64,000 nucleotides of DNA, from positions 29,159 through 93,158 of the forward strand of contig JAAZXR010000008.1 of the NCBI GenBank assembly GCA_014240065.1, read 5' to 3'. The translations under genes and the position numbers were made by a program. Within the stretch, counting starts at the first letter, position 1, and every line of letters begins with the position of its first letter. This stretch comes from Myxococcales bacterium. Lineage in GTDB: Bacteria; Myxococcota_A; Polyangia; Nannocystales; Nannocystaceae. The notes beneath the pieces were generated by a model. The model made no database searches. It had not been told where the DNA came from and saw only the letters and a program-made list of their open reading frames with translations. Positions 1 to 64,000 of this stretch are shown in pieces.

Positions 1-927
1 GTTGAGGTCGTCGCTTTGGTCGATGAGCCCCATCAAGGCGATGAACGTCGCCGAGGTGTAGGTGCCACCAAACTGTGAATTGTAGACCAGCGAGGGCAAG
101 GTCTTTTGCTGCCAGTGCGCGCGCGCCTCTGAGGTCTTCATGCGCTTGAAGCGACGAAGCATGGCCTTGTGCGCGCGGAAGGTCATTCCGCCGAACGGCA
201 CGTGGTAGACGTTCTTTTTGAAGTACTCGTCGTAGTCGAAGGGCTCACCCACGCGCTCCGCGAACGAGTCATACGAGCCCTCGAGCGCGTCGAGGTACCC
301 GAACAGGCTCGTGTCCGCGTGGCCCACCTCGTGCTTGGAGGTGGGGCGATAGGTGTCCGAGATCTCTTGGGTCCAGTAGCCGTTGTGACCGAGCTCAAAC
401 TCCACCACCTTCGGCTGCGCGCTGACGAGCATGGCCGTGGCGCCCGCTCCGAGCACGTACTCCCAGGGCTTGCCGAGGTGGCTGCGACTCTGATCGGTGC
501 AGATCACGAGCGCTTTCTTGCCCGGCCGCACCCCAGAGGCCACCCAGTGCGCCGCCGCCATCAGGCCGCCGGTGCCTCCGTAGCACGCGTGCTTGGTCTC
601 GAAATTGCGACAGTTCGCGCCGAGCCCCGCGTGGCGCTGGACCCAGGTGGAGATGGGCTTACCGAAGTCCACCGAGGACTCCGTGCCCACGACGACCATC
701 TCGATAGACCCCCGCTCCTCGCCCTCAAGCAGGGCGTTGGCGGCGTTCACCGCCATGGTGACGGGATCTTCCCACGGCGGATTCACGGAGCGGCTCGTGA
801 CCATCAGCTCCTCGAGTGGATGGGAAGGATCGGCGCCCCGCGCGTTCGCCAGCTCGGTCATGTCCAAGGACATGGAGCAGGGGTAGGCGGTGATTTTTTC
901 GATGCCGACGCGCGAGGGAGTTGTCAT
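1..927 (-). CDS. HMG-CoA synthase-like protein, C-terminus beyond window
   Basis: The 309 visible residues belong to the 3-hydroxy-3-methylglutaryl synthase family (MvaS/PksG/MupH type), which condenses an acetyl unit with a beta-keto thioester on CoA or on a carrier protein. The catalytic Glu-Cys-His set is visible: E83 in GTES, C115 in KHACYGGTGG and H242 in YHVPFGGMT, with spacing close to bacterial MvaS. A C-terminal YNSQFGGTYTSA stretch resembles the family's substrate-pocket segment. The ATG at 927 lies 13 bases after the fabG-like gene, so it is the last visible gene of the operon and continues leftwards out of the window. Its company (AT, KS, DH, KR) suggests a beta-branching or polyketide role rather than mevalonate synthesis, but MvaS cannot be excluded. 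Confidence 0.85.
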   Translation of the reverse strand, partial: MTTPSRVGIEKITAYPCSMSLDMTELANARGADPSHPLEELMVTSRSVNPPWEDPVTMAVNAANALLEGEERGSIEMVVVGTESSVDFGKPISTWVQRHAGLGANCRNFETKHACYGGTGGLMAAAHWVASGVRPGKKALVICTDQSRSHLGKPWEYVLGAGATAMLVSAQPKVVEFELGHNGYWTQEISDTYRPTSKHEVGHADTSLFGYLDALEGSYDSFAERVGEPFDYDEYFKKNVYHVPFGGMTFRAHKAMLRRFKRMKTSEARAHWQQKTLPSLVYNSQFGGTYTSATFIALMGLIDQSDDLN

Positions 928-940
928 GCGTTCGCGCTCC

Positions 941-1687
941 TTAGGTGCTGTAGTCGAGGCCACCGGTGACGGGGATCACCTGTCCGTTGATGAACGCGGC
1001 GTCTCTCGAGGCCAAAAACACCGTGATCTTCCCGAACTCCTCCACGGTCCCCATGCGCCCCTTGGGGACGGGGCAGTACTGCTTCCAGTAGGCCTTGGCC
1101 TGCTCCGGCATGCTCTCGCGGGTCATGTCGGTGTCGAAGAATCCGGGCACGAGCACGTTGGCCGTGATGCCGCGGCGCCCGTACTCTTTGGCGATGGACT
1201 TGGTGAGCCCGTGGAGCCCGGCCTTGCTCGCCGCGTAATTGGACTGCCCGCTCCCACCATCAAAGATCACCGACGACACGTTGATGATGCGCCCGAAGCG
1301 GTTGCTCATCATGTGCTGCACGAAGTGGCGACACACATAAAACGGCCCCGAGAGGTTCGTGGCGATGACCTTGTCCCACTCGGCGTTGTCCATGGACACG
1401 AGCAGGTTGTCGGCGTTGACGCCGGCGCAGTTCACGACCACCTCGACATTCTCAAAGTCGTCGATCACCGCGTCCCCTACCCGCTCCACGGCGCTCGCGT
1501 CGGCCACGTCGAGGGCGTAGCTCTGCACCTTCGCGTCGGGGCGAATCTCCTTCGCTCGCGCGATCACCTTGGCCGCGGCGGCCTCATTTCGAACGTAGGT
1601 GAACGCCACGTCGTGGCCGGCGCGGACGGCCTCGAGCACGATCCCCGCGCCGATTCCCCTCGAGCCTCCAGTAATAAAAAAGTTCAT
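941..1687 (-). CDS. 3-oxoacyl-ACP reductase (FabG-like SDR)
   Basis: A 248-residue classical short-chain dehydrogenase, the usual FabG length. It shows the nucleotide-binding TGGSRGIG at the extreme N-terminus, NCAG near 86-89, and the catalytic Ser139, Tyr151 and Lys155 (NVSS and YAASK). The family reduces beta-keto thioesters on ACP with NADPH. It lies 12 bases downstream of the ketosynthase and 13 bases upstream of the HMG-CoA-synthase-like gene, so cotranscription is very likely. Because the locus carries its own AT, KS and dehydratase, this reductase probably serves the same specialised pathway rather than housekeeping fatty-acid synthesis; that is inference from position. Confidence 0.92.
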   Translation of the reverse strand: MNFFITGGSRGIGAGIVLEAVRAGHDVAFTYVRNEAAAAKVIARAKEIRPDAKVQSYALDVADASAVERVGDAVIDDFENVEVVVNCAGVNADNLLVSMDNAEWDKVIATNLSGPFYVCRHFVQHMMSNRFGRIINVSSVIFDGGSGQSNYAASKAGLHGLTKSIAKEYGRRGITANVLVPGFFDTDMTRESMPEQAKAYWKQYCPVPKGRMGTVEEFGKITVFLASRDAAFINGQVIPVTGGLDYST

Positions 1688-1699
1688 GGTGGTGTCCTG

Positions 1700-3004
1700 C
1701 TAGACGGAAGAGGGATCGAAGCGGCGATACAAAGAGCAGCAGTTGAGCCCGCCAAAGCCGAAGGAGTTCTTCAAGATCGTGTTGATCTCGAAGTCTTGCG
1801 ACTCGTTGGCGCAGATGTCCAGGTCGATCTCCGGGTCGAGGTTGTCCACATTGATCGACGGGTGCAGCTTGTTGTGCTTCATCTGCATCATCGCCGCGAC
1901 CGTCTCGACCACGGGCGCCGACCAGCAGGTGTGACCGAGCATGGACTTGGGCGCGTTGATCTTCAGCTTGTGAGCGTGGTCGCCAAACGCCGTCTTGATG
2001 GCGTTGATCTCCGACTTGTCGCCGAGCGGCGTGGAGGTCGCGTGGGCGCACACAAAGTCCACCTCTTCGGGGCGCACCTCCGCGCGACGCAGCAGCCGGG
2101 CGATGGTGCGGGCTTGCCCGTCAGTGGACGGGCTCGGGAGGTGGCTGCCGTCGGCGGTGGCGGTGCACCCGAGCACCTCCGCGTAGATGTGCGCGCCGCG
2201 CTCGAGCGCGTGATCGAGGCGCTCGAGCACCAGCGCGCCGGCGCCGTGGGACGGCACGAAGCCCTCGCGGTTGAGGTCGTAGGGGCGGCTCGCCTTGGCG
2301 GGCGTCTCGTTGAAGCTCTCGATGGTGATGGCGCCCATGAGCGCCATGGCGTGGACGCCCATCGCGCTGAAGTCGAGCACCGATCCCACGCACATCACAG
2401 CGTCATGATCGTGGTGTCGAATCTCGTCGATAGCGGCGCGCAGGGCCATGTTGGCGCTCGCGCACGCGCCGCCCATGGTGTAGGCCGCGCCCTGCCACCC
2501 GAGCAGCTCGGAGACGGTGCCCGCGTGATCCGTGTCGAGCATCAGCAACGCCGCCATCGAATCGATGTAGTCGGGATCGTCTTCGCGGAAGGTGATGAAA
2601 TTTTGGGTCAGGTAGCGCTCGTTGAGGTTGTGGCCGCCCACCAGCACGCTGCGACGGGTGGAGTCAAAGCTCTCCTCCTTGTCGAGGCCCGCGTCGAGCC
2701 ACGCGTCCGCCGCGACCATGGCGGAGATCCGCGTGGAGAACGGCGCCTTCTTGACGAGCTTGTTGAGCGATTTGCCCATCGGCTGCGAGAGTCGCTCCCG
2801 GAGCCCCGCCAACTTCACCTTCCAGTCGTACTGCGAGAGGTCACCACCGACCTTGGAGTAGACCCCGGGCTGGTCGATCCAGCTCCACTTGGAGATCGCC
2901 GACTTGCCCTCGATGAGGTTGCCGTAAAACGTGTCTAGGTTGTCACCGATGGGGGTGTTGATCCCCATCCCAGTGATTACTACTCGCGATTGATTCGAAT
3001 ACAT
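1700..3004 (-). CDS. beta-ketoacyl synthase, FabF-like, with unusual active-site motif
   Basis: A 434-residue thiolase-fold condensing enzyme of KAS I/II type. The nucleophile C181 (GGACASANMA), H321 (AHATSTPLGD) and H358 (KSMLGHTCWSAP) form an intact Cys-His-His triad, so it should condense and not merely decarboxylate. The last motif departs from the usual GHxxGAAG of FabF proteins, and AHATST replaces the common AHGTGT. The start ATG at 3004 has GGAG about eight bases upstream. It is 18 bases after the dehydratase gene. The clean Cys separates it from the Cys-to-Ser decarboxylase ketosynthases of HMG-synthase cassettes, although the operon includes an HMG-synthase-like protein. Confidence 0.9.
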   Translation of the reverse strand: MYSNQSRVVITGMGINTPIGDNLDTFYGNLIEGKSAISKWSWIDQPGVYSKVGGDLSQYDWKVKLAGLRERLSQPMGKSLNKLVKKAPFSTRISAMVAADAWLDAGLDKEESFDSTRRSVLVGGHNLNERYLTQNFITFREDDPDYIDSMAALLMLDTDHAGTVSELLGWQGAAYTMGGACASANMALRAAIDEIRHHDHDAVMCVGSVLDFSAMGVHAMALMGAITIESFNETPAKASRPYDLNREGFVPSHGAGALVLERLDHALERGAHIYAEVLGCTATADGSHLPSPSTDGQARTIARLLRRAEVRPEEVDFVCAHATSTPLGDKSEINAIKTAFGDHAHKLKINAPKSMLGHTCWSAPVVETVAAMMQMKHNKLHPSINVDNLDPEIDLDICANESQDFEINTILKNSFGFGGLNCCSLYRRFDPSSV

Positions 3005-3022
3005 TCAGTGCTCCGTATTCAT

Positions 3023-3556
3023 CTATTCTTCTAGGTTAAAGACCTCGTAGACCGCGAGGGCGCGGATGTCATCTCCGACGACCACCTGCCCCGCGCAGCT
3101 CGAAACGTAGTCGCTCTCTTCCAAGGATTTGGCGATGAGATCGACCCTCTCTCCGGGACGAACCGCCCCTTGAAACATGGCGTGCGTCACCTTCAAAAGG
3201 CGTACGCGCCGCGGCGCGTCGCGCTCGTCCACCTCGACCCGACGCGTGGCCAAAAGATGCTGCAAGCAAATGCCGAGCTGTCCGATCGCCTCAAGCAACA
3301 GCACGCCTGGATACACCGGGTCGCCGGGGAAGTGGCCCGCGAAGACTGGGTCGTCTTCTTTGACGCTCAGAAATCCACGCACGCACCCTTGCTCAAAGTC
3401 CACGAGCGAGATTCCGTCGACGAGGCGCATGGGATCCCGATGGGGCAACATGCGCTCGACCGCCTCCACACCCAGCGACACCTCGCGCGTGGTCGTGGCG
3501 TCCGGCTGAAACAGCGGGCGCTTTCGGCCGGCACGGATGGTCTTCTCGAGGGTCAT
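3023..3556 (-). CDS. 3-hydroxyacyl-ACP dehydratase, FabZ-like
   Basis: A 177-residue hot-dog fold protein. It has LPHRDPMRLVD near 37-47, a FabZ hallmark, then AGHFPGDPVYPG with catalytic H75, and E89 in the helix LLLEAIGQ. The His-to-Glu distance of 14 matches E. coli FabZ. The N-terminus is about 30 residues longer than FabZ, and the C-terminal half is divergent. The family dehydrates 3-hydroxyacyl-ACP to trans-2-enoyl-ACP. It sits between the AT gene (one base away) and the ketosynthase gene, consistent with a dedicated elongation operon. Confidence 0.88.
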   Translation of the reverse strand: MTLEKTIRAGRKRPLFQPDATTTREVSLGVEAVERMLPHRDPMRLVDGISLVDFEQGCVRGFLSVKEDDPVFAGHFPGDPVYPGVLLLEAIGQLGICLQHLLATRRVEVDERDAPRRVRLLKVTHAMFQGAVRPGERVDLIAKSLEESDYVSSCAGQVVVGDDIRALAVYEVFNLEE

Positions 3557-3557
3557 A

Positions 3558-4556
3558 TCAAAAGGGGTCCGTTGATGATGGGCGGGCGGTCGCCGGACTC
3601 GCGCTGCTCGCCAGAATCTTCGACACGACCTCGGAGAGGTGATCGGTCACCTCGTCTCGAGCGTCGGTGTGGAACTTGGCGTTCTTGATCCACTTACGGT
3701 TCATCAAGTTGTAGAGCACCTTCATGGGGCCGACCTCGATGAGCGTGACATCTGGATATCTCCCCACGAGGTGGTCGACGGTCGAGCGCCAGAGCACCGG
3801 GGAGTGTACGTGCGTAGACAAGAGCTCAATAAAGTCGTCGCGCGTCGGTCGCTCGAGCTCTCGCCCGAGGCGATTCGGGAAGTAAGGCAGGTTTGGCGCG
3901 TGAAATTCGACGGTTTCGAGCACGCGGCGGAACCGCTCTCCGACCGGCGAAAAACTCGACGCGTGCATCGGCACTTGACGCTCGATCACCACCGGCTGGC
4001 CAAAGAGCTCATCCTCCACTCGCCGCATGACCTCCTCCACCGCCGCTTGGTCGCCCGCGACCACGTGCTGTCGGGGAGAGTTGAGGTTGACGATCTCCAC
4101 GAGACCCACCTTCGCCTCACCGACGGTGTCCACCACCTCCCGCAGCTCTTCGAGATCCACCGGCTGAATCGACGCCATGAACCCCCGCGGACCCTCGTCG
4201 TAGGCCTCACCGCGCGCCCGAACGGCGAGCAGCGCGTCTTCGAACGAGACCGCCCCGATGTGCACGAGGTGGTTCCACTCCCCGAGCGAAAGCCCCGCCG
4301 ACAATTCCGCGGAGACCCCGTGCGCCTCCATGGTCCGCAGCCACATGTGGTTGGCGAGGAACACCCCTACCTGCACGTCGACGTTGCGGGCGAAGGCTCG
4401 CTCCGCGCCTTGGTCAAAGTGCGCGAGGACATCAAAATCGATCAGCTCGGAGGCGCGCGAAGCGAGCGCGCGATTCTCCGGGCTCAACGCGATCATCTTC
4501 GAGAGCAGCCCCGAGTATCTCGAGCTTTGGCCGGGGAACAAAAATGCGCGTGTCAT
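3558..4556 (-). CDS. malonyl/acyl-ACP transferase, FabD-like
   Basis: A 332-residue acyltransferase loading extender units onto a carrier protein. The start ATG at 4556 was chosen because a GGAGGA ribosome site lies just upstream and the family-typical FLFPGQSS follows directly; an earlier in-frame ATG at 4691 would add 45 unconvincing residues. The nucleophile S90 is in GLSLGEW, where most FabD proteins have GHSxGE, so the residue before the nucleophile is Leu. R115 (AVRARGEAY) matches the carboxylate-binding Arg of malonyl transferases and H198 (VPMHASS) the catalytic His. It is the first gene of the five-gene operon. It could instead be an acyl hydrolase-like editing enzyme, though retention of the Arg favours transfer. 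Confidence 0.85.
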   Translation of the reverse strand: MTRAFLFPGQSSRYSGLLSKMIALSPENRALASRASELIDFDVLAHFDQGAERAFARNVDVQVGVFLANHMWLRTMEAHGVSAELSAGLSLGEWNHLVHIGAVSFEDALLAVRARGEAYDEGPRGFMASIQPVDLEELREVVDTVGEAKVGLVEIVNLNSPRQHVVAGDQAAVEEVMRRVEDELFGQPVVIERQVPMHASSFSPVGERFRRVLETVEFHAPNLPYFPNRLGRELERPTRDDFIELLSTHVHSPVLWRSTVDHLVGRYPDVTLIEVGPMKVLYNLMNRKWIKNAKFHTDARDEVTDHLSEVVSKILASSASPATARPSSTDPF

Positions 4557-5062
4557 GCGTTCCTCCATCGCTCGCTCGACCGGGGTGACGGGCGACGCTC
4601 CGTGAAATCCATCGCCTCTCGCGACCCCGCGGAGGCTTCGCGGCGCCAACGACCTCCTCGGGTCACAATTTCGCACGCGACAGGCGCGCATGACCGGGAA
4701 CTAGGAGGCGGAGTGCAAAGGCGCCCGCGTCGATCTGGCTGGGGTTGAAGCATGGGGAAATCCCAGGGATTCCTGCGGTGACTACCGTCCCATGCGGCGC
4801 TTGTCATCCAAATCTTTAAGGATCGCGCGGAGCCACACGTGGGTGCGTGGTATGCGCGGTTCTCGGTCTGTGGCCGCTGAAGGCAGGTTGGAAACCGCTC
4901 GGCCGCTGGCCGGCCGCAAGGAGGCTCGGCCTGCCTGTCTGTGCCGGGCGCTTCGGGCAGCTCTTTGGGGCGATCTTCGAAGATTCGCCTCGCGACTTCG
5001 CCTCGCGACTTCGCCTGCGCGCGTGATATGCGCCATGACATCTACCGCTGTAAACCACGCTG
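4557..5062. promoter_or_regulatory. 0.5-kb gap upstream of the AT-DH-KS-KR-HMGS operon
   Basis: No credible gene is visible. The segment lies between the tolC-like gene, which ends at 5063, and the first gene of the minus-strand operon, so it should hold that operon's promoter and leader and the end of the tolC transcript. It contains a short 13-base tandem repeat at its left-transcribed end (4984-5016). Small reading frames here have no family features. I could not pick a convincing -35/-10 pair. Confidence 0.4.
4984..5016. repeat. 13-base direct tandem repeat
   Basis: TTCGCCTCGCGAC occurs at 4984-4996 and again at 4997-5009, followed by the first seven bases of a third copy. Each unit contains the palindromic TCGCGA. 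The repeat lies in the noncoding gap between tolC-like and FabD-like genes and might be a protein-binding site or simple slippage. Confidence 0.6.
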
Positions 5063-6523
5063 CTAGTCCAAAACGCTGGTGTCCCCCGTCGCGAACTCCA
5101 ACCTCGCCTGGGCCTCGAGCAGATCGAGGCGATTTCGGACCAAGGCCAGCGCCGCGTCGACCCGGTCAAACTCCGAGTTGATCACGTCGGTCGTGGTGGC
5201 CGTGCCGTTGGCGTAGCGCACACTCATCACGCGGTAGGCCTCCTCCGCGGACGCCTTGCCCCGCTCGTTCGCGTCGAGCGACGCCTCCGCGCGCGCGCGC
5301 GTCTCGTAGGCGTTGACGATCTCCAGCGTCACCCCGCGACGAAGCTGCTCACGGGTGGAGCTGGCGCGCTCGCGGTTGGCCTTGAGCTCCTCCACCCGCG
5401 CGGAGTTCACCACCGCCACATCCAACGACCATGAGACGGAAGCGCCGAGCGCCCAGCTTTGGTTCCACTCATTCGCCAGCGGGAAAAATCGGCGGTTGGG
5501 ATTGGCGTACACCGCCTCGCCGAAGGCCGCGACCCTCGGATAGTACTCTGCGCGACGCGCCTTGATAGAGGCCTCCGCTTGCTCCACGTTGGCGCCGAGC
5601 GCCGCGAGCTCTGGTCGGTCCGCCAACCCGCGCGCCACGGTGGCCTTCAAGTCTTCCCGCGCTCCGTCGCGCTCCGGCGGGATCATCACGTCGTCACCGA
5701 TCTGAAAATCCATCTCGAGGTCCTCCCCCATGAGCACGGCGAGGGTTCGCTGCGCTACCCGTTCCACGGCGCGGGCGCCCTCGAGGCTCGCCTCGGTGCG
5801 CGCGACCAAGGCGTCGATGCGCATCACGTCCGCCGGCGACATCACGCCGGCCCTCACGCCGACCTGCGCGTCCTTGAGTCGCGCCTGCGAGCGCGCGAGC
5901 GAGGCCTCCCCCACGGCCACCTGCGCCCGCGCACGCAGCCAGCCGTAGTAGGCGACCCGCGCGTCTGTGGCCACGGTGCGCATCTCCGCGTCCCGTTGAA
6001 ACTCCGCGGCGCGGCTCCCGGCTTTGCCGGCGCTCAGCGACGGGATCAAGCGCAGCAGCCAATCGCTCACCGGGAGGCCGAGGGTGGCGTTCAACGAATA
6101 CTGGTTGAGTGGGATGTCAAACGAGACGTCTCCCACCACCGCCATCGCCATGTCGTCGATGGGGATGCCGCTCTCCACTTGGCTCAAGCGGGCGTAGCTG
6201 GCCTCCAAATTTAGCGCGGGTGTGAACGACTTTCGCAGGGCGTCCACCTGAGCCACCGCCGCCCGCAGCTGGGCGCTCGCTTGCGCGATGGTCGGACCGC
6301 TCTCGACCGCTCGACGCGCGGCGTCGTCCGCGGTGAGGCCACCTGGTACGACGGCCAGCGCCTCTGCGATCGGATCGGCGCCGCCGCGGGTGGATGCGGG
6401 GGGCGGCTGCAGGTTTTGGACGGGCCTCGTCGCTCCCCCCTCCATGGGCGGGGCGACCACGTGCTGCATCCCCACCGCGCCCGCCAACAAACTCAACCTC
6501 AAAACGACGGTGCTCGCGAACAT
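5063..6523 (-). CDS. TolC-family outer-membrane efflux protein
   Basis: A 486-residue outer-membrane factor. The first 20 or so residues look like a cleavable signal peptide, followed by a Pro/Gly-rich linker to about residue 60. Two similar halves follow (about 70-270 and 290-480), rich in Ala, Arg, Glu and Gln heptads, typical of the TolC coiled-coil barrel. The motif YANGTATTTDVINSEFD in the second half is the conserved TolC segment before the last helix. Such proteins form the exit duct for tripartite pumps or type I secretion. No inner-membrane pump or adaptor gene is adjacent in the window, so its partner is unknown; the neighbouring polyketide-like operon is a possible but unproven client. 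Confidence 0.9.
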   Translation of the reverse strand: MFASTVVLRLSLLAGAVGMQHVVAPPMEGGATRPVQNLQPPPASTRGGADPIAEALAVVPGGLTADDAARRAVESGPTIAQASAQLRAAVAQVDALRKSFTPALNLEASYARLSQVESGIPIDDMAMAVVGDVSFDIPLNQYSLNATLGLPVSDWLLRLIPSLSAGKAGSRAAEFQRDAEMRTVATDARVAYYGWLRARAQVAVGEASLARSQARLKDAQVGVRAGVMSPADVMRIDALVARTEASLEGARAVERVAQRTLAVLMGEDLEMDFQIGDDVMIPPERDGAREDLKATVARGLADRPELAALGANVEQAEASIKARRAEYYPRVAAFGEAVYANPNRRFFPLANEWNQSWALGASVSWSLDVAVVNSARVEELKANRERASSTREQLRRGVTLEIVNAYETRARAEASLDANERGKASAEEAYRVMSVRYANGTATTTDVINSEFDRVDAALALVRNRLDLLEAQARLEFATGDTSVLD

Positions 6524-6683
6524 CGGGCGACATCATACCGGCGAAACCTGGGCGGTTTCGACATTTCTTCCCCGGGGGAGCGACGAGCAGAGCCGGGCGA
6601 CGATCCCTCGCCCTGACCGCCCGCGACCGCCCGCGTCGCGCGGGGCGGAACTCGGTGCTAGTCTCAGCCTCGTCACGCCCGCC

Positions 6684-7832
6684 ATGGACATCAAACTCAT
6701 CGAAGTGCCCCTCTCCGACAAGCACCTGCTGCGTCGGTTCATCCAGGTCCCGCGCTACATTCATCGCGAGCACTGGCCGAATCCACAATGGGTCCCGCCC
6801 CTGTCCATCGAACGCAAGATGTTCTTCGATCCGGCCAAGCATCCGGTATGGCGCCACCTCCACGCGCGCTTGTGGATCGCCAACGACGGTCTCCGCGACA
6901 TCGGCCGGGTGTCGGCCGCGGTCGACCGCGATCACATCGAGCATCACGGCGAAAAGTGCGGATTCTTGGGCACCTTCGAGTGTCCCGACGACCCCGCGCT
7001 GGCGCGACACCTCTGCGACACCGCCGAGGGCTGGCTCGTCGAACAAGGCATGGACAAGGTGATCGGCCCGACCGCGATGAACTCCAACTACGAGTGGGGG
7101 TGCATGATCGAGGGGTTCGAGCGTGAACCCGGCATCAACATGCCCTACAACCCCCCCTACTATGCGCCCTTGTTCGAGCACTGCGGCTACGCCAAAGCCA
7201 AAGATCTCTACCAGTGGGGCTTTGACGTCCAGACCCCCACCCCACCCCGCATCGCCCGCATCGCCGACCGGGTGAAAAAACGCGACAAGATCTCCATCCG
7301 CAACCTCGACACCTCGCGGTGGGACAAAGAGGTGCGCATGGCCCACGACATCTACAACGCCGCCTGGGAGAAAAACTGGGGGTTCATCCCGCTCGACAAG
7401 ACCGAGTGGAATCATATCGCCGACGATCTCAAGCTCGCGCTTGAGCCCTCGCTCGGGCTGGTGGCCGAGGTGGACGGGCGCCCCGTGGGGCTCGCGCTGT
7501 CCGTGAAGAACCTCAACCCCATCTTGAAGCAAATGGACGGCCGCCTGCTCCCCTTCGGGCTGCTCCGCATGCTGTGGGAGCTGAAGGTGAAAAAATCCGT
7601 GAACACCGGCAGGCTCGTCTTGCTCGGTATTCGACCCGAGTATCGGCGTCGAGGACTCGACGTACTCTTGATGGTCGAGACCCACCGCGCGGCCCAAAAA
7701 ATTGGCTACACCTTCGGCGAGCTTGGCTGGACCTTGGAAGACAACGACTTGATCAATAAGCCCATTCAAATGTTCGGCGCCGAGCGCATCACGACCTACC
7801 GCGTGTTCGAGAAAGAGCTCTCGCGCGGATGA
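6684..7832 (+). CDS. YghO-like GNAT-fold acyltransferase (possible bacterial ceramide synthase)
   Basis: A 382-residue protein with the recognisable order of the YghO-like family: HREHWPNPQWVPP near 28-40, GFLGTFEC, GPTAMNSNYEWG, MPYNPPYYAPLFEHCGYAKAKD, and a C-terminal GNAT motif A-like LGIRPEYRRRGLD near 315. ATG 6684 was chosen because homology-like sequence starts there; the upstream reading-frame extension is low-quality. It overlaps the next gene by ATGA, so the two are translationally coupled. GNAT proteins transfer acyl groups from acyl-CoA to amines. In Caulobacter a protein of GNAT type acts as bacterial ceramide synthase beside an NAD-dependent epimerase-like ceramide reductase, the same pairing as here; equivalence is my inference. 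Confidence 0.75.
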   Translation: MDIKLIEVPLSDKHLLRRFIQVPRYIHREHWPNPQWVPPLSIERKMFFDPAKHPVWRHLHARLWIANDGLRDIGRVSAAVDRDHIEHHGEKCGFLGTFECPDDPALARHLCDTAEGWLVEQGMDKVIGPTAMNSNYEWGCMIEGFEREPGINMPYNPPYYAPLFEHCGYAKAKDLYQWGFDVQTPTPPRIARIADRVKKRDKISIRNLDTSRWDKEVRMAHDIYNAAWEKNWGFIPLDKTEWNHIADDLKLALEPSLGLVAEVDGRPVGLALSVKNLNPILKQMDGRLLPFGLLRMLWELKVKKSVNTGRLVLLGIRPEYRRRGLDVLLMVETHRAAQKIGYTFGELGWTLEDNDLINKPIQMFGAERITTYRVFEKELSRG

Positions 7833-8911
7833 GGGCCCTCGTCACCGGCGCGAGTGGGTTCATCGGCAGCCACCTCGCAGAACGCCTGCGCAAGGATGGA
7901 CACGAGGTGCGCGCCATGGTGCGCGCGACCTCCAGCCGCGCGAACTTGGAGCAGGCCCTCGTCCAAGGGGTGACGCTGGGGATCGCGAGCCTCTCCGATC
8001 CCGATGAGATCAAAGACGTGATCGACGGGATCGACATCGTCTATCACTGCGCCGGGATGACGGCCGCCTTCGACTCCAAGCCGCTTGAGGAGGTGAACGC
8101 GCAGGGGACCGCCCGCATTTTTCAAGCGATCGAGCGCTGCGCGAACCCGCCGAAGCGGGTGGTGCTGGTGTCGAGTCTTGAAGCCGCCGGGCAATGCGAC
8201 CCGAACATCGCGCGGCGTGAATACCACGCGGTCTGCCCACATACGCGCTACGGGATCAGCAAGCTCCACGGCGAGCACGCCGCGTACGAGGCCGCCCAGC
8301 GAGGCATGGCGGAGGTCATCATCGTCCGACCACCCATCGTCTACGGCCCGCGTGACAAGGACGTCTTCCAGATGTTCCAGGCGGCACGACACGGGCTCAT
8401 CGGCCAACCGGGGCTGCGCGCCGCGCCAGTCTCCATCGTGCACGTGGCAGACCTGGTCCGCGGCATCTCCCTCGCCGGCGCGAAGGGGACGCCCGTCCCC
8501 GTCGACCCCGACGCGCACGTCCTCGCCGGTGGCGGACTCGCGACCACTGTGATCTCCAACGAGCACGCGCACGCGGAGGGTCAAGGCATCTACTACTTCG
8601 GCGACGGGGGGGTGCACACCACCACGTCATTTTGTGAAGAGATGGTGCGCGCCTTCGGTCGCCGCCCCGTCACCCTCAAGATCCCCGCGGCGGGCATGTG
8701 GGTCGTGGGCGCCGCGACCGAGGCTGTGGGGAGACTCCGCGGCAAAGTGCCAGCGCTCAATCTCGACAAGGTTAAAACGAGCCTCGGGACGGGGTGGTTT
8801 TTTGATCACAGCAAGGCGGCGAGCGAGCTCGAGTACACGCCGGAGTACGACGTCAAGCGCGGCGTCGAGACCACGATCACGTGGCTGCGCGGCGCAGGTT
8901 GGCTCCGCTGA
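7829..8911 (+). CDS. NAD-dependent epimerase/3-beta-HSD-like reductase
   Basis: A 360-residue extended short-chain dehydrogenase. It begins with MRALVTGASGFIGSH (Rossmann GxxGxxG) and has the catalytic Y141/K145 in YGISK; VRPPIVYGPRD near 175 is typical of the UDP-sugar epimerase and 3-beta-hydroxysteroid dehydrogenase groups. The start codon overlaps the stop of the GNAT gene (ATGA), so the products probably act in one pathway. Substrate cannot be read from sequence: options are a sugar nucleotide, a sterol, or 3-ketoceramide reduction as in CerR of Caulobacter. The second epimerase in this window (41158) is a distinct gene. Confidence 0.85.
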   Translation: MRALVTGASGFIGSHLAERLRKDGHEVRAMVRATSSRANLEQALVQGVTLGIASLSDPDEIKDVIDGIDIVYHCAGMTAAFDSKPLEEVNAQGTARIFQAIERCANPPKRVVLVSSLEAAGQCDPNIARREYHAVCPHTRYGISKLHGEHAAYEAAQRGMAEVIIVRPPIVYGPRDKDVFQMFQAARHGLIGQPGLRAAPVSIVHVADLVRGISLAGAKGTPVPVDPDAHVLAGGGLATTVISNEHAHAEGQGIYYFGDGGVHTTTSFCEEMVRAFGRRPVTLKIPAAGMWVVGAATEAVGRLRGKVPALNLDKVKTSLGTGWFFDHSKAASELEYTPEYDVKRGVETTITWLRGAGWLR

Positions 8912-9184
8912 TCCGCGCTCGGTCTCGGCGCCGCCTACGGCGCACCCGTCCGCGTGCTCGACCGCGCCGCGACCACTTCGTCCGCACACCCTCGGCGACA
9001 ACCGGGCCATGGGCCGCCCAGCGGCACGTGAGCGGCTCCCTCCGCTTTACTCTGCTGAAATATAGAAACTAAAAACACCAACGAGATGAGTGGTAATCGA
9101 GTCACACTCTCGTCCGAGAATCGATTGTGCTACGCTACGGGCGCATTTGAGCCCACCATCGGCGTTCTGGCAAAACTACTGAAA

Positions 9185-10618
9185 ATGACACGTCTGATCA
9201 TATCTCTCCCCCTCAGCTTCGCCGTTCTCGTGGCACCTGCGCTCGCCTCCGCCGACGAGCCAGCCCACTCCCTGGACCACAACGGCCCAGCGTCGGAACC
9301 AGAAATTTGGAATGGATCCTCCGCGTCCACCTGCGCGTGGCCGACGACCGTCGCGGTCCAAGGCGTCAGCGGCCTGTGCACGGGGACCCTCGTCCATCCC
9401 AAGCTCGTCGTGTATGCGGCGCACTGCGGATCGAATACGCAGGCGCTGGTCTTCGGTGAGAGCACCAGCTCCGCCGCCAAGATCGCCCCGGAGTTTTGTC
9501 GGACAAACCCGGACTACGGCGGCGCGAGCGATCAGGGCGACGACTGGGCGTTTTGTGTGCTCGCGGAAGAGGCTCCCATGCCCGTGACGCCCACGGTCTA
9601 CGGCTGCGAGACCGACATCCTGTTCACCGGCCAAGAAATCGCCATCGCCGGCTTCGGCGCGAGCACGTCGTCCAACACCGGGAGCGGGACGAAGCGTTGG
9701 GCGCTGACTCGACTCGACGGGATCTCGTTCAACAGCAACGTCGCGATCACCAACGGCGGTGGCGACGCCTCCGTGTGTTCGGGCGACTCCGGCGGCCCGA
9801 TGTTCGTCCGCTATCCCGATGACAGCTGGCACGCCTTTGGAATCGCCTCCACAGTCTCAGGTGGCTGCGGAGGGACGGGCACGCACTCGCTGATTCCGGG
9901 CGCGGCCGCGTGGATCGAATCCACCTCGGGCTACGACATCACGCCGTGTCATGACATCGAGGGCAACTGGGCGCCTGGACCGCTCTGCAGAGGATTCAAC
10001 GCCCAAGATCCTGGCTACGGGGGTGACACCTGGGCCAATTGGTGCTCGAACGTCGCCTCCATCGGCTGGGCCTCCACCTGCGGACCGTCGCTCCCCGAGC
10101 TCGACAACGAGCCCCCCACCGTCGTCATCACGAATCCCCCCAACGGGACCGTCTACGACGAGGCGCCCGCGGTCTTCGATCTCCAAGTCGACGCCCAAGA
10201 CGACCTCGACTACATCAAAGTAGAAATTGAGGTCAACGGCGCCGTTCAGCCCCTCTCGGACGACACCCCTCCCTACCAGTTCTCCGGCGTCAACTTCCCG
10301 GCAGGTGCGTGGACCATCCGCGCGATCGCAACAGACGCCGCGGACAACGTCGTGTACTCGGCGCCCGTGGGATTCGGCGTGGGTCAAGAGGCGCCACAGA
10401 CCTCAGGGGACGATGACGGCGGCGACGACGGCGGCGACGGCGGGGGGGACGACGGCGACAACAGCGGAGGCACCGGCGGCATCGGGGGCACCGGCGGCGA
10501 AGGCGGCGCAGACAGCGACGAGGGTTGCGCCTGCGACACCGCGCCGGGCTCGGGCGGCGGCTCCAGCCTCGCAGCCCTGCTCCTCGGCGGACTCTTTCTC
10601 CGCCGACGACGTCGCTAG
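9185..10618 (+). CDS. secreted trypsin-like serine protease with Ig-like domain and MYXO-CTERM-like anchor
   Basis: A 477-residue exported protease. ATG 9185 opens a good signal peptide (MTRLIISLPLSF..., cleavage near ALASA). The trypsin triad is complete: H80 in YAAHCG, D120 in DDWAF and S202 in CSGDSGGP. After the protease domain (to about 275) comes an Ig-like module starting PPTVVITNPPNGT (about 330-425), then an Asp/Gly-rich linker, a short Cys-containing segment (GCACDT), a hydrophobic stretch and a final run of five Arg. That tail is the MYXO-CTERM/GlyGly-CTERM-style sorting signal, which points to surface anchoring and processing. Stand-alone gene; role probably extracellular protein degradation. 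Confidence 0.92.
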   Translation: MTRLIISLPLSFAVLVAPALASADEPAHSLDHNGPASEPEIWNGSSASTCAWPTTVAVQGVSGLCTGTLVHPKLVVYAAHCGSNTQALVFGESTSSAAKIAPEFCRTNPDYGGASDQGDDWAFCVLAEEAPMPVTPTVYGCETDILFTGQEIAIAGFGASTSSNTGSGTKRWALTRLDGISFNSNVAITNGGGDASVCSGDSGGPMFVRYPDDSWHAFGIASTVSGGCGGTGTHSLIPGAAAWIESTSGYDITPCHDIEGNWAPGPLCRGFNAQDPGYGGDTWANWCSNVASIGWASTCGPSLPELDNEPPTVVITNPPNGTVYDEAPAVFDLQVDAQDDLDYIKVEIEVNGAVQPLSDDTPPYQFSGVNFPAGAWTIRAIATDAADNVVYSAPVGFGVGQEAPQTSGDDDGGDDGGDGGGDDGDNSGGTGGIGGTGGEGGADSDEGCACDTAPGSGGGSSLAALLLGGLFLRRRRR

Positions 10619-10673
10619 GACGCTGAGATCTCAAACGCCCGAGCTGGGAGCTCGAGACAGCCCGGGGCCCGCG

Positions 10674-13085
10674 TCAGCGAGCACCGCGGACGCGGTAGGT
10701 CGTGAGGTTGGGATCCGCTTCGATCTCATCCTCCGTGAACAAACACGGCCGCCACTCCTTGTTCGAGAAGCGCTCCGTTTGATCACTGGAGTTCTCTGAG
10801 CCCGGGATCCCAGACTGCGAATACGTCAAGAACGCCTCCGCGTGGGGACCGTCGTCGGTGAACTCCATGGCCATGATGAAGCTCGTGCCGTAGTTAATTA
10901 CGTAGCCCTCATCGGTGAGATCGGTGGCGCCGTTGACGACCGCGCCTCTCCCCATCCCCGGCTCGAGCGAGCTTTGGAACACGGAGTACTCGATCTTGTT
11001 CATCACGCCGCTGCGCTCATTGCCGCCGTGAATCGGGATGGTCTGGTCGCCTTTCTTCGTGAACTGGACGTCGCCGAGGGGCGCGTCGAGGGGGAGCCCC
11101 GCGGCGCCCAGGCGCGTCACCGCCCGACCCAGCGCCCGCAGCACGCGGCTGTCGGTCGGATCGTAGGAGGTCAAGGTGTTGGGTGTATTGACGGGCTCGG
11201 CCACCGAGAACGGCGTGGCGAACAGGCTCCCCGAATCGAGCAGGTCGCCGTAGTTAAAGTCGCCGATGAACTCGCGCCAGACGATGGCCCCCACGCTCGA
11301 CACGTCGAAGCGCAGATCCCAGTCTGCGAGGAGCTGGCACGCTGGCGCGATCGACACCAGCGGCTGCCCCGGATCGGTCTCCACCTCGGTTTGGCCCTCG
11401 CAGTGCGCGACGACTTGGTCTCGCAGCAGCTCCGCCGTCATCGCGCGGTTGGACAGGGCCGCCTGCTGAAGCTCCTCGAGGGAGAACTTCCCGTCGTCGC
11501 CCGCCGCGCCCGCGGTCCCCTCGCTCAGCGTCACCGCGTTCATCCGCGTCCGCTGTGAGCGGGGGCTTCGCTCCTCCCCGTGCATGGGCGAGAACCCCTC
11601 AAGCAGCTCCTCGGGGTTGGTCATCCAGTAGCTGTCGTTCGCGTTGAAGATGAAGTCATCGCGCTCCAACTTCGGCACCGCCGAAAACGGCACCAGGCCC
11701 GGTTCACGCGCGCCCTCCTCCTCGACCCACTCGTCGCGGCTCGTCGCCCCGTCGAGACAGACGACCCCGTTCCCCCACAGGTTCGAGACCACAAAGTCAT
11801 TCTCTCGCGCGTCGAGCCACCAGTCGATGGTCTCCTGGCTGAGGTTGGGCGACGGCGTCGCGTCGGCGTACCACGCCCGCCCGTCTTTGTCCGCGGACAT
11901 GGTGTTCACCCACGGGATCCCCTGGTTGGTCGCGTGCGCCTGCTGGAACTCCTCCATGCTCGTGCTCGCGTTCATGTCGAGGAACTGGCTGATGAGCGAC
12001 CGGTTGCCGAGGTTGCCGTCTCGGTAGGTGATCCCGAGGCTCGGCGTCCAATCAAAGCTCCCCACGATGCTGATCATGGGCCCCCAGTGCGTGCGCCACA
12101 GCGTGCGGGTCTCCCCCGCCAGCGTCCCATCTCCTTGCAACACATCGATGGCGTAGTCCGTGGAGGTCATCGCGCGCGCTTCGCCATCGACGATGTACAC
12201 GGTGGGATCATCCGGCGACAGCTCGAGCTTGTAGGCCGTGAAGCGATGCCCCGCCGACACCGTGTGCGTCCACGCCACGGCCTCGTTAAAGCCGATGAGG
12301 ACGCCGGGCACCCCGAGCAGCCCCGCCCCGTAGATGTCGAGCTCTCCCGGGATCGTCAGGTGACTCTCCCACAAGCGCAGCTCGCCCTCCCACGGGAAGT
12401 GAGGGTTGCCCATGACCATGCCCCGACCGGAGGCCGACAAGCTGGCGCCGATCCCCCAGCCGTTGGAGCCGATGTCCGCCTCGCGAAACTCCAACCCGTG
12501 AAACGGAGGCGCCGCCACCTCGTCGCCAGACCCGGGCGCGACCGCGACCCCGACGTAGTCAATGAGGTTCTTGCTCGACGCGAGCAGGGCGAGGTCGATG
12601 TAGTAGGCGAACAGGTCCGTCGCCGACACCGGACCCACCCATGGCTCCCCGGCGCAAAATCCTTGCACACCATCTCCCGCGTCCGCGAGGTACTTGTTGA
12701 TCCCCGCGGCGTATCCCGTGACGAGGTCGCGGACGCGCTGCGGCTGCTCCGGGAAATCAGCCTCGGCGGCCGCGTATACGCCGAGGTGCAGGTACGAGAA
12801 ATCGCTGTTGATGTGGCTGTCGTTCTCACCGCGGCCCAAGTACTTCGACCGCTCGCTGCGCACCTTCACCACCTGATCGAGGATCGTGCACACGTGGTCC
12901 TCTGCGAACGCGTAGCCCTGACCAAATCCCAAGCTCCCGAACGTGTCCGCCTGAACGTGGGCGACGCCGAAGCTTGTCCTTCGAATCTGCGCGTCGTACT
13001 CCGGTGACGCCGTGGACGCCGAGCAACCGAGGACGAGCAGACACGTCGCGATCGAACTCAAGAGGGGACCGTGAGGCACGTGCAT
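10674..13085 (-). CDS. penicillin acylase family Ntn-hydrolase lipoprotein
   Basis: An 803-residue lipoprotein with signal and lipobox LVLGC at the N-terminus. The protein matches the penicillin amidase/acyl-homoserine-lactone acylase family: GVAHVQADTFGSLGFGQGYAFAEDH at 40-64 is the conserved N-terminal block, and G-S207-NGWGIG is the self-cleavage site where Ser becomes the N-terminal nucleophile of the beta chain. NPHFPW near 225 and GVPGVLIGFNEAVAWTHTV near 255 are further family blocks. It hydrolyses amide bonds of acylated substrates; AHL or lipopeptide degradation are common roles, but the specificity is not visible. It is divergent from the rhodanese gene across a short region with operator-like repeats. 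Confidence 0.9.
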   Translation of the reverse strand: MHVPHGPLLSSIATCLLVLGCSASTASPEYDAQIRRTSFGVAHVQADTFGSLGFGQGYAFAEDHVCTILDQVVKVRSERSKYLGRGENDSHINSDFSYLHLGVYAAAEADFPEQPQRVRDLVTGYAAGINKYLADAGDGVQGFCAGEPWVGPVSATDLFAYYIDLALLASSKNLIDYVGVAVAPGSGDEVAAPPFHGLEFREADIGSNGWGIGASLSASGRGMVMGNPHFPWEGELRLWESHLTIPGELDIYGAGLLGVPGVLIGFNEAVAWTHTVSAGHRFTAYKLELSPDDPTVYIVDGEARAMTSTDYAIDVLQGDGTLAGETRTLWRTHWGPMISIVGSFDWTPSLGITYRDGNLGNRSLISQFLDMNASTSMEEFQQAHATNQGIPWVNTMSADKDGRAWYADATPSPNLSQETIDWWLDARENDFVVSNLWGNGVVCLDGATSRDEWVEEEGAREPGLVPFSAVPKLERDDFIFNANDSYWMTNPEELLEGFSPMHGEERSPRSQRTRMNAVTLSEGTAGAAGDDGKFSLEELQQAALSNRAMTAELLRDQVVAHCEGQTEVETDPGQPLVSIAPACQLLADWDLRFDVSSVGAIVWREFIGDFNYGDLLDSGSLFATPFSVAEPVNTPNTLTSYDPTDSRVLRALGRAVTRLGAAGLPLDAPLGDVQFTKKGDQTIPIHGGNERSGVMNKIEYSVFQSSLEPGMGRGAVVNGATDLTDEGYVINYGTSFIMAMEFTDDGPHAEAFLTYSQSGIPGSENSSDQTERFSNKEWRPCLFTEDEIEADPNLTTYRVRGAR

Positions 13086-13250
13086 GGGCGGGAATCTACC
13101 ACGACAATGAGATCGTCATCCACGGGCGGTGAGACCCGCCCGTGCGCCGCGGCATCGAGCCTCTTCACCTGCGACCTTCTCCGCTCCGCTCCTCCGACAC
13201 CTCGGTTCCCAACGAGCGCGCCGCGCTTCCCGAAGGCGCCGACACCCACC

Positions 13251-13296
13251 GCGAGCGCTCGTCAGGATCGCGAGCGCTCGTCAGGATCGCGAGCGC
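13251..13296. repeat. 19-base direct repeats with palindromic core, operator-like
   Basis: The 19-base unit GCGAGCGCTCGTCAGGATC occurs twice back to back (13251-13269, 13270-13288), followed by the first eight bases of a third unit. Each full unit contains the perfect palindrome CGAGCGCTCG. The array sits between the divergent acylase (start 13085) and rhodanese (start about 13310) genes, only about 15 bases before the latter, a natural place for a repressor or activator. Confidence 0.6.
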
Positions 13297-13309
13297 GGCG
13301 CCGTGATGG

Positions 13310-13819
13310 ATGATACCCTCACGTCGCGAGATGCTGGACCGATCCACCATGATCAACGCCGCGATGCTCGTGGCCGTCGCGTTCGGCCTCGCCGCCGCCC
13401 GCGTGCAGCTCGATGAGGCGCTGCTGTGGATCGCGCCGCCATCGACGTCGTCGTGCGAGCTCGCGGCGGACAACCCGGACCTCGCGCGTGTCTCCCCCGA
13501 GGCCCTCCGGGCGCTCCTTCAAGACAACTCCGTGGCGCTCGTCGACGCTCGATCCACAGATAAATTTGACGCGGCCCACATCCCTTCGGCCATCAACCTC
13601 CCGGCCGATACGGCCGCCGAGACCTTGCAAGTCCAGAGCCTCCCTATCGACAAGGAGCGGCTCGTCGTCACCTATTGCGACGGCGGAAGCTGCGCCGTGA
13701 GCGAGTATCTCGGCACCATGCTGCGGGACGAGGCGGGCTGCCGCGAGGTGCACGTGCTCGAGGGAGGGTTCTTGGCCTGGAGCGAGGCGGATTTCCCGGT
13801 GGAGGCGACGACGCGATGA
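13310..13819 (+). CDS. rhodanese-domain protein, membrane-anchored or exported
   Basis: A 169-residue protein. A hydrophobic segment (about 15-30, MINAAMLVAVAFGLAAA) is a signal or anchor. It is followed by a single rhodanese domain: ALVDARSTDKFDAAHIPSAINLP near 75-97 and the active-site loop YCDGGSCAVSE with the persulfide-type Cys near 121. The start could also be the internal ATG at 13331 or 13349. The last codons overlap the MauE-like gene by ATGA, so the two are coupled. Rhodaneses carry sulfane sulfur; with a DoxX/MauE-type membrane partner, a role in periplasmic thiol or sulfur redox chemistry is plausible but inferred. Confidence 0.85.
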   Translation: MIPSRREMLDRSTMINAAMLVAVAFGLAAARVQLDEALLWIAPPSTSSCELAADNPDLARVSPEALRALLQDNSVALVDARSTDKFDAAHIPSAINLPADTAAETLQVQSLPIDKERLVVTYCDGGSCAVSEYLGTMLRDEAGCREVHVLEGGFLAWSEADFPVEATTR

Positions 13820-14259
13820 GTGATCCCTCGAGGGTGCGGGTGGTGGTGGCGTGGGGCGCTCGGATCCTGGTCGCGGCGGTCTTCGTCGCGGCCGCGGTTC
13901 CGAAGCTCCAAGATCCACTCACCTTCGCGGAGGACATTCGAAACTACGACGCCTTCCCCGAGTTCTCGGTGCACCTGCTCGCGGCGATGGTCCCGATCCT
14001 TGAATTGATCGCGGCGCTCGCCCTGTTCGTGCCCCGGGTCCGCGATGGCGCCGTCGCGATCATCGCGTCCCTCGATCTCGCCTTTATCGCGCTTATCGCC
14101 TCCGTGCTCCTGCGCGGTATTGACATCCGCTGCGGCTGCTTCGGCGGCGAGAGCGACGCCGAGGACGCGATCTCATGGTGGACGCTAGCCCGCGACGTCG
14201 CGCTGCTCGCCCCGATCGCGCTGTGTCAGTTCGACGGGTCTGCGCGCCGCGGCGCCTGA
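13816..14259 (+). CDS. MauE/DoxX-type redox-associated membrane protein
   Basis: A 147-residue integral membrane protein with four likely helices (about 9-28, 45-65, 73-95, 120-135). The pattern VPKLQDPLTFAEDIRNYDAFP after helix 1, LELIAALALF in helix 2 and the conserved RCGCFGG after helix 3 identify the MauE branch, in which the Cys pair accompanies disulfide formation or thioredoxin-like maturation. It overlaps the rhodanese gene by four bases (ATGA). No methylamine dehydrogenase genes are nearby, so the classical MauE role does not apply; a general thiol-redox role with the rhodanese partner is likelier. Confidence 0.8.
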   Translation: MSDPSRVRVVVAWGARILVAAVFVAAAVPKLQDPLTFAEDIRNYDAFPEFSVHLLAAMVPILELIAALALFVPRVRDGAVAIIASLDLAFIALIASVLLRGIDIRCGCFGGESDAEDAISWWTLARDVALLAPIALCQFDGSARRGA

Positions 14260-14320
14260 GCACGCTGCGTGGGGCGCCGATCGGCGCTGACCCCCGCGGG
14301 GACGTGGCTGCGAGCCCAGC

Positions 14321-16093
14321 TCATTTGGCGTGGAGCTGCGTCTGCGCGGCCGCCCAGGCCTTCACCGCGGCCACAGAGGCCTGCATGGCCTGCACGTCGA
14401 TGGCGGGCGCCGCATTCCACAGCGCCGGCGCGGCGCCGTGATGAATCACGAGCGACTCGATCTCCGAAGGATCGACGCCCGCGGGGAGCTCGATGGCCTG
14501 ACGCAGCCCCGCGTCATGCGGGAGTTCGGTCAGGCTGACCGGGAGCACGACCTTCGCCCCATCGATCACCACCTCGGCCGTCGCGCTCGCCTCTTGTGCG
14601 GTCACCTCGAGCGCGCCGGGGATGTGGTGCCAGTCCGACTTGCCCTCGTGGTCTGTCAGCCCCACCAAGAGCGTCGGTCCTCCGCCGACGTCCGCGTCTG
14701 GCGTCCCGCTGGGCTCGCCCCAGCCGCTGATCGTCTGCACGTAGGGCAAGACTCGATTCCACACGTAGTCCGAGACGTGGGTGGGGTTGCAATAGCTCAT
14801 GTAGTCCTTGGCGCCGTTGGGGAAGAACAGCTGGTTCTTCACGGCGTTGTACCCGAAGCTGCCGATGTCGGCGTCCGCGTAGGGGTAGCCGCCGTCTGGC
14901 CCGCCCGCGTCACCGCAAGGCGAGTGCCGACGCCCCTGGGTGTGCCCGATTTCGTGGACGAAGGTCTCTTTCACGGAGGTCTCCACCACCTCGACCTCCA
15001 TGCCCTCTTCACCGATCAGGTCGGTGTTCCATCGACCCACGGCCACGCGGCTGCCCGCGTTGTTCATGGTCGGAGAGCCAGGGATGTCGATGGCCTGACC
15101 CGCCACGATGCTCCCCCCGCCGCCGGGGCCGCCGTCGCACGGCCGCACGAGCCCGTAGTAGTACTCCCCCGCGGGGGCGTTGTCTTGGAAGCGAAGCTGG
15201 GACAGCGCGTTCAAGATGCTGTTGAACCCGGTCATGCTCTGCGTCCACGTGATCGGCTGGCGCACGTTCATGTAGACGCGGTCCACGGGGTTGTAGGACT
15301 TGAGGTACTCCGCCATCGCGATCTCATCGTCGGGCGACACGACCGGCGCGGGCAGGCATCCGGCGCCGAGATCGTGGAACACGGGGACGAGCGTCACGCT
15401 CACGAAGTGATCATCCGATTCGATCCCCACGAGCGCCGGCACGAGCGGCGCCTTCGTGGCGCCGAACACCGGCTGGGACTCGAGCGCCGGATCCGTGTCG
15501 TAGAGGGTGACTTGAAAATTCATCCCCGGTCGGAAATAGCTCTTCGACAGCGGCACGTTGATCGCCGACGAGTAGACCTCTTCGCTCGACGGTCCATTGA
15601 TCATCACCTCGCCCCCGAGCACCTCCTCGGGATCATTGGGATAGGTAAACTTCAGCTCGAATCCCACCTCGCGCGGCGTCCACCCCGGCTCGGTGTCCAC
15701 GAGCACCCGCATCAAGGTCTGTCGATTCTCGAGCAACACGGTCGGCCGGCCGCTCGCGTCCACCCACTGCTCCCCGTCGGCGATGGGCACCCGCACTCCC
15801 TGATTGGCGTAGACGTTCGTGATGGCCACGCCGCGCGCGTCGAAGCGCTCGGGCGGCGGATCGCCGTCTCCGTCTCCGTCTCCGTCTCCGTCTCCGTCTC
15901 CGTCTCCGTCGCCCGCGGTCGCGCTCCCTTCGCCCCCCTCGGTGCCTCCATCCTCGGAGCTCTGGGTCGTCGCGCCGGTCTCGTCGTCTCCGGCGCTCGC
16001 GCCAGCGCTCACCTCCACGACATCGTCACCACCGCACGCAGTCGGAAAAAAACAAAGACCAAGCGCAAGGGTGGATAAAGCGAAGCGTCGCAT
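14321..16093 (-). CDS. zinc metalloprotease-like lipoprotein with Gly-Asp linker
   Basis: A 590-residue lipoprotein starting at ATG 16093, with signal peptide and lipobox-like PTAC. A low-complexity acidic linker contains nine consecutive Gly-Asp pairs. The C-terminal half carries HEIGHTQGRRH, the HExxHxxGxxH zinc signature of metzincin-like or M66-type peptidases, followed by a Cys-containing stretch (SPCGD) and YMSYCN near the expected Met-turn. An ITNVYANQGVRVP-type N-terminal region after the linker looks like the accessory beta domain found in such secreted proteases. It is monocistronic. It is probably displayed on the outer membrane with the linker as spacer; substrates are unknown. 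Confidence 0.82.
   Translation of the reverse strand: MRRFALSTLALGLCFFPTACGGDDVVEVSAGASAGDDETGATTQSSEDGGTEGGEGSATAGDGDGDGDGDGDGDGDGDPPPERFDARGVAITNVYANQGVRVPIADGEQWVDASGRPTVLLENRQTLMRVLVDTEPGWTPREVGFELKFTYPNDPEEVLGGEVMINGPSSEEVYSSAINVPLSKSYFRPGMNFQVTLYDTDPALESQPVFGATKAPLVPALVGIESDDHFVSVTLVPVFHDLGAGCLPAPVVSPDDEIAMAEYLKSYNPVDRVYMNVRQPITWTQSMTGFNSILNALSQLRFQDNAPAGEYYYGLVRPCDGGPGGGGSIVAGQAIDIPGSPTMNNAGSRVAVGRWNTDLIGEEGMEVEVVETSVKETFVHEIGHTQGRRHSPCGDAGGPDGGYPYADADIGSFGYNAVKNQLFFPNGAKDYMSYCNPTHVSDYVWNRVLPYVQTISGWGEPSGTPDADVGGGPTLLVGLTDHEGKSDWHHIPGALEVTAQEASATAEVVIDGAKVVLPVSLTELPHDAGLRQAIELPAGVDPSEIESLVIHHGAAPALWNAAPAIDVQAMQASVAAVKAWAAAQTQLHAK
15860..15913 (-). repeat. (Gly-Asp)9 hexanucleotide repeat within lipoprotein
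   Basis: Nine uninterrupted six-base units encode GD pairs between the lipid anchor and the folded domain of the metalloprotease-like lipoprotein. Six-base slippage would keep the frame and alter only spacer length. Confidence 0.9.
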
Positions 16094-16378
16094 CGTTCCT
16101 ACTAAAGCCCACAAGCTCGCCGTCAACAACTCCGCGAAACGCGCTGGCGTCCGACGCGCGCTATCCCGGAGGTTGCGAGCGCTCAGCGTCCTCCTACACC
16201 CTCTTTAGCGCCACGCAACAAATCACAAGTTGACACATACGTATAGAGAAACACCAAAAAAACAACGTTCGCCCGGTGGTTTTCGGCGAGGGTCCGGGCG
16301 TTGACTGAGCGAAAGCTTACATGGAGCCTGGCCGCCAGCCCGACGAATGGGAGGGCCGCACTATGGTACCCACGTCGC
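16094..16378. promoter_or_regulatory. divergent promoter region with AT-rich island
   Basis: This gap separates the divergent lipoprotein protease and glutaryl-CoA dehydrogenase genes. An AT-rich island at about 16215-16270 stands out from the GC-rich surroundings and includes TTGACA at 16230-16235 on the plus strand and the palindrome ATACGTAT nearby. No well-spaced -10 box is obvious, so individual promoters are not assigned. Confidence 0.4.
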
Positions 16379-17566
<1,188 letters not shown>

Positions 17567-17717
17567 GCAGCCTGGTCGCGCCCTGTAGCGTGCGGGTCGC
17601 GCTCGACCTCCCGCGCCCGCGCGCGAGCCCGCGTGCCTCGCGGCAACGCCAGAAAAGACGGGATTTGCCGCCCCCTCCTCGCAGGCACTCCGAACTTGAG
17701 GTAGGATCCGCCATCCA

Positions 17718-18353
17718 ATGGCACATCCCGTGCAAAGCGTCGTGGAATCCTTATATGCCTCGGGCCGATGCCCACGACTTCACGTCAACGCCAGTCTTGA
17801 GGGAGTGGTCTGTCCAGACTTCATCCGCGAGCAGTGGCAAGAGCGACTCATCATCGATCTCGACGCGAGCTATCCGCTCGATCTCAGCTTCGACGAAGAT
17901 GGACTCGGCGCGGACTTGAGCTTCGGTGGGTACGTGACCCGCTGCACGTTCCCCTGGACCGCGATCTATGTCGTGGCCGATCGCGCCACCGGGCGCGGCA
18001 TCGTGCTCGAGCAAAATATGCCCGAGTCCGTCCGAAAGAGCAGGCAGACCACCGGAGATGAATCGGGCACCACCAAACTTAACATCGCAGGACGTCAGCT
18101 CGACATCGCCCGCGAAGACGAAGACGAAGACGAAGACGAAGACGTCGTAGTTCTCAGCGAGGCGCCGGCGTCAGCCCCCGCGGAGAACCCCGCGCATGGA
18201 CCTCCGCTCGCGCACGCCACCGACGTGACGGGTGAGGAGGCCCCTGAGGAGGCGTCATCAGCCAAACCCGACAACGCGCGTCAAAAATCAGCCTCGGACG
18301 CCGACGTGGCAGAGCGTCGCGCCGCGTTCCGAATCATCGACGGCGGCACCTAA
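17718..18353 (+). CDS. SspB-family ClpXP adaptor-like protein
   Basis: A 211-residue protein. The N-terminal 110 residues carry the SspB fold signature: a start helix with VVESLYASG, then SYPLDLSF, DLSFGGYVTRCTFPWTAIYVVAD, matching the segment where SspB binds ssrA-like tags (PxDLxLSF...FGG...VPWxAI). The rest is disordered and acidic, including five Glu-Asp pairs encoded by a perfect repeat, and ends AAFRIIDGGT, which resembles the short C-terminal tail by which SspB docks on ClpX. Expected role: delivering tagged proteins to ClpXP. It is followed closely by a small membrane-protein gene. Confidence 0.8.
   Translation: MAHPVQSVVESLYASGRCPRLHVNASLEGVVCPDFIREQWQERLIIDLDASYPLDLSFDEDGLGADLSFGGYVTRCTFPWTAIYVVADRATGRGIVLEQNMPESVRKSRQTTGDESGTTKLNIAGRQLDIAREDEDEDEDEDVVVLSEAPASAPAENPAHGPPLAHATDVTGEEAPEEASSAKPDNARQKSASDADVAERRAAFRIIDGGT
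18114..18143 (+). repeat. (Glu-Asp)5 repeat in SspB-like linker
   Basis: Five perfect GAAGAC units encode alternating Glu-Asp in the disordered linker of the SspB-like protein, between the substrate-binding domain and the ClpX-docking tail. Confidence 0.9.
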
Positions 18354-18378
18354 CCCCGCGCCGTTTGCCCTCCGTGCG

Positions 18379-18714
18379 ATGATGAACGAGAAGAAATCGC
18401 GGGACCCCGCCAAGACCGCCCTCGCGATCGCGACCGGACTCGGCCTCGCGATGATCGTTGTCCTCACCGCGCTGTGGTTCGCCTACGTGGACGCGCCCGA
18501 CCCTGAGGCGGTGTGTGACCGAATCATTGAGATGACCTACGAGGAGGGCGCGACGCACGATCCCAAGAGCGTGGACGCGCTGGTGTCCCGTCTGCGCGAC
18601 GGCTGCGTGCAAAGTAAATCCATGATCATCCAATACCGCGGAAAGATCGAGTGGGCGCGGTACGCCAAGTGTGTCATGAGCGCCGAGAACCTCAACGACG
18701 CCGAAGGGTGCTGA
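18379..18714 (+). CDS. small single-pass membrane protein, unknown function
   Basis: A 111-residue protein from ATG 18379 (a second ATG follows directly). Residues 1-12 are charged, about 14-36 form one transmembrane helix (AIATGLGLAMIVVLTALWF), and the remaining 75 residues have four Cys (VCDRII, DGCVQ, AKCVM, final EGC) and alternate acidic and basic helices. I do not recognise a family. The following hydrolase gene starts one base after its stop, so cotranscription is likely. The paired cysteines suggest a disulfide-bonded periplasmic domain, or a cytosolic one if the topology is inverted. Confidence 0.7.
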   Translation: MMNEKKSRDPAKTALAIATGLGLAMIVVLTALWFAYVDAPDPEAVCDRIIEMTYEEGATHDPKSVDALVSRLRDGCVQSKSMIIQYRGKIEWARYAKCVMSAENLNDAEGC

Positions 18715-18715
18715 C

Positions 18716-19603
18716 GTGGACTCCGACACCGCGCAGCCCCCCGCGAGCGGCCCGCCGCTGCTTCGCCGGGGCACCTTTGAGAGCGCCGATGGCCGCCGGA
18801 TCGCGTTCACGGACCACGTCGACGGGGACGAGCCCATGCTGTTTATTCAAGGACTCTCCTTGTCGGGAGATTTCTGGTTCAACACCCCGGCCACGGTCCG
18901 CGCCAGGCGAAGTGGCGTCCGACCGATCTTGATCGACAACCGCGGCACTGGACGAAGTCGCGGCGCGCGAGCGCCTCGCTCCCTGGCTGTCCTCGCCGAC
19001 GACTGCGCCGCCCTGCTCGACGTCCTGGCGATCGAGCGCGCGTGGGTGGTGGGCTTATCCATGGGCGGGATGGTCGCGCAGCACCTCGCGATCCGGCATC
19101 CTGGCCGAGTGCGAGGGCTCGTCCTCGTCGCGACGAGCGCGTGCGTGCGCGCGGGTCCGTGGCCCGCTCCTACGATCCTGCGAACCCTCGCGCGCGGGGT
19201 CCTCTCTCCATCGCGTTCGCTCGACCCGTTGGCCGCGCTCTTGCTGGGCCCCAACGACCGCCCGCGAGCCACGTCCTTGCTGACGCCGTTCGTGCGGCTC
19301 GCCGCCAGGGCCCCGACGCCGAGAGCGACCGTCCTCTCCCAGCTGGCCGCCGTCGCCTCCCACGACACCCGCCGCGCGCTGCGGAGCGTGACGTGCCCTA
19401 CCGAAATTCTCGCGGGCGACGCCGACGCGCTGGTGCCACCCGCCCACAGCCACACGCTCGCCCAAATCATCCCCAACGCCCGCTATACGGTCTTTTCGGG
19501 GGTTGGACACGGCCTCCCGCTCTGCGCGCCGACCGCCATTCCTGACGCCATCGAGCGACTGCTGCCCGCGCCGCCGAGAGCGCGGGATGGAAACATTGGG
19601 TAG
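18716..19603 (+). CDS. alpha/beta hydrolase
   Basis: A 295-residue alpha/beta-hydrolase with GTG start at 18716, immediately after the preceding stop. Visible elements are IDNRGTGRS (strand beta4-type block near 73-81), the nucleophile elbow GLSMGG near 110 with LAIRHPGRVRGLVLVATSA following, ILAGDADALVPP as the acidic region and GVGHGLP with the catalytic His near the C-terminus. The order matches 3-oxoadipate enol-lactonase-like and other small-molecule esterases, but the substrate cannot be deduced. It lies between a small membrane protein and tcdA. Confidence 0.85.
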   Translation: MDSDTAQPPASGPPLLRRGTFESADGRRIAFTDHVDGDEPMLFIQGLSLSGDFWFNTPATVRARRSGVRPILIDNRGTGRSRGARAPRSLAVLADDCAALLDVLAIERAWVVGLSMGGMVAQHLAIRHPGRVRGLVLVATSACVRAGPWPAPTILRTLARGVLSPSRSLDPLAALLLGPNDRPRATSLLTPFVRLAARAPTPRATVLSQLAAVASHDTRRALRSVTCPTEILAGDADALVPPAHSHTLAQIIPNARYTVFSGVGHGLPLCAPTAIPDAIERLLPAPPRARDGNIG

Positions 19604-19612
19604 GCTCGCCCC

Positions 19613-20473
19613 ATGTCGCGCGAAGGGACACCCGCCGGACAAATACTGGGCCTCCGCACCCCGGCGGACGCCGAGACGAGCTACCGGCTGCATCGGCGAT
19701 TTGACCGCATGGGGCGCCTCGTCGGCGACCACGCCATGGCGCGCCTGTTCGAATCGCACGTGATGGTGATCGGCATGGGCGGCGTCGGTAGCTGGGCGGC
19801 CGAATCGCTGATCCGCTCGGGGATCGGTAACATCACCTTGGTGGACTTTGATCTCGTCTGCGTCACCAACGCCAACCGTCAGCTTCACGCGATGAAGGGC
19901 ACCACTGGCAAGGCCAAGGTCGAGGTCATGGCCGAACGCCTCGCTCGAATCAACCCCAGCGCCGTCGTCACCCCGCGACGAGAGTTCTACAACGCGGACA
20001 CGAGCGCGTCGCTCCTGGACTCCCGCGTCGACGTGGTCGTAGACGCGATCGACAACCTCGCCGCCAAGTCGCACCTCATCGCGACCTGCCGTGAGCGAGG
20101 GCTCCCCATCATCGTCTCGGGAGGCGCCTCTGGCCGCATGGACCCCACGGCGATCCGACGCGGAGACCTGGCCGAGGTGACCGGCGACCCCTTTTTGAAG
20201 GCGACCCGAAAGCTGCTCCGAAAGCACCACGGATTTGAAGCCGCCGCTCCATGGAAGATCCCGACGGTGTTCTCGACCGAGCCTTGCGCCAACCCGCGAC
20301 CGCTGGACTACGACGAAGGCACAGGGTTTGTCTGCGTGTGCCCACAAGGCGACAACGGCATGCACACCTGCGATCAGCGCAACCTGATCTACGGGACCGC
20401 GAGCTTCGTCACAGGCGCGTTCGGGCTCGCGTGCGCGGCCGCGGCCGTCGAGCGCCTGGTCTCAACCCCGTAG
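19613..20473 (+). CDS. tcdA: tRNA threonylcarbamoyladenosine dehydratase
   Basis: A 286-residue ThiF/E1-like enzyme. It has the ATP-binding GMGGVGSWAAESLIRSGIG near 58-76, VDFDLVCVTNANRQ with the Asp/Asn/Arg adenylation residues, and a C-terminal Cys-rich block (GFVCVCP, GMHTC). This order is that of TcdA/CsdL, which activates t6A37 of tRNA with ATP and dehydrates it to cyclic ct6A. The ATG at 19613 starts 9 bases after the hydrolase stop. Confusion with ThiF or MoeB is unlikely given the lack of a zinc CxxC pair in the usual place. Confidence 0.88.
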   Translation: MSREGTPAGQILGLRTPADAETSYRLHRRFDRMGRLVGDHAMARLFESHVMVIGMGGVGSWAAESLIRSGIGNITLVDFDLVCVTNANRQLHAMKGTTGKAKVEVMAERLARINPSAVVTPRREFYNADTSASLLDSRVDVVVDAIDNLAAKSHLIATCRERGLPIIVSGGASGRMDPTAIRRGDLAEVTGDPFLKATRKLLRKHHGFEAAAPWKIPTVFSTEPCANPRPLDYDEGTGFVCVCPQGDNGMHTCDQRNLIYGTASFVTGAFGLACAAAAVERLVSTP

Positions 20474-20516
20474 CGCGCAGCTACCTGCCCCCGGCGCGCC
20501 CGCGGACGACGCCTCC

Positions 20517-21311
20517 CTACTCTCCGACGAGCGCGCGCGCCTCGGTGACGAGCTGTTGCACGAGCCCCCTCAAAAATTCCTCCGGATTTGGCCCCAACTC
20601 ATCGAGGGCGATCGGCGCCCCGACGACCATGCCGATCCGAACGGAGGGACGCGCGGCGTAGCGCCTCATGTGCTCCAAGAACGTCTCCTCGAGATATTCG
20701 ATGCCCGGCGGGTAGGCGAGCCCGACGGGGACAACCTGTGTGGAGATGCCCCGGGCAGCCGCGAGGCTCCCGCGAAAGAACGGTCGCACCTCGTCTCCCG
20801 CGAAGGTGCTCCCTTCGGGGAAGACAGACACCGTCCGCCCCGCGCGTAAGCGCTGACGGACCGCTCGGATCGCCCGCATCTTGCTGCTCGTGGAGTCTTT
20901 GTCCACGAACACCACCTGCGCCGCGCGGGCCCCCGCGCCGATGACGGGCCACGACTCAAGGTCGCCGCGGCTGACGACGGCGCCGGCGAAGTGCGCCAGC
21001 ATCAGCGGGATGTCCATGGCGGTGCGATGGTTCCCGATGACGAGCCGCGGTCGCGCTCCCGCTGGCGCGAGCTCCCCTTGGAGGAGCACCTCTGTCCGCA
21101 TGGTGGTCAGCATGGCTCGCGCCCAGCGCACGAGCCATCGATCGAAGACCTCCTGCCGTGCGGCGCCAGGTGCGAGCTTCATATGCAATCGAGCGGCGCT
21201 ATAGATCACCGCGCTCTTCAGCGCTGCGCTCGCCGCACGCGCGTTGGAACGCGCGCGAGACGAGCGTGAAAGCTGCGCGAACGCCGTCGGAGGTGTGGGG
21301 CTGAGTTCCAC
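20517..21311 (-). CDS. 1-acyl-glycerol-phosphate acyltransferase (PlsC-like)
   Basis: A 264-residue acyltransferase with block I GNHRTAMDIPLML (HxxxxD, near 95), block III FPEGSTFAG near 165, and QVVPVGLAYPPG as block IV. The family transfers acyl chains to lysophosphatidic acid or related lysolipids at the inner membrane. It has an N-terminal Arg/Ala-rich stretch without a clear transmembrane helix. This is separate from the PlsC-like domain of the ElbD-type megasynthase in the same window. It converges on tcdA and follows no operon partner. Confidence 0.87.
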   Translation of the reverse strand: MELSPTPPTAFAQLSRSSRARSNARAASAALKSAVIYSAARLHMKLAPGAARQEVFDRWLVRWARAMLTTMRTEVLLQGELAPAGARPRLVIGNHRTAMDIPLMLAHFAGAVVSRGDLESWPVIGAGARAAQVVFVDKDSTSSKMRAIRAVRQRLRAGRTVSVFPEGSTFAGDEVRPFFRGSLAAARGISTQVVPVGLAYPPGIEYLEETFLEHMRRYAARPSVRIGMVVGAPIALDELGPNPEEFLRGLVQQLVTEARALVGE

Positions 21312-21379
21312 GGGGCTGCGCGCATCCTAACAGTCGCAGCGCCCCCCTCGCGACCCTCGCCTACTCGGCTCCAGCGCCT

Positions 21380-22405
21380 CTACCACCGACCTGGAGGTGG
21401 CTGCGCGAAGCTGCGTCCGGGGAATGGATCGGGCGCGTGGACGTGGGGTCGTGGCGGCTCGATGACACCCCGCGCGCGGAGCCCCTCCATCGAATCGTAG
21501 TCGAGCCTCAAGACCACGTCGGGTCGCCTGAAATTTCGTCGCCGAAAATGAGCCTCGCGCACTCGATCATGCAGGTCCTCGCCCCACCGGGTCCCGAGCT
21601 CTCGCGACCGGGGCGAGCGCCGCCTCGAGGGCGCGACCGAGGACTCGTCCTCGACGGCCTCGTGGGCGCGGCCAGCCCCTCCGCGCGAACCGGCCGAACG
21701 TGTCGCGGGGGCGGAGGGCGCGCTGGTCGGAAGGTCGAGATCTCGCGCCCCGTCGCTCCGCGTTCCGCGCGAGCTCTTGTACTTTCTGTGGTCGCGTTCT
21801 CGGTACTCAGGGGCGACCACCCGCGGGGTCGGTCGGGGCTTGCGCCGCACGCTCCGCTCGCGAAACGCCGCCACGCCGATCACACCCACATGTTGAGGGG
21901 TGCCGAGTCGGGTCGAGTAGGCGCGCTCAGGCGCAGAGAACCGAAACGCCGCGACGTGATCGAGCGATCGTCGAAAGCCCGGGATCGTCACGGTCCCCCG
22001 CGCGGGGACGATGTAGCCGCGATGCACCGTGTAGTCAGCCTCTTCTCCCGTCAGCACATCGCGCCCATCGACCGAGACGACCACTTCAATCCGCGACGAC
22101 GAGCGATTGCGAAGGTGAAGCTCGTAGCGCTCGCCCTGCGCTCCCGCGAGGTAGAACTGCCCTCCATGCTCGAAGGAAGGCAGGCGAGATCCGTCTGCGC
22201 GAGTAGCGTAGATCTGCACCACTCCCTGTCGAACTTGCGCCGTATTGGCCGCCCGAGACGCGTTCGGATGGGCGGACGCGCTGGGCACCCCCGCGAGGCA
22301 AGCGGCGGCGGCCAAACACGCGAGGAACGCCCTGCGGCCCCGCCGACGGCCCATGCGCGACCTTTGCTGGGGAGAGATGGATGAGTGGATAGTGTTCGTT
22401 TGCAT
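21380..22405 (-). CDS. secreted Arg/Ser-rich protein of unknown function
   Basis: A 341-residue protein starting at ATG 22405 (AGGAC a few bases upstream). A twin-basic N-terminus (RMGRRRGRRAF) precedes a hydrophobic signal region ending GVPSASAHP. Residues about 55-180 look like a beta-sandwich (VVQIYATRADG, FYLAGAQGERYELHLRN, IEVVVSVDGRDVLTG, GYIVPARGTVTIPGFR). The C-terminal half is Arg/Ser/Pro-rich and probably disordered. No family is recognised with certainty. The RR pattern may be a Tat signal. It is divergent from the next gene and sits alone. Confidence 0.7.
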   Translation of the reverse strand: MQTNTIHSSISPQQRSRMGRRRGRRAFLACLAAAACLAGVPSASAHPNASRAANTAQVRQGVVQIYATRADGSRLPSFEHGGQFYLAGAQGERYELHLRNRSSSRIEVVVSVDGRDVLTGEEADYTVHRGYIVPARGTVTIPGFRRSLDHVAAFRFSAPERAYSTRLGTPQHVGVIGVAAFRERSVRRKPRPTPRVVAPEYRERDHRKYKSSRGTRSDGARDLDLPTSAPSAPATRSAGSRGGAGRAHEAVEDESSVAPSRRRSPRSRELGTRWGEDLHDRVREAHFRRRNFRRPDVVLRLDYDSMEGLRARGVIEPPRPHVHAPDPFPGRSFAQPPPGRW

Positions 22406-22545
22406 GATTTCGTCCTCTTGTCTTCGCAACGCCTGGGGCGCCCGTGTGATCTGGAACGCCAGCCGCCGGGCGCCGCTTACACCTGCCGGAGAACTTCTCG
22501 GCCCCTTGTCTGCTCGCTGGTCCTCGTGCGAGACTTTCGGCGACG

Positions 22546-23418
22546 ATGGCGAAGACGATTGAACAAGACGGCTACACCCTGCGTCTTGGCGAGGATCAGA
22601 CCGCCGATCGGAGCGGCCAAGAGCGACAGTTTGTCCGCGTCACCCTCGTTCGCCGCCCAGGCCTCTTCGGGCGCAACTACAACGTCCGCGAGACGCGCGC
22701 GCAGGCATTCGACGTGCCCGACGCCGTCCCTCGTGCGCTCAGCGACGGTCGCCTCCTCGCCTGGCGGTGGCAGAGCCTGCGCGACGCGAACGCCCTGATC
22801 TCTCATCGGCTCGAGACGCTCGCGGGCCTCGGCTACGAAATCGTGGAGCGCAGCAAGGGCACCCGCGGAGAGTGGGACTGGTTGCGGGACTTGGTCCGCC
22901 AACGACTCGCCGGATCGACCAAGCAATCGGCGCCCAATCCCCGCTCTGGCGTAGAGGCGCTCAACGACGCCCTCGCGCGCCTCGGCATCGAACCTGCGCA
23001 GATTGTCGCTGGTCTCGCACAAATCGTGAACCTCTCCGAGGAGCTCGTGACGCACCCCACGCCAGAGGCGGTCTCGTCCTGCGAAGACATACACCTCTCG
23101 GTGCTCATCCCGTTCCTCGTCGAGCACGACAACGAGACTCTCCGCGAGGTCGGCATGCGCTGGCTCGCCATCCCGAGCACCCTGTACGACGTCGAGCCCT
23201 GGGTCCTCCGGGATTGGGCGATCTCCGACGGACCCCTCGCCAAGATCCTCGTTGGACGCATCGAACGAGAAGGGCTGGCCTTGTTCGGCCTCGAGGGCCT
23301 CACGGCGCTCGCCACCGCGCGCCGCCGCGACACCCGCAACGGCGCGCGCCGCTGGCTCGAGCGCCTCGGTGAAGAGACGCGGACCTCACAGACGCCGCGG
23401 CCGTCCCCGCGGCGCTGA
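22546..23418 (+). CDS. uncharacterised 290-residue protein
   Basis: No signal peptide or membrane helix. Residues 1-75 look like a small beta-rich module (YTLRLGEDQTA, QFVRVTLVRRPGLFGRNYNVRETRAQ), followed by helices; from about 150 the protein is predominantly helical with repeated Leu/Glu/Ala pairs resembling HEAT-like packing (LSVLIPFLVEHDNETLREVGMRWLA). The last 25 residues are Arg/Thr/Pro-rich. I do not recognise the family. It precedes a TPR-like lipoprotein gene by about 160 bases on the same strand. Coding status is supported by length, composition and a clean ATG. Confidence 0.65.
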   Translation: MAKTIEQDGYTLRLGEDQTADRSGQERQFVRVTLVRRPGLFGRNYNVRETRAQAFDVPDAVPRALSDGRLLAWRWQSLRDANALISHRLETLAGLGYEIVERSKGTRGEWDWLRDLVRQRLAGSTKQSAPNPRSGVEALNDALARLGIEPAQIVAGLAQIVNLSEELVTHPTPEAVSSCEDIHLSVLIPFLVEHDNETLREVGMRWLAIPSTLYDVEPWVLRDWAISDGPLAKILVGRIEREGLALFGLEGLTALATARRRDTRNGARRWLERLGEETRTSQTPRPSPRR

Positions 23419-23582
23419 CCCAGACTCCCAAACACGTGCTCCTCGGGATCGCTCGGCTCCGCGTTTCGCTCGCTCCGCGACCCGCCCCAACATTCACGGG
23501 CGCGCCGGAACCTGATAGCGTGACCGCCGTGCCAGCGCGATCAACTGTCAACCCGGCATGGACCCGTCGCCGCGCGCGCTCG

Positions 23583-24962
23583 ATGTCCAATGCTCGCCGC
23601 CTCATGCTCACGCGGGTGGGTTGTGCGCTGATGCTCGCGACCTCTGGCGTGGTCTACGCCGGGTGCGCAGGAGTCCCGACCGGCAAGGAAGCGAGGCGCG
23701 ACCGACGCGACAGCTGGGACGCGTGGCGAGACCTCTCCCCCGTCATCGACGTGGCCGCCCCGTTCGTCGGCAAGGACACCCGCAAGGTGCTCTCCTCCTC
23801 CAAAAAACTGCTCGCGCGAGGCGCCGCGAAAACAGCCGACGAGCACCTGCGCGCCGTCGCCGGAGGACCCGATGGGCTGTGGATCTCGGTGATACGCGCC
23901 AACGTCCTCGCGCTCAACTTCACCCGCTGTGTTCGCGGGATCGCGTGGCGTCTCGAGGATCTCGAAGGCGGCGCGCCCACCACCCGCGTGATCGACAACG
24001 ACCCGGCGACTCGACTCGGCCCCAACGACATCTCTGTAGAGGCGACCTTGTCGAATCTTGAGCAAGCCGTCGAGCGCTCCTCCTCACGAGCCTTGACCCT
24101 CCACGCCCGCATCGCGCGCGCCCGCGTCACCACGACCGTCCTCACCTGTCCGCCCAACGCGACCGTCGCCGAATTGGCGCAGGCGACCGCCCAACAAGAC
24201 CTCGCGACCCTCGCCGCGCAAGAGCAACTCCCACCCGACCTCGCGTACGTCTGGGCGCAGGTGCAGATGTCGAGCTACTCCGCCGCCGCCGCCAAACCGT
24301 TCTTTCTCCGCGCCCTCAACGGCGGTTTTAACGGGCCGACCGTCGAATATATGCTGTCGATCGTCTCCCTTGAGCTCCGAGAGTATGAAGAGGCGATGCG
24401 TCGCGCTCAGGCGGCCGCGGAGATCTATGCCGAACGCGGCGAGCGAGGACAAGCAGCCCAGGCCTGGGCGGTGCACGGGGAGGCCTGCCGACGCGCCGAC
24501 CAACCCGCCGCCGCCACCGCCGCCTTCGAGCGTGCCCTCGGCTTTGATCCGATCGAACCCACAGCGATCCTCGGCTTCGCGCGGCTTGAGATCGCCGCCG
24601 GGAGAGATCCTCAAGACGCGCTGGGTGACAGACTGAGGGCGCTGTACGGAGAGGGCCCGCTGACCCCCGACCTCGCGCAGACCCTGGTTCAAACCCTCGA
24701 GGCCCTCGCGTATATCGCGGACGAGGAGCTGGCGCTGTCCCAAGCGCTCCGCGACTCCCTCATCGATGAGGTCGACGTCGATCCAGATCCTGCGCGAAGA
24801 GCGTTGCGCTACTTCTTCGCGGCGACCCTCGACGCGCGCCTCGGTGATCTGACGAGAGCGCATGGACGCGCCGCGGTGGCGCTCGCTGAATCCGAAGACG
24901 CCGATTTCGAGCTCCCGGTCGATATCCGCGCCCTCCTCGACCGGCTCGCCACCGCGCGCTAG
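23583..24962 (+). CDS. TPR-like lipoprotein
   Basis: A 459-residue protein from ATG 23583 with a signal peptide ending in a lipobox-like YAGC. It contains a region of paired helices with TPR-style residues from about 200 to 400: AYVWAQVQMSSYSAAAAKPFFLRAL, YMLSIVSLELREYEEAMRRAQ, AWAVHGEACRRADQPAAATAAFERALGFDP. Such lipoproteins are scaffolds or periplasmic binding proteins on the outer or inner membrane. Earlier in-frame starts add sequence that does not look coding. The product is likely paired with the uncharacterised gene upstream, but no function is evident. Confidence 0.75.
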   Translation: MSNARRLMLTRVGCALMLATSGVVYAGCAGVPTGKEARRDRRDSWDAWRDLSPVIDVAAPFVGKDTRKVLSSSKKLLARGAAKTADEHLRAVAGGPDGLWISVIRANVLALNFTRCVRGIAWRLEDLEGGAPTTRVIDNDPATRLGPNDISVEATLSNLEQAVERSSSRALTLHARIARARVTTTVLTCPPNATVAELAQATAQQDLATLAAQEQLPPDLAYVWAQVQMSSYSAAAAKPFFLRALNGGFNGPTVEYMLSIVSLELREYEEAMRRAQAAAEIYAERGERGQAAQAWAVHGEACRRADQPAAATAAFERALGFDPIEPTAILGFARLEIAAGRDPQDALGDRLRALYGEGPLTPDLAQTLVQTLEALAYIADEELALSQALRDSLIDEVDVDPDPARRALRYFFAATLDARLGDLTRAHGRAAVALAESEDADFELPVDIRALLDRLATAR

Positions 24963-24974
24963 CCCTGGCGGCGA

Positions 24975-25808
24975 CTACACCACGCGACCCACGGCAGCGG
25001 TCGCGGTCGGCGTCTCAAGCCCGCAGACAAGCTGCGCGATGAGCATGTCTCGGACCGCCGCGTTGGCGCTGGCCACCGCCTCTTGTGGTGGGTCCTCCAA
25101 CGACATGAGCGCGTCATGCTCGTATCTCGCCTGCTCGATCAACACCGTGTGGCCCGGCTGCAACGAGAGGATCGGCCACGCGCGACGCTCGACGGAGGCC
25201 TCATCGCTCGGCTCAAGTCGCCAGCGGTTGGTGAGCAAGAAGCGATCATGACCTTCGATCGCCGCGCACAGCGTCGGTCCAAGGTAGCGCGAGATTCCAT
25301 CGCGGCTTTGTAAGAGTCGCTCTTGCACCTTAAACGCGTCGAGTCGAGCCCGCCGATCCGCCGGTGGGTACCCGTCTTCGCGGCGAAATGCGAGCCACGA
25401 CAAGAACTCGTGGTTGTGACGCCACGCCAACCGTTGAGCCTCGATCTCGGCGACAAATTTTCCGACCTTGCTCGAATGGCGCTTTTTGAGTTGTACGCCC
25501 ATCTCCGTCATCAGCTGCCGCATCTGCCGACCAAAGGAGGAGATGCTCACGCCGCTCGTCTGCTCATCGAGGCAGTTGACCGCCATCCCGACCGCGAGGC
25601 CGAGGTGCGCGGCGAGCTGAATATTCGAGCTGATGATCTCAAGGTACAGATCGGGGAGCACCTGCTTGAGTTCCTCTTCGTCAAGACCATCGGCTTGCGT
25701 GACCGCCCGGCGCTTCGCCTCGGTGAGCGAGTGCCGCAACGCGAGGACCTCCGGATCTGCGTCTGGCTGGGACACGTGCCGTTGAAAGATGTCAGAGAGT
25801 TCGGACAT
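24975..25808 (-). CDS. uncharacterised cytosolic helical protein
   Basis: A 277-residue protein without signal or membrane segment. It is almost entirely helical in appearance, with many charged residues (LTEAKRRAVTQADGLDEEELKQVLPDLYLEI, GRQMRQLMTEMGVQLKKRHSSKVGKFVAEIEAQRL). I recognise no family motif. A segment FLSWLAFRREDGYPPADRRARLDAF contains several aromatic and charged residues that could form a binding pocket. It converges on the TPR-like lipoprotein gene with a 12-base gap. Confidence 0.65.
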   Translation of the reverse strand: MSELSDIFQRHVSQPDADPEVLALRHSLTEAKRRAVTQADGLDEEELKQVLPDLYLEIISSNIQLAAHLGLAVGMAVNCLDEQTSGVSISSFGRQMRQLMTEMGVQLKKRHSSKVGKFVAEIEAQRLAWRHNHEFLSWLAFRREDGYPPADRRARLDAFKVQERLLQSRDGISRYLGPTLCAAIEGHDRFLLTNRWRLEPSDEASVERRAWPILSLQPGHTVLIEQARYEHDALMSLEDPPQEAVASANAAVRDMLIAQLVCGLETPTATAAVGRVV

Positions 25809-25954
25809 GGCGGGAGACTAACAGCGCATCCCCGCCACATCGAAATACCGACCTCACAATTTGAGCACCGGCCCAACGCGAGACACGGGGGCTGCTCGCG
25901 CGCGTGGCTTCGCCGCGACGAACGGCATCCAAGGGACCGGCGCGGAGCACTGTT

Positions 25955-25980
25955 CCGGCCCCCGAGAGCCTTGGGGCCGG
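25955..25980. repeat. inverted repeat (8-bp stem, 10-base loop)
   Basis: CCGGCCCC (25955-25962) pairs with GGGGCCGG (25973-25980). It lacks a following T-run on either strand, so it is not a classical intrinsic terminator. Confidence 0.6.
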
Positions 25981-26110
25981 GGCGTTCCAGGGGCCTGAAA
26001 CCGGGCCCGGGCGCGCCGCGCCGTGGGCAGCGCTGGCGCCGAGGAAGCGCGCGATTGGGGTGCGGTTTCAGGCAAATTTGCGTGAGATCTCGCCATGGAT
26101 CTGCGACGAG

Positions 26111-26129
26111 GGCCCGCCCCGCGCGGGCC
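26111..26129. repeat. inverted repeat (7-bp stem, 5-base loop)
   Basis: GGCCCGC (26111-26117) pairs with GCGGGCC (26123-26129), about 180 bases before the pckA start, inside the presumed leader. Confidence 0.55.
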
Positions 26130-26310
26130 GGCGCGTACGCGGTCGGCTCCACGTATCCACGAACCGCCCCCAAACGCGGATCCAACGGCCGATGCGGGGA
26201 TCTTCGTGCGTTGGGCGCACGCCACAGCACGCCTTTCGCGCATTCGGCGAGGCGGATCGGCGTCTAGATCCCGTGGTGGCCCCGTGCTATCCGTCCCGCA
26301 GGTGCCAACC

Positions 26311-28107
26311 ATGACCGAAGATTACGCTTCGCTCCCCTCCCAGCCCGCCCTCGCCTTCAACGTAGAAGTGCTCGCCAACCCTTCCCAGGAGACGCTGCGG
26401 GAGCTTGCGCTTGAGCACACCCCGCACTGCTTCGTCACCGCGCACGGGAGTATCAACAAGGTCGCCCGCAACAAAGCGCGCATGGCCGCGTACACCTACA
26501 TCATCGACCGCAAGGGTGACGGATCGCAGACCTACAGTCACAACGTGATCAGCCCGTCGAGAGCCACCGAGCTCATCGCGGCGCAAGCTCGCTACCTCGA
26601 AGAGAAAGGCAAGCTGATCGAGATCGACGGCTACGTGGGGATGGGACCTCGCGCCGTACCGGTGCAATGGCTCTACACCCTCGAAGGCGCCAACATCGCT
26701 GGGATGCAGCAAGTGCTCGCGTTCCCGCGTGAGAGCGTCGAGGACGCGGCGGCTCTTGCGGCGCCGTTCGCCCCCGCGTTTCGGTTGGTCTACACGCCGG
26801 ACTTTCGCCCCGCGAACATGCCCGGCGAACAGGCGATCGTGGTCGACCTCGACAACTACGTCACCTACATCATGGGCCCCGACTACTTCGGCGAGAGCAA
26901 GAAGGGCGCGCTGCGGATGTTGTGCGAGTTCATCTACCGTCGCGGCGGGCTCGTCATGCACGCCGGAGCCAAGACCATCGACACCGGCTCCGACAACCTG
27001 GTGATGGCCGTGCTCGGTCTGTCTGGAACCGGCAAGACCACGACCACCTTCAGCCAGCAAGGCAGGCTCACCCAGCCGGTTCAAGACGACATGGTCGCGC
27101 TCTGGCCCGCCGGTGAAATCTCGATCACCGAAAATGGGTGCTTCGCGAAGACCTTCGGCCTCACCGCCGACTCCGAGCCCATCATTCACGCGGGGACCTG
27201 CTCGCGCTCGGCCTGGATCGAGAACTGCTTCATCGACGCCGAAGGCGCGCCCGTGTTCGACAAGGGCCTCTTGAGCGACGACGACGTCGCGCGGCTTCGG
27301 GACATTTTGATCGGCACAGGGGCGGACGCCGCAAACGTCGACGCCTACATTCGAGGTGAGGTCAGCACCGAGCAAATCACCGACAGCGACGGCATCCCGA
27401 AGGACGGCTGGGACTTCGCCGCGTGGAGTGAGAACGGTCGCTCCATCATCCCGATGTCCTCCGTTGAGGGCGCCGCCGACTTCCGCGCGCTCCCACAAAT
27501 GCGCTCCCTCGGGATCCTCAACCGCGATGAAGGTGCGGACGCTGCCATCCCGGGCATCCTTCGGTTCTCCAGCCCCGAGCAGGCGGCCGGCTACCTCATG
27601 CTCGGCGAGACGAGCAAGACCTCCGCCGCGGGCAAAGATCGCGGGAAGACGCGCTCGCCGTTCACGCAGCCGTTCTTCCCCCTCGCGCACAACCTCCAAG
27701 CGGAGCGTTTTTCGGAGCTCGCCGCGACCTTCGCGGAGACCAATATGTGGATGATGAACACAGGCTATGTCGCTGGTGATGGTCGCTCAGTCAAGTCTGG
27801 CGATGGCCTCAAGATCAAGATCCCCCACAGCTCCGCCATGCTCGAGGCGATGATCTCTGGCTCGATCAAGTGGACAAAGGACCCCGACTTTGGCTACGAG
27901 GTCGTCGACGTCGAGGCGGAGGAGAACCGAGAGCTCTTGGACCGCGTCCCCGCCGAAATCCTTCAACCGCGTCGCTTGTTCGAGGCCAATGGAGCCCTCG
28001 GCAGATACCAAGAATGGGTCCAGCGGATGAAGGAAGAGCGCACCATGTTCCTTCGTAAGTTCGATGTCCCGGAGACCATCATCTCCGCGGTCACCGGCTG
28101 CCAATAA
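26311..28107 (+). CDS. pckA: ATP-type phosphoenolpyruvate carboxykinase, divergent
   Basis: A 598-residue enzyme expected to convert oxaloacetate and ATP to PEP, ADP and CO2. The start ATG 26311 was chosen since an upstream extension looks noncoding. Recognisable ATP-PEPCK blocks: YFGESKKGALRMLCEFIYRRGGLVMHAGAK (metal/substrate region with the His), the P-loop GLSGTGKTTTT near 237-247, QDDM as kinase-2, ENGCFAKTFGL, and NMWMMNTGYVAGDG matching the family WLVNTG. The protein is longer than typical (about 540) and lacks a recognisable FLTxDAFGVLPP block, showing SIIPMSSVEG there. I think it is a genuine divergent member. It is followed 61 bases later by a diguanylate cyclase gene. Confidence 0.82.
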   Translation: MTEDYASLPSQPALAFNVEVLANPSQETLRELALEHTPHCFVTAHGSINKVARNKARMAAYTYIIDRKGDGSQTYSHNVISPSRATELIAAQARYLEEKGKLIEIDGYVGMGPRAVPVQWLYTLEGANIAGMQQVLAFPRESVEDAAALAAPFAPAFRLVYTPDFRPANMPGEQAIVVDLDNYVTYIMGPDYFGESKKGALRMLCEFIYRRGGLVMHAGAKTIDTGSDNLVMAVLGLSGTGKTTTTFSQQGRLTQPVQDDMVALWPAGEISITENGCFAKTFGLTADSEPIIHAGTCSRSAWIENCFIDAEGAPVFDKGLLSDDDVARLRDILIGTGADAANVDAYIRGEVSTEQITDSDGIPKDGWDFAAWSENGRSIIPMSSVEGAADFRALPQMRSLGILNRDEGADAAIPGILRFSSPEQAAGYLMLGETSKTSAAGKDRGKTRSPFTQPFFPLAHNLQAERFSELAATFAETNMWMMNTGYVAGDGRSVKSGDGLKIKIPHSSAMLEAMISGSIKWTKDPDFGYEVVDVEAEENRELLDRVPAEILQPRRLFEANGALGRYQEWVQRMKEERTMFLRKFDVPETIISAVTGCQ

Positions 28108-28168
28108 TGGCTCCTCCCGCGGCGCGCCGCTCGCTCGCGCCTCGTGACCTCCAGAATAAAACCGCCTC

Positions 28169-29146
28169 ATGCCTCGCGTCGCCCAAGTCCTCGTCATCGA
28201 TGACGACCCCACTTCGGCCCGGGCCCTCAAGACGGCGGTCGAGGCCTGCGGGCACGCCGCCAGCATCGCCCTCACGTGGACCGAAGCGGTGCGCATGTTC
28301 TCGCGTGACGCGGTCGACATCGTGTTGATGGACGCGGTCATGCCCACGGTCGACGGCTACAAGCTCACCCAAATCCTCCGCAGCCGCAGCCGCAGTTACG
28401 TGCCGATCGTGTTCACGACGGGGCTCAACGATATGCGAGCGCGGGAGCGATGCGTCGCGGCCGGCGCAGACGACGTGTTGACCAAGCCTGTCGACCCACC
28501 AGAACTCAACCTGCGTCTCATGGCCATGCTGCGAATTCGCAAGCTCACCCTCGAGCTTGAGACCCGCCGCGGCGAGATGGCGACCATCGCCATGCGAGAT
28601 CAGCTGACGGGGCTTCAAAACCGCCGCTCGTTCGATGAGAACTTGCGCAACGAGATCGCCCGCGCCCGCCGCTACGGTCGCCCCCTCGGGTTAATGGTCG
28701 CGGACATCGATCACTTCAAAAAAGTAAACGACACCATGGGTCACGACCTCGGTGACGAGCTCCTCCAGCAGCTTGGGCATCTCATGATGAGTCAGGTGCG
28801 GGCCCCGGACATGGCCTTCCGCTACGGCGGTGAGGAGTTCGTGATCTTGACGCCGGAGACGGAGTCCACCCTCGCGCTCAACCTCGCGGAGCGCGTGAGG
28901 CTGGGCTTCAAGACTCGGAGCGCGTCGCTCAGCACCGGCTCGCAGACCCTCTCCATTGGATTGGCGGACACCTCGATGCTCACCGGAGAGATCACCGGTA
29001 GGCAGCTGTTCAAGATCGCGGACGCCGCCCTCTACGAGGCGAAGCGCTCCGGGAGGAATCGCGTCTGCGTGGCGAAGAGCCAAGGTGATCCGATGGCGAC
29101 GACACAACCCGGCGATGGCGACGAGAACGATCGCGGAGAGAGCTAG
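28169..29146 (+). CDS. response regulator diguanylate cyclase (REC-GGDEF)
   Basis: A 325-residue protein. An N-terminal receiver domain (about 5-120) has the phosphoacceptor D55 in VLMDAVMP, the acidic DDD at 11-13 and LTKPVDP. A GGDEF domain (about 145-300) has D163-type ADIDHFKKVND and the active-site RYGGEEF near 218-224. An inhibitory-site pattern RxxD (RAPD) lies at the expected distance before it, so c-di-GMP feedback is likely. The C-terminus is acidic and short. This is a PleD/WspR-like single-output architecture that makes c-di-GMP from GTP. Its cognate histidine kinase is not in the window. Confidence 0.93.
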   Translation: MPRVAQVLVIDDDPTSARALKTAVEACGHAASIALTWTEAVRMFSRDAVDIVLMDAVMPTVDGYKLTQILRSRSRSYVPIVFTTGLNDMRARERCVAAGADDVLTKPVDPPELNLRLMAMLRIRKLTLELETRRGEMATIAMRDQLTGLQNRRSFDENLRNEIARARRYGRPLGLMVADIDHFKKVNDTMGHDLGDELLQQLGHLMMSQVRAPDMAFRYGGEEFVILTPETESTLALNLAERVRLGFKTRSASLSTGSQTLSIGLADTSMLTGEITGRQLFKIADAALYEAKRSGRNRVCVAKSQGDPMATTQPGDGDENDRGES

Positions 29147-29154
29147 GCGCCGCG

Positions 29155-30015
29155 TTGTCCAACACGCTCGCGACGACCCTTCGGCTCTCCGTCCACGAAC
29201 ACGATGTATTCGTGAGCGCGTCCGGCCTCGACGGCGCGCGGTCACCGGTGCTTTGCCTCCATAGCAGCGGCCTCTCCGGAGGCCAGTGGCGCCGGCTCAC
29301 CAAGCAGCTGACTCGGCGCGGCCACCCTGTGTACGCCCCCGACCTCCTCGGCTACGGACAGACCGACGCATGGAGAGGATCGACGCGTTTCGAGACCCGC
29401 ATGGACCTCGACTTGGTGCGGGCGATCGCCGACAAGATCGCCGCCCCGGTCCATCTCGTCGGACACTCCTACGGTGGACGACTCGCCCTCGGCTATGCGC
29501 TAGAGAGACCGGCGCTGGTCCGAAGCCTGGGCGCCTACGAGCCGGTCGCCTACGGCGTGCTGCGTTCCAGCGGAGACCGCGTCGGCGTTCAAGAGCTCGA
29601 AGACTACGACCATGATGGTCAATTTCTCGACGAGGAGTTTGGCGGAACGGAGCCGTGGATCGAGCGTTTTGTCGACTACTGGAGCGGCGCGGACACATGG
29701 AACAGCATGTCCACAGAGGCCCGCGACGGCTTCACCCGATCGGCTCGCAAGCTGTTTGAGGAGGTCAAAGACACCTGCTTCGACACCACCTCACACCGAG
29801 ACGTCGCGACGCTCACGGTCCCAACGCTCGTCCTGTCCGGCGCGGACTCGCGGTTGTCCGCCCGCCGGGTGTGCGCCGTGATGGCCGCGAGCAATCCCGC
29901 TGTCCAGCACGTCGAGCTTGAGGACGGGGTGCACATGTCGCCGCTCTTATCACCGCTCGACGTCAACGATCATCTCCTCGCGCACATCGACGCGAGCGAG
30001 CACCCCGCGCGGTGA
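29155..30015 (+). CDS. alpha/beta hydrolase
   Basis: A 286-residue alpha/beta hydrolase, apparently starting at TTG 29155, eight bases after the cyclase stop. It shows the oxyanion-side LHSSGLSGGQW block near 40, the nucleophile elbow GHSYGG near 103, acid region LVLSGADSRLS and catalytic His in EDGVHMSP near the C-terminus. The set matches small-molecule hydrolases of the haloperoxidase/epoxide-hydrolase-like group; a specific substrate is not visible. It converges on larB with one base between stops. Confidence 0.85.
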   Translation: MSNTLATTLRLSVHEHDVFVSASGLDGARSPVLCLHSSGLSGGQWRRLTKQLTRRGHPVYAPDLLGYGQTDAWRGSTRFETRMDLDLVRAIADKIAAPVHLVGHSYGGRLALGYALERPALVRSLGAYEPVAYGVLRSSGDRVGVQELEDYDHDGQFLDEEFGGTEPWIERFVDYWSGADTWNSMSTEARDGFTRSARKLFEEVKDTCFDTTSHRDVATLTVPTLVLSGADSRLSARRVCAVMAASNPAVQHVELEDGVHMSPLLSPLDVNDHLLAHIDASEHPAR

Positions 30016-30016
30016 C

Positions 30017-30772
30017 CTAGGCGCGATTCATCAACGAGGCCGCGTACGCGGCGCCGAAGCCGTTGTCGATGTTGACGGTGACGACCCCTGGAGCGCACGC
30101 GGTCAGCGAGGACAGCAGCGCGGCGAGACCGTCAAAGCTCGCGCCGTACCCCACAGAGGTAGGGATGGACACCACCGGCCGCGCGAGCAGGCCCGCGAGC
30201 ACCGACGGCAACGCCGCCTCCATCCCAGCGACCGTGATGACGACGCGGGCCTCCCGGATCTCATCCAGGACACCGAGCAGACGATGCAACCCTGCGACCC
30301 CCACATCAGTCCACGTGCGGACCTCATTCCCCATCACAGCGGCGCAAAGCTCCGCCTCGCGCGCCACCGGGAGGTCGGAGGTCCCCGCGACCACCACCCC
30401 AATCGTCCCCTGGCCGCGGCGCGCGTGGTCGCCATGCGCGTAGGCCACCCGCGCCACCTCATCGTAGCGCAGCGCCTCAAATTCTCGGACGAGCGCCGCG
30501 CCGACCTCCGGGTCCAATCGCGTGCACAGGATATTCTTATGAGCGGACAGCAACGCGCCGACAATCCCCCGCAGCTGCTCAAGAGTCTTGCCCGCGCCAT
30601 AGACCACCTCGGGAAACCCCCGCCGATTCGCGCGGTCCGTGTCGAGCTTCGCGAACCCTAGATCGCGCTCAAATGCCGCCCTCAGGGCTTTCTGTGCCGC
30701 TCCCTCGCTCAGCTCCCCTCGCGCATGCGCGCCGAGGATCTCTCGCAGCCGATCTTCGCGAGCGTCGCTCAC
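30017..30772 (-). CDS. larB: pyridinium-3,5-biscarboxylate mononucleotide synthase LarB
   Basis: A 251-residue protein. LarB carboxylates and hydrolyses nicotinate adenine dinucleotide to pyridinium-3,5-biscarboxylic acid mononucleotide, the first step in nickel-pincer nucleotide (NPN) synthesis. The C-terminal half is PurE-like: GVVVAGTSDLPVAREAE, TDVGVAGLHRLL, VVITVAGMEAALPSVLAGLLARPVVSIPTSVGYG and a closing NIDNGFGAAYAA. GTG 30772 is the start because it overlaps the larE stop as GTGA; longer in-frame extensions run inside larE. It is the last gene of the pyrC-larC-larE-larB operon, and its product feeds the LarA-family enzyme encoded divergently nearby. Confidence 0.93.
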   Translation of the reverse strand: MSDAREDRLREILGAHARGELSEGAAQKALRAAFERDLGFAKLDTDRANRRGFPEVVYGAGKTLEQLRGIVGALLSAHKNILCTRLDPEVGAALVREFEALRYDEVARVAYAHGDHARRGQGTIGVVVAGTSDLPVAREAELCAAVMGNEVRTWTDVGVAGLHRLLGVLDEIREARVVITVAGMEAALPSVLAGLLARPVVSIPTSVGYGASFDGLAALLSSLTACAPGVVTVNIDNGFGAAYAASLMNRA

Positions 30773-31605
30773 GATTGAATTGTCTCTCCCTTCAACACCA
30801 CGTTGAGAGAGCCCGAACGAAACCCAGCGAGGTCCAGCGTGACCCATTGATAGCCCGCCGCCTTGACGCCGCGCACGAGCGCGGCGCGCTCGACGATGGC
30901 TCGCTCGAGCTCCGCGCCACCAAGCTCGATGCGCGCGATGTCCCCGTGATGACGAACGCGGAACTGGGTGAAGCCGAGCGTCCGGACCGCCGCCTCTGCC
31001 CGTTCGATCTTCGCGAGCACCTCCCGGTCCACAGCGACGCCGTGGGGCACGCGGCTCGCGAGACACGGCGACGCGACCTTGGCGTGGTTGGGTATGTCGA
31101 GCATCTTCGCCAGCGCGCGCACGTCTTCTTTTCCGAGCCCTGCTTCGATGAGGGGTTTTTGAACCGACCACGCCGCCGCGGCGCGCATCCCCGGACGATG
31201 TCCTCCGGGCCGCACATCGTCGAGATTGTCACCGGAGAGAACATGGGCGAAGCCCTCGCGTTCAGCCAAGGATCGGAGCCGCTCAAACAGCTCGGACTTG
31301 CAATGAAAGCAGCGATCCCCGGCGTTGGCGCGGTACCCGGGGCGAGAGAGTTCGTCCGTGTCCATGCAGCGGTGCGGCAACGCGAGGTTCTTGGCGAGAT
31401 CCATCGCGTGGATGCGCTCGGATCCCGACAGCGACGCGGAGATCCCCGTCACCGCCAACGCGCGGGCGCCGAGCTCCCGGTGCGCCACCACGGCGACCAG
31501 CGTCGAGTCCACGCCACCCGAGTAGGCGACGACGGCTGAACCATAGCCCCGAATACACTCGGAGAGGCGGTGGTAGCGCGGGTCCGCTGTCGCCGAGGCG
31601 CTCAC
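30769..31605 (-). CDS. larE: ATP-dependent sacrificial sulfur transferase LarE
   Basis: A 278-residue PP-loop enzyme that sulfurates the two carboxylates of the LarB product, consuming ATP and sulfur from a protein cysteine or cluster. The PP-loop YSGGVDSTLVA lies at 28-38, GDNLDD near 125-130 is typical of LarE, and C181 in SPCLASR corresponds to the sacrificial cysteine of Lactobacillus LarE. A further CFHC pair near 99-102 raises the question of cluster-dependent sulfur transfer. The GTG start at 31605 overlaps the larC stop (GTGA), and the larE stop overlaps the larB start the same way. Confidence 0.93.
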   Translation of the reverse strand: MSASATADPRYHRLSECIRGYGSAVVAYSGGVDSTLVAVVAHRELGARALAVTGISASLSGSERIHAMDLAKNLALPHRCMDTDELSRPGYRANAGDRCFHCKSELFERLRSLAEREGFAHVLSGDNLDDVRPGGHRPGMRAAAAWSVQKPLIEAGLGKEDVRALAKMLDIPNHAKVASPCLASRVPHGVAVDREVLAKIERAEAAVRTLGFTQFRVRHHGDIARIELGGAELERAIVERAALVRGVKAAGYQWVTLDLAGFRSGSLNVVLKGETIQS

Positions 31606-32828
31606 TCGTCTCCCCCTTGCGCGACCCGATAGGCGTCACGAGCCGCGCTAGAAACCTCGTGTACCGACACCCCCGCCTGTCGCGCAGCGCGGGCGCACTC
31701 CTCATACTCGGGGATCGCTCCAGCCTCGCTCACCTTCATGGTGATGGTGCCGTAGCTGCAGTGGACCTCCACAAAATCCCGCGACAACACGAAGCGGGGC
31801 GTGCGAGTCACCCGCACCCCGAGCGAACCAGTCGCCTTCATCAACAGCTTGGCGAGACGCGCGTCATCGTCCTGGGCGCACATCACCTCTACGACGGTGC
31901 CCGGCCTCCCCTTCTTCATGATGCACGGGATCGCGGTGACGTCGAGCGCCCCCTGCTCCATCATCAACTCCATCGCGAAGGCCAACTGTTCACCTGTGGC
32001 GTCGTCCACGTTGGTTCGCAAGAGCGCGACGGACTCCCGCTGAAGAGCGGCGCCCGCCCCCTCACCGGTGGACTCGTCGCGCCCGATCCCACGCCCCCCG
32101 ATGAAGGTTCCGACCACACCTCTGAGAACACTCGTCTCGCGCGCGCCCGCGCCATAGCCGACCCGCTGCGGCACAAAGCGGACGCCGGGCTCGATCGGCT
32201 GCCCCAGCGCCGCGACCAGGCTCATGCCCGTGGGGGTCACCATCTCGCCTTCCCCCTGCCCGAGCGCGATCTCAAAGCGACCCGCCGCGAGCTCGAGCAC
32301 GGCGGGAACTGGCACGGGCAATTCACCGTGGTCGCACCTCACCACGCCGCTCCCGGAGGGCAACGGACCGCAGCGAACGCTCGTGATCCCGAGCTCATCA
32401 AGCGCGACACATGCCCCGCAGATATCAAGAATCGCGTCCGCGGCGCCCACCTCATGAAAATGGACCTGCTCCACTGCGATGCGGTGGACCGCGGCCTCCG
32501 CCGTGGCGAGCGCGTAAAAGGTCCTCGTCGCCCACGCTTTCGCCCGCGCCGACATGGACGAGGCCGCGATCTTCGCTTCAATCTCCGGGAGGTGACGGTG
32601 CCCGTGCTCGTGCGGCACGGTGAACAAAATTCGCGTCGCGCCCACCTCCCGACGCGTGGCCTGAGAAACCTCCATCGACCAGTCTGGCAGGTCAAGACTG
32701 CGCAGCGTCGATTCCAGCCCTTCGGCGTCGGCGCCGAGATCGAGGAGCATGCCCAAAAACATGTCGCCAGCGAGCCCGCCCGCCGCGTCGAGCATCAAGG
32801 AGGAGGCTTCAAACTCGCCCGCGCTCAC
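31602..32828 (-). CDS. larC: nickel insertion protein LarC (pyridinium bisthiocarboxylate nickel chelatase)
   Basis: A 408-residue fused LarC that inserts nickel into the sulfurated pyridinium nucleotide in a CTP-dependent step to give NPN. Family landmarks: [21 protein letters not shown] near the N-terminus, His-rich region [24 protein letters not shown], and the C-terminal LarC2 segment [25 protein letters not shown] 32828 is the start because it overlaps the pyrC stop as GTGA, whereas an earlier ATG at 32915 would overlap pyrC by 90 bases. The protein is continuous, unlike the frameshifted larC1/larC2 of Lactobacillus. Confidence 0.93.
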
Positions 32829-33922
32829 GGCTGGACCCTCCAGCGCAAGCGTTGACCCGCGAATAATGGGATCACCTCCGAGTCTCCGAGGGGATAGGTG
32901 GCTGGGACCTCCCACGATTCCCGCGCGAGCGTGATCGTGCCCTCGTTGCGCGCGAGGCCATAAAAGTCTGCGCCGAAGCAGCTCGCGAACCCCTCGAGGA
33001 GGGCGAGGTTACCCGCGTCTTCGAAGGCCTGCGCGTAGAGCTCAATCGCCGCGAAGGCGGTGTAGCAGCCGGCGCAGCCGCAAGCTCGCTCCTTGCGATC
33101 CACGCCATGCGGGGCGGAGTCTGTCCCCGCGAAGAAGCGCGGATCGCCAGACAGCGCCGCGCGCACCAAGGCCTCGCGATGGCGCTCCCGCTTGAGCACA
33201 GGCAAGCAATAATGATGCGGGCGGATCCCTCCCTCGAAGATGGCGTTCCGGTTCATCAAGAGGTGATGGGCGGTGATCGTCGCGGCGACACGCGCTCTCG
33301 CGCCGGAGACGAAGTCGACCGCGTCGCTCGTCGTGATGTGCTCGAGCACCACCGGCAGCGCGGGGAATCGCTCGACGAGCGGCGCGAGGGTCTGCTCGAC
33401 GAACACGCGCTCGCGGTCAAAAATATCGACCGATGGATCCGTGCTCTCCCCGTGAATCAGCAAGGGCATGCCGACGGCCTCCATGCGTTCGAGGGCCGGA
33501 TATACGCCGTCCAAGCGGGCGACACCGGCGTCGGAATTCGTGGTCGCGCCCGCGGGATACAGCTTGACGGCGAGCACCCCCGCAGCCATCGCCGCGTCGA
33601 TATGATCCGGCGTCGTCTGTGGCGCGAGGTACAGCGTCATTTTTGGATCGAAGGTGCTCTCGGGACCGATGGCCTCGACGATCCTCGCGCGATATGCCTG
33701 CGCGTCCTCGGCGGTGAACACCGGCGGCACGAGGTTCGGCATCACCATCGCCCGGCCAAAGACACGGGCCGAGTGACCAACGACCGCTCGCATCGCGTCC
33801 CCGTCTCGGAGGTGAAGGTGCCAGTCATCTGGCCGCCGGATGGTGATTTGCTCGACCACGGTGCGGATATACCAGCCCGGCGCGCCCCATACGATCCGTC
33901 GTGTGCGGGCCGAATCAGCCAT
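32825..33922 (-). CDS. pyrC: dihydroorotase
   Basis: A 365-residue class II dihydroorotase of the E. coli type, interconverting carbamoyl aspartate and dihydroorotate in pyrimidine synthesis. Metal ligands are visible: H35 and H37 in [10 protein letters not shown], carboxylated-lysine site K120 in [12 protein letters not shown]157 in LLIHGES, H195 in EHITT and the Asp in GTDSAPH. The start is uncertain: the family usually begins about nine residues before RRPDDWH, which favours GTG at 33859 or 33856 over ATG 33922. It is first in a four-gene operon with larC, larE and larB, with translational coupling to larC. Confidence 0.93.
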
Positions 33923-34243
33923 TCACACCCCTGCGCCTGCCCCGAGCGCGACAGAAGGCGCGAGACACGCCCCTCTCGGGTTGCGGCGCGCCGGAGGTGC
34001 TCACCAGCCGGTCCTACGAATTCGAGGCTGAAGCGCGCCCGCATGGCGTTCCGCTGCGCCCGCTCGCAGCGTGCATAGCGTTTCGCACTTGCGAGGATCA
34101 CGGGCCCGCGATTTCGCGATCGAAGGAAGTGTCGCGACGCGCGCATGACACTTGACACCTCCGCCTCAAAAGGCCGAAATACCGCCTCTAACGCCCCGTC
34201 CGACACGAATTTCGGACCTCGGGCGCCAAGGAGCGAGGCCCAC
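33923..34243. promoter_or_regulatory. divergent promoter region between pyrC-lar and HAD-larA-elbD operons
   Basis: This gap likely holds promoters for both the NPN-cofactor operon (leftward) and the lipid operon (rightward). On the plus strand TTGACA at 34152-34157 is a candidate -35, with only a weak -10 region near 34176-34182 (GAAATAC). A reading frame from ATG 34145 crosses this element, another reason to take GTG 34244 as the start of the next gene, preceded by AAGGAG at 34229-34233. Confidence 0.4.
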
Positions 34244-34912
34244 GTGACCGCGAGCTATTTCGATGTTGATGGAACCCTGGTGCGCACAAATCTGATGCAC
34301 ACCGCCATCTATTATATGGCGAACCAGATCAACCCGCTGCGCTCTGCCAAGAGCCTGGCTCGGTTGGCCTTGCGCGCCCCCCAACTCCTTTTGTCGGAGC
34401 TTCGCGATCGACGAACATTCAACGAGCAGCTGTTCGAGTGCTTCGCCGGGATGTCAGAGGATCGCCTGGTCTGCCTCGCGGACGACACCTACAACTTCGC
34501 CATGAAGGACGCGCTGTTCACCGGCGCCCGCGACCTCATCTCGAGGTGCAAGGCCGAGGGACAAGAAGTGGTGTTGATCTCTGGCGCCCTCGATTTCCTG
34601 CTCGAGCGGCTCGCGGCGGACCTCGGCGCGGACCATTGGGTCGGCAACCGCCTCGAGATCAACGACGAACACTGCACGGGGAAGCTCTTGCGACCTGTGG
34701 TCGCCGGTCCGACGAAGGCTCGCCTGATCGTCGAGCACGCGCGCACCAAGGGCCACGATCTCGCCGAGTGCTTCGGCTATTCGGACAGCTACTCCGATGT
34801 CCCCATGCTCTCCGTCGTAGGACGACCCGCCGCCGTCAACCCCGACGCGGCCCTCCTGCGGCTCGCTCACGCCTACCAATGGCCTGTCATCCGCCTCGAC
34901 AAGGCCGCCTAA
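34244..34912 (+). CDS. HAD-IB family phosphatase
   Basis: A 222-residue haloacid-dehalogenase-type hydrolase of subfamily IB (SerB/CicA-like). The GTG start at 34244 has a good AAGGAG site and puts the catalytic FDVDGTL (D7, D9) at the usual N-terminal position. ISGALDFLLERLAADLG near 125-140 carries the motif II Ser, KARLIVEHARTKG the motif III Lys and GYSDSYSDVPML the metal-binding acids. It probably dephosphorylates a small phosphate ester. Similar phosphatases often precede fatty-acyl-reductase genes. Here it begins the operon HAD-LarA-ElbD-epimerase-lipid kinase, so a role in ether-lipid precursor formation is likely but inferred. Confidence 0.85.
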   Translation: MTASYFDVDGTLVRTNLMHTAIYYMANQINPLRSAKSLARLALRAPQLLLSELRDRRTFNEQLFECFAGMSEDRLVCLADDTYNFAMKDALFTGARDLISRCKAEGQEVVLISGALDFLLERLAADLGADHWVGNRLEINDEHCTGKLLRPVVAGPTKARLIVEHARTKGHDLAECFGYSDSYSDVPMLSVVGRPAAVNPDAALLRLAHAYQWPVIRLDKAA

Positions 34913-34941
34913 CCACACCCTCTCCAACGAAGAATACTTCC

Positions 34942-36519
34942 GTGTCTAATCCGAATATCGTGTACCTGGACAAGAACAGCGCCCCGAGGGTGATGTTCTC
35001 CGGCGACAGCATCATCGAAGTCGACCTCCCCGTCGGCACGCGCTGCATCTACCCCAAGCCCCCCGTCGACGGCCTCAAGGATGTCGACGCGGCGATTCGC
35101 TACGCCATCAACCACCCCTTCGGCTGCGAGCCGCTGTACGCCAAGCTGCGCCCAGGGATGAAGGTCGTCATCGCGGTCGACGACATCTCGCTGCCGCTGC
35201 CGCCGATGCGCCGCCCCGACATTCGGGCGCGCGTGCTCAACATCGTCCTCGACATGCTCGACGAGCACGGCGTGGAGGACATCGAGATCATCGTCGCGGT
35301 GGCCTACCACCGGCACATGAAGGAGAACGAGATCAAGCGCATGGTGGGCGATCGCGTCTTCAATCGATTCTGGCCCGAGCGACTGTACAACCACGACGCA
35401 GAAGATCCCGAGCAGCTCGCCTACCTCGGAAAAACCGACGCGGGCGAAGAGGTCGAACTCTCAAAAGCCGCGGTCGAGTCCGATCTCATCATCTACGTGA
35501 ACTTGAACCTCGTGCCCATGGACGGCGGCCACAAGTCTGTCGGCGTGGGCCTTTGCAGCGGCCGCACATTGGCCGCACACCACAACCCGCGCACCATGAT
35601 GGAGGGCGGGTCGTATATGACCCCCGAGAACTCCGGCCTGCATCGGAGCGTGGATCGTATCGGGCGCTTCATCAACAAGAAGCTCGACATCTTCCACATC
35701 GAGTCCACCGTCAACAACCGGATGTTTGACGGGAACCTGGACTTCTTGGCGAAGAACCCCGACGACTACTCCTCGTTTGAGAAGTTCAAACTCCGCTCCA
35801 CGCTGTTCGCGTTGGACCGCCTCCCCCAAGCCGCGCGGCAAGAGATCTTTGATCGCTACCGGGCGCCCTACGCCATCACCGGCGTCTTCGCCGGCGAGAC
35901 CGAGGCCTGCCACAAACACACGGTGGACAAGTGCTACGAGCAATATCTCGTCGATGTGGAGGACCAAGCGGACATTCAAATCACCGGCATCCCGTACATC
36001 AGCCCGTACAACGTCGGCGCGTTCTTGAACCCCGTCTTGGTGCAGGTGCTCGCGCAGGGCTACTTCCATAATCTGCACCGCGGCAAGCCCCTGCTCAAAG
36101 AGGGCGGCACGATCATCATCACCCACCCGTGCTCGGATCGTTTCGACCACGAGCAGCACGCGCCGTACACCGAGTTCTTCCACAAGATCCTCACGGAGAC
36201 CAGCGACGACTTCGAGCTTCACAAACGCTACGAGCGCAAGTTCTCCCGCAACCCGGCCTATATCCGCATGTACCGGCACGGGCACAGCTTCCACCCCAAC
36301 CACCCATTTTATATGTGGTACTGGGGCACGGCCGGGCGCAAGCATCAAGGTCGCTGCATCGTCGTCGGCGCCGACAACGAATACGTCCCTCGTATCCTCG
36401 GATACGAGACGGCGCCCTCGATGACCGAGGCGATTCGTATGGCCAAGGAGAGCGCGCCTGAGGATCCTCAGATCACCTGCGTGAACTACACGCCGATCAT
36501 GATGACCCAGGTCAGTTAA
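34942..36519 (+). CDS. LarA-family nickel-pincer nucleotide enzyme, lipid operon paralogue
   Basis: A 525-residue protein from GTG 34942 of the lactate-racemase superfamily (DUF2088). LarA-like blocks: PGMKVVIAVDDISLPLPP near 71-88, VAYHRHM with H123, and GGHKSVGVGLCSGRTLAAHHN with K198 and H213/H214. The H123-K198 and K198-H214 distances (75, 16) closely match H108-K184 (76) and K184-H200 (16) of Lactobacillus plantarum LarA, where K184 anchors the cofactor and H200 binds nickel. At the place of the second catalytic His (H174, ten residues before the Lys) there is no His. About 100 residues longer than LarA. It lies between HAD and ElbD-type genes, and larB/C/E are next door, so it probably catalyses a hydride-shuttling step on a lipid precursor. 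Confidence 0.85.
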   Translation: MSNPNIVYLDKNSAPRVMFSGDSIIEVDLPVGTRCIYPKPPVDGLKDVDAAIRYAINHPFGCEPLYAKLRPGMKVVIAVDDISLPLPPMRRPDIRARVLNIVLDMLDEHGVEDIEIIVAVAYHRHMKENEIKRMVGDRVFNRFWPERLYNHDAEDPEQLAYLGKTDAGEEVELSKAAVESDLIIYVNLNLVPMDGGHKSVGVGLCSGRTLAAHHNPRTMMEGGSYMTPENSGLHRSVDRIGRFINKKLDIFHIESTVNNRMFDGNLDFLAKNPDDYSSFEKFKLRSTLFALDRLPQAARQEIFDRYRAPYAITGVFAGETEACHKHTVDKCYEQYLVDVEDQADIQITGIPYISPYNVGAFLNPVLVQVLAQGYFHNLHRGKPLLKEGGTIIITHPCSDRFDHEQHAPYTEFFHKILTETSDDFELHKRYERKFSRNPAYIRMYRHGHSFHPNHPFYMWYWGTAGRKHQGRCIVVGADNEYVPRILGYETAPSMTEAIRMAKESAPEDPQITCVNYTPIMMTQVS

Positions 36520-36529
36520 AGGAGCCTTT

Positions 36530-39500
36530 GTGACCCAACCCAACGACTCCACGCCCTCTCTCCTTGACGTCGAAGCACAGCTCTCTGGCCAGAGCCTGCT
36601 CGTCATCGGCTGCACAGGCTTCCTCGGGAAGGTGTGGCTCAGCCTCCTGCTCGACCGCTACCCCGACGTCGGGACGCTGTACGTCATGGTCCGAGAGAAG
36701 AAGACCATGGACGCCGAGACTCGATTTTGGAGTGAGATCGCGCCGTCCCCCGTGTTCGACCCGATCCGCGCGACCCGACCCGGCAAGGAATTCGACGAGT
36801 TCATCCGCGCGAAGGTGGTCCCCACCGGCGGCGACGTGAGCCAACCGAACCTCGGCATCTCCGACGACCTGTTCGCGAAGATGAAGAAAGACAAACCCGC
36901 CATCGTGAACGTCGCGGGTGTCGTCGACTTCAACCCGCCGCTCCACGAGGCCCTCGGGGTGAACGCCTTCGGTGCGCAGTATCTCGTGGAGGTCGCCCGC
37001 GCCCTCGGCGACGTCCCCATCCTGCACACCAGCACCTGCTTTGTGGTGGGGAGACGCGACGGGCTGGTCGTCGAGCGCAACCCGCTCGAGTTCCCGTTCC
37101 CGCGCGCCGACGAGCTCGACGTCAGCCACTGGAACGCCGAGAACGAGATGGCAGAGTGCCTCGACGTCGTCGAGCACACGCGGCGGCGCGTTGAGGACGC
37201 CCCGCGCCAGAGCCACCTCCTCGACGAGGCCAAGCGCAACCTCAAGAACAAACGCGAGCCGCTCTCCGGGCCGTCCCTCGACGACGAGCTAAAGAAGGTC
37301 AAGGATCGGTTCGTGCGACAGCGGCTCGTGGAGGCCGGTCGTGAGCGGGCCGAGTTTTGGGGCTGGCCCAATATCTACACCTACACCAAGAGCATCGGCG
37401 AGCAGGTGCTCTTGTCGAGCGGCCTGCCAGTCTCCATCGTCCGTCCGAGCATCGTGGAGTCCTCGGTCAGTTATCCATGTGAGGGGTGGTGTGAGGGGAT
37501 TCAGACCTCCACGCCGATCATGTACCTCGCGATGCAAGGGCTGCAACACATCCCCGTTGGGGATCATTGCCACTACGACCTCATCCCCGTGGACCTGTGC
37601 GCGTCCGGGATGATCGCGGCCCTCGGCGCGTTGCTCAAGCGAGAGCACGAGCCCGTCTACCAGCTGTGTTCCGCGGACAAGAACCCCCTGAAGGTTCGCC
37701 GCGCCGGGGAGCTCATCGCCCTCTCCAAGAGAATCCGCTACCGCGGGAAGTCCGACGGCAACGCCGTCCTCAACCTGTTGCAGGCGCACACCGAGCCCGC
37801 CCTCGTCCCCCTCGAACAGTACAAGCGTCTCTCCGCGCCGGCGTGGCGCAAAGGCACAAAGCTCGCGTCCTCCCTCCTCAAGCGCGCGAAGGGCACCCCC
37901 CTCGCGACGATCACCGAGCCTGTTCGCAAACAAACTGAGGCCATGCACAAGACCTCCTCAGTGGTCGAGGAGATCGTTGGCGCCTTCATCCCGTTCATCA
38001 CGAAGTACGAGTATCGGTTCTCGGCGGCCAACACCCGCGCCCTGCACGCTCGACTCACGCCCGAGGACCAGGTCCGCCTCCCGTGGAACCCCCAGGACAT
38101 CCAGTGGCGCGACTATTGGCTCAACATTCACACGCGGGGCTTCGACACGTGGGCGGAGCCCCTGCTGATCGAGAAACTCGAGAAAACAAAGAAGCCACTC
38201 CGTCGGCACGAGAACCTGGTGAGCATGGTCGCGGACATGACCGACAGGCATGAGCACGCCCTCGCGTTTCAGCGCCTCGAGGGTGAGCAGCTCACCCGCG
38301 TCACCTACTTCGACGTCGATCGCAGGAGCGCGTGCGTCGCGTCAAGACTCGCGCGCATGGGCGTCAAGCCCGGAGACCGCGTGATCCTGTGCGCCAAGAA
38401 CCACCCGGACTGGCCCCTCGCCTACTTCGGGACGCTGCGCGCTGGCGCGACCGCGGTGCCGGTCGACGCCGACATTGACGCGGCCGCCCTCGCCAACATC
38501 ATCCGAGCCTCGGGTGCCGCGGTGATGTTGGATGACGGCGCTGTCGATGTGCCCTCGGACGCTGAGATCACGCGCGTCGACCTCCACGAAATCGCCGCCG
38601 ACGAGCCCGGACTCACGGCGCCGGAGGTCGAGATCAGCGACGACATGATCGCGAGCTTGATCTACACGTCGGGCACCACGGGCGACCCCAAGGGCGTGAT
38701 GCTGTCGCACGAGAACTTCACCGCGCTCATCGCCGCCCTCGCCCCCGTCTTCCCGCTCAAACAATCGGATCGCCTGCTCTCGGTGCTCCCGCTGCACCAC
38801 ACCTTCGAGTTCACCTGCGGCATGTTGCTGCCCTACTCTCGCGGCGCGCGCGTCGTCTATCTCGACGAGGTCGCGGGTGATCGCGTCGTCAAGGGGCTCG
38901 AGCTTGGCAAGGTCACCTCCATGGTCGGCGTCCCGGCCGTGTGGCAGCTCTTGGAGCGGCGCATCCTCGGACAGATCAAAGACAAAGGGTCCACGGTCGA
39001 TCTCATCTTCAACTGGCTGATGAACGTCAACACCGCGACGAGCCGATCGGTCGGACTCGACGTCGGCAAGCTGCTCTTTGGCCCGGTGCACCGGGGCCTC
39101 GGCGGCCATCTCCGCACCCTGATCTCTGGGGGCTCCGCGCTGCCCAAAGACGTGCACAAGACCTTCGCTGGGCTCGGCCTCCACATCGCAGAGGGCTACG
39201 GCCTGACCGAAGCCGCGCCGGTCCTGGCGGTCGCGAGCGCGGGACCAAAAAATCGCGCCGGCTCGGTCGGGAAGGCCATCCCAGGCGTGGAGCTGAAGAT
39301 TGAGCAGCCAGACAACGACGGCGTCGGCGAGGTGTGGGCCAAGGGCCCCAACGTGATGCGCGGCTACGCAGGCGACGACGCCGCCACCGCAGAGGTCATG
39401 GAGGACGGCTGGCTCAAGACCGGTGATCTTGGCAAGCTCGACAAGAAGGGCCGCCTGCAAATCGTGGGACGCCGCAAAGACGTCGTCGTCACGACCACCG

Positions 39501-41161
39501 GTGAGAACGTCTACCCCGACGACGTCGAGAACGCCCTCGGCGCCGTGGATCACCTCGACGAGCTCTCGGTGGTCGGGGTGCCGGACGGACAGGGGAATGA
39601 GCACGTGGCCTGCCTCGGGGTCGTCGACAAACCGGACGCGGCCGGCGCCACCGCCAACAATGAGCGGAAGAAGGCCGCCCACGCCAACCTGCTAGAGGCG
39701 ATCAATCGGCTCCCTCGGCATATGCGACCCACCATCGTGCACGTCTCCGACGCGAAGCTCCCCCGAACCGCGACGCGAAAGGTGAAGCGCAACGACGTCC
39801 GTCGCTTCATCGAGCGACTCGAGCGCGCCGAAAAAGCGATCCGAAAGTCGACGGGGAGCGCGTCCGAGGTGGTGCGCAACGCCATCGCCGCCGTCAGCAA
39901 GCGCGCCGCATCTGAGATCAAGCTCGAGCATCACCTCGCCAACGACCTCGGCCTCGACAGCCTCACGCTCACCGAGCTCGCCGCGGCGCTCGACGCCCAC
40001 GCACCGAACGCCTCGCCAGAAGAGATCTCAAACGCTTCAACTGTGTCCGACCTCGAGCAGCTCGTGGCCCGCGCCGCGCCCAAGCACGTCTCCAAGACCG
40101 CCGAGGTCGAAGACGAGGACGCAGACATCGTGATCCCCGCGCCCGTGCGAGACCTCGCGCTCCCGGTGCTCTCCTCCGCGCAGCGCAACTTCTACGGCAA
40201 GGCGCTCAACGTCAAGATCCGCGGGAAAGGGAACATCCCACACAACCGCCCGACCATCGTGGTCGCCAACCACTCCAGCCACCTCGACATGGGCCTCGTC
40301 AAGTACGCCCTCGGGAGCTACGGAGACGAGCTCGTCGCGCTGGCCGCGGAGGATTACTTCTTCAAGGACAAGTGGCGGCGAGCATGGTTTGAAAACTTCA
40401 CCTACATGGCGCCCCTTGACCGCCGCAGCGGCCTGAGGAAGGCGCTTCGCCAGGCGGGCGAACAGCTCGAGCGCGGTCGAACCGTCCTCATCTTCCCCGA
40501 GGGAACCCGCAGCGATGACGGCGTCATGAAGGAGTTCTTGCCGCTCATTGGCACCCTGATCATGACCCACCAAATCGACGTGCTGCCCATGTGGCTCGGC
40601 GGCGTGCACAAGGTCCTCCCCAAGGGCGCGGCGGTGCCGCGCGGCCGCAAGGTCGAGGCTCGAATTGGTGTCCCGCTCCAGTACGCGCGCCTCCAAGATC
40701 GCGTGGATGGTATGAAGCGCACCGACGCCTACCGCACCATCGCGAAGCTCACGCAGCAGGCGGTGGAGGTGCTCCGCGACGGTGACCTCCTCGATCTTGA
40801 GGCGCCAGAGCCGGCGTTCCCCACCACGGCGAACGGAAAATCCACCCTCGCGATCCTCATGGACGACCTCCAAGGCCAGTACGTCACCGGCGTCGTGGAC
40901 AAGCCGGTGAGCTTCTACTTCTCCATCTCCGACGCCAAGGACAGCAAGTGGAACCTCGTGATGGAGGCGAAGACCTGCAGGCTTGGGCCCGGTCGCCCCG
41001 AGGGGGGCAAGGCCGACTGCGTCCTCAAGACCAGCGAGGAGATCTTCACCAAGATCGTCAAGGAGAGCTACACCCCGTCCGTGGCAGAGTTCATGAGCGG
41101 GAAGGTCAAGAGCAACGACATCGCGCTCCTCCAACTCTTTCAAAAGGCATTTGCGCTGTGA
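36530..41161 (+). CDS. elbD: ElbD-type ether-lipid multienzyme (reductase-ligase-ACP-acyltransferase-SCP2)
   Basis: A 1543-residue fusion from GTG 36530, with AGGAG seven bases upstream. Domains in order: fatty-acyl-CoA/thioester reductase (about 20-530; GCTGFLGK, catalytic YTKS near 283), AMP-forming acyl ligase (about 575-1110; YTSGTTGDPKG near 711, GYGLTEA, GRRKDVVVTTTGENVYP), carrier protein with the phosphopantetheine Ser in LGLDSLT near 1143, PlsC-like acyltransferase (NHSSHLD near 1245, FPEGTRS near 1322), and a C-terminal SCP2-like domain (about 1435-1543). This is the architecture of ElbD of Myxococcus and Stigmatella, which makes alkyl ether lipids from fatty acyl chains. The stop overlaps the next gene (GTGA). 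Confidence 0.9.
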   Translation: MTQPNDSTPSLLDVEAQLSGQSLLVIGCTGFLGKVWLSLLLDRYPDVGTLYVMVREKKTMDAETRFWSEIAPSPVFDPIRATRPGKEFDEFIRAKVVPTGGDVSQPNLGISDDLFAKMKKDKPAIVNVAGVVDFNPPLHEALGVNAFGAQYLVEVARALGDVPILHTSTCFVVGRRDGLVVERNPLEFPFPRADELDVSHWNAENEMAECLDVVEHTRRRVEDAPRQSHLLDEAKRNLKNKREPLSGPSLDDELKKVKDRFVRQRLVEAGRERAEFWGWPNIYTYTKSIGEQVLLSSGLPVSIVRPSIVESSVSYPCEGWCEGIQTSTPIMYLAMQGLQHIPVGDHCHYDLIPVDLCASGMIAALGALLKREHEPVYQLCSADKNPLKVRRAGELIALSKRIRYRGKSDGNAVLNLLQAHTEPALVPLEQYKRLSAPAWRKGTKLASSLLKRAKGTPLATITEPVRKQTEAMHKTSSVVEEIVGAFIPFITKYEYRFSAANTRALHARLTPEDQVRLPWNPQDIQWRDYWLNIHTRGFDTWAEPLLIEKLEKTKKPLRRHENLVSMVADMTDRHEHALAFQRLEGEQLTRVTYFDVDRRSACVASRLARMGVKPGDRVILCAKNHPDWPLAYFGTLRAGATAVPVDADIDAAALANIIRASGAAVMLDDGAVDVPSDAEITRVDLHEIAADEPGLTAPEVEISDDMIASLIYTSGTTGDPKGVMLSHENFTALIAALAPVFPLKQSDRLLSVLPLHHTFEFTCGMLLPYSRGARVVYLDEVAGDRVVKGLELGKVTSMVGVPAVWQLLERRILGQIKDKGSTVDLIFNWLMNVNTATSRSVGLDVGKLLFGPVHRGLGGHLRTLISGGSALPKDVHKTFAGLGLHIAEGYGLTEAAPVLAVASAGPKNRAGSVGKAIPGVELKIEQPDNDGVGEVWAKGPNVMRGYAGDDAATAEVMEDGWLKTGDLGKLDKKGRLQIVGRRKDVVVTTTGENVYPDDVENALGAVDHLDELSVVGVPDGQGNEHVACLGVVDKPDAAGATANNERKKAAHANLLEAINRLPRHMRPTIVHVSDAKLPRTATRKVKRNDVRRFIERLERAEKAIRKSTGSASEVVRNAIAAVSKRAASEIKLEHHLANDLGLDSLTLTELAAALDAHAPNASPEEISNASTVSDLEQLVARAAPKHVSKTAEVEDEDADIVIPAPVRDLALPVLSSAQRNFYGKALNVKIRGKGNIPHNRPTIVVANHSSHLDMGLVKYALGSYGDELVALAAEDYFFKDKWRRAWFENFTYMAPLDRRSGLRKALRQAGEQLERGRTVLIFPEGTRSDDGVMKEFLPLIGTLIMTHQIDVLPMWLGGVHKVLPKGAAVPRGRKVEARIGVPLQYARLQDRVDGMKRTDAYRTIAKLTQQAVEVLRDGDLLDLEAPEPAFPTTANGKSTLAILMDDLQGQYVTGVVDKPVSFYFSISDAKDSKWNLVMEAKTCRLGPGRPEGGKADCVLKTSEEIFTKIVKESYTPSVAEFMSGKVKSNDIALLQLFQKAFAL

Positions 41162-42213
41162 GTGAATCCAACGAAAACGCGGTCGCGACCGCTGGACAGC
41201 GGGTGCTCGTCACGGGCGCCACGGGATTTTTGGGACAGCACCTGTGCGCGGAGCTCATCGCGGCCGGCTGCGAGGTCGTCGCCTTGTGCAGAAACCCTGA
41301 CTCAGGCGCGGCGCGCCTGCTCCCCCCACAAGTGAGGCGACTCCAAGGAGACGTCCTCGACGCCGACGCCGTCGCGAGCGCCGCCCTCGGCTGCGAAGGG
41401 ATGTTCCACTGTGCAGGTCAGGTGTCTCGCGATCCAGAGGACGCCCTGGACATGATGCGGGTGAACTTTGAGGGGACGAAGGTCGCGCTGAGCGCCGCGA
41501 AGACCGCCAAGGTGAAGCGAGTCGTCCTCGCGAGCACGAGCGGCACCCTCGCGATCAGCGAGTCCGACGAAGAGGTCGCCGACGAGAACCTCGAGCGGCC
41601 GCTCGAGCTCATCAATCGCTGGGGCTACTACCGCTCCAAGCTCTACGCCGAACAGTGGGCCCTGGACCAATGCGCTGATGACTTTGAGGTCGTCGTCGCG
41701 AACCCTTCCTTGCTGCTAGGGCCTGGAGATCTCAACGGATCGTCGACTCTGGACGTCCGTCGCTACCTTGAGCAGCCGCTTCCGGTGGCCCCCCACGGCG
41801 GGATCGCCTTCGTCGACGCGCGCGACGCCGCCCGCGGGCTCGTCCTCGCGTTTCAGCGCGGGGTCTCCGGGCGCTGCTACTTGCTGAACGCGTGCAACTG
41901 CAGCACGCGCACCTTCTTGAGCCGCATCGCCCGCGTCAGCGACCTGTCCGCGCCCGTCTTTCGCATGCCCAAGTCTCGCGCCATCTCCCGCCTGAACGTG
42001 TGGCTGACCCAACGGGCCAACGACTTGATGGGCGACGACGACTCGCTCCCCGACGCCCACAGCGTCGATATCGCCCAGCACTTTTGGTACTGCGACGCCT
42101 CGCGCGCGGAGCGTGAGCTGGGATGGCGCGCGCGGGACCCCATGGTCACCCTCGCCGACACTGTTGAAGATCTCCGCCACCGCGGCCTTGTGATGATGAG
42201 CCCCCCCTCGTGA
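41158..42213 (+). CDS. NAD-dependent epimerase/dehydratase of the ether-lipid operon
   Basis: A 351-residue extended SDR starting at GTG 41158, overlapping the elbD stop by GTGA. It has VLVTGATGFLGQHL near 16-29, VVLASTSGTLAI, the catalytic Tyr/Lys in YYRSK near 160, and NPSLLLGPGD near 180. It probably oxidises or reduces a hydroxy/keto group on an intermediate of the pathway, such as a ketone at the glycerol level or an aldehyde. Its stop is again coupled by GTGA to the lipid kinase. The first epimerase in the window (7829) shares only the family. Confidence 0.85.
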   Translation: MSESNENAVATAGQRVLVTGATGFLGQHLCAELIAAGCEVVALCRNPDSGAARLLPPQVRRLQGDVLDADAVASAALGCEGMFHCAGQVSRDPEDALDMMRVNFEGTKVALSAAKTAKVKRVVLASTSGTLAISESDEEVADENLERPLELINRWGYYRSKLYAEQWALDQCADDFEVVVANPSLLLGPGDLNGSSTLDVRRYLEQPLPVAPHGGIAFVDARDAARGLVLAFQRGVSGRCYLLNACNCSTRTFLSRIARVSDLSAPVFRMPKSRAISRLNVWLTQRANDLMGDDDSLPDAHSVDIAQHFWYCDASRAERELGWRARDPMVTLADTVEDLRHRGLVMMSPPS

Positions 42214-43166
42214 ACGACTCGGAATACAAAGACGCCGCCGTCACGGTGGTGATGAACCCCGCCGCGTCGAGCGGCGGCGCCGCGCGCCGGTGGCCCTCCA
42301 TCAAGACGGCGCTCCACCGCGAGTTCTCCAACCTCACGGTGACGCAGACGACAGCCCCCGGCCACGCCACCGCCCTCTGTCAAGCGGCGCTGGAGTCGGG
42401 CGCGGAGCTCATCGTCAGCGTCGGAGGTGATGGGACCAACAACGAGGTGCTCAGCGGGTTCGTCGATGAGGAGGGCAACAACCGCTTCCCCGACCGCATG
42501 CTCGGGCTGGTCGCCGCAGGCACCGGCGGTGACTTTCAGCGACAGTTCGGTGTGCTCCGGCCCGAGAAGCAGGTCGCTCGGATGTCTCGGGCGGCCCCCC
42601 GCACGGTGGACTACGGGCTCGCGACGCTCTCTGCGCCCGGCGGCGCCACCGTCACGCGTCCATTTTTGAACACCTCGAGCGCGGGGATCAGCGGCCTCGT
42701 CTCCGATCTCGTCCTCGAGGCGAACCGATCGCTCGGCCCGACCGCCGCCTACGTGACCGCCTCGCTCAAGGGCATCTTCCGATACAAGAATCGACCGGTC
42801 ATGGTCAGGTTCGACGAGCAGGAGGCCCGACGCGTCGACCTCACCTTGCTCGTGGTGAGCAACGGCCAGTACTTCGGCGCCGGGATGCACGCGTGTCCAC
42901 ACGCGTCGATCACCGACGGCAAGCTCGCCTACGTGCTGATGGAGGGCATGAAAAAATCGCACGTCGTCCATGCCTTGGCGCGGAGCTTCAAGGGCAAGCA
43001 CCTCCGGCTCCGCAACGTGGGCCACGGTCACGCGTCGCGCATCGAGTTATTTCTCCCGCCGGGAAGTGACGCCGAGGTGCTCCTCGAGCTCGACGGCGAG
43101 CAACCCGGTCGCGCCCCAGTCAGCTTCCGCGCCGTCCCCAACGGTATCCGCCTGCTGGTCGCCTGA
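42210..43166 (+). CDS. diacylglycerol kinase-like lipid kinase
   Basis: A 318-residue protein of the DAGK catalytic/YegS family. NPAASSGGAARRWP near 16 is the N-terminal nucleotide-binding block, SVGGDGTNNEVLSGF near 70-84 the GGDGT motif, and GLVAAGTGGDFQRQFG near 97 the conserved GTGxDF region. It phosphorylates diacylglycerol, or here possibly an alkylacylglycerol or long-chain base. GTG 42210 overlaps the epimerase stop, making it the last gene of the coupled run elbD-epimerase-kinase. A kinase at the end of an ether-lipid operon fits conversion of an alkylacyl glycerol to its phosphatidic acid analogue. Confidence 0.88.
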   Translation: MNDSEYKDAAVTVVMNPAASSGGAARRWPSIKTALHREFSNLTVTQTTAPGHATALCQAALESGAELIVSVGGDGTNNEVLSGFVDEEGNNRFPDRMLGLVAAGTGGDFQRQFGVLRPEKQVARMSRAAPRTVDYGLATLSAPGGATVTRPFLNTSSAGISGLVSDLVLEANRSLGPTAAYVTASLKGIFRYKNRPVMVRFDEQEARRVDLTLLVVSNGQYFGAGMHACPHASITDGKLAYVLMEGMKKSHVVHALARSFKGKHLRLRNVGHGHASRIELFLPPGSDAEVLLELDGEQPGRAPVSFRAVPNGIRLLVA

Positions 43167-43224
43167 TCCGACGGATGCGCCAGTCGGCGGGGCTGCGTCC
43201 GCCTCGGTGGGCTACACTCCCGGC

Positions 43225-44190
43225 ATGTGGAAACGCGGTGCACTCTTCGCCTCCCTCCTCGCCAGTTCCTGCGCATCGGAGGAGGGGGACTCGAACTCCG
43301 ACGACGCGACGACGACCTCATCGACCGCGGATGCCGGTGACGGCGACGGTGACGGCGACGGTGACGGTGACGGCGACGGTGACGGCGACGGTGACGGCGA
43401 CGGCGACAGCCCGGCCCTGCCTCGACCCACCGCCACCTGCCCCGCTGTCCTCCTCGGCGAGGTGGAATTCTCCGCCGCAGGCATCCCCTCCCGCTTTGTC
43501 CGAATCCAGATGTCCGAGCAGGCCGCCGAGCTGGATGGCCCGGTCGTCTTCTACTGGCATGGCACAGGCTCCTCGCCAGACGAGGCCACCTACGGACTCT
43601 CAGACGCGACCGTGCAAGAGATCTTGGATCAAGGTGGCGCCGTCGTCGCGCCCTACCGCGACCCGGCCGCGGGCACCTTCCCGTGGCATCTGGTGACCGG
43701 CTCCAAGGAGGACGACCTCATCCTCGCGGATGAGGTGCTCGGCTGTCTCCATGAGGCGGTGGGGATCGATCCCACCCGCATTCACAGCATCGGGATGAGC
43801 GCCGGTGGAATCCAGACCACGCAGATGAGCTTTCGACGCTCCAACTACATCGCGAGCGTGGTGACCTACTCTGGCGGGTTGATCTTGACAGACGACCCAC
43901 CGACTCCGAACCCGGACAACAAATTCGCGGCCATGATCTTTCACGGCGGCCCCGAAGACATCGTCTATATCTCCTTTGAAGACGCGAGCGACGCCTACCT
44001 CGCGGCGCTCCAAGACCGAGACCACTTCGCCTTCATCTGCGACCATGGAAATGGGCACACGATCCCCGCGGACGCGCGGCCGTCGGTGTGGGATTTTTTC
44101 CAGGCCCACCCGTGGGGGACCGCGCCATCCCCGTACGCCGAGGCGCTCCCGAGCGACTACCCTTCATACTGCGCGCTGACTGAGCCATGA
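43225..44190 (+). CDS. PHB-depolymerase/esterase-like lipoprotein with GD linker
   Basis: A 321-residue lipoprotein from ATG 43225, with a short signal peptide and lipobox ASSC. A Ser/Thr/Asp-rich stretch and 12 consecutive Gly-Asp pairs (about residues 38-61) form the linker. The rest is an alpha/beta hydrolase: FYWHGTGSSPDEATYG, SIGMSAGGIQT with the nucleophile Ser, MIFHGGPEDIVYI with the acid, and CDHGNGHTIP with the His. The arrangement matches polyhydroxyalkanoate depolymerase/feruloyl-esterase-like proteins (LpqC type). It is probably displayed on the outer membrane. The preceding lipid-kinase gene ends 58 bases upstream; cotranscription is uncertain. Confidence 0.82.
   Translation: MWKRGALFASLLASSCASEEGDSNSDDATTTSSTADAGDGDGDGDGDGDGDGDGDGDGDGDSPALPRPTATCPAVLLGEVEFSAAGIPSRFVRIQMSEQAAELDGPVVFYWHGTGSSPDEATYGLSDATVQEILDQGGAVVAPYRDPAAGTFPWHLVTGSKEDDLILADEVLGCLHEAVGIDPTRIHSIGMSAGGIQTTQMSFRRSNYIASVVTYSGGLILTDDPPTPNPDNKFAAMIFHGGPEDIVYISFEDASDAYLAALQDRDHFAFICDHGNGHTIPADARPSVWDFFQAHPWGTAPSPYAEALPSDYPSYCALTEP
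43336..43407 (+). repeat. (Gly-Asp)12 hexanucleotide repeat
   Basis: Twelve six-base units (GGT/GGC-GAC) encode the spacer of the esterase lipoprotein. The tract is perfect at protein level and varied at the third base. Confidence 0.9.
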
Positions 44191-44230
44191 GGGATCCAGC
44201 GCGCGTGTTCGTGGGCTCGTCGCGGCGTCG

Positions 44231-45022
44231 TCACTGACAGCCGAAGATGCCGAGCCCCGTCCCGATCAGCGTGCATCGACCGTCTGATCCGCAGTCCGAC
44301 GCGCTGGGGTCGGTCGCGTTCGCGGCCGCCATGGCAGCCACGCAGTCCGCGTCGGTGACACAGGTCGTCGAGCAAAAGCTCCCAAAGCAGAACGGATCGT
44401 ACTTGGAGAAGTCCCAGCACACGTCGTCTTTGCACTGGCTGTCCATGCTGCACGCGTTCCCATAGTCGGGATCCCCGTCCCCGTCGCCGTCCCCGTCGCC
44501 GTCCCCGTCGCCGTCGCCGTCGCCGTCCCCGTCTCCGTCCCCATCTCCGTCGCCGTCCCCATCGCCGTCGCCGTCTCCGTCTCCGTCTCCGTCGCCGTCG
44601 CCGTCTCCGTCTCCGTCTCCCGTGGTCGTGGGATCGCCATCGCCATCCCCGTCGCCATCCCCGTCGCCATCCCCCGTGGTCGAGGGATCGCCGTCGCCAT
44701 CCCCGTTGCCTGTGGTGCCGTCGTCTCCATCCCCGTCCCCGTCTCCATCCCCGTCTCCACTGCCAGAATTCGTAAAGCTCGTACAGCCACCCGACGACGT
44801 GGAGTAGTCGTCGCTGGTGTCCGCCGCGTCGCCGTCTCCATCTCCGTCGCCGTCTCCATTGGTCGTCCACGTCGACGAGTCCGCGTCGCCCGCGTCGTCC
44901 GCGCTCCCGGTCTCCGCGTCCCCGTACTCGGGCCAGCGAACATCGGAACAACCGCTTGCGGCCGCGAGGCTCGAAGCGAGACCTCCGAGCGCGAGGAGTC
45001 TTTGTAGAGAAGTCAAAGTCAT
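44231..45022 (-). CDS. Cys-rich lipoprotein with extreme (Gly-Asp)25 linker
   Basis: A 263-residue lipoprotein: signal peptide and lipobox-like ASGC near residues 22-25, then an acidic Ser/Thr/Asp region with several Gly-Asp runs broken by TTT, PSTT and Cys-containing segments, culminating in 25 consecutive GD pairs. The last about 75 residues form a compact Cys-rich module ([34 protein letters not shown], final GCQ) resembling small disulfide-rich extracellular domains. No catalytic motif. A role as an extended surface tether carrying a Cys-rich head is suggested by layout. It is convergent with the esterase lipoprotein gene. Confidence 0.78.
44471..44620 (-). repeat. (Gly-Asp)25 hexanucleotide repeat
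   Basis: The longest GD tract of the window, 150 bases, 50 codons of strictly alternating Asp and Gly (including the closing Asp before Pro). Third-base variation (GTC/ATC and CCC/GCC/TCC on the plus strand) shows it is not a fresh slippage product throughout. Further shorter GD runs lie to about 44870. Confidence 0.92.
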
Positions 45023-45124
45023 ACGAACACCATAGCAAGCGAAGACGAGTTCGACGAATGAGGGGAGTTCCGTCCGTTATGACATCTCGATCATAACGGA
45101 GCGATCTGGCGCAAATACGTGGAA

Positions 45125-46399
45125 TCAGCCCGCTGGATGGGAGCCCATCAGCAGCAGGGACTGCGCGCCCGCGTTGGAGACGACGAGGTCCGGGATGCCA
45201 TCGTCATCAAAATCGCGGACGAGCACGTCGACCGGGCTCGATCCGGTGAGGAACGGGATCCGCTCTCCTAGTTGCCCTGTCCCGTCCGTGAGGACGATGC
45301 CTACCGCCCCGAGACCGCTGATCGGTGTGATCGCGTCGAGCACCCCGTCGAGGTCCATATCCGCGAGTCGGACTGTATACGGCCCGACGCCGAGAGGCAC
45401 CGTCGAGGTCTCAAGATAGCTCATCTGACCTTGGCCTCGCTGAGCGACATAGCTCGTCATTCGATCATCGCCGAACGTCGTCACGACCATGTCGATGCGG
45501 CCATCTCCCGTCAAATCACCGAGCGCGACCCCCCGCGGCGCATCTCCCACCGCCACGGATCCGGCGCCGCCAAAGGTGCCATCACCGACCCCGTGGAACA
45601 GTCGTATCTGATCGCCTTGTTCATCGACCAGGGCGAGGTCCGCGACGCCGTCGAGATCGAGGTCCCCGGTCGCCGCGTCATAGAACAGCCCCTCCCCGTC
45701 CCAAGTTTGAAGCGTCGAGAATCCAGCGACGCCGTACGAGAGCACACCGAAGCCTCCTGTCTCGCGAACCACCACGAGCTCGTCGCGTCCGTCATCGTTG
45801 AGATCGACCGGAACGATCGCCCGAGGCCCTCTCGAGACCGTAGAGGTCTCTGACGGCCCGAACCCGCCGCCGGCCTCTCCTGGCGCGAGCACGACGAGGT
45901 TCAGCTGCGGGTGTACTCCGATGAGATCTCGCAGACCATCCCCGTTGACGTCGGCGAACGCGACATCACGAAATCCATCCCCAAAATCGGCGCTCGCTCC
46001 GGGATCCAGGGTCCCCTCTGCGGTCACGCTCCAGTATTTGAGACCGTCACCTGTGAACATCGCCGCCGCCACGGTCATGCGATCATCTTCCCCGATCCTG
46101 GCGGCGTCGATCCCAGTCGGGATCCCGCCTGCGGCGATGACGTCCCAAGCCCACAGACAGACGGTGCCGGGCCTCGAGCCTCCGTCGCACGGGCCGCCAT
46201 CCCCGTCTCCATCGCCATCGCCATCGCCATCCCCGGCGTCGCCGCTGGTGGTCTCACCGCCCTCCGTCATGACGCCCGGTGACGCGGGGCGTTCATCCGA
46301 CGTGTCGCCGCTACCGTCCAAACTCAACGTGGGCACAATGGGCACGCACCCGACCACTCCGAGCGGTGACAGCAAGAACAACCAGTGGGCGCCGCGCAT
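45125..46399 (-). CDS. FG-GAP/VCBS-repeat lipoprotein
   Basis: A 424-residue lipoprotein from ATG 46399 with lipobox GVVGC, a six-pair Gly-Asp linker and a C-terminal beta-propeller made of FG-GAP/VCBS repeats. Calcium-loop repeats of the DxNxDGxxD type recur about every 45-60 residues: [78 protein letters not shown]. These propellers are common on myxobacterial surface proteins. The function is probably adhesion or binding. It is divergent from prfC. Confidence 0.88.
46199..46234 (-). repeat. (Gly-Asp)6 hexanucleotide repeat
   Basis: Six GD units linking the lipid anchor and beta-propeller of the VCBS-repeat lipoprotein. Confidence 0.88.
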
Positions 46400-46586
46400 G
46401 GGACCGCAGGCTAGCACACGCCAAGTACGCTCGGAGGCGCTCGGCTGCGAAGACGGTGGCGTCATGTGGACCGCGCGAGCGGCCCTGCGCGAGCACGTTG
46501 AGCGCGGACGAGCGCTCCTCTCAGCGCCAAATACCTCCGAATTTCGAGGCCTTCCAATCGGCGCCGAGGCTGCTACGGTGCCTCTC

Positions 46587-48287
46587 GTGAGCGGGCCCGA
46601 CACGGACGAGATTCGCAGCGAGGTCGCCCTTCGCCGCACATTCGCGATCATCAGTCACCCTGACGCGGGCAAGACCACCCTCACAGAGAAGCTGCTGTGG
46701 TTCGGCGGCGCCATCCAGATGGCGGGCGCCATCCGAGCCCGGAAGGCCGGGCGCCACGCCGTGTCTGACTGGATGAAGATGGAGCAAGAGCGTGGCATCT
46801 CCGTGACCACGTCGGTGATGACGTTCATGTACGCCATCCCGGGCGCGCCGAGCGACGCTCGACCCGCCCAGGTCAACCTCCTCGACACGCCAGGTCACGC
46901 GGACTTCGGTGAAGACACCTACCGCGTCCTCACCGCCGTAGACGCGGCGCTGATGGTGATCGACGGCGCCAAAGGGGTCGAGTCGCGCACCGAGAAACTC
47001 ATCGAGATCTGTCGGCTCCGGGACACGCCCGTCATCACCTTCGTCAACAAGTTCGATAGAGAATGCCAAGAGCCCCTCGACCTGTTGGATGAAATCGAGG
47101 ACAAGCTCGGCATGCCGTGTGTGCCTCGCACCTGGCCCATCGGCATGGGGAAACAATTTCGCGGCGTCTACGAGCTTGAGGCGAAGATGCTGCACCTGTT
47201 CAAGCCAGGAGAGGACGACCGCGTCGTCGACGGCCACCCCGTCGCTGGGATCGATGATCCCAGGATCGATGAGCTCGTCGGTGAAGACCTCGCCGCCTCG
47301 CTCCGCGAAGACATCGAGCTGCTCGAGGGGGCCGCCCCCGCCTTTGATCACGAGGCGTTCTTGCTGGGCAAGCAGACGCCCCTGCTGTTTGGGAGCGCCA
47401 TGAATAACTTCGGCGTGCGGGAGCTCTTGAATTCCTTCGTCAGCTTGGCCCCGCCGCCGGAGCAGCGGGAGGCGATCACAGGAAAATGCGCGGTCGAACC
47501 ACCTCCGCCTGGCGAAGAGGTGCCCACGCGGAATATCGACGCCCACGAGCCGGCGTTCACCGGCTTCGTCTTCAAGATTCAGGCGAATATGGACCCCAAG
47601 CACCGCGATCGCATCGCGTTCCTGCGCATCTGCTCGGGTCGATTTGAGCGCGGGATGAAGGCCTTTCATTGCCGACTCGGCCGCGACGTAAACATGGGCA
47701 ACGCCCTGATGTTCATGGCGCGCTCGCGTGAGCTCGTGGAGACGGCCTACGCGGGCGACATCATCGGCATCCCAAACCATGGCACCATCAAGATCGGTGA
47801 CAGCTTCAGCCAAGGCGAGCTCCTCCGCGTCACCGGAATCCCGAGCTTCGCCCCCGAGATGTTCCGTCGGGTCATCCTTAAATCACCGATGAAGGCCAAG
47901 CAGCTCGAGAAGGGCCTCACGCAGCTCTCCGAGGAGGGCGCCATTCAGGTGTTCAAGCCGCTGCTCGGGAGCACCTGGGTGGTGGGCGCCGTCGGACAGC
48001 TGCAGCTTGAGGTCATGAAGCACCGACTGTCCGCTGAATATACGGTCGAGGCCGACTACGAGGCGGTCAATTTTACAACGACGCGGTGGGTGAGCCCGGT
48101 GCTCGAGGGCTTCTCCAAGCATGAGGTCGCCAAGCATATGGAGGAGTTCCGCCGCAAGTGCGAGCCGAACCTCTACATCGACGGGCACGGGGACCTGTCC
48201 TACCTCGCGCCAAACAAGTGGAACTTGGCCAAGGTGCTCGAGCGCTTCCCAAATATTCGGTTCTCAGAGACCCGCGAGCACACCTAG
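46587..48287 (+). CDS. prfC: peptide chain release factor 3
   Basis: A 566-residue translational GTPase that recycles RF1/RF2 after peptide release. GTPase motifs: [15 protein letters not shown] (G1), [14 protein letters not shown] (G3), NKFDRE (G4) and [10 protein letters not shown] (G5-like). [33 protein letters not shown] and [16 protein letters not shown] are RF3-specific. GTG 46587 is chosen as start because the family usually begins a few residues before [11 protein letters not shown]; an ATG at 46464 would add 41 residues of doubtful coding quality. RF3 is divergent from a lipoprotein gene and monocistronic. Confidence 0.93.
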
Positions 48288-48309
48288 GCGCGCCCGCACA
48301 CAGCCAGGT

Positions 48310-48939
48310 TTACGCGCGCCGCCCGAGCCGCATCACAAACTCCGGTGTGCGAGCGGGTACGGAGTCGCTGACCGCATATCGGTCGCGCTCTTCCAACACT
48401 CCGGCGAACGCCTCGAGCACGTGGTCCGGCGCAACGTCGAAGGGCGGCCCCCCCTCATTGCCGTGATTCCAAAATAGACCCAACAGCGCTCCCTCTTGGT
48501 CGAGCGCCTCGCTCATCGCGATCGCGTAGCCGCGGCGCGCCTCGAGCGGGATCGCGCAAAAGCAGGTCTGCTCCCACACGAGATCGAAGGCCCCGACGAA
48601 CGCGGGATCCAGCTCGAGCACGTTGGCCTCGACGTAGCGCACCGGCAGCCCCGCCCGCTCCGCGAGCGCCGTCGCCTCCTTCACGGCGAGCCGCGCGAAG
48701 TCCATGCCGACGACCTCCGCGCCCGCGCGCGCCCAGGCCAACGCGTCGTGGCCGCGACCACATCCGGGCACCAGGACCCGCAGTCGTCGACCGCCACCGC
48801 GCTCCGTGTGACGGTCCATCGCCGCCCGGATCTCCCGAAGCAGCGCAGGGGGTGCGGCGCCGAGATCCCAGCCCGTGCGTCCCTCCACGTATCGGTCATT
48901 CCACCCGTTCGCCTCGGCGCGCTCGTCGTACTCGGTCAC
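48310..48939 (-). CDS. thiopurine methyltransferase-like SAM methyltransferase
   Basis: A 209-residue class I methyltransferase. The SAM-binding VLVPGCGRGHDALAWARAGAEVVGMDFA near 55-80, WNDRYVEGRTGWDLGAAPPAL at the N-terminus and DLVWEQTCFCAIP near 123-135 are shared with the TPMT/tellurite-resistance-like methyltransferases. It methylates small-molecule thiols, or perhaps halides, with SAM; the real substrate is unknown. It converges on prfC with a 22-base gap and lies upstream of fusA in sequence but ends separately. Confidence 0.85.
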   Translation of the reverse strand: MTEYDERAEANGWNDRYVEGRTGWDLGAAPPALLREIRAAMDRHTERGGGRRLRVLVPGCGRGHDALAWARAGAEVVGMDFARLAVKEATALAERAGLPVRYVEANVLELDPAFVGAFDLVWEQTCFCAIPLEARRGYAIAMSEALDQEGALLGLFWNHGNEGGPPFDVAPDHVLEAFAGVLEERDRYAVSDSVPARTPEFVMRLGRRA

Positions 48940-49051
48940 GACGACAGCCTAACACGCGGCCGCGCGCACCGCGTTCGGGTCGACGACCGCTTAACGACAC
49001 ACGCCCCGACCTTGTGGGTCGAGGCGCGCGCTCGAAGTCACCGGACAACAA

Positions 49052-51172
49052 CTACTTCTTGTTGTCGGCGTACTTTTTGATCAGCTCTTCTTGCACGCTG
49101 GCGGGGACCTGACCGTACCTGGCGAACTCCATGGTGTACTCCGCCTTCCCCTGGGTCGCAGAGCGAAGCTCGGTGGAGTAGCCGAACATCTCGGCGAGCG
49201 GGACGTTGGCGTCGATGATCACGCTGCCGTGGCTCGTCTCGGATCCCACGATGACGCCGCGGCGCCGGATGAGGCTGGTCTGCATGCCGCCTTGGAACTC
49301 CTCGGGACCCTCGACCTGCACCTTCATCAGGGGCTCGAGGATGACCGGCTTCGCCTTGGGGAGCGCGTCCTTGAACGCCGCCCGCGAGGCGATCTGGAAG
49401 GCCATGTCGGAGGAGTCCACCGCGTGGGCGGCGCCGTCGTCGAGCACCATGGAGATCCCCGTGACCGGGAAGCCGATGAGCACGCCGCGCTCCATGGCGG
49501 AGCGGAAGCCCTTGTCACACGAGGAGATGTACTCGCGAGGAATCACCCCGCCCACGATCTTGTCGTGGAACTGGTAGTGCGTGTTGACGGGCTCGGCGCC
49601 CTCCTCGAGGTGATCGTTCACGTCGAGCGCGATCGGGCTCATCTTCCCTGCCACGCGACCGTACTGACCCGAGCCACCGGTCTGTTTCTTGTGCGTGTAG
49701 TTGTAGTCGAACTCTCTCATGATGGTCTCGCGGTACGCGACGGTGGGCTCGCCCACGATGGTGTCCACCTTGTACTCGCGGCGCATCCGCTCGATGTACA
49801 CGTCGAGGTGAAGCTCACCCATGCCCGCGATGATGGTCTCTCCAGACTCGTCGTCGCGGCTCACGCGGAAGGTGGGGTCCTCTTTGCCGAAGCGGTTGAG
49901 CGCCTTCGAGAAGTTCGTCTGGCCGCTCTTGTCCTTGGGCGTGATGGAGTAGGAGATCACCGGGTCGGGGACGAACATGGACTGCATGGACAGCCGCTCA
50001 CCCGACGTGAAGGTGTCGCCCGACGCGCACTCGATGCCGAACAGGGCCACGATGTCGCCAGGGCCGGACACCTCGATCTCCTCCATCTTGTCGGAGTGCA
50101 TCCGCACGAGACGGCCAACCTTGACCTTCTTGTTGGTGCGCATATTGTAGATGAACTCGCCCTTCTTGATGGTGCCCTGGTAGACGCGGACGTAGGTCAA
50201 CTGACCGTACTTGCCGTCCTCCAGCTTGAACGCCAAGGAGACCAGCGGGAGGTCGGTCTTGGGGAGGAGCGTGACCTTGGCCTCGTTGTTGTCGAGGTCG
50301 AAGGCGCTGTTCTCCACGTCGGGTGGCGTCGGGAGGTAACGCTCCACACCGTTCAAGAGCACCTGCACCCCGCGGTTCTTGTAGGCGGAGCCGCAGAAGA
50401 CGGGCGTCAGATCGCGGCGCAGGGTCGCCTCACGAATGACGGGGTACATCTCCTCGGCGCTGACCTCTTCACCCTCGAGGAACTTCTCCGCGATGTCGTC
50501 GGAGAAATCACCGAGCGCCTCCACGAGCAGGCTCCGGTACTCCTCGACGTCGTCTTTAAGCTCCGCGGGACACTCTTCGCGGCGCATGGTCTCGCCGTTG
50601 TCACCGTCGAAGTACACGGCTTCGCGGGTCACGAGATCCACCACGCCCTCGTGGTTCTCCTCGGCGCCGATGGGGTAGGTCACCATGACGGCGTTGTGCT
50701 TGAGCTTCTCTCGCAGCTGCGCGGTCACCTTGAACGGGTCGGCGCCCGCGCGGTCCATCTTGTTGATGAACGCGACGCAGGGGACGTTGTAGCGCCGCAT
50801 CTGGCGATCCACAGTGATGGACTGGGACTGGACACCCGACACGGAACACAGCACCAAGATCGCGCCGTCGAGCACGCTCAGCGCTCGCTCCACCTCGACG
50901 GTGAAATCCACGTGCCCGGGGGTGTCGATGATGTTGATGTGGGTGTCGCCCCACTCCACGTACGTCGCCGCGGATTGGATGGTGATGCCGCGCTCACGCT
51001 CAAGCTCCATGGAGTCCATGGTGGCGCCGACGCCCGACTTGCCCTTGACCTCTTCAATCTTGTGAATGCGGCCGGTGTAAAACAGGATGCGCTCAGTCAA
51101 GGTGGTCTTGCCCGAGTCGATGTGTGCCGAGATCCCGATATTGCGAACTTTGCTGAGGTCTTCCATAGTCAC
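49052..51172 (-). CDS. fusA: elongation factor G
   Basis: A 706-residue EF-G catalysing ribosomal translocation. GTPase motifs: [34 protein letters not shown], and [23 protein letters not shown]; domain IV and V blocks [10 protein letters not shown] and [18 protein letters not shown] are also present. ATG 51172 has GGAG about eight bases upstream. The gene is not in an rpsL-rpsG-fusA-tuf cluster; its upstream neighbour is transketolase. So this may be a second EF-G, common in myxobacteria, rather than the str-operon copy, but no distinguishing residues are claimed. Confidence 0.95.
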
Positions 51173-51514
51173 GTCTCCGTCGCGGTGAGGGGCGAGTCCC
51201 GGGCTCGTATGCCGCCCGCGGCCCCTCGCGCGCGCGGACTATGCCATATGCGCGGGGCCATGCATGGCCGTGATCACGTTTTGTGGGCTAGGCCTCGTGA
51301 CCGTTCGCACCAAGGCGAGGGCCACGCCGAGCCTCTCGTGCATGTGCGCGATACACGCCTTGGACTACGCCGGCACCAAGCGGGAAAAACAGCAGCTACC
51401 CCAGCTACCGAGCCGCGGCCACGAGACGCCAACCGTCGCGAGCGGAGCCTCAGGGCCCGCGTGACGGCGAGCGACATCCCCGAAGCCAGAGCCCCAGCCG
51501 CGCAGCCTCACCTG
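51173..51514. promoter_or_regulatory. leader gap between tkt and fusA with 14-bp palindrome
   Basis: Both neighbours are on the minus strand, so this 0.34-kb gap holds the fusA promoter/leader and tkt 3' end. It contains the perfect palindrome GGCCATGCATGGCC at 51256-51269, a GC-rich stretch at about 51215-51240, and no credible gene. No tRNA or classical terminator was seen. Confidence 0.4.
51256..51269. repeat. 14-bp perfect palindrome upstream of fusA
   Basis: GGCCATGCATGGCC is its own reverse complement and is about 85 bases before the fusA start, an operator-like position, though chance cannot be excluded in GC-rich DNA. Confidence 0.55.
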
Positions 51515-53536
51515 CTAATCGAGCGCTTTAAAGCGCGCGACGACGGCGTCGACGTGCATGCCAAGCTCGCGCGCCACGATGGCTCCTGGCGCCGATGCAC
51601 CGAAGCGATCGATGCCATGTTGCGCCGCTGCGTACGCCGCCCAACCCAGCGTCGTGCCGGCTTCCACCGAGAGGCGCCGCTGGATCGTGGGTGGGAGGAC
51701 CTCATCTCGCACCGCCTTCGGTTGGGCCTCGAAGGCCTTCCAACACGGCATGCTCACCACGCGCACGCGGACGCCGTCCTCGGCCAGCGCGGCCGCCGCC
51801 TCGACACACAACGACACCTCGGAGCCGGTCGCTACCAAGATGCCAGCGAGCGCGCCTTCCCCGGGCGCTTCCCAGACCGCGTACGCCCCTTGGGAGATGT
51901 CATCGCGGCTCCCCGCCAGCGTCGGCAGCCCTTGGCGCGTCACGATGATCGCCGTGGGTCCGTCTGTGCGGGTCATGGCGTGCTTCCACGCGCCCACAGT
52001 CTCGCGGGGGTCGGCGGGCCGCACCACATGGAGATTCGGGATCATGCGGAGGCTCATCACGTGCTCGATGGGCTGATGGGTCGGCCCGTCCTCGCCGAGC
52101 CAGACGCTGTCGTGAGAAAATACGTGGGTCACCGGCAACCCCATCAGCGCCGAGAGCCGCACGCAGCCGCGCATGAAGTCGCTGAAGACCAAAAACGTCG
52201 CGTCGTAGACCCGCATGCCCCCGTGCAGCGCGATGCCGTTGCAGATGCCGGCCATGCCGTGCTCTCGGACCCCGAAGTGGATCGCGCGACCGCTGGGCGT
52301 GCCCGGCTGCATCGCTTGCACGTCCTTGATCGCGACCCCGTTGGAACCGGCGAGATCTGCGGAGCCTCCCACCAACGTCGGGTGTGCGGCGCTCAAGGCG
52401 GCGAGCACCTTCGCGCCGACCTTGCGGGTCGCGACCGACTCTCCGTCCTCGTAGGTCGGGAGCCCCTCAAAGAGCCCTTCTGGGAGCGCTCCGCCGCTCA
52501 GCGCTCGAAACTCTGCGCACAGCTCGGGGTGGGCGGCCTCGTAGACCTCCATCCGGCGCTCCCACGCCCGGCGCGCCTCTCCCCGGTCGCTCATGATGTG
52601 GCCAAATCCTTCGCGCACAACGCCGGGGACATGGAACGGCGCGTCGGACCAGCCCATGCCCGCCTTGGTGGCGGCGACCTCCTCTGCGCCGAGGGGGGCG
52701 CCATGGGTCGCGCTGGTGCCGGCCACTGAAGGGGCGCCGTGACCGATCACTGTGCGCGCACAGATGATGGAGGGGCGGGCCGTGTCCGCGCGCGCCGCCT
52801 CGAGCGCGGCGGCGACGGCGGCGGCGTCGTGACCATCCACGGAGAGGACATGCCAGCCGTAGGCTTCAAACCTCGCCCGCACATTCTCCGTGAACGTGAT
52901 CTCTGTCCCACCGTCGATGGAGATCTGGTTGTCGTCGTACAGATAGATTAACTTGCCGAGCTGCTGGTGCCCCGCGAAGCTCGCCGCCTCCGCGCTCACG
53001 CCCTCCATCAAGTCGCCGTCGCTCACGATCCCGTAGGTGTAATGATCGACCACGTTGTGTCCCTCGCGATTGAAGCGGTGGGCCATGAATCGCTCGGCGA
53101 GCGCCATCCCGACGCCAGCGGCGAAGCCGGTCCCGAGCGGTCCTGTCGTCACCTCGATGCCCTTCGCGTGCCCGTACTCTGGGTGGCCCGCGGTGGGCGC
53201 GTTCCACTGGCGGAAGTTCTTGAGGTCGTCGAGGGTCAAGCCGTGACCGGACAAGTGCAGCAGGCTGTACAAGAGCATCGACCCGTGCCCCGCTGAGAGC
53301 ACAAAGCGATCCCTGTCTGGCCAGTCCGGCGTGGTCGGATCGACGACCAAAAAACGCGACCAGAGCACCGTCGCCATCTCCGCCGTGCCCATGGGCATCC
53401 CGGGATGCCCGGACTTGGCCTGCTCCACCGCGTCCATCGACAGACCCTTAATGGTCTTGACCGCAAGCTCGTGAAAATCCGCTGGCAGTTTGGAGAACGC
53501 GTGATCGAGGGCGTCGGCGGGTTGAGCTTCACTCAT
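51515..53536 (-). CDS. tkt: transketolase
   Basis: A 673-residue thiamine-diphosphate enzyme moving two-carbon ketol units in the pentose phosphate pathway. Family blocks: [17 protein letters not shown] near 43-59, the ThDP/Mg motif [19 protein letters not shown] ... [25 protein letters not shown], the pyrimidine-binding [10 protein letters not shown], and [13 protein letters not shown]. The ATG at 53536 gives normal length. Its product should be cytosolic. Divergent from asd, with 186 bases between. Confidence 0.96.
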
Positions 53537-53722
53537 GAACCAGGTGCTAACAGGGAAGCCCGGGATCTCGCAACCGTCGTCGGCGCCTGGCTACCAGATC
53601 GCGCGCTCCCGCCATTCCTCTCAATTATGGAGCAGAGGTGATGCGGCGGCCCGCAGCGAGTCCAGTGCGGGATCGGCTCCTCGCGGCTTGGGACCGAGTG
53701 CGCGCCGTGATATGGCATCTCC

Positions 53723-54766
53723 ATGGAGATCTGCATCCTCGGCGCCACTGGATTGGTTGGAACGGAATTGCTCGCGCTCGTCGAGCGCGCGTGGCCCGAC
53801 GCCACGCTCCATCTGTTCGCCAGCCGCTCCCGAGAGATCTCCCGGGCCGGCGCCACCCTCACCGTCCGCGCGGCCAGCGATCTTGAGGGCCCCGACGCGC
53901 CGAGAGGAGATCTCGCCTTCGTCGCGCTCGACGACGATCACAGCGCCCACTACTGCCCGCGCCTGCTCGAGCTCGGCTATCGGGTCATCGACAAGAGCAA
54001 CACCTACCGGCTCGATCCACACGTGCCCCTGGTGGTCGCGGGCGTCAACCACCAAGAGGTCCGCGAAGGTGTCCGCTTGGTGGCGAACCCAAACTGCACC
54101 ACCATCCCGTTGACCCTCGCGCTCGCGCCCATTCATCGTCGATGGGGGCTCGCCTCCGTGCAGGTGAGCACCTACCAGGCCATCTCGGGGGCCGGCGCGA
54201 CCACGCTCGACGACTTCCTCGAGCAGTCCAAGACCGGCTACGCTCAACCCGACCGCCTCGGCGCCCCGTTTGATCCGTCGGGATACGCGGCCAATGTCGT
54301 CCCCCACGCAGGGAACACGGACGCCACAGGATTCTCGAGCGAGGAGCTAAAGCTGGTCCGTGAGAGCCGAAAAATATTGGCCGCCGAGGGCCTCGACGTG
54401 TCCGCCCAGTGCTGCAGAGTCCCCGTCGCTGTCGGCCACTATGAGCAGCTGTGGCTGACGACGAAGCGACCCACCTCCCTTGAAAATCTCGAGACGCTCC
54501 TCGCGGATGGCGCTCGAGCACCCTGGGTGCGGGTCTATCGCGGCGCCTCCGGCCAAGGGCTGAGCAGCCTCGCCGCCACGGAGCACCGCGACGAGGCGCT
54601 CGCGGGCCGCGTGCGCGCTCGACTCGACGACACCACCGGCACGCGCTACTGCATGACCGTCGCCGCCGACAACCTGAGGCTCGGCGCCGCGACCAACGCG
54701 GTGCGCGTGGCGGCCTCATGGTTCCCCTCCGCGGACGCGGCCCTCGCGTCCACGCCCTCCTCCTGA
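53723..54766 (+). CDS. asd: aspartate-semialdehyde dehydrogenase
   Basis: A 347-residue NADPH enzyme that converts aspartyl phosphate to aspartate semialdehyde for lysine, threonine, methionine and diaminopimelate synthesis. It has GATGLVGTELLALVE at the N-terminus, the nucleophile C125 in NPNCTTIPL, YQAISGAGATTLDDF near 155 and RVPVAVGHYEQ with the catalytic His near 240. The ATG at 53723 matches the family start MEICILGATG. It converges on the first PilY1-type gene. Confidence 0.93.
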   Translation: MEICILGATGLVGTELLALVERAWPDATLHLFASRSREISRAGATLTVRAASDLEGPDAPRGDLAFVALDDDHSAHYCPRLLELGYRVIDKSNTYRLDPHVPLVVAGVNHQEVREGVRLVANPNCTTIPLTLALAPIHRRWGLASVQVSTYQAISGAGATTLDDFLEQSKTGYAQPDRLGAPFDPSGYAANVVPHAGNTDATGFSSEELKLVRESRKILAAEGLDVSAQCCRVPVAVGHYEQLWLTTKRPTSLENLETLLADGARAPWVRVYRGASGQGLSSLAATEHRDEALAGRVRARLDDTTGTRYCMTVAADNLRLGAATNAVRVAASWFPSADAALASTPSS

Positions 54767-54779
54767 GCGCGCCGCGGGC

Positions 54780-57700
54780 CTAGGGGAGCGGCACGGGTGG
54801 CGGCGCCACGTTTTGCTGGATCCGCGTGAACCCCTCCAGCTCGGAGGTCGTGAGCGGGATGCTGTAGGTCACGTCCGCCGGTGGCGCGACGTCGTTGGGA
54901 TCGCAGGGAGGATTCGAGGGAACCCCAGGGACCGGCCCGCAGTTTCCGTCCGCGCAGTCACCGTCGAGGTTCTGCTGAACGCCCAAGTACGTGAGCGCCC
55001 CGGAGTTTGCGAGGTAACTCAAGCTGGTACCCGCCATGAGATCAAAGCCCGACGCGTCTTGTACGGCGAGCGAATAGCTGAGCTTGTAGGACGCCCCTTG
55101 GTCAAAGTGCCAGATCTCCTCCGCCGGGTCATACCAGCCCGGCTCACACGCGTTGGTACCGGACTCGAAGACCGTGAACTCGATGGTGTAGACCTCGACA
55201 CCGCTCTCGAGCACCGAGCCCGTGCAGGTCGCCGGATCATCGAGGTCGGCGCAACCCGTGAGCCTATTGAGCCCCGTCACCGAGATCCGCGGCGCTCGAA
55301 TTGGGCGGGTGCGCTTGCTGAAGGTGTCAGTGACGGCACACATTCCAATTGACGAATCCCATGACGCGCTCCCAGGGCACGGGGTCGTCGCGGAGGGAGA
55401 GAAGGTCGGATACGGCAAGAACGTCCGCGTCCGCTCCACATCTGTGAGGACCTCGCGCATGAAGGCCGGGTTCGAGCCAACGGGCACCCGATCCGTCACC
55501 GTCGGGATGCTGAAGCCGCCGTGCTTGTTCGATCCGCGGTGGTCGTCCACGAGGATATACATGCTCGGATGAAAATCCACCGCGGTGTCATTGGCGTCCA
55601 GCGTGTCGTCGTAGGGACTCCCGCTCACCATGGCGATCAGGAACTGATCTTGGTCATCGTCGCCGATGCCCCCCCCTGAGTTGCCCGGGATTTCGTCAAT
55701 GCGATTGATGGACACGACCGCCGGCGGGAACAAGAATGGGTCGGCGAAATTACCGCCGGAGATCGTGCACGGCGCGCTCGCGGCCTCGCACGCGCTGAAC
55801 GTCGCCACGGGCATCGCGACGTTGCCGTTCGCGCTCCAGCGCCCAGTTCCGCTGTCCGCTTCGTGATCGAACCCTTCCGCGAGATCCCAACGGAACAATC
55901 GCCCCGCCGGATCCGCGATGTAGGTTTCTTGGGCCTCTCCCCAAAATCGCGAGATGCAATGCGTACCCACGGCGGGATCGACCACCGACGCAAACAGCGA
56001 CTCGTAGGCCTGCTGGGTCGGCGGCGCCAAATCGGCGTATTCGTGCGGCTCGCCCGTCAGCGCATCCGCCACCACAAGACGCCGCCCCTGATAGGGGCTC
56101 GTTGGCACCGCATCCGCGTAGCCCGATCCAAACACCAGCAACGACTCCGGCTCGTCGCCGAGCTCCTCAATGTGGTAGGTCAACGCGGGTCGCGCCCACG
56201 TCTCACCGAGGGCCGGCTCATAAAACGACTTGAGAGCGGCGTCGTCGCTGGTCCAGAGCACCTCGATGGGCCCGTCCGATGAGGCGGGGCTCATGTGCGA
56301 GACGTCCATCACGATGAGATGCTTGCCCCCCTCCCCCATGCCTACGACGGCGAGATGACGCCAGATCCCAGCGTCGTCGTCGTAGACCCACCCGTGATTG
56401 ACGGTCCCCGACACCCCGTAGACGTGATCTTCTAGCTTGTCGGGCTGCCCCATCTCGTCGCCGCCGTACGAGTATTCGGACACCGCGGCGGCGAGCGAGA
56501 ACCGAGGCATCAGCGCCCACATCTCATTGCCGCTGTCGAATTGGAAGGCGTGAAGCAAGCCGAGGTCATCTCCGATGAGCACGGCTTCTTGGTACTCGTA
56601 GTGACTCGCGAAACCTCCCGTCAGTTTGAGCGCGGGATCCCACGCCTCCTCCGCGAAGGTCACGAGATCCCCATCGACCTCCTCTGGTGACGCGAGCAAT
56701 CGACCGGCGCAGTGAGGATCGCTGATCCCCACCGACGGCGCGTACTGCGGGTTCGGCTTCGGCACTCGGCGCACCACCATGGGAGAAGACGCCGCGAGAC
56801 CGGGCAGCTTCCATCCATCTCTCCAGTCCTTGCCCATGATGAATTCGGCGATCGGCGTGGCCGAGGTGACGTCAAACGGCGCCCCGGGAATCGCGAGCTC
56901 AGGGGCGTTGAGCTGCGCGACAAACTCGGACGTCGCGTCCGAGCCATCGTAAATCTCGTGGATGTTGTTTCCTGCGTCCGTGATGTAGACCCGGCGGTCG
57001 GACCACGTCGTGAGCTCCAGGCACTCCCCGGCATCCCATTGACGTGACTGCGGACACGGTCCGAATTCCTCTTCGGGCTCGTCGAACACCGCCTGGAGGC
57101 AGTAGGGCGCCGTGATAAACGTGCCAGCGTTGGCAGGATCCTCGATCTGGTCATCACAAAGCTCCCGCTCTACGTGGCCCTTCCAGGCCGGCCACTCGGT
57201 CCGCGCGGCCACCTTTGTTTGGGTGATCCCCTCGCTGCCGCCGCCGCTGGTGCCGAAGCTGTTCACCGCCGCGCCTCCCCCCGCCGGGACGTCCATCGCC
57301 AGCTCCCCTTCCACGATCTGCGTCAAGACGAGGGCGAGTTGCTCGGGAGAGTCTGCGAGAAAGGCGCAGTCGTTCTCGGGATCTGAAGGATCGCGGCACG
57401 TATCGAACTTGTGGGCGTCGGATTCATCGACCGTGCACGGGTTCGTGTTGTTCGTGTCTCCCGCGCCGGTCCCCGCGCACGCCATGTCGTTGATCGCGGG
57501 GTTGCCCGCGGGGTTGTTGGAGCTCGGGTCGATGAAGAACCCGACCACGTACACCTTCGAGTCCCGATCGTTGCGCAGGCCCGCCAGGTTGCCGTTGAGC
57601 TTCTTCCAGGACTGCGAGGACAACGGATTCCCCGAGGTGTCGGTGGGCTCGCCGTCCGTGATGAGCACAGTCGCGATGGGCGAACACACATCCGCCGGCT

Positions 57701-59300
57701 CCACGGTTCGCACCCACTGGATGTACTTGGAGATGGTCCCGCCATTGGAGAATGGACTGTTGGCGACGACCGGCGTCGAGCTGTTGGTCTCGCCGATGGC
57801 CTGCAACCACGGGGTCGTCCCCGCCACGTCCATACCACCTTCCGACATATGAGAGGTCAGGCCCAACAGCACGTCCGAGGCCTCGTCGTTCGTCATGGGA
57901 TACCACTCGTCGTACTTGATGTAGCCAGCCGTGAGGCCCGCCACCACGCCCGGCTGATAAAACGGCACAAACAGCTCGGATTTGTCGTTGATCACGTTGT
58001 TCGGCTGTCGCTGCACGCCCATCAGCTCGGAGTCGATCCTCAGCACCCCGGTATCAAACGTGTTGCAGGTGGACGACTCGCCAAAGTAGTTGCACACCCA
58101 CCCGAGGACGTCGCTCCAGTTGTTCGCCGCGGTGTTCTTTTTGTTATTGGACAGGCCCCCGTAGATCTCGTCGAAGGTCGTACGCTGAATCGCCGAGTAC
58201 CCCGAGTAGCCGGGGAACCCGTCGACATAGGGCCAGTAGTAAAAATCGTGACCGGACACCTCGGGGTCGAGGGTCCCGACGTTCGAGCCCGTCAGACACG
58301 GGGTGATGTTGTTCGTCCCGCGTTCTCCGTAGTCTCCGCGCACGGAGCAGAGATCGAGCCGATCGAGCTCATCGGTGTGGTCGAGGTTGACGCGAACGCC
58401 CATAAACCGCGGGAACCACGCGACGCGGCGGTACGCGTTGTCGGGGTCTGCGAGCTGCGCCGAACTCAGCAACGGCGCCGGACCGAGGTCTGCGGTGGAG
58501 GGTGACGTGGGCACGATGGAGCCGGAGCCGAAGGGTCCATTGACATCGTCCCAGCGAATATAGGGGTGGGGTCGGTTTTCGCCGCACAGGCGCCACGTCC
58601 CCCGCTGCCCCATCTGATCGTAGGGCATCAGGTACTGACCGAACCACCATCCGAACGTGCTCCCCATGGTTTCGAAATCGGGGAACAAGCCAAAGTCGTA
58701 CAGATCGTCGTAGGTGTAATTGGTGCCGAAGGTATCGGACCAGTAGTCGATGTAATACCAGAAGAAACCAATGAACAAATTGTCAACGTACCCGGGAGTC
58801 CACGCGAAGCGCGGATTCGCCGGCGCGCCCGCCGAAGAGCCCGAGCAGTCATCGGGCACTTCCGCCGCCTTCTCGGGCGATGAGTGCCTTGAGAAACTCA
58901 TCAACGCAAACCGAGCCTGGTCCTTGTAGTTGAACACCACCTCGTTAAGCGCGCGCCGAGCCGCCGCGATGCGGCTGAGCTCTGCGCCGTCGCCGTCCTC
59001 GCATTCGTTCCAATCGCACCACGCCGGGGTCGCCTGCGCTCGCGACGTCATCGAGCCCGAGGTGTCGAGGACGAAGAGAATCCGCGGTGTGATGCCACCG
59101 AGGCTGACGTTCTGAACGACGTAGTAGGCGTGCAACCGCGCGTTGGAGGCGCCTCCGAGGCTGAGCCCCAACAGCAGGGTCAAGCCGCACGCGACGTGCA
59201 TGCAGGCCCGCGCAACCCGGCTCCAAATCGTGGAGCGACGGCCGGCCTCCTTCGTGATACGTGGGGACTTGGGCGCGCGGTGAGCTCGTGTAGACGTCAT
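54780..59300 (-). CDS. giant von Willebrand A/PilY1-type surface protein, copy 1
   Basis: A 1506-residue protein from ATG 59300, which has a long signal peptide (hydrophobic GLTLLLGLSLGG near 38-50) and then, near 70, ILFVLDTSGSM, a von Willebrand A MIDAS motif. The C-terminal half has the PilY1/PilC beta-propeller type block GDDLGLLHAFQFDSGNEMWALMPRF, VSGTVNHGWVYDDD and AQETYIADPAGRLFRWDL. PilY1 proteins tip type IV pili, aid assembly and adhere to surfaces in a calcium-dependent way. A gap upstream and the paralogue behind it suggest a tandem duplication. No minor pilin genes are visible between; they may lie beyond 64000. Confidence 0.88.
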   Translation of the reverse strand: MTSTRAHRAPKSPRITKEAGRRSTIWSRVARACMHVACGLTLLLGLSLGGASNARLHAYYVVQNVSLGGITPRILFVLDTSGSMTSRAQATPAWCDWNECEDGDGAELSRIAAARRALNEVVFNYKDQARFALMSFSRHSSPEKAAEVPDDCSGSSAGAPANPRFAWTPGYVDNLFIGFFWYYIDYWSDTFGTNYTYDDLYDFGLFPDFETMGSTFGWWFGQYLMPYDQMGQRGTWRLCGENRPHPYIRWDDVNGPFGSGSIVPTSPSTADLGPAPLLSSAQLADPDNAYRRVAWFPRFMGVRVNLDHTDELDRLDLCSVRGDYGERGTNNITPCLTGSNVGTLDPEVSGHDFYYWPYVDGFPGYSGYSAIQRTTFDEIYGGLSNNKKNTAANNWSDVLGWVCNYFGESSTCNTFDTGVLRIDSELMGVQRQPNNVINDKSELFVPFYQPGVVAGLTAGYIKYDEWYPMTNDEASDVLLGLTSHMSEGGMDVAGTTPWLQAIGETNSSTPVVANSPFSNGGTISKYIQWVRTVEPADVCSPIATVLITDGEPTDTSGNPLSSQSWKKLNGNLAGLRNDRDSKVYVVGFFIDPSSNNPAGNPAINDMACAGTGAGDTNNTNPCTVDESDAHKFDTCRDPSDPENDCAFLADSPEQLALVLTQIVEGELAMDVPAGGGAAVNSFGTSGGGSEGITQTKVAARTEWPAWKGHVERELCDDQIEDPANAGTFITAPYCLQAVFDEPEEEFGPCPQSRQWDAGECLELTTWSDRRVYITDAGNNIHEIYDGSDATSEFVAQLNAPELAIPGAPFDVTSATPIAEFIMGKDWRDGWKLPGLAASSPMVVRRVPKPNPQYAPSVGISDPHCAGRLLASPEEVDGDLVTFAEEAWDPALKLTGGFASHYEYQEAVLIGDDLGLLHAFQFDSGNEMWALMPRFSLAAAVSEYSYGGDEMGQPDKLEDHVYGVSGTVNHGWVYDDDAGIWRHLAVVGMGEGGKHLIVMDVSHMSPASSDGPIEVLWTSDDAALKSFYEPALGETWARPALTYHIEELGDEPESLLVFGSGYADAVPTSPYQGRRLVVADALTGEPHEYADLAPPTQQAYESLFASVVDPAVGTHCISRFWGEAQETYIADPAGRLFRWDLAEGFDHEADSGTGRWSANGNVAMPVATFSACEAASAPCTISGGNFADPFLFPPAVVSINRIDEIPGNSGGGIGDDDQDQFLIAMVSGSPYDDTLDANDTAVDFHPSMYILVDDHRGSNKHGGFSIPTVTDRVPVGSNPAFMREVLTDVERTRTFLPYPTFSPSATTPCPGSASWDSSIGMCAVTDTFSKRTRPIRAPRISVTGLNRLTGCADLDDPATCTGSVLESGVEVYTIEFTVFESGTNACEPGWYDPAEEIWHFDQGASYKLSYSLAVQDASGFDLMAGTSLSYLANSGALTYLGVQQNLDGDCADGNCGPVPGVPSNPPCDPNDVAPPADVTYSIPLTTSELEGFTRIQQNVAPPPVPLP

Positions 59301-59871
59301 CGTTCGATAGGCTTTGGTAGGCGAGTTGATGTGGCGGTCCAAGTTGGAGTGGAAGTCCAGCGGGCGACGCTCCTGCTCGGCGACACTTCGGTGCTTCGGT
59401 CGGGTTGCCGGCTCAGCGACCTCCCGCACATAAGCTACCCCTAATCTACCGGTCCGATTGAGTCCGCCCCCACCGGCGTAGTCGCAGCGCCTACCCGTGA
59501 ATGCAATATGAAGACATCGATCTCGCGAGACGCCTCAAACTGATATCCACTCGGTGAGAAAACGACAAGTGCCATCACATATTCTTCAGCGCGATCGCTT
59601 CGAACTGATTCGTTGTCCGCAATCGAAGGTCACAGATTGGCGACAAATTCCGCTGAGGATGTCGCAACCGGAGACTGCGCCCGTCCCGAAAAAAAAAAGC
59701 CGGACACCCCGAATCCTCCCCGGTTTCCCTCTCAGGACGCGGGAACGCACGAATGAACGATCCCTCACGCAGGCCCACGAGCAGCTGAGAGCCACGCGCG
59801 CAGGAGGCACCGAGGAGCCAGCGTGAAGCTGGCCCGCCGGTGCGCGCGACCGCTGCGGTGCCTATCCCGCC
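59301..59871. promoter_or_regulatory. 0.57-kb gap between tandem PilY1-type genes
   Basis: Both flanking genes are on the minus strand. The gap is less GC-rich in its middle (about 59480-59640) and probably carries the copy-1 promoter. A hairpin at 59817-59833 lies soon after the copy-2 stop, and a run of ten A (T on the transcribed minus strand) lies near 59688-59697, about 120 bases further, too far to be one intrinsic terminator. A short plus-strand reading frame (59554-59826) has no family features and is not called. Confidence 0.4.
59817..59833 (-). terminator. stem-loop after PilY1-type copy 2
   Basis: GCCAGC (59817-59822) pairs with GCTGGC (59828-59833) around a 5-base loop, about 40 bases after the copy-2 stop. 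No T-run follows directly, so it is only a tentative terminator or RNA-stabilising hairpin. Confidence 0.3.

Positions 59872-64000
<4,129 letters not shown>

What the first reader, a model, noticed from the sequence alone, without database searches (positions are those of the whole stretch)
30017..43166. Nickel-pincer nucleotide enzyme embedded in an ether-lipid operon, with its cofactor genes divergently adjacent
The plus-strand operon HAD phosphatase - LarA-family protein - ElbD-type multienzyme - epimerase - lipid kinase is divergent from pyrC-larC-larE-larB, which make NPN. Lactate racemase-type enzymes are known for hydroxy-acid racemisation; a member inside an ElbD operon, supplied by its own cofactor genes, suggests an undescribed NPN-dependent step in bacterial ether-lipid synthesis, such as epimerisation or hydride transfer on a glycerol- or hydroxyacyl-level intermediate. 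Sequence supports the family calls and gene order; the lipid-linked function is inference.
Basis: partly seen in the sequence, partly recalled or inferred. Interest (0 to 1): 0.88.

Follow-up and report, generated by a model that had tools for sequence, protein, structure and literature searches.

The report
Nickel-enzyme homolog in ether-lipid operon (ElbC)
A protein of a family whose studied members use a nickel cofactor is encoded inside the operon that myxobacteria use to make ether lipids, and in the genomes surveyed it is found almost only where that operon's main enzyme is found too, so it likely carries out a missing, nickel-dependent step of ether-lipid synthesis.

Summary
Observation confirmed. 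The + strand run HAD - LarA homolog - ElbD (reductase-synthetase-carrier-acyltransferase-SCP2) - SDR - lipid kinase (34145-43166) is divergent from pyrC-larC-larE-larB. The order HAD-LarA-ElbD-SDR is that of M. xanthus elbB-C-D-E, whose elbC was published as 'unknown function'; M. xanthus DK1622 MXAN_1529 is this LarA homolog. Across 282 genomes of the phylum, ElbC-type LarA and ElbD occur together in 80, ElbC alone in 2, ElbD alone in 2, neither in 198; 62 of 80 are adjacent. In Acidobacteriota 18 of 18 ElbC genomes have a reductase partner. LarC is in 77 of 82 ElbC genomes. The flavin ether synthase AGPS is nearly exclusive with the pair (1 of 84). ElbC keeps the NPN lysine, the nickel histidine and one catalytic histidine, but lacks the second histidine and the carboxylate-binding arginine, so it is unlikely to be a lactate-type racemase. 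Inferred, not shown: NPN binding, and a hydride step at the glycerol backbone during ether-bond formation. Lar genes beside elbC are local (1 of 53 other loci).

The parts
34942..36519 (+). elbC homolog: LarA-superfamily protein, LarAH14/15/16 family, 525 aa
34145..34912 (+). elbB homolog: HAD-IB phosphatase-like protein
   Evidence: PF12710 116.1 bits, TIGR01490 130.1 over cut-off 98.3
36530..41161 (+). elbD homolog: fatty acyl reductase - acyl-CoA/ACP synthetase - carrier protein - PlsC-type acyltransferase - SCP2
   Evidence: PF07993, PF00501, PF00550, PF01553; PF02036 SCP2 in the C-terminal 124 aa scanned alone, 24.7 bits over 21.3
41158..42213 (+). elbE homolog: NAD-dependent epimerase/dehydratase-family SDR
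   Evidence: PF01370 106.8 bits; start GTG overlaps the elbD stop
42210..43166 (+). YegS/DgkB-type lipid kinase
   Evidence: PF00781 and PF19279; start overlaps the SDR stop
30017..30771 (-). larB, NPN cofactor synthesis (start approximate; ORF runs to 31171)
   Evidence: NF033503 268.6 bits over 175
30769..31605 (-). larE, NPN cofactor synthesis
   Evidence: TIGR00268 287.1 bits over 150
31602..32915 (-). larC, nickel insertion (ORF; true start likely near 32800)
   Evidence: PF01969 403.9 bits; TIGR00299 180.8 over 90
32825..33922 (-). pyrC, dihydroorotase; passenger in the lar gene run
   Evidence: TIGR00856 425.9 bits over 292.95

Best explanation
By gene order the LarA-family gene at 34942-36519 is the window's copy of elbC, the unassigned gene of the myxobacterial ether-lipid (elb) operon, and its protein is predicted to hold the nickel-pincer nucleotide and would most likely use it to lift a hydride reversibly from a carbinol of the glycerol backbone while the alkyl ether bond is made. 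Proposed order of events (all inferred): ElbD activates a fatty acid on its carrier domain and its reductase domain makes the fatty aldehyde or alcohol; an acyltransferase loads a glycerol backbone; the HAD protein removes a phosphate to give the ElbC substrate; ElbC removes the C2 hydride with its single histidine as base, giving a bound glycerone-like ketone at which the sn-1 acyl can be exchanged for an alkoxy group (the state that flavin AGPS reaches from acyl-dihydroxyacetone phosphate); the hydride is returned to the same face, or the ketone is reduced by the SDR; kinase and acyltransferase complete the phospholipid. Sub-claims: elbC identity and pathway membership about 0.9; NPN dependence about 0.8; hydride transfer at glycerol C2 about 0.35.
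For: Identity: genus Myxococcus loci L084, L090, L102, L105 read SDR-HAD-LarA-ElbD-SDR, the published elbA-E order; M. xanthus DK1622 MXAN_1529 is 99% identical to the L084 protein and scores 848.8 over 740 for LarAH14/15/16. Linkage: ElbC and ElbD both in 80 of 282 genomes, one alone in 4, neither in 198; 18 of the 80 pairs were not scored as adjacent, so co-occurrence is not only hitch-hiking; in 8 families that hold both states the two genes come and go together apart from two contig-edge cases; Acidobacteriota 18 of 18. In three Acidobacteria loci (L068, L074, L103) the partner is a stand-alone reductase in a frame of 508-584 aa, which points to the fatty aldehyde or alcohol as shared substrate. 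NPN: LarC in 77 of 82 ElbC genomes against 130 of 200 others, and in 15 of 15 genomes of chosen named loci, 14 over cut-off; NPN lysine K198, nickel histidine H214, ribose aspartate D81 and catalytic H123 invariant in 96 of 96 sequences. Not a classic racemase: the position of the second histidine reads N189 in 88 and T in 8 of 96, that of Arg75 reads L, V or M in 96 of 96. AGPS orthologs are in 30 of 282 genomes but in only 1 of the 84 with ElbC or ElbD; the window genome has none at E 1e-60. An Acidobacteria cluster (L111) adds PlsY, a glycerol-3-phosphate acyltransferase.
Against: No biochemistry exists for ElbC that I saw. In M. xanthus an elbB insertion, thought polar, was partly rescued by elbD expression alone, so ElbC may not be strictly required there. 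M. xanthus (review), Myxococcus sp. CA023 and G258 hold AGPS as well as ElbC. Five of 82 ElbC genomes lack a LarC hit (draft genomes, 77-93% complete). LarC is common without ElbC or ElbD (128 of 198), so its presence is only weakly specific. Nine Acidobacteriota genomes have a more distant ElbD-like protein (356-381 bits), only 2 of them with an ElbC-like LarA, and four more without ElbC have a reductase of 510-515 bits in a frame of 795-812 aa. ElbD homologs do not prove ether lipids: Pontiella has them, and none were detected (PMC11868695, passage). The lipid kinase was found near elbC in only 10 of 49 loci with enough sequence. Identity to solved relatives is 26% or less, so the active-site mapping, above all of N187/N189, is approximate. 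The C2 step rests on pathway logic alone.
Confidence: 0.5

Rival explanations
1. ElbC is an NPN hydride shuttle for reductive etherification: a fatty aldehyde from the ElbD reductase would form a hemiacetal with a glycerol hydroxyl, and ElbC would pass a hydride to it, after which the SDR restores the backbone.
For: The reductase is the most constant partner (80 of 82 and 18 of 18 ElbC genomes); an i15:0 aldehyde is lost in elbD mutants (passage); an SDR lies downstream of LarA in 34 of 49 loci with enough sequence.
Against: As far as I recall NPN is known only as a redox-neutral shuttle within one substrate; no hydride donor is identified.
Confidence: 0.2
2. ElbC is a one-way or two-way epimerase of a 2-hydroxy fatty acid or another alpha-hydroxy acid that is then built into the ether lipid.
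For: All activities found in PMC7583248 invert C2 of an alpha-hydroxy acid; NCBIfam names the family 'NPN-dependent hydroxyacid isomerase'.
Against: LarAH14 of Frankia was inactive in all seven assays listed; second histidine and carboxylate-binding arginine are lost.
Confidence: 0.13
3. ElbC acts on a polyol or sugar phosphate that supplies the backbone or head group, as proposed for its closest solved relatives LarASp and LarABw.
For: Best structural match is 9q3k/9q3j, for which a phosphorylated carbohydrate ligand was suggested; HAD phosphatase-like gene upstream in 61 of 69 loci.
Against: The neighbours of ElbC that were identified are lipid genes; identity to those proteins is 26% and 23%.
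Confidence: 0.12
4. ElbC has lost catalysis and works as a scaffold or lipid-binding partner of ElbD.
For: It lacks one catalytic histidine.
Against: Cofactor and nickel residues are invariant in 96 of 96; LarC co-occurs; LarASp with the same loss still binds NPN.
Confidence: 0.05

Closest known systems
Myxococcus xanthus elbA-elbE operon (ether lipid biosynthesis)
   Same: Gene order HAD-LarA-ElbD-SDR; M. xanthus DK1622 MXAN_1529 is in the same family
   Different: The window lacks the elbA-type SDR upstream of the HAD gene, and has a lipid kinase at the end, an SCP2 domain on ElbD and divergent pyrC-larCEB; the literature seen gives elbC no function
Single-histidine LarA homologs LarASp and LarABw (PDB 9q2u/9q3k, 9q3j)
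   Different: 26% and 23% identity; the Lys76 position is Leu/Val/Met and the His306 position Pro; lipid instead of sugar-metabolism neighbours
Lactate racemase LarA (5huq) and other two-histidine racemases
   Different: His174 and Arg75 equivalents missing; 76-85 bits against a family cut-off of 460
Alkylglycerone-phosphate synthase (AGPS), flavin ether synthase
   Same: Proposed to serve the same end, forming an sn-1 alkyl ether; nearly exclusive with ElbC/ElbD across 282 genomes
   Different: Unrelated family and cofactor (FAD)

Membership tests
LarA superfamily (NPN enzymes) | Lar_N domain and LarA fold | tested here: met
LarA superfamily (NPN enzymes) | Lysine that links NPN and histidine that ligates nickel | tested here: met
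   K198 and H214 in 96 of 96 sequences, mapped by profile alignment to LarA and LarASp chains
LarA superfamily (NPN enzymes) | NPN and nickel actually bound | not testable with these tools
   Only indirect: LarC in 77 of 82 ElbC genomes
Two-histidine hydroxyacid racemases (LarA, Mar, GntE) | Second catalytic histidine (His174 of LarA) | tested here: not met
   Aligned position N189 (N in 88, T in 8 of 96); N187 is invariant, so no histidine there either
Two-histidine hydroxyacid racemases (LarA, Mar, GntE) | Arg75 that holds the substrate carboxylate | tested here: not met
   L84 position: L 55, V 21, M 20 of 96
LarAH14/15/16 (NCBIfam NF052592) | Score over curated cut-off 740 | tested here: met
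   779.9 bits; M. xanthus MXAN_1529 848.8
Single-histidine LarA subfamily (LarASp/LarABw) | Asn in place of His174 with the other active-site residues (Lys76, His306, Tyr307, His401) | tested here: inconclusive
   Asn (88 of 96), Tyr and His401 equivalents present; Lys76 and His306 equivalents are Leu/Val/Met and Pro
elb ether-lipid operon | HAD, ElbC, ElbD with reductase-synthetase-carrier-acyltransferase domains, SDR in this order | tested here: met
   Window; the order HAD-LarA-reductase-SDR in 31 of 80 named loci, many of the others being cut by contig ends
elb ether-lipid operon | Makes alkyl or vinyl ether lipids | not testable with these tools
   Reported in M. xanthus for elbD (passage); no lipid data for this organism

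The most novel reading that the evidence does not exclude
ElbC is the missing ether-forming catalyst of the ElbD pathway: a nickel enzyme that transiently oxidises glycerol C2 and so replaces flavin-dependent AGPS, as far as I know the first NPN enzyme that acts on something other than a hydroxy acid and the first nickel enzyme in membrane-lipid synthesis.
Probability: 0.25. Interest if true: 0.94.

Novelty: new variant of a known kind. Interest (0 to 1): 0.82.

Why it matters
The steps by which ElbD-type bacteria build ether bonds are described as unknown (PMC9131029, passages), and what the single-histidine LarA proteins do is open too (PMC12611868). Joining the two gives both a testable answer in a laboratory model: if nickel and the NPN genes are needed for myxobacterial ether lipids and plasmalogens, NPN chemistry reaches beyond hydroxy acids. 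It also gives a marker for possible ether-lipid producers among Acidobacteriota, where the sources of ether lipids used as climate proxies are being sought (PMC10087280, abstract start and passages).

Tried and rejected
Chance neighbourhood: rejected by co-occurrence in 80 of 84 genomes, 18 pairs not scored as adjacent. Of these 18, G102 and G276 have both genes on one contig about 27 and 8 kb apart, and G145 is a gene split over two contigs whose second piece lies next to ElbD. The four exceptions look like assembly edges: ElbC of G232 and G263 lies at a contig end, ElbD of G188 and G264 begins at base 3 of its contig. Counting rule: 17 genomes with only weak hits to other LarA proteins (at most 86 bits) were dropped from ElbC; of the 115 genomes with reductase hits, 11 with full-length hits in frames of 558-888 aa (375-514 bits) and 22 with weaker, mostly split hits were dropped from ElbD; G038, G068 and G081 were kept on partial hits because they lie next to ElbC. 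With a plain cut at 520 bits, 77 genomes count as ElbD, 76 of them with ElbC, and 6 ElbC genomes are without. The Fisher p (2e-65) ignores kinship; one search gives the by-family view, only for genomes whose family was printed. Acidobacteriota: 4 of the 18 partners (G334, G391, G427, G484) are low-scoring, partial or stand-alone reductases accepted because they lie within 820 nt of ElbC.

The idea that the 11 dropped reductases are FAR-GNPAT/AGPS operons was wrong for the two looked at (L112, L113): they sit in a HAD - reductase cluster with a pyruvyl-transferase-like gene (L112: also a second reductase, an AMP ligase and an enoyl-CoA hydratase), and no AGPS was among the proteins scanned. AGPS was then taken from Myxococcus sp. 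CA023 (L124, directly upstream of the frame with the second reductase hit; best PDB match peroxisomal alkyldihydroxyacetonephosphate synthase, 575 bits) and sought in the 282 genomes; matches at or below 251 bits (29-34% identity, apart from a fragment of the G054 gene) were not counted as AGPS.

Loci without ElbD next to LarA (L039, L064): the HAD-LarA pair has neighbours that are unrelated or without a Pfam match. Conservation count: window, 80 named and 15 unnamed loci; the other 15 of the 30 unnamed loci were dropped because the script read one orientation only. No tree was built; placement rests on curated family scores. Literature: no paper in the library holds 'lactate racemase' with 'ether lipid', 'nickel-pincer nucleotide' with 'lipid biosynthesis' or DUF2088 with operon; the three hits for ElbD plus LarA are an author's name; ElbC with ether lipid gives one paper; no paper names MXAN_1529. 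Lorenzen 2014 was not fetched or read.
Full report
What is there. The plus-strand genes 34145-43166 are a compact run: HAD-IB protein, LarA homolog (GTG 34942 to 36519), ElbD-type protein of 1543 aa, SDR (GTG 41158 overlapping the ElbD stop) and lipid kinase (GTG 42210 overlapping the SDR stop). Pfam finds reductase, AMP-binding, carrier and acyltransferase domains in ElbD, and an SCP2 domain at its end when that piece is scanned alone. The opposite strand holds pyrC, larC, larE and larB, each over its NCBIfam cut-off.

Which operon. A review of myxobacterial plasmalogens (PMC9131029, passages) describes elbA (NAD-dependent epimerase family), elbB (HAD family), elbC (unknown function), elbD (FAR, ACS, ACP, acyltransferase) and elbE (NAD-dependent epimerase family). 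Loci of the genus Myxococcus show SDR-HAD-LarA-ElbD-SDR (L084 M. vastator, L090, L102, L105). A protein search with the L084 protein returned 'hypothetical protein MXAN_1529 [Myxococcus xanthus DK 1622]' at 99% identity, which scores 848.8 over the cut-off 740 for LarAH14/15/16. PMC4048283 (one passage) names MXAN1528 as a predicted FadD homolog, as expected for ElbD next door; that MXAN_1528 is elbD is recalled, not read. So elbC is by gene order and family a LarA homolog. My searches of the library found no paper that says so (of the 859 papers matched only 25 were listed), but database names such as 'lactate racemase domain-containing protein' exist.

Linkage. In 282 genomes of the phylum, 99 had hits to NF052592: 73 over cut-off, 9 partial or just under, 17 with only weak hits to other LarA proteins. 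ElbD-type reductase was sought with a profile of 18 ElbD reductase domains. Both were found in 80 genomes, ElbC alone in 2, ElbD alone in 2, neither in 198; the choices behind these counts and a plain-threshold version (76 of 77) are in Tried and rejected. In 62 of 80 the reductase lies downstream on the same strand within 6 kb. Eight families with both states show joint presence and absence apart from two contig-edge cases; in the window's own family 2 of 6 have both and 4 neither. Of the 17 genomes with only other LarA proteins, one (G264) has ElbD. In 199 Acidobacteriota genomes, 18 have ElbC over cut-off and all 18 a reductase hit, 17 on the same contig and strand; the 14 reductases of 686 bits or more are all in ElbC genomes. 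Against this, nine genomes hold a more distant ElbD-like protein (356-381 bits), only two of them with an ElbC-like LarA (501 and 519 bits), and four genomes without ElbC have a reductase of 510-515 bits in a frame of 795-812 aa.

Cofactor. LarC occurs in 77 of 82 ElbC genomes and 130 of 200 others, and in 15 of 15 genomes of chosen named loci, 14 over the cut-off. Adjacent lar genes are rare: 1 (Plesiocystis pacifica) of 53 named loci with at least 5 kb upstream.

Neighbours. In named loci with enough sequence, the HAD gene is upstream in 61 of 69, the reductase downstream in 34 of 49, an SDR in 34 of 49 and the lipid kinase in 10 of 49 (tblastn with the window's proteins, so distant versions can be missed). 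So the kinase is not a fixed part.

An alternative to AGPS. A Myxococcus AGPS (575 bits to 4bby) has clear orthologs (503 bits or more) in 30 of 282 genomes, of which only G258 has ElbC or ElbD (Fisher p 2.5e-4, kinship ignored; 15 of the 30 are in one family). In that family (f19) the one ElbC/ElbD genome, G074, lacks AGPS; in genus g73, G037 has ElbC/ElbD and G067 AGPS. The window genome has no AGPS hit at E 1e-60. M. xanthus and Myxococcus sp. CA023 have both, and the review says that disrupting MXAN_1676 (AGPS) lowers ether lipids little while the route through ElbD predominates.

Mechanism. Shown: gene content, order, co-occurrence, residues and predicted fold. Inferred: NPN loading, substrate and reaction. 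A site with one acid/base histidine, no carboxylate clamp and a set of glycerolipid partners (reductase, acyltransferases, phosphatase-like HAD, SDR, at times a kinase; PlsY in L111) suggests hydride removal from a glycerol carbinol and return to the same face, rather than inversion. This would supply, without dihydroxyacetone phosphate, the ketone state from which AGPS works. The main published cautions are that elbD alone partly rescued an elbB insertion in M. xanthus, and that an organism with ElbD homologs showed no ether lipids.

Noticed in passing
L112:5295-12788 and L113:4783-9882: Two family members of the window organism that lack elbC/elbD carry another reductase cluster: HAD - fatty acyl reductase - polysaccharide pyruvyl transferase-like, in L112 with a second reductase, an AMP ligase and an enoyl-CoA hydratase; product unknown.
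   Followed up: partly
L039:9274-11584, L064:8701-11569: HAD-LarA pair far from ElbD among unrelated genes; the HAD gene is the closest partner of elbC (61 of 69 loci).
   Followed up: partly
L068, L074, L103, L111 (Acidobacteria and relatives): Operon variants with a stand-alone reductase, or with carrier-synthetase-acyltransferase fused in another order plus PlsY; lipid kinase kept in these.
   Followed up: partly
G444:C67:8268-9803 and G304:C10:392-1930: LarA proteins half-way to ElbC (519 and 501 bits) in genomes with a more distant ElbD-like protein; a possible second clade of the pair.
   Followed up: no
L093: Record titled Comamonas sp. KCTC 72670 carries an elb cluster laid out like that of Myxococcus; the label may be wrong.
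   Followed up: no
window:44231-45022 (-): ORF with long runs of GDGDGD repeats; a similar run lies in the neighbouring + strand ORF 42970-44190.
   Followed up: no
window:32825-33922 (-): pyrC lies in one run with larC-larE-larB; whether its activity matters for NPN synthesis is unknown.
   Followed up: no
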